DNA of 23,858 bases from a virus (IMGVR_UViG_3300037245_001301:1-23858); one strand, 5' to 3'; numbered from the stretch's first letter, positions 1-23,858 are shown. Numbers and translations are program-made. Notes: generated from the letters alone by a model not told the origin.

Positions 1-1165
1 CTTGGATGGCGGAGAGGGCCGACTTGGCAAGGGCCTTTCCGACTCTCTTGATCGTGGACGTTGGCGCCAGTTCGATGGGTCGATAGATCTTGTCTGGAAT
101 GTCCAGGCAGTCTTTCTTGGCGAGCGGGAGCACGAGACCGTCAAGCCGCTCATAGAGATAGGAGACCTCGTTCTTGCTCGGTACGAATTCGTGGTTGTCT
201 TCGCAGCCACCAAACATCTCGTCCATACCGTCGTCACCACCCAGGATGTGGATCTTGTGGTCTTCGTACTCTCCACACTTGTCGCATTTGTTCTCGTCGT
301 CTCTCCATGACTTCCGCTTCCAGAACTCGCCACTGGCCGTGAGTTGTTTCTCGAAGATGGCGAGCCGCCATTCAAACGCTTTGGCGTTGCCTTCCTTCAG
401 GAAACCAGGGTAGCAGACCTCAGCCTGTGCCCACCAGTTGACGGGCGACTTGGCGGCGGGGGAGCCCGTCATGAGGATGACGAAGGCGTCCCAGCCATGC
501 TCGGCTCGGATGCAGTCGGTGAGGTGCATGGCGGCCTTGGTCCGCTTGGACGTGGCGGTCTTGAGCCGAGGGGACTCATCGAAGACGACACCGCGAGGCG
601 CGGGGCTGCCGGGCGTCCACCGCTCCATCTCGATGCGAAGCCGCTCGTAAGTCATCATGCGAGGCATGACCTGAAGATTCCACTTCTCGAACTCCCGCTC
701 GACGGCGGCGAGACCAGACTTTGGACCCACCCACCACCAATCAAGCTCTCCGGACTTCTCCATGACCTCGATCGCGCTGAGCGTTTTGCCAACACCCATC
801 TCGGCAGCGAGGATCTTGTAGTGGTAAGACAGACAGTGATCGGCCATCAACTTCTGGTGCGTGAACAGCGGGCGACTGTACCCATAGTTCTTCAGCGGCT
901 GCTCCCAATTGGCGTACGGGTTTCCTCCCGTCATGAAGTCAAGCTGGAAGTTGTTGCGGCAGCAATCCTCGACCGACCACACCTTCCGCCCGTCGCCCGG
1001 AATGTAGCCGTGCCACTTCGAGCCCTTCATCGCCTTGATCTCATTCTTCAATTCAAAGGGAGCATCCACGAAGAAGATGCGGTCGTCGATGCGTTCGATC
1101 TTCGTAGGGACCCTGAGTTGAGTGCCCGAGCTAGTCGTCGTTATCAGCTTGATGGATTCAATCAT
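1..1165 (-). CDS. SNF2-like superfamily 2 DNA helicase/translocase, C-terminus outside window
   Basis: The frame is open for 388 codons and runs off the left edge, so the second RecA lobe is not visible. Residues 20-75 form a small domain (IFFVDAPFELKNEI, then GDGRKVWSV) resembling the HARP-like region often found before phage SNF2 ATPases. Q104 in RPLFTHQKLM suits a Q-like motif. Walker A is EMGVGKT (122-128), motif II is VVFDESPR (193-200) and motif III is MTGSPA (232-237). A CDKC pair at 294-297 with C321 suggests a zinc-binding insertion. Such enzymes use ATP to move along or remodel DNA in phage replication or recombination; the substrate is unknown here. The ATG overlaps the stop of the upstream gene as ATGA, so translation is probably coupled. 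Its first 12 codons are duplicated at 1590-1625. The family is well supported; the exact role is inferred. Confidence 0.85.
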   Translation of the reverse strand, partial: MIESIKLITTTSSGTQLRVPTKIERIDDRIFFVDAPFELKNEIKAMKGSKWHGYIPGDGRKVWSVEDCCRNNFQLDFMTGGNPYANWEQPLKNYGYSRPLFTHQKLMADHCLSYHYKILAAEMGVGKTLSAIEVMEKSGELDWWWVGPKSGLAAVEREFEKWNLQVMPRMMTYERLRIEMERWTPGSPAPRGVVFDESPRLKTATSKRTKAAMHLTDCIRAEHGWDAFVILMTGSPAAKSPVNWWAQAEVCYPGFLKEGNAKAFEWRLAIFEKQLTASGEFWKRKSWRDDENKCDKCGEYEDHKIHILGGDDGMDEMFGGCEDNHEFVPSKNEVSYLYERLDGLVLPLAKKDCLDIPDKIYRPIELAPTSTIKRVGKALAKSALSAIQ

Positions 1166-1169
1166 TGTT
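1131..1169. repeat. 39-bp direct repeat, copy A (helicase start)
   Basis: This is nearly identical to 1591-1629, with one mismatch (g1154 versus a1614) over 39 bp. Similarity continues imperfectly for about seven more bases at the left end. On the minus strand it holds the helicase start codon and the codons for MIESIKLITTTS. With copy B it brackets the Acb2/Tad1-like gene. Confidence 0.95.
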
Positions 1170-1548
1170 CGTTCGTGCCTTCAACACATCGCACCACCCG
1201 GCCGTGGGTTCGCTTGTGAAGCCACATCAAGGCCTCTTGGAGTTTCATCAACGCCCGAGCGTTTTCGTAGCAGGCAAACTCGCCTGACTGGAAGCCCAAG
1301 AGGCGGTCTTCGACAATGGCCAACAGGGCCTCATTGCTAACACCGTTGACCCCAACATCCTGGATTGGGCCGCATTGGAAGTCGATCTCACAGTCAACGG
1401 GTGTCCTCGCTAGTGATGTCCTCAAAGACTTCACGGGCGTCGTGATCTTGTATTGATGGCAGGCATTCCCTTGCCCTGGCTCGTCTGTGACCTCAATCCG
1501 CAGCGCTTCGTTCAGGCCGTTGACCTTGTGGCTCGTCAGTTCTCGCAT
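1162..1548 (-). CDS. Acb2/Tad1-hook domain protein, putative anti-CBASS/anti-Thoeris signal sponge
   Basis: This 128-aa protein shows the signature of the Acb2/Tad1 hook family in its C-terminal half: CGPIQDVGVNGVSNEALL (59-76), DRLLGFQSGEFACYEN (81-96), then a helix with LQEALMWLHKRT and the end RCVEGT. Family members from phages bind cyclic nucleotide signals (cyclic di- and trinucleotides for Acb2, glycocyclic ADP-ribose for Tad1), so that CBASS or Thoeris effectors are not triggered. The N-terminal part (SHKVNGLNEALRIEV, DEPGQGNACHQY) looks like the usual leader module of longer phage homologues. An AGGAG lies seven bases before the ATG, and the stop overlaps the helicase start as ATGA. 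The gene sits between two direct repeats. Family membership comes from remembered motif patterns; the ligand cannot be deduced. Confidence 0.8.
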   Translation of the reverse strand: MRELTSHKVNGLNEALRIEVTDEPGQGNACHQYKITTPVKSLRTSLARTPVDCEIDFQCGPIQDVGVNGVSNEALLAIVEDRLLGFQSGEFACYENARALMKLQEALMWLHKRTHGRVVRCVEGTNEQ

Positions 1549-1625
1549 CGTCGTCTCCTAATCTTCAAGTACCGTGTGGAGCGGCCCGTGCTAGTCGTCG
1601 TTATCAGCTTGATAGATTCAATCAT
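1536..1625 (-). pseudogene. Remnant of a duplicated helicase 5' end (29-codon ORF)
   Basis: The ORF begins MIESIKLITTTS, identical to the helicase N-terminus, then diverges (TGRSTRYLKIRRRR) and stops inside the start of the Acb2/Tad1-like gene. Its ATG overlaps the stop of the 92-aa gene upstream by eight bases, which may be how the intact helicase was originally joined to that gene. It could act as a translational coupling leader, since the AGGAG of the anti-defence gene lies inside it. A functional peptide is unlikely. Confidence 0.65.
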
Positions 1626-1629
1626 TGTT
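1591..1629. repeat. 39-bp direct repeat, copy B
   Basis: This is the partner of 1131-1169 at an offset of exactly 460 bp with a single mismatch. It spans the stop of the 92-aa gene and the start of the truncated helicase copy. Its position on one side of the anti-defence gene and copy A on the other suggests insertion by duplication or homologous exchange. Confidence 0.95.
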
Positions 1630-1896
1630 TGGCTCTTGGACTGTTGCCGCTATCTGGCTCGCCAGGTCCTGGACGAACAAAACGATCTCCGAGGCTGCCT
1701 GTCGATATTCTACGATCGCGGATGCCATCGGGCAGTCTGTGCTGTCATCCTCGCGGAGCGGAGTATGTTCTTTCAGCACCGGAGAGACGTTCTCCACAAA
1801 CACTGTCAGGGCTTTCTTCAAGTCCATAAGGTTTTCATCAAGCACGCAGCATAACCCAAGAGCCACTGGGTCCCGCTTCGTCTGGCATTTAGTCAT
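1618..1896 (-). CDS. Hypothetical 92-aa phage protein
   Basis: I do not recognise this protein. It is small and mostly helical in appearance: residues 20-40 (ENLMDLKKALTVFVENV) and 58-85 (a heptad-like run of Ala, Ile, Val and Gln) could form two amphipathic helices. There is no signal peptide, membrane segment or cysteine cluster. No strong Shine-Dalgarno precedes the ATG. A -10-like TAGAAT at 1913-1908 lies about 12 bases upstream without a convincing -35. It belongs to the leftward replication operon, 72 bases after the 170-aa gene, and its stop overlaps the start of the helicase remnant. Confidence 0.6.
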   Translation of the reverse strand: MTKCQTKRDPVALGLCCVLDENLMDLKKALTVFVENVSPVLKEHTPLREDDSTDCPMASAIVEYRQAASEIVLFVQDLASQIAATVQEPNND

Positions 1897-1968
1897 ACTG
1901 GTCTCACATTCTAAGTGGTTAAGTGCTAAGTCCCGCTAGCTCAAGTATCCCATGCGGAGCGGCTTGTG

Positions 1969-2481
1969 TCAAGAGGGTTTGTGTTCCAGAAGGAAAGTTG
2001 TGTCGCGTCGGTTCGGCTTGGACTTCGCGTTGAACAGTGCGGCGAGGCCAAGCGATTTGAACTTCGTGTAGACTCCGTTGTAGACCTCGCGGGTGCCCCG
2101 GCTCACCTCCGGTTGGCAACCCCGCAACACGGCGTCCCGCCACTGTGCTAGGGAGCCCGATATGAAGAGGGCGAGATAGTCGCGCTCAACCGTCTCAACC
2201 ATCACAGACGGCATACCCGCCACCTCCAAGACCTCCGCCGCATCGCGATCGTTGCACGCGACGATGAAGCCAGCGTGGAAGAGATTAGTGTATGGCCGGA
2301 TGTCTTCGGCCACCTTCGCCTGCGGGTTCTTCATGTTGGCGATGCACAGCATGTGGTGCAAGGGCGGCTCATGGCCCTGGCGGTCGGCCTCGCCCGCAAG
2401 GTTTCGATCAAACGCCTGCCGACCGAGGGGCAGTAACGTCTTCAGGTCGACGTTGGAAAACTGTACTAAGGCTACACTCAT
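1969..2481 (-). CDS. Hypothetical 170-aa phage protein
   Basis: I do not recognise this with confidence. It reads as a compact soluble protein: a hydrophobic start (SVALVQFSNVDLKTLLPL), a middle with VAEDIRPYTNLFHAGFIVACNDRD, and a C-terminal YLALFISGSLAQWRDAV segment followed by a basic tail. The last segment faintly recalls helices of FAD-dependent thymidylate synthases (ThyX), but the ThyX signature is absent, so I do not assign that. I chose the ATG at 2481 because it overlaps the previous stop as ATGA and has AGGA six bases upstream. An ATG five codons earlier (2496) is possible. Confidence 0.7.
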   Translation of the reverse strand: MSVALVQFSNVDLKTLLPLGRQAFDRNLAGEADRQGHEPPLHHMLCIANMKNPQAKVAEDIRPYTNLFHAGFIVACNDRDAAEVLEVAGMPSVMVETVERDYLALFISGSLAQWRDAVLRGCQPEVSRGTREVYNGVYTKFKSLGLAALFNAKSKPNRRDTTFLLEHKPS

Positions 2482-2726
2482 TTCAATCCTAACCATTGCT
2501 CGTCGAAGTCATTCAGCGCGAGTGCAGGGGAGTCCCCTCGACCCACAAGCGGCTCGCCTTCAGGGCATTTGAATTCTGCTATCCAAGACACCCCGTCATT
2601 GTAGACCGGTATGTGAAACCTCCGGTGCGGCAGGAGTAGCCTCGCGCACGCGAGAGTTTCGTGTTTCGCTGCCGCTAGTTGCTCATGCGCTATCTGCACT
2701 CTGGCGTGTACCTCCGCCAGTTCCAT
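2478..2726 (-). CDS. Hypothetical 82-aa phage protein
   Basis: This short protein has an N-terminal helix rich in Ala and Glu (residues 1-24) followed by a beta-like part: RRFHIPVYNDGVSWIAEF, then CPEGEPLVGRGDSPALAL and a Trp near the end. The pattern of an aromatic beta strand followed by a short helix resembles HicB-like or double-stranded RNA-binding-like small folds, but this is only a resemblance. Its start lies inside the end of the preceding gene by 44 bases. A GTG at 2741 in the same frame is an alternative start. Its stop is coupled as ATGA to the next gene. Confidence 0.6.
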   Translation of the reverse strand: MELAEVHARVQIAHEQLAAAKHETLACARLLLPHRRFHIPVYNDGVSWIAEFKCPEGEPLVGRGDSPALALNDFDEQWLGLK

Positions 2727-3024
2727 TTGGGCTTTTGCCACTTTGAGGCGATGGAGTTGGTCGCGGTGGGAAGAATCCGAATTGTTCGTGGTGTTCGGTT
2801 CCGTGCTTGACTGCGAAGAGGGCTGCCCAGACGGCGGCTCCAAGTTGTGGTCCAGAGTAGGGTTCATTGATCTTGTACTCAGAAGAGGTGTTTTTGCAGT
2901 GTGCTTGAACGACGAAGGAGCCCGCGACATCGACGACGATGGTGAAGGTGATGTCGTTGGCAGCACACCATCCAAGGACTCTAAAGAGATCGGAGTCGGG
3001 TTTGGAGTCTTGTGTCAGGTCCAT
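2683..3024 (-). CDS. Hypothetical 113-aa phage protein
   Basis: The N-terminal 80 residues look like a small alpha/beta domain (FRVLGWCAANDITFTIVVDVAGSF at 14-37, then VWAALFAVKHG). The last 30 residues are Pro-, Ser- and Gly-rich and probably disordered. I do not recognise the family. The ATG at 3024 lacks a Shine-Dalgarno and is directly preceded by six tandem AAGCA units and a 12-bp hairpin, so its expression may be controlled unusually. An in-frame TTG at 3084 lies in the hairpin loop and is an unlikely start. Its end overlaps the next gene by 44 bases. Confidence 0.6.
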   Translation of the reverse strand: MDLTQDSKPDSDLFRVLGWCAANDITFTIVVDVAGSFVVQAHCKNTSSEYKINEPYSGPQLGAAVWAALFAVKHGTEHHEQFGFFPPRPTPSPQSGKSPNGTGGGTRQSADSA

Positions 3025-3026
3025 AG

Positions 3027-3056
3027 TGCTTTGCTTTGCTTTGCTTTGCTTTGCTT
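3027..3056. repeat. Pentanucleotide tandem repeat (TGCTT)6
   Basis: Six perfect TGCTT units (AAGCA on the minus strand) are followed by two degenerate copies to 3065. The tract ends two bases before the minus-strand ATG at 3024, where a ribosome binding site would be expected. Slippage would change the spacing upstream of the start in steps of five bases. Confidence 0.95.
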
Positions 3057-3070
3057 TGATTTGATGAAGC

Positions 3071-3097
3071 CGCGAGGCTCCCAATGGGAGCCTCGCG
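3071..3097 (-). promoter_or_regulatory. Perfect 12-bp stem-loop (possible terminator or attenuator)
   Basis: CGCGAGGCTCCC and its exact complement flank a three-base loop. The stem is GC-rich and lies 50 bases after the 236-aa gene and just before the AAGCA tract. No run of U follows on either strand, so a classic intrinsic terminator is not shown; mRNA stabilisation or attenuation is equally possible. Confidence 0.7.
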
Positions 3098-3147
3098 AAC
3101 CTCCGCCGCGTGAGCGATCGCTAACCGCTACGTGCGACGATGAAAGA

Positions 3148-3858
3148 TCAGCGAGCGCGCTTCTTCGTAGCCTGATCCTCTTCGGGGACCTTCTCCGCAC
3201 CCTTCGGGGGGTTGAGGAACTTCTCACGCTCTTCGAGCAACTGGTCAGCCGTGACCTTAATGTTGGCCGGGTCAAAAGCCTCGGAGCACTTCGTCACAAC
3301 GGGGACATGCCAGGCGAAGTCGGGCTTCTTCACATAGCGAATGTTCAGCGTCGCGGGGGCAGGATTACCCTCGTTTTCCTCGGTCGGCAGAAACGGCTTC
3401 AGCTTGCCAGCTTCGTTGCGGCCAGACTTGTTGCCGAAGAAGAGTTCCAACAGCCTGCCGGTGCTGCGTTCGAGAACGAGGAACGACGGGCCCCACACGC
3501 AGCCCGTATTCTTCGGGGCGTTCTTGATCCGCTGAAACTCTGGATCTTTCGTGTCGTAAACGGCCACGATGGCTTCCTTGTCGGACATATCCAATGCCTT
3601 CGGGCGAACTGCATACGGCACGACGTCAATCGACTCACCGAGATCATCGATCTCCTCGCCGCCGGGCTGGGGAATCCCCCAGTGGCCAGGGGCGATCTTG
3701 CCCGTGTCCACATACTTGCCCTTGGTGATTAGCTGGACGCGAGAGAGAAACTCCGAGCCCTTGGCGACTTCGTCGAGGGTGGTCAGTTGATCTTCGGTGA
3801 CGACGGGAAGGTTGACTTTGAAAGGCACAAGTTCATTCGATTTGGTTTTATTCGACAT
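3148..3858 (-). CDS. Hypothetical 236-aa phage replication-region protein
   Basis: I do not recognise a named family. The protein is soluble and mixed alpha/beta, with conserved-looking blocks LSRVQLITKGKYVDTGKIAP (38-57), HWGIPQPGGEEIDDLGE (59-75), CVWGPSFLVLERSTGRLLE (119-137) and FAWHVPVVTKCSEAF. The C-terminal 35 residues are highly charged and end KKRAR. Its length and place between a ParB-like gene and a helicase would suit a DNA-binding accessory protein. A single-strand binding protein is possible, but phage SSBs of the T7 gp2.5 type end in an acidic tail and this one ends basic. GGAG lies nine bases before the ATG, which overlaps the ParB-like gene by 11 bases. Confidence 0.75.
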   Translation of the reverse strand: MSNKTKSNELVPFKVNLPVVTEDQLTTLDEVAKGSEFLSRVQLITKGKYVDTGKIAPGHWGIPQPGGEEIDDLGESIDVVPYAVRPKALDMSDKEAIVAVYDTKDPEFQRIKNAPKNTGCVWGPSFLVLERSTGRLLELFFGNKSGRNEAGKLKPFLPTEENEGNPAPATLNIRYVKKPDFAWHVPVVTKCSEAFDPANIKVTADQLLEEREKFLNPPKGAEKVPEEDQATKKRAR

Positions 3859-4801
3859 GGTTTCGATCTCCAGATTCCAAATGTGGTCTCACAAATTGTT
3901 CAATTAACGCACGAGTCATTTCTTGATGTTGTTTTCGGGTTACTGCTCGCTCTTCATTCTTATCCTCCTTTTTTCCGGCCCTTCTGTTCTTGACCGCGAC
4001 GGGGTCAATAGAAAATACCCAGGCGAGACACGCACGCCAGCCGTCTAGTGCAGTCTTCGCCCCTGCGGCCTTCAGAACAGGCTTTGCGTTCTGGGGCTTC
4101 ACCGCTTCACGCTTCAACACGTTGACGGCTCGCAGGTGGGGTTGCACGACCCCGTCGACCTTGTCTTCTTCATGTACGCGCTGAAGGTACGCCTTGAAAT
4201 CACGCAAGGCGTGCTGAGCACGCTCGACGAACTGTGGCTGCTCTAAGGCGACCGCGTCGTCAACAAACTTCGGCTGCAAGTCCTCTGGCAGGTTTGCCAA
4301 AGCGAGAGCGGCCTGCATTTTGATTTCGCCCTGCTCGACAGGGGTTCGAGCTTCTTCACACAGGCGATTGAGTTGAAGCTGATCGCGAATCCAGCTTTGA
4401 CTCTTGTCGATCAGGTCTGACAGTTGAACAATCGTCAGGCCATCCTCCATGAGAAGCTTCAGTCGCCTGGCGTACTCAAATGTCTGCGTCCTCGGGCGGA
4501 TGGAGTTGAGCTTCAGTTGGATAACGAGAACTTCGTGGTCAGTCATCTCCTTTATCATAACAGGGATTGTGTCCAGGCCATTCTCTCTTGCCACCTCGTA
4601 GCGATGCCAGCCTTCGACGATCTCGTAGTCGTAGCCGATGCTCGGGTCGCACGGCCGCACGAGGATTGGCTGAAGGACACCGTCTTTCCGAACCGATTCA
4701 AGCAGTTCGATGTATTCCGGCGAGTCGCGGCGCACTGGCCGGAGACTGGTCTTCGGCCGCATGATGTGTTGAATCGGGACTTCTTTTTGGTTGCTGCTCA
4801 T
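3848..4801 (-). CDS. ParB/Spo0J-like DNA-binding protein
   Basis: This 317-aa protein has the ParB N-terminal nucleotide-binding fold: the start VPIQHIMRP, then SVRKDGVLQPILVRP (36-50) and YEIVEGWHRYEVARENG (59-75). EGWHR takes the place of the usual GERR/GHRR phosphate-binding motif. Residues 115-160 (LTIVQLSDLIDKSQSWIRDQ) form the helix-turn-helix expected to bind a parS-like site. The C-terminal third is Lys/Arg-rich (RRAGKKEDKNEER at about 276-288). ParB-like proteins in phages act in partition, in transcription control or as nucleases. No ParA lies in the window, so regulation or replication is as likely as partition. The ATG overlaps the upstream stop as TAATG. The dyad-rich intergenic region about 300 bp upstream is a candidate target. 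Confidence 0.85.
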   Translation of the reverse strand: MSSNQKEVPIQHIMRPKTSLRPVRRDSPEYIELLESVRKDGVLQPILVRPCDPSIGYDYEIVEGWHRYEVARENGLDTIPVMIKEMTDHEVLVIQLKLNSIRPRTQTFEYARRLKLLMEDGLTIVQLSDLIDKSQSWIRDQLQLNRLCEEARTPVEQGEIKMQAALALANLPEDLQPKFVDDAVALEQPQFVERAQHALRDFKAYLQRVHEEDKVDGVVQPHLRAVNVLKREAVKPQNAKPVLKAAGAKTALDGWRACLAWVFSIDPVAVKNRRAGKKEDKNEERAVTRKQHQEMTRALIEQFVRPHLESGDRNHVE

Positions 4802-5073
4802 TACTCTATATTATAGGAGTTTTGAAAGACTTTCGGCCGCCCGCTCCCGGCCGCCGCATCAAATGCCCGAGACTGTTTGTTGATCATATCTTGTTCGTGG
4901 CGCCCGGCCAAAACCAGTAAAGCTCTAAGAGTCTCCCGGCCCACAACCGTGGGAGGGACTGGAAGCTTGACAAAAGCGGTGCCGTGCCTGAAACAGATGT
5001 CCGCATCAACCGGCTCACAACGATCATCGAGTGCATTGAGCTTCACAGTTATCATATCAAGCGTCTTACTCAT
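4801..5073 (-). CDS. Hypothetical 90-aa phage protein, first gene of leftward operon
   Basis: I do not recognise this small protein. It begins MSKTLDMITVKLNALDD, has a beta-like centre (ICFRHGTAFVKLPVPPTVVG), a helix (RETLRALLVLAGRHEQDM) and a polar end with RPKVFQNS. I chose the ATG at 5073 because GGAG lies nine bases upstream. An in-frame ATG at 5109 would add 12 residues and lies only about 13 bases from the predicted transcription start. It is the first gene read from the leftward promoter at 5129-5156, so it may be an early regulator, but no DNA-binding motif is visible. Its stop is coupled to the ParB-like gene. Confidence 0.65.
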   Translation of the reverse strand: MSKTLDMITVKLNALDDRCEPVDADICFRHGTAFVKLPVPPTVVGRETLRALLVLAGRHEQDMINKQSRAFDAAAGSGRPKVFQNSYNIE

Positions 5074-5128
5074 TTGAATCTGCTCCAGGAGTCGCTTCGT
5101 GTCACACATTCTTCATTGCTCTACCTAT

Positions 5129-5156
5129 ATTGTAGCAACTTTCGTCGATTCGGCAA
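5129..5156 (-). promoter_or_regulatory. Leftward sigma70-like promoter
   Basis: On the minus strand a -35 TTGCCG (5156-5151) and a -10 TACAAT (5134-5129) are separated by 16 bases, with transcription expected to start near 5122. The promoter is an inverted near-copy of the rightward one at 5566-5593: over 33 bases both share GGTTGCCGAA and TTGCTACAATATA. It would drive the leftward replication operon. Confidence 0.75.
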
Positions 5157-5210
5157 CCACAATCCGGCAAATGCCGAGTTTTTCCAGGTGGGTCGGGCAT
5201 GCCGAAACCT

Positions 5211-5306
5211 GCGCCGGAGGGCGGAGCTTCGGAAGACCCCCTAGTGAAATCCTTGCGACTAACAAGGATTTCTCACATACCTCTTTTGTAGCTCCGGCTC
5301 CGGCGC
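5211..5306. repeat. Nested inverted repeats near the leftward promoter
   Basis: GCGCCGGAG followed by CGGAGCT (5211-5228) is mirrored at 5290-5306 with one small indel. Inside lies a stem GAAATCCTTG (5246-5255) and CAAGGATTTC (5263-5272) with a seven-base loop. Short dyads at 5165-5176 and 5196-5203 lie just outside. An alternative pairing joins CTAGTGA (5241-5247) with 5314-5320. No coding frame is credible here. Confidence 0.75.
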
Positions 5307-5357
5307 TTGAAAATCACTAGTTGTAAAGTGTTGTAGGATAACAGTTTAAGATACCTG

Positions 5358-5528
5358 CCACCCACCGGAGGGAGCGGAATGGCGCGCGCCGTTCCGCCCC
5401 CTATCATGGGGTATTACAAGCAAAGTGAGGGAGGGACGAACCCCGAAGGAGTGGCCCACCCGCCCGCCCATTTGGGTGGTCGACCGCCGGAAGCTCCGGC
5501 GCCATTCCGGGATACCTCCGGTGGGTGG
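5358..5528. repeat. Long interrupted inverted repeat (25 paired bases, about 113-bp loop)
   Basis: The outer arms CCACCCACCGGAGG (5358-5371) and CCTCCGGTGGGTGG (5515-5528) are exact complements. The inner arms CGGAATGGCGC (5375-5385) and GCGCCATTCCG (5499-5509) are also exact, with only three and five unpaired bases between inner and outer arms. The loop holds further dyads, including GCCGGA/TCCGGC at 5486-5500. Confidence 0.9.
5374..5397. repeat. 24-bp near-perfect palindrome
   Basis: The two 12-base halves, GCGGAATGGCGC and GCGCCGTTCCGC, are complementary except for one pair (t5380 with g5391), with no loop. It overlaps the left arm of the larger inverted repeat, so the two structures are alternatives. 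A dimeric DNA-binding protein site is plausible. Confidence 0.85.
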
Positions 5529-5555
5529 GAAGCCATAGAAATTCACCTTGTGCCG

Positions 5556-5583
5556 GTTTTCATGGTTGCCGAACCATGAAAAC
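5556..5583. promoter_or_regulatory. Operator-like 12-bp perfect dyad over the rightward -35
   Basis: GTTTTCATGGTT and AACCATGAAAAC flank GCCG. The dyad covers the -35 box (5566-5571) and much of the spacer, where a bound dimer would block RNA polymerase. The leftward promoter has only a degenerate form of this dyad, so the two promoters may respond differently. Confidence 0.75.
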
Positions 5584-5593
5584 TTGCTACAAT
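5566..5593 (+). promoter_or_regulatory. Rightward sigma70-like promoter
   Basis: The -35 TTGCCG (5566-5571) matches TTGACA at four positions. The -10 TACAAT (5588-5593) matches TATAAT at five. The spacer is 16 bases. Transcription should start near 5600, 29 bases before the primase-helicase ATG. It is mirrored by the leftward promoter at 5129-5156. Confidence 0.78.
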
Positions 5594-5628
5594 ATAAGCA
5601 GACACTTCGAGAATCGGACGGAGCTTGC

Positions 5629-8391
5629 ATGCGCAACACCTGCACGACGGAGGCGTACAAAGCCTTCTACGACAATATACTGTCGAAACAGCACAACCAC
5701 CCTGAGCTTATAGGGCGGTGGGGTGCCGACCCTGGCCGGTTCGAGACACAGATAATGTGTCGAAAGGCTGGCGTCAAGCTTGACAATGGGAAGTTCGAGC
5801 AAGACGGCGAGATCTTCGGCCCGCATCGCTGGCCGTATGACCCCGCCGGACAGCCCAACTACTCTGACCCGTCTATTCCCTATGTCGTCGAGACCCGGAT
5901 GAAGTGCATTGGCACAACATGGTGGGACTGGAAGAATCAGAAGACCATCGGGCTCGGCTACGACTTCGACAGTATTATAGGGCATGCGAAAGGTGTCGGT
6001 GTCTCCGATCAGGAACTTGCCAAGCTGGACGGGATCGACGTGGCCTGGCTAGAAGTCATCCGCTCAACTCGTGGTGCGGGTCGGCACATCTATATCTGGT
6101 TCGATGAGAACGACGCCCCGACGACGGTGAATCATACCGAGCATGCCGCGATCGCACGGGCGTTCATTCCGCTTATCGCCCAGGCCACTGATCTTGACAT
6201 CGAAGCAAGTGTTGACGTGTGCGGGGGCGTGATGTGGATTCACCACGAGAACGCCAACGCCGAGAACCAAGGCTACGCCCAAGTCAAACCAGCGACACAA
6301 ACTCTGACTGCCGCGCATGTCCCACCTAGCTGGCGAGATCATCTCGAAGTCGTCTCCGGCAGCAGAGCCCGAGTGCGTGTCCAGGGATGGGCCACCGACG
6401 GTACACCAGTGGATGATGATGACGTCCTCGACGAAATGACTCAGGCCGTCGCCAAGGTGCCGCTCGACGAAGGGCACCTGAAGATGTTAGAAGACCTTGA
6501 GTCCACCGGGCACACCAGCCTGTGGGTGTCCGACCACCACCTGTGGCAAGGGCACACCGCTGGCATCAAGGTGATCTTCGACGAGTGGGCTGAGCGAGGC
6601 CACCCGATGAAAGGCCTGTTCGATACCAACTCGATAGACTCCGATCCAGGTAAGCCGAACTGTTTCATGCGACCGCGACCTGATGGGGCGTGGGACGTGT
6701 ACCGGTTTGGTGAGGGAACGGACGAACATCCAATGTGGGATACGCAAGGCAAGTGGACCCACACCACCCTCAACTTTCCCCCTACCATTCGTCAGATCTG
6801 CCTGGCGTGTGATGGGTATGAAGGGACGGAGGAGAAGCAGGGCTATCTCTTTGAGACGGTCGAGGACTTGAAGAGGGCGTTGAAGATTCTCAAGTCCGAT
6901 GCCCTAGTGCCAGAGAAGGCTGTCGATCGCGGGCTATCACTGTACGTCAACGACCGTGACAAGGTTGTCATGGTCATCGAGAAGAAGAGAAGTGACAGCA
7001 AGGCCGACTTCCCTCGGTTCGTCAAGACGCCCAAAGGTTGGGAGCGTTGGCTCGACGGTGCGATAAGCACGTCCGACAACGAAGTGAAGGATCAGGCGAT
7101 CTGGTCTGACCTTGACGAGAAGATCCGAGCACTGAAGACGGAGTCCACCTCTGGGGCTCAGTTCGACTCGTGGGTACTCAAGGACAACGACAAGAAGTGG
7201 ACTAGGCACCCGCGTGAAAACGTCAGTGCGTTCCTCGCGCAGGAAGGCTTTGACAAACCCGCCCCGATTCTTGGGGGTGCAGTTTTCAAATCTTGGCTAC
7301 TAACCAACGAGCCATTCATGCCAGAGTATCCGGGCGGGAGACAATGGAACAGGAACGCTGCTCAGTTTATCTACGCTCCGGTGGTGTTGGGAGAAAACGA
7401 ATCTCCGGTTCACCCGACATGGGACCGAGTGATGGGACACTGTGGTGTCGAACTGAACGAGTACATCCCCGAGTTGCCTTGGTGCAAGAACTGGGGCATC
7501 ACTACCGGCGGCGACTACATGACCGCGTGGGTTGCCTGCATGTTGCAGAACCCACACGGCAAACTTCCCTACCTCTTCATGTACGGCCCACAGAACAGTG
7601 GCAAGTCAAGTTTCTATGAGGCCATCGACCTTCTCATGACGCCGGGCAGTATGGAGCGGGCGGACAAGGCGCTGACTTCGGACCAAGGCTACAATGGCGA
7701 GTTGGAAGGCGTGGTGCTGGCGGTGATCGACGAAATCGACATCGCCAGGGCGGGGGCGACGGCATACAACCGGATCAAGGACTGGGTCACCGGCCTAACT
7801 TTCTGCTTGCACGCCAAGTACGGGCAGCCGAGGACCATCCCGAACACCTTGCACTTCGTTCAGTTGTCAAACACCCGGCGGGCCCTCCCTGTGCTGCCGG
7901 GCGACACGCGGATCACGGCGATGAATGTGCCGCTGCCTGAAGAGGAAATCCCGAAGGACAGGCTATTCGATCTCCTGCGGCAAGAAGCCCCCCACTTCAT
8001 GTACACGCTGATGAATTATGAGAGGCAAGAGGCGTCAGGCCGCATGATGTTGCCCGTGATAGAAACTCAAGGCAAGCACGACGCTGCTGCCGACAACGTC
8101 GATGAACTTGAACAGTTCATCGCCGATCGCTGCTATGAGATCCCTGGCGTGGCCATCAGGTTCTCTGACTTCGTCAAAGCGTTCCAGGCCTCGCTGGAAG
8201 TTTTCCAGCAGGGTGAATGGAAGGAACGTATGATTCGTGCGGTCGTATCTGAGAAGCTGATGTACGGAAAATCGCGGAAACACAACCAAGCGATCATAGG
8301 AAACCTGTCGTTAGATTCAACTATTCAACCGAGCACGCCGTTCATCAAGGATGGCCAATTCCTAATGCGAGAGGACGACTTAAATGAGTGA
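5629..8391 (+). CDS. Primase-polymerase and superfamily 3 helicase fusion (phage D5/P4-type replicase)
   Basis: This 920-aa protein combines primer synthesis and DNA unwinding. The N-terminal 250 residues show archaeo-eukaryotic primase motifs: LGYDFDS (109-115) for the metal-binding acids, STRGAGRHIYIWF (146-158) for the nucleotide-binding S/GxH motif, and a following DLDIEASVDV segment. Residues 470-640 resemble a D5-N linker. The helicase follows: Walker A GPQNSGKSS (653-661), Walker B VVLAVIDEID (695-704), then a motif C region HFVQLSNTRRALPV with the downstream arginine segment PGDTRI. This is the DUF5906-type SF3 layout. I chose the ATG at 5629 for its GGAG five bases upstream and its place after the promoter; the frame is open further up but lacks a site. 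It ends in an eight-base overlap with the next gene. It probably starts phage DNA replication at the nearby dyad region. Confidence 0.88.
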   Translation: MRNTCTTEAYKAFYDNILSKQHNHPELIGRWGADPGRFETQIMCRKAGVKLDNGKFEQDGEIFGPHRWPYDPAGQPNYSDPSIPYVVETRMKCIGTTWWDWKNQKTIGLGYDFDSIIGHAKGVGVSDQELAKLDGIDVAWLEVIRSTRGAGRHIYIWFDENDAPTTVNHTEHAAIARAFIPLIAQATDLDIEASVDVCGGVMWIHHENANAENQGYAQVKPATQTLTAAHVPPSWRDHLEVVSGSRARVRVQGWATDGTPVDDDDVLDEMTQAVAKVPLDEGHLKMLEDLESTGHTSLWVSDHHLWQGHTAGIKVIFDEWAERGHPMKGLFDTNSIDSDPGKPNCFMRPRPDGAWDVYRFGEGTDEHPMWDTQGKWTHTTLNFPPTIRQICLACDGYEGTEEKQGYLFETVEDLKRALKILKSDALVPEKAVDRGLSLYVNDRDKVVMVIEKKRSDSKADFPRFVKTPKGWERWLDGAISTSDNEVKDQAIWSDLDEKIRALKTESTSGAQFDSWVLKDNDKKWTRHPRENVSAFLAQEGFDKPAPILGGAVFKSWLLTNEPFMPEYPGGRQWNRNAAQFIYAPVVLGENESPVHPTWDRVMGHCGVELNEYIPELPWCKNWGITTGGDYMTAWVACMLQNPHGKLPYLFMYGPQNSGKSSFYEAIDLLMTPGSMERADKALTSDQGYNGELEGVVLAVIDEIDIARAGATAYNRIKDWVTGLTFCLHAKYGQPRTIPNTLHFVQLSNTRRALPVLPGDTRITAMNVPLPEEEIPKDRLFDLLRQEAPHFMYTLMNYERQEASGRMMLPVIETQGKHDAAADNVDELEQFIADRCYEIPGVAIRFSDFVKAFQASLEVFQQGEWKERMIRAVVSEKLMYGKSRKHNQAIIGNLSLDSTIQPSTPFIKDGQFLMREDDLNE

Positions 8392-9916
8392 AGCCCTACG
8401 ATTCAACAGCGACAAACCCATGATGGCTTACTTCATGCGGAGCTTTCCCAAGATGACCGAGGCGGTGGCCCGCGTGAAAGAGATGGGTGCCATCAAGTAC
8501 AACGATGGCAACTGGAAACTCGGCAACAAGCCGGACGATGAGTATTGGAACTCAATGTTCCGCCACCTGACCTACATCTTCGGCGGAGAGGACTACGATA
8601 AGGACACCGGCTGTCTGCACATCGCCCATGCGGTGTGGAACCTGTGTGCTCTGCTCGAACTCAACTACCCCGACCTGCCCGCTCGCGACGAGGAGATCTG
8701 GGCCGACCGGGCTGTCCACTGGGCAGAGGAGAAGCGGAAGCGGGAGGCCAAGGAGACAGGCTCTTTCAGTGAGGGTGTACTTGTGTCAGACGATAAACCT
8801 CCGCTGCGATGGGACGATATGGACTACCAGACGCAGGCAGACATGATCGCGTCTGCTCAGAATGCGGTGGACCGAACACTGGAGGCCTCAGAGAAGAAGC
8901 GGAAGAAGTACGAGGCCATCGAGGACGCCGAAGGGTTCGGGGCCGCCTGGGCTGCTTACTTGATAGAGGAAGAGGAGGAGAAGCGGAAGCGGGAGGCCGG
9001 GGGGAGGGAGAATCCGAGATTCGTTGGGGATGTTCTCGATATGTTGTTTGGCCCCGGAATAGATGTGCCTTCGACACCTTGGGTTGTTGACGCTGAGTGC
9101 CCAATGTGTGACTCCAACGTCATTCAGCGAGGAAAGCACGGCCTGGAGTGTGAGTGCGGCGAGATCTTTGAGGCTCCCATTGTCCCCGAGAACCCCGAGA
9201 ACGCCGACGCCGACGAGATTCCGCAGTTCACCAAGATGCCAAAGTTTGCCATCCCGGATGGCTTTAGTCCGGTGTTCTCCCAATTTGTGCGCAAAATAGC
9301 CACTCGCGACGACGAGGTCCGGTCCCAGTACGAGGCTCATTGTGCAGAAGAGAAACGGAAGGCCAACGCCGCCTTCGACGCTACCCCCTATACTACCTTC
9401 ATCATCCACCCTGGGGGGCTCGTGTCGTACGTTGATGAGTGCCCAATGTGTGGCTCTGGCAACGTCGTGCTAGAGGGAGCGGGCGGTATGGTGTGTGAGT
9501 GTGGCGAGATCTTTGGAGTTCCCATCGTCGCCGAGAACGAGACCACTGAGGCTCCACAGCGGAACGACGCTACCGACGCTGCCATATACGCTGCGGGCGC
9601 CGCTGACGCCGTTGACGCTTCCGCCTATGTTGCCGCCGTCGTCGAACGAATTCTGAAAGACCTGTTACTTGTGGAATGCCCAATGTGTGGCTCCAACCTC
9701 GTGTGCAAAGGAGTGTACGGCCGGGAGTGCCGTGAATGTGGCGAGATCTTTGAGGTTCCCATCGTCGCCGAGAACGCCGTCTCCAACGCCGCTACCCCTG
9801 AGTCGGCTCCCATCCCCAAGTTCATCATCAAGGATGCCGATCGCAGCCCAGTGTTCACCGCGTTTGTGGAAGAATACTTCTATGCACCATTGAGGAGGTC
9901 CCATGGAATACGATGA
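8384..9916 (+). CDS. DUF5664-like dATP/dGTP diphosphohydrolase domain fused to three zinc-ribbon repeats
   Basis: Residues 1-105 match the dATP/dGTP diphosphohydrolase N-terminal family seen in phages (RFNSDKPMMAYF at 6-17; GAIKYNDGNWKLG at 35-47; FRHLTYIFGGEDYDKDTGCLHIAHAVWNL at 59-87), which is thought to hydrolyse purine dNTPs and so shape nucleotide pools. The remaining 400 residues are unusual. They are a charged, helical linker with repeated EEKRKREA followed by three zinc ribbons (Cys 239/242/256/258, 353/356 and partners, 432/435 and partners). Each has the pattern ECPMC-S, then CGEIF, then PIV-EN. A second repeated element, PKF-I-D-SPVF-FV, occurs before ribbon 2 and after ribbon 3. 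DNA similarity between copies indicates recent duplication. Family members are normally far shorter. The role of the ribbons is unknown; nucleic acid or protein tethering is a guess. Confidence 0.8.
   Translation: MSEALRFNSDKPMMAYFMRSFPKMTEAVARVKEMGAIKYNDGNWKLGNKPDDEYWNSMFRHLTYIFGGEDYDKDTGCLHIAHAVWNLCALLELNYPDLPARDEEIWADRAVHWAEEKRKREAKETGSFSEGVLVSDDKPPLRWDDMDYQTQADMIASAQNAVDRTLEASEKKRKKYEAIEDAEGFGAAWAAYLIEEEEEKRKREAGGRENPRFVGDVLDMLFGPGIDVPSTPWVVDAECPMCDSNVIQRGKHGLECECGEIFEAPIVPENPENADADEIPQFTKMPKFAIPDGFSPVFSQFVRKIATRDDEVRSQYEAHCAEEKRKANAAFDATPYTTFIIHPGGLVSYVDECPMCGSGNVVLEGAGGMVCECGEIFGVPIVAENETTEAPQRNDATDAAIYAAGAADAVDASAYVAAVVERILKDLLLVECPMCGSNLVCKGVYGRECRECGEIFEVPIVAENAVSNAATPESAPIPKFIIKDADRSPVFTAFVEEYFYAPLRRSHGIR
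8726..8749 (+). repeat. 24-bp perfect direct repeat, copy 1
   Basis: It is identical to 8975-8998, 249 bp (83 codons) downstream in the same frame, encoding EEKRKREA in the linker of the diphosphohydrolase-zinc ribbon protein. A diverged third copy lies near 9347. It marks the internal duplications of this gene. Confidence 0.92.
8975..8998 (+). repeat. 24-bp perfect direct repeat, copy 2
   Basis: This is the partner of 8726-8749. The in-frame spacing shows that the duplication kept the reading frame. Confidence 0.92.
9092..9205 (+). repeat. Zinc-ribbon repeat unit 1
   Basis: This unit encodes AECPMCDSNV to PIVPEN (residues 237-274). It matches units at 9434-9541 and 9671-9778 at DNA level, sharing gagtgcccaatgtgtg at its start and gcgagatcttt near its end. 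A diverged start of the same unit lies in the next gene near 9924. Confidence 0.85.
9434..9541 (+). repeat. Zinc-ribbon repeat unit 2
   Basis: This unit encodes DECPMCGSGN to PIVAEN (from residue 351), with Cys pairs ECPMC and CECG. Its DNA is close to units 1 and 3. Confidence 0.85.
9671..9778 (+). repeat. Zinc-ribbon repeat unit 3
   Basis: This unit encodes VECPMCGSNL to PIVAEN (from residue 430). Its final 40 bases are almost identical to those of unit 2. It carries an extra Cys in CRECG and in LVCKG. Confidence 0.85.
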
Positions 9917-10283
9917 GAAAATTGAATGCCCGTTGTGTGGATGGCACATAATAATGGAAGGGGCTTGCGGCATGGAAAGCGACAACTGGATCGAGTGCCG
10001 GGGAGTCTACGGCATGCACTGTCTCAGGTGTCATGAGATATTTGATGTTCCCATCGGCCCCGAGGACCGCCCGATACGTGAGACGTTTACCGGGCATGAT
10101 GGCTTCCCTGCTGAGTTGTTCCCTGAACGCAGGGGCACCCCGCCGTCGCCCATAATTGGAGAGGTAGACATCGATTGTTTGGCGTGCGGTGCCCAGCCTG
10201 TTGGGCTAAGAGAAGACGGCCTCTGTAAATGTGAATGCGGAGAACTCTTCGGGGCCATGCACAAGCCGCTGGAGGACAAATGA
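9903..10283 (+). CDS. Small protein with two zinc ribbons, diverged from the upstream repeat array
   Basis: This 126-aa protein begins MEYDEKIECPLCGW, matching the ribbon units of the preceding gene, and continues with GVYGMHCLRCHEIFDVPI, as in unit 3. An extra stretch of about 15 residues with two further Cys (C22, C32) interrupts the ribbon, as if parts of two units had fused. A second ribbon uses C92, C95, C108, C110 and C112 (DCLACGAQP, CKCECGELF). It has no enzyme domain. A near-ideal AGGAGG lies four bases before the ATG, and the ATG overlaps the upstream gene by 14 bases. It may have split from the array by duplication. It could be a metal-binding adaptor; the function is unknown. Confidence 0.75.
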   Translation: MEYDEKIECPLCGWHIIMEGACGMESDNWIECRGVYGMHCLRCHEIFDVPIGPEDRPIRETFTGHDGFPAELFPERRGTPPSPIIGEVDIDCLACGAQPVGLREDGLCKCECGELFGAMHKPLEDK

Positions 10284-10888
10284 TGGGAGGGCTACAAAGT
10301 TTGTGGGGCCACACCCTGTGCGCAGTGGATGTGGAGACAACCGGCACGCTGCCTGGATGGCATGAGATCATTCAGATCGCGGTGCTGCCACTCAACCAGC
10401 ACCTCGAACCGGACCCGGAGAAGAAGTTCTTCTACATGAACATCTATCCGGACTATCCGGAAAGAATAGACCCGGCGGCCACGCGGAAGCATGGCATCAC
10501 GTTAGAGGTGCTGGAGGGTTGCCCCTCCCAGGACCAGTCGATTGAACTGTTCCATGAGTGGTTCCAGAAGCTCGGCCTGCCGGACAAAAAGCGAGTGGTG
10601 CCCCTGGCCCACAACTGGGGCTTTGAGCGTTCGATGCTCATACCCTGGCTTGGTCAGGAGGGGTTCAATGAGTTGTTTCAATCGACGGCCCGAGACACAA
10701 TGACGTTGGCATCCAGCATCGACGACCTGTATGCGTGGCATGGCAGGAAGCCGCCCTTCGGCTTCGTCAACCTCGGGAACATGTGCAAGAAGTTCGACAT
10801 CGAACTAGACAACGCACACGACGCCCTAGCCGATTGCGTCGCGACAGCGAAGCTGTACGCATCGATCATGCGGTTTCTTTACGGGTAG
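10280..10888 (+). CDS. DEDDh-family 3'-5' exonuclease (DNA polymerase III epsilon-like)
   Basis: This 202-aa enzyme has the three exonuclease motifs: ExoI CAVDVETTG (14-22, acids D17 and E19), ExoII PLAHNWGFERSML (108-120) and ExoIII AHDALADCVATAKLY (179-193, H180 and D185). These remove nucleotides from DNA or RNA 3' ends using two metal ions. In ExoII the usual Asp after Phe is Glu (E116), a change that may lower or alter activity. The ATG at 10280 overlaps the preceding stop as ATGA and has GGAGG four bases upstream; the adjacent second ATG is equally possible. No DNA polymerase lies in the window, so it is probably a free-standing proofreading or processing nuclease. Its end overlaps a small gene on the other strand. 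Confidence 0.88.
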   Translation: MMGGLQSLWGHTLCAVDVETTGTLPGWHEIIQIAVLPLNQHLEPDPEKKFFYMNIYPDYPERIDPAATRKHGITLEVLEGCPSQDQSIELFHEWFQKLGLPDKKRVVPLAHNWGFERSMLIPWLGQEGFNELFQSTARDTMTLASSIDDLYAWHGRKPPFGFVNLGNMCKKFDIELDNAHDALADCVATAKLYASIMRFLYG

Positions 10889-11015
10889 CCGCTTTCTTCG
10901 CCGCCCTCATCGCCTCGCGCTTCCGTTTTCGGATGGAGCCGCGAGGCGGTCTCTTTGGGCTGGCCTCTATGTTACGCTTCCCGTTCCTACATTTGCGGCA
11001 TTTACTCTTCGCCAT
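10866..11015 (-). CDS. Small 49-aa basic CxxC protein
   Basis: This short frame was found by reading the minus strand. It begins MAKSKCRKCRNGKRN and continues as an Arg/Lys-rich chain with two helix-like runs (RKRKREAMRAAKKAATRK). One CxxC pair (C6, C9) could bind metal as a dimer. The ATG lies 14 bases inside the end of the SPFH gene. The 3' end overlaps the exonuclease gene on the other strand by 23 bases. No strong Shine-Dalgarno is seen. It may bind nucleic acid. It fills the gap exactly, which supports it, but it could be chance. Confidence 0.55.
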   Translation of the reverse strand: MAKSKCRKCRNGKRNIEASPKRPPRGSIRKRKREAMRAAKKAATRKETA

Positions 11016-11559
11016 AGTTCACCTTGATGTCGATCCCAGAGTGGTGCCAATTGCGTGTCGAAGAAAAGGCGCATAGTCCTGCTCGCTCAACGTACACGCC
11101 ATACTTCCGCAATTGCTTGCGGCACTTCTCTGTGATCTCTTTCTCGATAACGCCACTCAAGCCAGCCAGGAGTTCCTCGTGTGTGTGCGAGATAATAACG
11201 TCAGCAAGCACCGCCTGGACGATGTCTTGAGCGGTGTTCTCTGGCGACCAGTTCTGCTTGCCGATCGCCCGCACGACGTCATTGACGTTGTAGACAACAA
11301 CGCCACCCGCCACGACCTCGACGCCGTCGTTCGTCTGTAGCGGTTCGTGAGGTGTGTTGAATGACTGCCTCGCTATCACGATGATTTCGACATCTGAGAT
11401 GGCGGGCCAATAGCAGCGGATGCCAGGCTTCACTTCCTTCGGCTCCAGCCATAGACTCCACTTGACCCCTCCCTCGGTGGCACGGACTATGATCCGACGC
11501 GGGACAAACTGGAGTAAGGCCTCGAATATCTGACCAAGCCAAGCGAATGCGGCCTCCAT
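11002..11559 (-). CDS. Phage SPFH/band-7 (stomatin/prohibitin-like) protein
   Basis: This 185-aa protein looks like an SPFH domain. It has an amphipathic hydrophobic start (MEAAFAWLGQIFEALLQFVP) that could lie on a membrane and a beta-strand region with IRCYWPAISDVEIIVIARQS. Then come QTNDGVEVVAGGVVVYNV (75-92), the classic strand pair after 'T.D', helices through VLADVIISHTHEELLAG, and the closing LRKYGVYVERAGLCAFS. SPFH proteins build membrane-bound rings and scaffolds. Phage members are known but their role is unclear; membrane or lysis-related scaffolding is a guess. I chose the ATG at 11559 because it joins the upstream stop as TAATG with AGGAG eight bases before; the ATG at 11565 sits too close to that site. 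Confidence 0.75.
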   Translation of the reverse strand: MEAAFAWLGQIFEALLQFVPRRIIVRATEGGVKWSLWLEPKEVKPGIRCYWPAISDVEIIVIARQSFNTPHEPLQTNDGVEVVAGGVVVYNVNDVVRAIGKQNWSPENTAQDIVQAVLADVIISHTHEELLAGLSGVIEKEITEKCRKQLRKYGVYVERAGLCAFSSTRNWHHSGIDIKVNYGEE

Positions 11560-12140
11560 TACCATTTCTCCTGTGGGCAGTGCTCGGAACCCATCCGAAG
11601 CTTGTTAAAGATGGCGATCGCGCCTTCAGAGACGGCACACCCACAGCCTTTACATCGACTCTTCTTGGAGTCAAACCACGAGCACGCTTTGCAGTGACCG
11701 TTGAGAAGCTCTTTCACTTCCTCATCCGACCTCTTCGGCCTGCCCGCCTTGTTCCAGCGGATGAGGGCTTCCTTGTAGAACCACGCCTGCATGGAGAGTG
11801 GCGGGTAGTTGACTGCTTCCTCTTCTGTCGCCGGAGCTTCCCGCTCGAATTCCGACATGTCAAGCCCGGCGTCCTCAACCATCTCTCGAATCTCTTCGTC
11901 TTTGATGTTGAGCATCTCCTCAGTCTGAATGACGCTCGCATTATTCTTGGCAGGAGCCGGAGAGCGATTGCGATGGGCGGGGCACGGGCTTTTATGCTTC
12001 ACCACGCGCCCAGGACACCTGGAGCAGATGGCTTCGTCTACGACGCTGCCCATGAAGCTACATTTGTTGTTCATGCAACGGAATCGAACTTCGTTGCTCG
12101 GTCTCTTGACGACCTTCTGCCGCTTCTTACAAGGTTTCAT
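11559..12140 (-). CDS. Zinc-binding phage protein with C-terminal CxxC/CGC/HCP-KW domain
   Basis: This 193-aa protein has two cysteine clusters. The N-terminal one (C22, C27, C39, C42, near C53) is flanked by a basic region. The C-terminal domain (residues 148-193) reads HCKACSWFD, CKGCGCAV and MGSEHCPQEKW, with C150, C153, C163, C166, C168 and C188. This closing pattern is typical of small zinc domains near phage tail genes, where it often ends CP-x2-KW. The middle is acidic and helical (NIKDEEIREMVEDAGLDM). A strong AAGGAG lies five to six bases before the ATG. It comes 24 bases after the tail hub gene. Its function is unknown; assembly or host-surface binding are guesses. Confidence 0.75.
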   Translation of the reverse strand: MKPCKKRQKVVKRPSNEVRFRCMNNKCSFMGSVVDEAICSRCPGRVVKHKSPCPAHRNRSPAPAKNNASVIQTEEMLNIKDEEIREMVEDAGLDMSEFEREAPATEEEAVNYPPLSMQAWFYKEALIRWNKAGRPKRSDEEVKELLNGHCKACSWFDSKKSRCKGCGCAVSEGAIAIFNKLRMGSEHCPQEKW

Positions 12141-12164
12141 TGTGTCTCCTTCTATTCTTCCTCA

Positions 12165-15100
12165 TTAAGGAAGGGGCCCGTCCTCTGGATCGTAGTCAGG
12201 GTATGATGAGCAGGCATACCGCTCGCCGGGCAAGCCAGTATTGGTGCAACAGGCCGGATCATATGGGTAATACTGACAAAAGGTGGGCTCATCGCCAGTC
12301 ATTCCAGTTGGTTGCCCTGTCTCGGGAAGATTCGGGTCACCATCACTAGCCGAGGCGGCCTGAATGGCCTGACAGTCCGCGCCGCCGTTGGTGGTTTCAG
12401 CGTCGTGCTTCCCGGCCGCTGCTTTGACACCGATGACGCCGGTTTCGTGGCAATCCCACAGCCCGCTAACAGCCTTGCCGTATTGTGCCGCCATATATTG
12501 GGCGAACAGTTTTGCTGTGCCTGGTGAGCCGAAAGTGTGACAAGTCGTCCAGATCGGTCCAGTGCATGACGGGCATCCACCATAACACCTACACGGGCCT
12601 CCGCACCTCTGCTGATCCGACCGGTTCCATGCCAGCCCCTGCGAATGTGATGTGTGCCAGGTAACTATGACTTTGTAGGCGCAGCCAATCCAAGCCTCGC
12701 CACATGCGGGAATGTCTGTTTGGATTTGCCCCCCGGCACCGGGATTGCCTTCAGACATCTCATCCTCAGTAGACTGTCTGGCGGCCGACTGGGCGATCTC
12801 CTTGGCCACAAACTCAGGCGGCTTCTCGTTGAAGTTCAAGTAGTCGCTCAACTCGCACCGAGGCGCGAGCAGGGTGTCGTCCAGGTCGCTCGGGTGCAGG
12901 TCGCCAGACGAGATGATAATTTGATCCTCTCTGTGAGCCCCTCCAAGCAGGATGTGCCCAACTGGCGGAATGACGGTGAAGTCGTACCCTCCACCGCCGT
13001 GTGTGTCGCCGTCAAGCGGCCAGATCTGATACTGGTTCTGTTGCGACGGCCACGCCCAAAAGTAAGGAGAGTTCTCACCCACCCGCACGGGGGTCCAAAC
13101 AGTGATGTCGATCGTGTAGGCGTCTGGGTTGACGTTCATCGACTCAATGACACACTTGACTGGGGTGCTGTTGAATTGGGCCACATCTATCGTGACAGCG
13201 TCGCCCACATCGAGGTCAATGTGCTTCAGCGGCAACTGGAACTGGAGCATCTTCCACGAGTTGGCCTTGCGGATCAACCAGAAGGTGCCCGACTTCAGGA
13301 TGTTCTCGTAGACGTTGTGGGTGTAGTAATCCCAACCCGATTCGACCGTCCCATACTTGTCGACGTTGTACTTCAGGATGAGCTTTCGCTCAGGTGTTTG
13401 GTCGGCGCGGACGGCCGCGCCGCCGGTTCTCCAATCAATGTTGTGCGTGGTATAGGTGTCCTCCGTCTCGCTGAAACTTTCCTTGAACGTGCCGAACAGG
13501 ATGTCGTCCCCTGACAACGTCCTGACGCTGGTGGGTTCGTACGACAAGTAGCGAATGTAGAGCACACTATTACGCACATAGACCGCACAACGCGACTGGT
13601 ACGCGATGTCGTTGATCAGAGCAAGAACGTCTGGACGATCCAGCAGGTAGAAGTTGCTCGGGTAGTTGGTCAGTAATGCCTTGACACTGGCAAACGACGT
13701 GGAGTCGATGGTCAGATCAGAATACTTGTCGGCCAACCACTCGATGATGTCACATGGGTTTGGGCCGATAGATGAGGTGAAGGAAACGTAAATCTGGTCG
13801 TCCCATCCTTCGGTCTCGTGGGTCACTTGGTCGTAGTAATGAGACAGTGCCTTGTCCATGCCAATCTCTACGACCTGATAGCCATCATAGTCGGTCTCGT
13901 ATACAGTGTAACGATCCTCTTGGACCTCCGTCAAATAGCGAAATCCGTTTGGCGCCTGTCGGTACGCTGCGACTTTGTCAACTGTGCCAGGCAGCAGGGA
14001 GACGATGTAGAGAATTTCCTGCTCACCCTCATAATAGACCTCGGAGCCAGAGGGCGCCCACCAGAATGTGGACTCCTCCATCGCGTCATATTTCTCCCAC
14101 GACTCCTTCGGGCCTCCTACCATTCCAGGCGTGGTGACAAGTGCGGCGTCGCAGGACGCAAACGCCTGCCCTTCCGTTTGATTCGGGACGAACGAGGCCA
14201 CAGTAGTGTCAGGAATCCACGCTCGGTTGCCTGTGAAGAACTCTTGCCCCTCCACTGTCCGGTGGTAGACGCTCTTCGGGTCATAGTTGCCCCCGGCACC
14301 TTGGCGGATGTTGTTTGTGCCTCCATACTGCACACGGCCCTCAACCTGCCCATAGCTCACGCCATTGATCGAGGTACATTCTTGATGATTGAAGGTCGCC
14401 CACTCAGGATGTTGACGCGAGAAGACAGTAAACGTGTTGCCGCTGAACGTGCCGTTGTAGGAGGCTGAGTCAACATAGATCACGAGTCGTGTGTCTTGAG
14501 GAAATGACACGCCGTTGTAGATGTTCAGCGTGGGGTTCTCATAGGAGATCTGCTGCTCGTAGAGATCCTTCATCTTGCAGATTTCGCCAAACCGTCGGTT
14601 CACACACTCCAGGGAGGGGCCAACAGTGTGGACACCCGAATGCTCTCCAGTTGCTTGGACTGCGCACTGAATGTTGACAGCTTGGCATATCCGAGACTCA
14701 ATTGTAAAGTCATGAATACCCGTGCCGTGCTCCAAATAACCTCGGCGTGGCGCCCGCACTTTGACGGCGGGCAGGTGACAAACCTGCCCAAATGCGAGCG
14801 GCCACGCCTTTCCCAGCGCCTCTTCTGGGATGTTCGGGAAATCGCCCTCCTCCATGCTGAACCCCACTTGCCGGGACTCCAACTCGGAGAGAATGTTGAA
14901 TGAGATGGAGCGTTGAGACTCGTCCCATTCGATCGGGGTCACAAGCTGACCCCTGAAAACCAAGATCTTATCTGACGTCGGCAAACCTTTGTGAAGAAGA
15001 TAGACACGTGCGGGGCGTTTGTGGATGTCGACGCTGTTGTAGATTGCTCGGATGCTTCCATCACTATCATCGAGCACAACCCCCATTTCCTGAGAGTCAC

Positions 15101-15290
15101 CTGAACCTTCCAGCATCATGGAGGCATCAAAACCACCCATCGTTATGATTTTCGGAGCGGCCCCCGCCAGTGTTTGATCGGAATATAGGTAGGCTGCACC
15201 GTCAGTCCACTCGACTTCCAACAACACAAGTATTTCTGTACCCGTGTTCTGTGACAGTTTGGCCGAGGTGTTAGCTGTTACTGATCTCAT
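12165..15290 (-). CDS. Tail hub/tail-tip protein with cysteine-rich C-terminal extension
   Basis: This is a large 1041-aa structural protein. Its size, beta-rich sequence and position at the end of the tail genes suit a tail hub or central tip protein, comparable in role to lambda gpJ or the T5-type baseplate hub. Residues 1-150 (LVLLEVEWTDGAAYLYSD, GVVLDDSDGSIRAIY, VFRGQLVTPIEWDE) resemble hub domain folds. Residues 560-810 contain a second hub-like part (VLALINDIAYQSRCAVYV, LDVGDAVTIDVAQF). From about 865 the chain turns into an unusual cysteine-rich segment (ACGEAWIGCAYK, RCGGPCRCYGGCPSCTG, TTCHTFG, LWDCHETG) and ends Pro/Asp/Gly-rich. That extension may be a receptor-binding or disulfide- or metal-stabilised tip. 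The start is coupled as ATGA. The hub assignment is by context. Confidence 0.72.
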   Translation of the reverse strand: MRSVTANTSAKLSQNTGTEILVLLEVEWTDGAAYLYSDQTLAGAAPKIITMGGFDASMMLEGSGDSQEMGVVLDDSDGSIRAIYNSVDIHKRPARVYLLHKGLPTSDKILVFRGQLVTPIEWDESQRSISFNILSELESRQVGFSMEEGDFPNIPEEALGKAWPLAFGQVCHLPAVKVRAPRRGYLEHGTGIHDFTIESRICQAVNIQCAVQATGEHSGVHTVGPSLECVNRRFGEICKMKDLYEQQISYENPTLNIYNGVSFPQDTRLVIYVDSASYNGTFSGNTFTVFSRQHPEWATFNHQECTSINGVSYGQVEGRVQYGGTNNIRQGAGGNYDPKSVYHRTVEGQEFFTGNRAWIPDTTVASFVPNQTEGQAFASCDAALVTTPGMVGGPKESWEKYDAMEESTFWWAPSGSEVYYEGEQEILYIVSLLPGTVDKVAAYRQAPNGFRYLTEVQEDRYTVYETDYDGYQVVEIGMDKALSHYYDQVTHETEGWDDQIYVSFTSSIGPNPCDIIEWLADKYSDLTIDSTSFASVKALLTNYPSNFYLLDRPDVLALINDIAYQSRCAVYVRNSVLYIRYLSYEPTSVRTLSGDDILFGTFKESFSETEDTYTTHNIDWRTGGAAVRADQTPERKLILKYNVDKYGTVESGWDYYTHNVYENILKSGTFWLIRKANSWKMLQFQLPLKHIDLDVGDAVTIDVAQFNSTPVKCVIESMNVNPDAYTIDITVWTPVRVGENSPYFWAWPSQQNQYQIWPLDGDTHGGGGYDFTVIPPVGHILLGGAHREDQIIISSGDLHPSDLDDTLLAPRCELSDYLNFNEKPPEFVAKEIAQSAARQSTEDEMSEGNPGAGGQIQTDIPACGEAWIGCAYKVIVTWHTSHSQGLAWNRSDQQRCGGPCRCYGGCPSCTGPIWTTCHTFGSPGTAKLFAQYMAAQYGKAVSGLWDCHETGVIGVKAAAGKHDAETTNGGADCQAIQAASASDGDPNLPETGQPTGMTGDEPTFCQYYPYDPACCTNTGLPGERYACSSYPDYDPEDGPLP

Positions 15291-15673
15291 CGTTCTTCAA
15301 ACTCCAAGTCAAGGGACATGGTCTCGCCACCAGGCCAGCTAGGGCCCGCCCTGCCTGCGCCCATCAACTCAAATGGGTTGTTGCGAAGATAGCCGACCCA
15401 TATATCGCCATCGTGGTCAGTTATTTGGATGAGCTTCCCGAAGTAGGAATTGATGAACTCCCGCAACTCCAAAGCTTTGTTGCGGGCGATCTCGAATCGC
15501 CAATGAAACATCATCCTGCCGTTTCGGTCCTTGACATAGGTGTACAGTGTGCCGTTCATCGAACGCAAGCTGGTCACCGTCGCCGTCAGGGCCTTCGAGT
15601 CTCCCCACTGAGGCGCGGGAAGAAGTGTCGTTGTTATGAGCCCCGGATAAGGGCCTCGCATAATAAAGCTCAT
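15287..15673 (-). CDS. Distal tail-like protein, paralogue of the fibre C-terminal domain
   Basis: This 128-aa protein shares a pattern with the last 140 residues of the next gene upstream. Both have an Arg-rich start strand, a Trp, a helix with LREFINSYFGKLIQITD (here 69-85), a DGDIWVGYLRNNPFE segment and an end with SLDLEFE. In the fibre protein these read VDELQTFIQSTVGQVIGLTD, EGRLWSGFITNPNE and TVTFEFEGE. The two domains are probably duplicates adopting a distal tail or tail ring fold. It lies between the fibre and hub genes and is coupled to both by ATGA overlaps. Assignment rests on context and internal similarity. Confidence 0.7.
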   Translation of the reverse strand: MSFIMRGPYPGLITTTLLPAPQWGDSKALTATVTSLRSMNGTLYTYVKDRNGRMMFHWRFEIARNKALELREFINSYFGKLIQITDHDGDIWVGYLRNNPFELMGAGRAGPSWPGGETMSLDLEFEER

Positions 15674-17691
15674 ACTATCACCGCCGTCACTGAATGTGAG
15701 AGATTCATTGCCATTCCGTTGCCATCACCTTCTTCTCCGGCTTGCTGAACATTCAGCATCTCGCCCTCGAACTCAAAGGTGACAGTCCAGCGTTCTTTGC
15801 CATCCTGGGTCGCCTGCTCATTTGGGTTCGTAATGAAGCCGCTCCAAAGGCGCCCTTCCCAGTCGGTCAGGCCAATCACTTGCCCGACGGTCGACTGTAT
15901 GAAAGTCTGAAGCTCGTCGACCTTTGTCTCGGTGAGCCCAACGATTGTGACAGCCAGCGTGCGAATCTTAGGCCATGTGGGGTCAGCAAACACAAGCAGT
16001 TTCCCACCCCGCGTCTCTTGGCTGACTCGACTGAAGGCGTTGCGATCTCGGTTGTCCAACTCAGGCTGGCGAAGCTCTACTTCGCTCGTATGCACTCCAA
16101 GGTCGGGCTGGTACAGCTTGAAGGTACTCGCTTCGCCTTGCGGATCGGCCAGTGTGTTGCGGGGCGGGCTTACATCTAGCGGGATCGTGTTCTCACCTTG
16201 GAAGGGTGTGTACTGCTTCCGGCCGCACGGAGAGTCTATAAGCCACGTCAAGGCGTGCCCTATCGCGTTGTCGTGTGTGAACGTCCGGTCGTAGATCATG
16301 ATTCTACTCATGTCCGAAACCAGACTCATGATGCTAAAAGCGGTCAATGATTTCGAGAACTGTACCGACTGCGCAAAGTTCAATGTGTTCTCGACGTTGC
16401 CGATAGGTGCGTCATGCACAAAGTTCAACGTGTGGGCGACATGCTGCGTCTGGAGCGGAACGTCCACCCGAGCCACAAAGCTGAGGTCGTGTTCGATGAA
16501 CTCACGGTGGGGGGTGCTGACGTGATGACCGATGCCTAGAAGTTGAGTGACAGTCGGCTTGATTGGAAACAATATGTTTACGGTCTGAATCAGGCCGAGG
16601 TCATGCCTTGGGTCACGCTGACTCGCCACTTGTGCATAATGTACCAAGTTGAGGACGCTGCCAGTCGGAAGACGATCGTTGGCGATATGAAGATTAAGAA
16701 CGATTCCGGTGATCGACAACGACTGGTTGGCAGATAACTCAAATGTCTGCCCGGCGACATCAGTTAGCGTTAGAATGTTGTCAGCCGACGCGGGAACATC
16801 CCGAACCGCCACAACATTCTGGGTGAGACTCATCGCGTCGCTTGCTGTTAAACTGGCGGTTTGAGCCAAGCGGGAGGTCTGCAAAAAACTTAAAGTGCTC
16901 TCAAGATTTGGTCGCAGCGGATCAGCGGGTACGCCCACTAGCTGAGTGGGACTAGGCTGAGGGCCAATTAACTGTAGCGGAGGACCGTCATAAGTTGTTA
17001 TCGCTACGTTTGCCGTGTTTGGAGTGATGACTGAGTTGCCGGTGCCCCACAACTCCGTTCGATCGCCCAACATGGGGAGGTGCCACCCCTCTCCCAAACG
17101 AAACCCCCTAGCCCCGTGCATGAAGCCAAGTGCTGTGGCGTTGGGGCCCGCAAACAGCCCAGGCACAAAAGATACCTCGGCCATGTCACCGATGATTCGT
17201 TCGATGTCCTGACCAGCATTTAAGGCCCCAATATGAAAAGGGTCCGTAATGTCTGTGTTGTCGATGCCACCTAAAGCTTGAACCGAGGATTCGTAATACA
17301 AGCTGTCCGTGACAGGGTTGTAAATTTGTAAATAGGTGGTGTTTGTTGAGTTATTGTGAGAAAATATCCAACACAGCCAGATGTTAAGGTGGCTGCTTAA
17401 AGGGAGACCTTCAACGGACATGATCCCCGTATCATTGCCACCAGGGGCAATGAAACGAGCACCAAGGTGGTCTCTTTGGCCGGATTGAGGGGCCGCTGTG
17501 CCCACATAGTACACTTGCATGTGGGGAGTGGCGGCGCGAGTCCCCCAACTGACGAGGCGCTTAAACTTGGCATCAGTATTAGCTGCAATGCGGAACCAAC
17601 CTGAAAATGTCCAGTCGCCATCTGGAATGTCTAGGTACGACCCGCTTGGCAAATTGGCCTCGGAACCAACACCATTGAATGTCCAAGCCAT
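15670..17691 (-). CDS. Lectin-like tail fibre/structural protein (LamG-like N-terminus, repeats, distal-tail C-terminus)
   Basis: This 673-aa virion protein has three parts. Residues 1-215 resemble a concanavalin A/LamG-like jelly roll (TFNGVGSEANLPSGSYLDIP, DWTFSGWFRIA, YLQIYNPVTDSLYYES, FHIGALN), the kind used to bind sugars. Residues 265-470 hold loosely repeated beta-strand units with leucine/phenylalanine cores: STLSFLQ, NILTLTD, SVLNLVH, HDLSFVA, HTLNFVH, NTLNFAQ. They could form an elongated solenoid. Residues about 520-650 match the paralogous domain of the downstream 128-aa protein. A GGGAG lies six bases before the ATG, three bases after the upstream stop. It is probably a peripheral tail protein that contacts the host surface. 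The carbohydrate binding is inferred from the fold pattern only. Confidence 0.68.
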   Translation of the reverse strand: MAWTFNGVGSEANLPSGSYLDIPDGDWTFSGWFRIAANTDAKFKRLVSWGTRAATPHMQVYYVGTAAPQSGQRDHLGARFIAPGGNDTGIMSVEGLPLSSHLNIWLCWIFSHNNSTNTTYLQIYNPVTDSLYYESSVQALGGIDNTDITDPFHIGALNAGQDIERIIGDMAEVSFVPGLFAGPNATALGFMHGARGFRLGEGWHLPMLGDRTELWGTGNSVITPNTANVAITTYDGPPLQLIGPQPSPTQLVGVPADPLRPNLESTLSFLQTSRLAQTASLTASDAMSLTQNVVAVRDVPASADNILTLTDVAGQTFELSANQSLSITGIVLNLHIANDRLPTGSVLNLVHYAQVASQRDPRHDLGLIQTVNILFPIKPTVTQLLGIGHHVSTPHREFIEHDLSFVARVDVPLQTQHVAHTLNFVHDAPIGNVENTLNFAQSVQFSKSLTAFSIMSLVSDMSRIMIYDRTFTHDNAIGHALTWLIDSPCGRKQYTPFQGENTIPLDVSPPRNTLADPQGEASTFKLYQPDLGVHTSEVELRQPELDNRDRNAFSRVSQETRGGKLLVFADPTWPKIRTLAVTIVGLTETKVDELQTFIQSTVGQVIGLTDWEGRLWSGFITNPNEQATQDGKERWTVTFEFEGEMLNVQQAGEEGDGNGMAMNLSHSVTAVIV

Positions 17692-17694
17692 GGA

Positions 17695-18186
17695 CTACTC
17701 CCAGATTATTGAGGGAAGAATGATACTGCGCTGATTGAGAGTCCAGTTGGCAGAGACGAGTGCTAGACGCATCTGAATGAACTCGTCGGCGGCAACGGTG
17801 TCGGCGTCAAGAGTGATAGTGGCCCGACGCATCTGATTGGCGTTTACACCAAAGGTCCAAGAGATGGTGCTCTCGCCTTCGGCGTTCAGGCCTCCGGCTG
17901 CAAGGTCCATATCCTCATCGAAAGCAATCGACTTCCACTTTGGATTGAAAGCGGCATCGCCGTCGGCGTCGAAAGAGAACATGATTACTTCCAGCTTGCA
18001 GGTTCCTTCCGGTAGGTCTCCTTTCGGAACATGCCAGACATAGTGAAGCTCTGCGTCCGCGTCAAGAGATGCCATGACTCCAAGACCTTCGATCCAGAAG
18101 TCATTTGAAGCCGTCTTGAAAACGTCAGGATATACCTTACCTTGGGTCGCAGGGAAGGCGGAGATGGGACCAAGTCGAGTGGCCAT
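17695..18186 (-). CDS. Hypothetical virion/tail-associated protein, 163 aa
   Basis: This is a beta-rich protein without cysteine clusters or membrane segments. It begins MATRLGPISAFPATQGKV, carries acidic loops with DADAE and DADGD, strands such as CKLEVIMFSFDADG and STISWTFGV, and ends ANWTLNQRSIILPSIIWE. The composition suits a surface or tail-fibre-like jelly-roll domain. I do not recognise a named family. AGGAG lies six bases before the ATG. It sits between the 165-aa virion protein and the lectin-like fibre, so it is probably also a virion protein. A hairpin precedes it. Confidence 0.65.
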   Translation of the reverse strand: MATRLGPISAFPATQGKVYPDVFKTASNDFWIEGLGVMASLDADAELHYVWHVPKGDLPEGTCKLEVIMFSFDADGDAAFNPKWKSIAFDEDMDLAAGGLNAEGESTISWTFGVNANQMRRATITLDADTVAADEFIQMRLALVSANWTLNQRSIILPSIIWE

Positions 18187-18214
18187 TTGCTGCTCCTACA
18201 TGTATACCAGTGCC

Positions 18215-18244
18215 TTGGGAGGCAGCAACAGTGCTGCCTCCCAA
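18215..18244 (-). promoter_or_regulatory. Perfect 13-bp stem-loop in tail operon
   Basis: TTGGGAGGCAGCA and its exact complement TGCTGCCTCCCAA flank a four-base loop. It fills most of the 66-base gap between the 165-aa and 163-aa virion genes. No U run follows, so partial termination or RNA stabilisation is as likely as full termination. It could make downstream fibre genes less abundant than the upstream protein. Confidence 0.75.
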
Positions 18245-18252
18245 ACAGAGAA

Positions 18253-18750
18253 TCACCCGCTGACGGTGTACGTTACCTTCAGCGTGTCACCGTTAGCCGT
18301 CGCGACGACAGACGAGAACTCGGCAGTCGACCAGAGTGTGCCGGTGTTGCCGGTCGACTTGACATTGTTCGAGGACACGAAAATGCCCTTGAGGTTTCCG
18401 GTGGCATTGATAGAGAAATCGGCAGTCGTGCTGTTACTGATAGCTCGTGTTGCCGCCGATCCGACCGCCCACGTCACGCGGTTCGATTCAGTGTAGCTGG
18501 TGAATTCGGCCCAACCGCCGTGGCTGCCCAAGGTGTCGGCATCAGCGAACGTACTGAAGGCCGCGTTGTCGACCAGTCCGATGTACCATGTCGCAATCTG
18601 CCCACCACCGTTGAACTCGGTTTCTAGGATGTGGTTCAGGCCCACGTCCACAATGCCATTGGGGATTTCGTAAATCGCTTTGAGGCGCTCGTCGCGGTCC
18701 CGGTGCTCGGCGACAAAACGGCCAGAAAGGAACAGTTGACTACGTTGCAT
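18253..18750 (-). CDS. Phage virion protein, common tail-associated family (165 aa)
   Basis: This protein resembles a family I have often seen in tailed phages of environmental origin: a helix leading to VDVGLNHILETEFN, then ATWYIGLVDNAAFS, DADTLGSHGGWAEFTSY, NRVTWAVGSA, a strand TADFSINATGNLKGIFV and an end GDTLKVTYTVSG. Such proteins are annotated as virion or tail-fibre-like proteins with no settled role. The fold is probably a beta sandwich. AAGGAG lies eight bases before the ATG. It follows the tape measure by 24 bases and precedes a perfect hairpin, which may allow higher expression of this gene than of the fibre genes. Confidence 0.72.
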   Translation of the reverse strand: MQRSQLFLSGRFVAEHRDRDERLKAIYEIPNGIVDVGLNHILETEFNGGGQIATWYIGLVDNAAFSTFADADTLGSHGGWAEFTSYTESNRVTWAVGSAATRAISNSTTADFSINATGNLKGIFVSSNNVKSTGNTGTLWSTAEFSSVVATANGDTLKVTYTVSG

Positions 18751-18774
18751 TTTACAACTCCTTGAAAAAAGGGA

Positions 18775-21700
18775 TTAACGAAGCGTTATGTTACCACGCT
18801 TGAGTTCACGACGAAGAGCGTGGCCTATCCCGCGCACCGTCTGCTGCGAGGAGTCTCCGCCTTGTACCGTGACATTAACATCACCCACATTGGTGACGGG
18901 GCCGCCCTGGTCACGATACACAGGTTGGCTGCCTTGATTCATCGCGTTGAGTTCAGAGAAGAACTTGCGCGATTGTTTTCGATTCACTACTGTCTCGCCT
19001 CGGGCGAGAGCGGTGAGTTGACGATCTTGCCCTCGGAACATCCCCCCGTCTGCATAGTGCGGACCACCGTGGTACTCGGAAGCTCCGCTTCCTGCTGAGA
19101 CGGAGAGGCTTGAGACTTCGGCCGCTGCTGCTGCTGCTCGCTCCATCTCCTGGGCCAGCACCCCTGCTCGCAGGGCGGCGGTGCTCAGAGGCTGCACCGA
19201 CTCTGCGATGTTAGATTTGAATTCGCCCGACTTTGTGGCGGCGTCCCCGGTGGAGTTGGCGGTGTTTTCGGTCTCGTCCGCTACTTCTCCAGTGGTGGTT
19301 TTTATGTTTAGCAGATCTTTAAGCCGCTCAGGACCAAGCTTCTTGATTTCCGCCTCTTGCTCAGCTTCGAGCTTGGTGGCTTCCGCTGTTTCTATCGCCG
19401 CCGCCAGTAAAGCCTCGGCTGCCGCGAGGGCCTCCTTTGGTGCCCTCTGGTCTTCTAGCTCGTTGATTTTCTCGACATTCTTGATCTGTTCACGAAATTG
19501 ATCTAGAATCTTGTTGTACACAACGGCTTGATCTTGCGTGATCTGCTTATTCTCCAACGCCAACTCGGTTTTCCGATCCAAGAATGCAAGGGCCCCTTCT
19601 TGAACGGTTCCCTCATCTTTAAGGGTCTCAAGGGCGTCGGAGTATTGGGTGTGCAACTCGCCAGCCGCAATCACTTTCGCTCTCTCCTTTTCCAACGCAC
19701 GGGTCTGGATCTCCTCCCAAAACTTGCCGCCAGCCCATATCTTTTGTGATGTTTCAAAGTTCTTTTGGACAGCGGCAACAGACTCGTTGTTTTGCTGCGC
19801 AATGTTACCTAATGTTCTTTCGGTCTCTTTCAAGGGCGGAAGGCCGTCGACTCTTGCCTTTGTGATCTGATTTGTTAGTTCTTTTTCCGTTTCAAGTAAT
19901 TTCTGAGCCGCCAAGTCGCCTCGTGCGGCGAAGGCCCCCTGCTTTTCACCTGGGATCTGCGTTTGCTTGATCTTTTCCTGAAACTCGGCCCGAACACCCT
20001 CTGGATCAAGAGAGATCCTTATTGGGATCACTGCTTCAGCGAACGCGGCCTTGGCGCGTGCCACCTCGGCGACCCAGTCTTTGTGAGCTTGATTCAACGC
20101 TTGAGTCAAACCGTCAACTACTTCATTGAAATCAATGTCAAGACCAAGAACCCCAAGAGCAGCGACACCTTCCTTCATCTTTGCCATCAGCCTGTTGTAC
20201 TCAGCACCAAGCTCTTTAAGCTCGACCTTCTCATTCGGGTCGATTATACTATCTTCATGAATCTCATCGATTCGGGCGAGGACCACCTTGAGCCGAGACC
20301 CCATCTCGGAGTATTCTCTATTGATTTGCGCCGTTTTGTCAGCTACATTTTGACTTGCTTCAGCCGACCTTTCCAGGCCCGAAGCGTGATCCCTACCAGC
20401 TTGTATAACGTCGAGGGTAAGTCGTTTAAGCTCCGCCGCGCTGACCTCCTCTTTTTCTCCTAGAGCTAATAGTTTCTCAGCGATTTTCGTACGCTTCTCA
20501 CTAGCTTTGTTGAATGCTTCTTCCGATTTCGGGTCGGCGGAGATTTTTGCAGCCGCCTCATCTTGCTTCCGTTGGGCGTCTCGATGTGCCTTGTCCAAAA
20601 CCGCAAGCTTCTCATAGTAGCCCTGGGCTTGTTTCAAGCGATAGGCTAGTATTTGATCTTCAATGCTTTGGTTAATACCCGCGATGCGATTGAGCGTCTT
20701 CTCTACGTTACCCGCCGCATTGTCCGCGAACTTCTGAATTTCCGACAAGCTTTCCTTGTACAGGTTGGTCAGATTGCTGGAAGCATTTTCAAAGGCGGCC
20801 GTCGCACTAGCGATAGCATTGTCGCGTGTGTCGGCTAGTTGATTCTCCAGTATATTGGCTTCCGCGTAGTGAAGTCGCATCGCTGAGGTAAGGACGTCAT
20901 ACTGGCCCCGTGCGGCGTCGGCCTGCTTCTTCTGGAGTTCAAGACCGTCTTGGATGCCCCGCCTCACAGCATTTTCGTACCTTGCAGCGGCTTGCTCGGC
21001 TTCCCCCCAGTTTCCGGATACTATATCGAGGCCTGTACCCAGACCCTCCAAGCCTGTGACGAGGCCGTCAATCACCGTCGTGACGAAGGGCAGACCCTTG
21101 GAGCCTACCCGAGTCAACATGTTTTCAAACTTCTGCATCTCCACAGTCAACTTCTGAGCGTCAGACTTAGCGAATTCAGCCCAGGCCTCTGTGGCCTTCT
21201 TTGTGGCGACTTCAATGTGACCCAAGACCTCTTCCATGGTCTTGCCTTCGTTGTTCATGATGCCAAACACACCGGCAACGGCGCGGACATTTCGGAGCAA
21301 CTCTGCCATCTCGCCTGAGTTGTGGCCAGTTTCCTCCCCCAGCTTCTTCAGGACTCCGGTCAGTCCGCCGAATGTCAGGATAGCTTGGCGCCCGTCTTCG
21401 ACACCCCACTTCCTAAAGATTGCGCTCATCTCGGAGGTCGGCTTCAGAAGTCGAGTGACGACGGCTCGCAACTGAGTGATTGCTGTGTCGGCACGAACAC
21501 CCTGCCGAGTCATGGTCGCGATTGAAGCTGCTGTCTCTTCCCACGTTATCCCTAGCTGTGCAGTAAGAGGAGTCACGCGGCCGATGACGTTCGCGATCTC
21601 GCTCAGTCGCAAACGACCCTGCTCGACGGTCGCGAACAATGTACCGGCGACGTGCTCAGCTTCCGATGCGGCCAGACTGTAAGAGTTCATCACCGAAGAC

Positions 21701-22242
21701 AGGGCGTTCACAGCGTCCCCTGTCTCGGACGCCGTCACTTTGGCTAGCCGGGCGGCTTCGGCCATGAACTGAAACGACTCACCAGCTTCAACAACTTGGT
21801 TCGACAAGGTCTGATAGAGCCCTTCCGCCAAGTCGGTCGGGGCCTGGCCGATAGCATCAGACAATCTAAGAACCGCCTTGTTGATGTCTTCGGCAGTTCG
21901 GCCCAAGGCGTCAATCGTTCGGACTTCTTCGATCGCCAGCCCAAGTTCGCGGGCATTTTCGATCCCCTCCTTCAGGCCAGAGATGAGTGTATTGAGCCCA
22001 CGAACAATAAGCTGAGTTTGCAGGACGCGAATGATAGTTTTCCACCCAACCGTAAACTCGTTGGCGGCCTTCGTGGCTTTTTTCGTCCCCTTTTCTACTT
22101 TGTCCAGCGCTTGCGCACCCGAGGCGGCTCCCTTCATTTTGCTCAGCGCGGCATTAGCACCTCCGAGGGCGCCAGTCAACCTGTCCAGAGTCTGGATTGC
22201 CTGTTGAGCGTCAAAGCCAAGTTTCTGTGTGATCTCAGCCAC
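18775..22242 (-). CDS. Tail tape measure protein
   Basis: This 1155-aa protein sets tail length and helps DNA delivery. Residues about 80-340 carry the TP901-type tape measure core: LVIR-like helices in RVLQTQLIVRGLNTLI, ATMTRQGVRADTAITQLRA, MSAIFRKWGVEDGRQAI and TFGGLTGVLKKLGEE. Long coiled-coil stretches follow (400-1000, rich in Ala, Glu, Lys and Gln). The C-terminus ends with HALRRELKRGN, a usual ending. The start is GTG at 22242, overlapping the previous stop as TAGTG. At the usual rise of about 0.15 nm per residue the tail would be near 170 nm; this is a rough estimate. No peptidase or lytic domain is visible. It is preceded by the tail chaperones and a completion-like protein. Confidence 0.9.
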   Translation of the reverse strand: MAEITQKLGFDAQQAIQTLDRLTGALGGANAALSKMKGAASGAQALDKVEKGTKKATKAANEFTVGWKTIIRVLQTQLIVRGLNTLISGLKEGIENARELGLAIEEVRTIDALGRTAEDINKAVLRLSDAIGQAPTDLAEGLYQTLSNQVVEAGESFQFMAEAARLAKVTASETGDAVNALSSVMNSYSLAASEAEHVAGTLFATVEQGRLRLSEIANVIGRVTPLTAQLGITWEETAASIATMTRQGVRADTAITQLRAVVTRLLKPTSEMSAIFRKWGVEDGRQAILTFGGLTGVLKKLGEETGHNSGEMAELLRNVRAVAGVFGIMNNEGKTMEEVLGHIEVATKKATEAWAEFAKSDAQKLTVEMQKFENMLTRVGSKGLPFVTTVIDGLVTGLEGLGTGLDIVSGNWGEAEQAAARYENAVRRGIQDGLELQKKQADAARGQYDVLTSAMRLHYAEANILENQLADTRDNAIASATAAFENASSNLTNLYKESLSEIQKFADNAAGNVEKTLNRIAGINQSIEDQILAYRLKQAQGYYEKLAVLDKAHRDAQRKQDEAAAKISADPKSEEAFNKASEKRTKIAEKLLALGEKEEVSAAELKRLTLDVIQAGRDHASGLERSAEASQNVADKTAQINREYSEMGSRLKVVLARIDEIHEDSIIDPNEKVELKELGAEYNRLMAKMKEGVAALGVLGLDIDFNEVVDGLTQALNQAHKDWVAEVARAKAAFAEAVIPIRISLDPEGVRAEFQEKIKQTQIPGEKQGAFAARGDLAAQKLLETEKELTNQITKARVDGLPPLKETERTLGNIAQQNNESVAAVQKNFETSQKIWAGGKFWEEIQTRALEKERAKVIAAGELHTQYSDALETLKDEGTVQEGALAFLDRKTELALENKQITQDQAVVYNKILDQFREQIKNVEKINELEDQRAPKEALAAAEALLAAAIETAEATKLEAEQEAEIKKLGPERLKDLLNIKTTTGEVADETENTANSTGDAATKSGEFKSNIAESVQPLSTAALRAGVLAQEMERAAAAAAEVSSLSVSAGSGASEYHGGPHYADGGMFRGQDRQLTALARGETVVNRKQSRKFFSELNAMNQGSQPVYRDQGGPVTNVGDVNVTVQGGDSSQQTVRGIGHALRRELKRGNITLR

Positions 22243-22751
22243 TAGATTTTCCTCTTCTTCAGGTGTCGCCAGGGGTTAGGCAGCTTAGCCGTGCTGGCTA
22301 TTTTGATCCACGCGGCTTGGGCCCGCGATTGGAAATTGTAAGGCGTGAACCTCACGTTGTTGCTGAACGGCTGGGGAGGCGGGCCTGCCGTGGCAAGATT
22401 GTATTCGTTGTAAGCAAGGTATTGGAGGTTGGTCTCGTACACGAAGCCGACATATCCCTTCGTTTTGTTTTCGATCACTCCACTGCCAGTGGCGGAGGAT
22501 TTTCCAAGAGCGACCCTGTCTCTCTTCGCTTTGATGGGTCCGATGGGAACCGAGGTCCCGAGTTCTTGTGCCAGCTTCGAGAATGTCGCTCGCGAGGCAC
22601 CTGACCACGTCGGGATAGGCGTTTGATTGACAGCGGTGTCTATCCACGCCTGTCCCGCCTTCTCATTCATGCTTTGCAGATATTGCAGGAGGACTTTGCG
22701 ATACCCTACGAGATCAAAGTTCATCGCGTAGAAGGTGGTCGTGAACTTCAT
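22242..22751 (-). CDS. Tail completion/minor tail-like protein, 169 aa
   Basis: This protein begins MKFTTTFYAMNFDLVGYRKVL and contains MNEKAGQAWIDTAVNQTPIP, then WSGASRATFSKLAQ, a strand pair around TKGYVGFVYETNLQYLAY and a tail QSRAQAAWIKIA. The layout resembles HK97 gp10-type tail completion proteins, which often read 'TPV-TG-LR.S'. It is placed between the chaperones and the tape measure instead of before the tail tube, so I keep the name loose. The ATG at 22751 overlaps the stop of the GT frame as ATGA. The frame is open further upstream but this start is coupled and fits the operon. Confidence 0.65.
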   Translation of the reverse strand: MKFTTTFYAMNFDLVGYRKVLLQYLQSMNEKAGQAWIDTAVNQTPIPTWSGASRATFSKLAQELGTSVPIGPIKAKRDRVALGKSSATGSGVIENKTKGYVGFVYETNLQYLAYNEYNLATAGPPPQPFSNNVRFTPYNFQSRAQAAWIKIASTAKLPNPWRHLKKRKI

Positions 22752-23391
22752 TTGAGCCCCAGTAACTTGGACCGTTCGTGCTCGGCGGTCTGATGAAACG
22801 CGATCACATCTGCCTGCGTCAGAGCGTCCATGCTCTCCCACCGATCCTTCACTCCCGGTGGTTTTATTCCCACCTCTAAGCAGGCAGACCAAATTGCGTA
22901 CTGCCCTGTTCTATGCGGCGGCCAGAGGATTTTCCGAGCTACTCCCCCTGACCAAGTAGAAAATTTTCGCGGGCGGCTTTGATCTTGGCCTCGTCGAGAG
23001 CGTTGGCCTCCATAACCACACCGACAATTCGGTTGCACTCGGTTTCCGAGAGGCCAGCAGCCTTCATCTCGTCATCCCACTTGAGCCACGTCGCGGGCAC
23101 GTCGACGTCCACTTCGTCCCAATCAATGTTACTGGGCTCCAAGGACCGAATGATCATCAAGGCCCAACGCATGTCACTACGACGCTTCATTGCCGCCTTG
23201 AAATCCTTGTCGTTGTGGTCCGGCTTGTTACCATCCTTCGTCTGAAGCATGGGGGCAACAGGCATCGGGCACTTCTCGTCGAATTCATCAGTGATCGCGA
23301 CGGCGATCGCCTTGATCGGAATGTCCCCTTTGTCACGGGGGAGGACGAGCAACGCTTCGCTGGTAGTAACTTCAACACCACTGATTCTCAT
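22748..23391 (-). CDS. Tail assembly chaperone GT-like fusion made by -1 frameshift
   Basis: The first 144 codons are those of the G-like gene. At AAATTTT (22966-22960) the ribosome would slip back one base and continue in the -1 frame through STWSGGVARKILW, PHRTGQYAIWSACLE, VKDRWESMDAL and AEHERSKLLGLK, stopping at 22748. This gives 214 residues. Long phage tails need both G and GT in fixed ratio to load the tape measure for tail tube polymerisation. The -1 frame has no good start of its own near the junction and its stop is coupled to the next gene as ATGA. Order, overlap and slippery site all fit. The frameshift has not been measured. Confidence 0.8.
22939..23391 (-). CDS. Tail assembly chaperone G-like protein
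   Basis: This 150-aa protein is the non-shifted product. It begins MRISGVEVTTSEALLVLPRD, contains AIAVAITDEFDEKCPMPVAP and helix-rich parts (FKAAMKRRSDMRWALMIIRS, WDDEMKAAGLSETECNRIVG) and ends ENFLLGQGE. Length, helical content and position directly before the tape measure region and after the tail tube fit lambda gpG. AGGAG lies eight bases before the ATG at 23391. A frame extension to 23463 crosses a strong hairpin and is not used. The protein probably coats the tape measure during tail assembly. Confidence 0.8.
   Translation of the reverse strand: MRISGVEVTTSEALLVLPRDKGDIPIKAIAVAITDEFDEKCPMPVAPMLQTKDGNKPDHNDKDFKAAMKRRSDMRWALMIIRSLEPSNIDWDEVDVDVPATWLKWDDEMKAAGLSETECNRIVGVVMEANALDEAKIKAARENFLLGQGE
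22960..22966 (-). promoter_or_regulatory. Programmed -1 ribosomal frameshift site AAATTTT
   Basis: On the minus strand the heptamer is in phase as A AAT TTT, the X XXY YYZ form, 21 bases before the zero-frame stop. The -1 frame stays open for a further 70 codons. Sequence between the site and the stop is G-rich (GGTCAGGGGGAG), but I did not find an obvious strong hairpin immediately after it. Confidence 0.75.
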
Positions 23392-23429
23392 AGTCTGTCT
23401 CCTAGTTGAGGTGTAAGGAAATGAGGTGC

Positions 23430-23459
23430 CTAGCGGAGTGACGAAAGTCACTCCGCTAG
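23430..23459 (-). terminator. Perfect 13-bp stem-loop after the tail tube-like gene
   Basis: CTAGCGGAGTGAC and its exact complement enclose a four-base loop (gaaa on the plus strand). It lies in the 79-base gap between the tail tube-like gene and the chaperone gene. Only a weak T content follows on the minus strand (CATTTCC), so it is probably a leaky terminator or processing site. Such a site would explain higher expression of the abundant tube protein than of the chaperones. Confidence 0.65.
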
Positions 23460-23470
23460 ACAAAAGGTTT

Positions 23471-23857
23471 TCAGCACTCGGCGTCGTCCGACCTAGTCAC
23501 GGTCGGCTCACTGACATTGCAACGGCCGCCCACGGCGATCGTGGCCTCGCCCACATCGAAGTCCAAGGACTCGTAACGGAAGTCGGTAAACAGGACGTCT
23601 TCGTCCTCGTCGGTTCCGCACGGTACACAATGCTTCACAAGCACATCGACCGCGTAAGGCTCGCACAAGTCGTCCGAACTCGACACCCACTCGGATGCCT
23701 CACCCTGCTGCTTCAGTGCATCGGTCGCAGTGATGGTCTGGCCAGACGAAGTCTTGATGTACTCGTACACGAACTCCAACGACATCTCGACGGGTTGCTC
23801 GTCGGCTTCCTTGACCGTATCGAGGTCACCACGTTCGCGAAGGTACTCGTACTCCTT
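23471..23857 (-). CDS. Tail tube-like (major tail) protein, N-terminus outside window
   Basis: The frame is open to the right edge, so the start is not visible; 128 residues remain. Visible parts are KEYEYLRERGDLDTVKEA, then PVEMSLEFVYEYIKTSSG, DALKQQGEASEWVSSSDD, CEPYAVDVLVKHCVPCG, LFTDFRYESLDFDVGEATIAV and RCNVSEPTV. The layout (acidic helix, paired strands, a CEPYAVD cysteine loop, a FRYESLDFD strand) matches a family of phage tail-tube-like proteins I recognise. It lies directly before the chaperones and a leaky terminator, as a major tail protein should. An internal ATG at 23785 is not the true start, because coding similarity continues upstream. Confidence 0.72.
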   Translation of the reverse strand, partial: KEYEYLRERGDLDTVKEADEQPVEMSLEFVYEYIKTSSGQTITATDALKQQGEASEWVSSSDDLCEPYAVDVLVKHCVPCGTDEDEDVLFTDFRYESLDFDVGEATIAVGGRCNVSEPTVTRSDDAEC

Positions 23858-23858
23858 C

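Follow-up and report, generated by a model that had tools for sequence, protein, structure and literature searches.

Organization of the locus and the ORF A catalytic domain

We analyzed a whole IMG/VR virus entry of 23,858 bases (the window), which is possibly a partial virus genome, and found the gene order DUF5906 primase-helicase, ORF A, ORF B and DnaQ-type exonuclease, all on the plus strand. The predicted primase-helicase spans 5626-8391, its putative start lying within an open reading frame of 5548-8391, and it matched PF19263 (E 2.8e-12) and a PHROG DNA primase (E 2e-19). ORF A (8384-9916) encodes a 510-aa protein with a DUF5664 hydrolase domain and a modular tail that includes three zinc ribbons. 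ORF B (9903-10283) encodes 126 aa with two more ribbons, the second of them marginal; the coordinates that the original prediction gave for this region (8384-10283) were correct. The exonuclease gene (10280-10888) is of the DnaQ 3'-5' type and matched PF00929 (E 6.4e-18) and a PHROG DNA polymerase exonuclease subunit (E 6e-28). The primase-helicase overlaps ORF A by 8 nt, ORF A overlaps ORF B by 14 nt, and the stop of ORF B overlaps the start of the exonuclease by 4 nt (ATGA). Direct reading of the sequence also revealed a Shine-Dalgarno-like AGGAGG at 9893-9898 on the plus strand, 4 nt upstream of the ORF B ATG. Overlaps of this size, together with the perfect Shine-Dalgarno ahead of ORF B, imply coupled translation, so that the primase-helicase, ORF A, ORF B and the exonuclease look translationally coupled.

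The DUF5664 (dGTP_diPhyd_N) domain covers aa 5-94 of ORF A (8396-8665, plus strand) and scored 73.8 bits with the PF18909 profile, relative to a curated cut-off of 27 (E 1.1e-20), in agreement with the single DUF5664-like domain read from the sequence at the outset. When ORF A was aligned with nine relatives, it kept 25 of the 25 columns that were invariant in this ten-sequence alignment, and the conserved family residues KP, KY, NW, RH and H..H..WN were all present. The domain was modelled as all-helical with a pLDDT of about 80-93 across most of its length, while the tail was of low confidence in the full-length model (pTM 0.33). Among solved structures, the one relevant match of the domain, to the S-2L MazG-like pyrophosphohydrolase 7ody_A, was weak (Z 4.5, 57 residues, rmsd 4.7) and tied with unrelated chains; a MazG-like fold is at most suggested. 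For the DUF5664 protein of Arthrobacter phage Wayne, cleavage of dATP, dGTP and dUTP to dNMP is established (PMC12884076), and from the family membership we infer that ORF A may catalyze dNTP hydrolysis of this type. A part in Z-DNA (PurZ) metabolism was also considered; PurZ (PF00709) was absent from 15 records of the phage group, which may be fragments.

Repeated helix and F-x-I-x-D modules in the ORF A tail

Three helix units on the plus strand were identified in the tail. The first, H1 (the ARDEEIWADRAVHWAEEKRKREA region, 8684-8752), belongs to the DNA repeat family D3 and is the C-terminal helix of the DUF5664 family itself, as it aligned with a helix in the related loci L004, L007, L008, L031, L032 and L034-L036. 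H2 (8919-8998; D3/D9 direct repeats) and H3 (9300-9370; D3 direct repeat, 71% to H1) are duplicates of H1. Since H1 is native to the family, the duplication took a native part along with the ribbons. The repetition of the EEKRKREA segments, which had been described as linkers, was evident (EEKRK at 8726, 8975 and 9347), but a mere linker they are not, because the first copy is the family helix that is found in relatives.

A second element, predicted earlier as a repeated PKF-I-D, was indeed found twice, with PKFxIxD at 9242 and 9818. The two copies are the F-x-I-x-D modules U1 (MPKFAIPDGFSPVFSQFV, 9236-9289) and U2 (IPKFIIKDADRSPVFTAFV, 9812-9868), both on the plus strand, and we propose that the module is a strand-helix unit.

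Four zinc ribbons and a possible fifth in two genes

Repeat and cysteine alignment placed three C4 ribbons in ORF A, with Cys pairs at aa 239, 353 and 432, exactly the number predicted. R1 (9095-9193) and R2 (9437-9538) read CPMC...CEC, while R3 (9674-9775) reads CPMC...CREC and has the classical spacing. The ribbons in ORF B, R4 (9924-10067) and R5 (10173-10259), lie like the others on the plus strand and were detected with a profile built from R1-R3 only. R4 scored 46.5 bits, which none of 1000 shuffles equalled, and contains an internal insertion; R5 is diverged and marginal, with 12 bits, a score reached by 2 of 1000 shuffles, and with DNA similarity no higher than that of shuffles. Thus, of the two further ribbons claimed for ORF B, the first is well founded and the second is borderline, and the array does spill into the next gene, given that the apparently co-translated ORF B carries R4. 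The four aligned cysteines, whose conservation in homologues had been named as a test of the idea, are invariant across R1-R5. The second knuckle is C-x2-C in R3 and R4 and C-x-C in R1, R2 and R5, a spacing that makes zinc binding by R1, R2 and R5 less certain.

By eye, the front of R4 resembled R2 (LCGWHIIMEGACGM vs MCGSGNVVLEGAGGM) and its back, beyond the insertion, resembled R3 (CRGVYGMHCLRCHEIFDVPI vs CKGVYGRECRECGEIFEVPI), the DNA of R3 matching 9991-10071. This R2-like front and R3-like back suggests that R4 is a chimera, which may have arisen by unequal recombination between repeats. In a DNA alignment, 9236-9320 and 9812-9901 were similar up to the start of ORF B; the alignment gaps gave no single clean frame change of the kind that a simple frameshift origin of ORF B from ORF A would leave.

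Divergence of the ribbon copies

The ribbons had been described as near-identical in DNA, which did not hold: whole copies were 65-75% identical over 77-79 nt with a pS of about 0.35, and only the Cys-knuckle blocks reached 84-94%. Comparison of R1, R2 and R3 gave, from small numbers of sites, a pS of 0.35 in the first knuckle, 0.33 in the loop and 0.36 in the second knuckle plus tail; the corresponding pN values, also from small numbers, were 0.04, 0.42 and 0.06. A low pN in the knuckles and a high pN in the loop at uniform pS indicates that selection keeps the knuckles and leaves the loop unconstrained, and by virtue of this constraint the ribbons look functional.

Copies that have diverged to a pS of about 0.35 represent neither an assembly duplication nor a very recent burst. 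The array was confined to this assembly among the sequences searched, and its occurrence on one contig only would fit an assembly artefact or a degenerate reading frame. We regard such an origin as hardly credible, however, since about one synonymous site in three differs between copies whose knuckles are conserved, and since the 510-aa frame is intact and tightly fitted into the operon. The divergence also bears on the claim of active modular expansion. Expansion by duplication is supported, but the word active goes beyond what copies this diverged show, and a search for a homologue with a different ribbon number found none among the sequences searched; for both reasons, the gain or loss of ribbons cannot be dated.

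Fold and charge of the ribbons

Structure prediction had been proposed as a check on the ribbons, and when we modelled R3 with AlphaFold2, using the other four copies as the alignment, it folded in silico as a zinc ribbon with a mean pLDDT of 81. Its leading structural neighbours were nearly all zinc ribbons, namely those of RPA12, RPB9, TFIIS, TFIIB, eL43, NrdR and topoisomerase I, and the zinc domain of MqsA was also among the matches. The scores were modest (best Z 4.0, no Foldseek E <0.001), as expected for 44 residues. The ribbons are predicted to bind zinc. The matching ribbons of polymerase subunits represent a generic fold from which no functional conclusion follows. Weak sequence matches of the ribbons were obtained with LysW (E 0.008) and eL43 (E 0.014); kinship with LysW was rejected, as this PDB match comes down to the CPxC knuckles.

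All the ribbons are acidic, with a pI of 4.05-4.72 and a net charge of -3 to -6, and R1-R3 have one or two aromatic residues. In topoisomerase I, the ribbons contact ssDNA through a strand-3 aromatic together with some basic residues (PMC4678816). One may suppose direct binding of ssDNA or RNA by the ORF A and ORF B ribbons, on the model of the ssDNA-binding C-terminal ribbons of bacterial topoisomerase I, which would keep the hydrolase at the fork or the transcript. Nucleic acid is a common ligand of zinc ribbons, R3 matches the topoisomerase I, TFIIS and TFIIB ribbons structurally, the gene sits in a replication operon, and the knuckles are conserved around a variable loop, all of which would suit such a tether. 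Yet every ribbon is acidic and R1-R3 have one or two aromatics, unlike the ssDNA ribbons of topoisomerase I (PMC4678816), and we consider direct binding decidedly unlikely. The acidic character favors protein docking over DNA or RNA binding, and docking to protein is probably the likelier use of the ribbons.

The locus in related phages

We gathered related loci in uncultivated phages by primase and exonuclease scans followed by scans with the DUF5664 domain. In 25 relatives, a DUF5664 gene without ribbons was found between the primase-helicase and, where the contig extends that far, the DnaQ-type exonuclease. Of the loci read gene by gene, some had one or two small extra genes within this order, and in L018 the gene that lies between primase and exonuclease is a different one. 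In the closest relatives the exonuclease comes immediately after the hydrolase, and in L004 and L032-L033 it directly follows a DUF5664 gene of 123-138 aa, an arrangement that is the natural state before expansion. The original statement that such genes are normally about a quarter of the size of ORF A applies to the short relatives (118-190 aa) but not to others of 281-397 aa.

No such combination of hydrolase and ribbon array turned up among roughly 40 related genes. The ribbon profile detected no ribbons elsewhere in the records of 19 relatives, some of which are short fragments; scans of viral contigs with the whole ORF A protein and with ORF B found no relative, and the DUF5664-domain scan of genome contigs gave no confirmed relative. 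A ribbon-profile match in L024 (47 codons, E 0.02) was doubtful and was judged convergent. Long tails, on the other hand, are not peculiar to ORF A: L031, which is among the closest relatives (74% domain identity), encodes 397 aa that include a Cys cluster (CQGFCPDCTCDDCC) and the FEIK module in two copies, and in L062 each end bears a single Cys knuckle. Among the DUF5664 genes read, the ribbon array is unique and long modular tails are not. Cysteine was not significantly enriched in the DUF5664 tails (2.0% vs 1.6%, p 0.15), and a search of phage records with the L011 tail gave no match. A family A polymerase was encoded in 8 of the 15 records of the phage group.

The searches also bear on where the ribbons came from. 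They could derive from a phage regulator gene captured between the hydrolase and exonuclease genes, ORF B being still the free regulator (an NrdR-, MqsA- or Lar-like single-ribbon protein) and ORF A having become a fusion, as would agree with ORF B standing apart as a gene that has a start signal of its own and with NrdR and MqsA zinc domains being among the structural matches. However, apart from one doubtful short match, searches of viral contigs and phage records yielded no free-standing ribbon homologue, and the helix and F-x-I-x-D units, one of them native to the hydrolase, were duplicated together with the ribbons. We find capture of a regulator improbable.

In length the DUF5664 tails run from about 20 to more than 400 residues, and they have little sequence in common. 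Because tail length is so variable and some relatives are almost tail-less, the core role does not depend on the tail, which could be close to neutral. ORF A may simply have a tail that tolerates insertions and duplications, in which the ribbons fold and are protected from misfolding but have little specific role beyond solubility, oligomerization or metal binding; besides the variable tails, the ribbon-free state of the other loci and the unconstrained ribbon loop are as expected from such elaboration. Three observations speak against it, namely that the knuckles are strongly conserved at a pS of 0.35, that a ribbon gene has survived separately behind a strong start signal of its own, and that the F-x-I-x-D element is kept in several lineages. 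Nearly neutral elaboration is nevertheless a serious rival to a docking function, even though we think it rather unlikely.

Recurrence of the F-x-I-x-D motif

F-x-I-x-D was present in the tails of ORF A (twice), L031 (twice, once as FEIKV), L005, L011, L012 and L016. With the L011 tail left out, we counted 6 occurrences per 2009 DUF5664-tail residues and 11 per 135,033 residues of background ORFs, an enrichment (Fisher p 1e-7) that is to be read in the light of a short motif picked post hoc. When 19 virus records were searched with a profile, the motif turned up only in DUF5664 tails, one weak helicase match aside, and the idea of a proteome-wide motif similar to a clamp-binding box was dropped on this result.

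The carriers of the motif do not all have the same catalytic domain, the best PHROG being 801 for ORF A and L031, 2252 for L011 and 18716 for L005, L012 and L016. Nine phages formed a well-supported primase clade (100/99), and a single clade of the DUF5664 domains from these nine phages was rejected (AU p 1e-4). Catalytic domains thus seem to have been swapped at the locus, with the tail motif recurring. An exchanged domain together with a recurring tail motif points to a tail that serves something tied to the locus, and this is the strongest hint that the tail may work with a locus-bound partner such as a replication protein. A general scheme can be drawn from this, in which the various exchanged DUF5664 types would be recruited to the replisome by the F-x-I-x-D tail and, here, by the ribbon array, so that dNTP editing would take place at the fork beside the primase and the proofreading exonuclease. 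In this broad form we hold the scheme to be unlikely.

A proposed docking tail

The reading we tentatively favor, at somewhat less than an even chance, is that an enzyme of the nucleotide pool is brought to the phage replication machinery by a multivalent docking tail peculiar to this lineage; the tethering, the partner, zinc binding and the catalytic activity of this copy are the conjectural parts of it. Tethering as such, which had been supposed at the outset, is plausible. ORF A would be a phage DUF5664-type dNTP pyrophosphohydrolase in a replication operon, cutting dATP and dGTP, and probably dUTP, to dNMP and PPi. Its C-terminal tail would be a fast-evolving docking region that was lengthened in this lineage by internal duplication of a set composed of helix, zinc ribbon and F-x-I-x-D strand-helix unit, and unequal recombination may have made the further ribbon that is now in a separate, coupled small protein, ORF B. 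The ribbons would act as acidic, zinc-stapled protein-contact modules. Each ribbon and each F-x-I-x-D peptide would give one weak contact, and multivalent in one chain, these contacts could hold the enzyme at, or in complex with, phage replication proteins. ORF B might supply ribbons separately or compete for the same partner, for which the family A polymerase of the phage group, the primase-helicase and the exonuclease are candidates.

If the tail docks the enzyme, the phage would be positioning dNTP hydrolysis at its replication machinery by way of multivalent contacts that evolve quickly, and binding strength could be set naturally through the number of ribbons. The F-x-I-x-D peptide, being common to non-orthologous catalytic domains, is a concrete bait for partner fishing. 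Even without docking, the locus would remain a clear example of growth by tandem repeats in a phage operon, with an apparent split of one gene into two and with visible selection on the knuckles.

Comparison with known systems

Single ribbons such as those of RPB9, RPA12, TFIIS, TFIIB, eL43 and LysW have a fold like that of R3, a similarity that is generic only. Bacterial topoisomerase I is closer in layout, since there too a catalytic enzyme is followed by tandem C4 ribbons, and the general fold is alike, as it is in YrdD. Relative to the topoisomerase I and YrdD ribbons, however, those of ORF A are acidic, not obviously suited to ssDNA, separated by long helical or disordered spacers and without evident kinship in sequence.

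The phage DUF5664 (PF18909) pyrophosphohydrolases, for example that of Arthrobacter phage Wayne, have the same catalytic domain as ORF A and are likewise phage genes, and in Acinetobacter phage SH-Ab 15497 DUF5664 is fused to DUF550. The genes of L004, L031, L032, L034 and others occupy the same operon position, are 55-74% identical to ORF A in the catalytic domain and have the C-terminal helix in common with it but, unlike ORF A, are without the zinc-ribbon array, at total lengths of 121-397 aa. Neither the literature consulted nor the viral contigs, phages and genomes that we searched contained a DUF5664 enzyme with such an array. To the known phage DUF5664 enzymes, ORF A adds three ribbons, repeated helix and F-x-I-x-D modules and a ribbon-only gene behind it. 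The hydrolase domain and the zinc ribbons are each already known; their combination, known from one assembly, is new.

Genes in and around the replication operon

The slot between the DUF5664 hydrolase and the DnaQ-type exonuclease, which holds the ribbon-only ORF B in the window, was found to be filled repeatedly by a different small gene (RRFIAGALCDLIGYLDEL...) on contigs of related phages (L008, 9475-9894; L009, 11395-11994; L010, 6069-6515; L014, 4762-4998; and L041, 4465-4896). On L041, we also identified an HNH-like endonuclease reading frame (CHTCDNPSCCNPYHLWLGT) between hydrolase and exonuclease at 4691-5362, and no such frame lay between these two genes in its close relative L042. The frame is likely a homing-endonuclease insertion.

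The primase-helicase genes of two relatives, L011 (7968-11705, 1245 aa) and L034 (294-4004, 1236 aa), carried in-frame insertions that we read as probable inteins because LAGLIDADG and intein-splicing signatures were present. Unlike these two, the primase-helicase of the window was without an intein.

A Band 7/SPFH-domain gene on the minus strand (window 11002-11565; PF01145, E 1.6e-15) adjoined the replication operon. Downstream of the exonuclease, the window and the phage contig L003 both encoded Cys-rich basic small proteins with a CKGCGC-type C-terminal motif, all on the minus strand (window 11559-12140; L003 12508-13263 and 13257-13637); this type weakly matched PHROG 13558, annotated as of unknown function.

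The DUF5664 protein on L062 (3872-4369), a contig of another phage, was found to bear a single Cys knuckle at each terminus, N and C. This is an independent joining of zinc-finger-like ends to the DUF5664 enzyme family.
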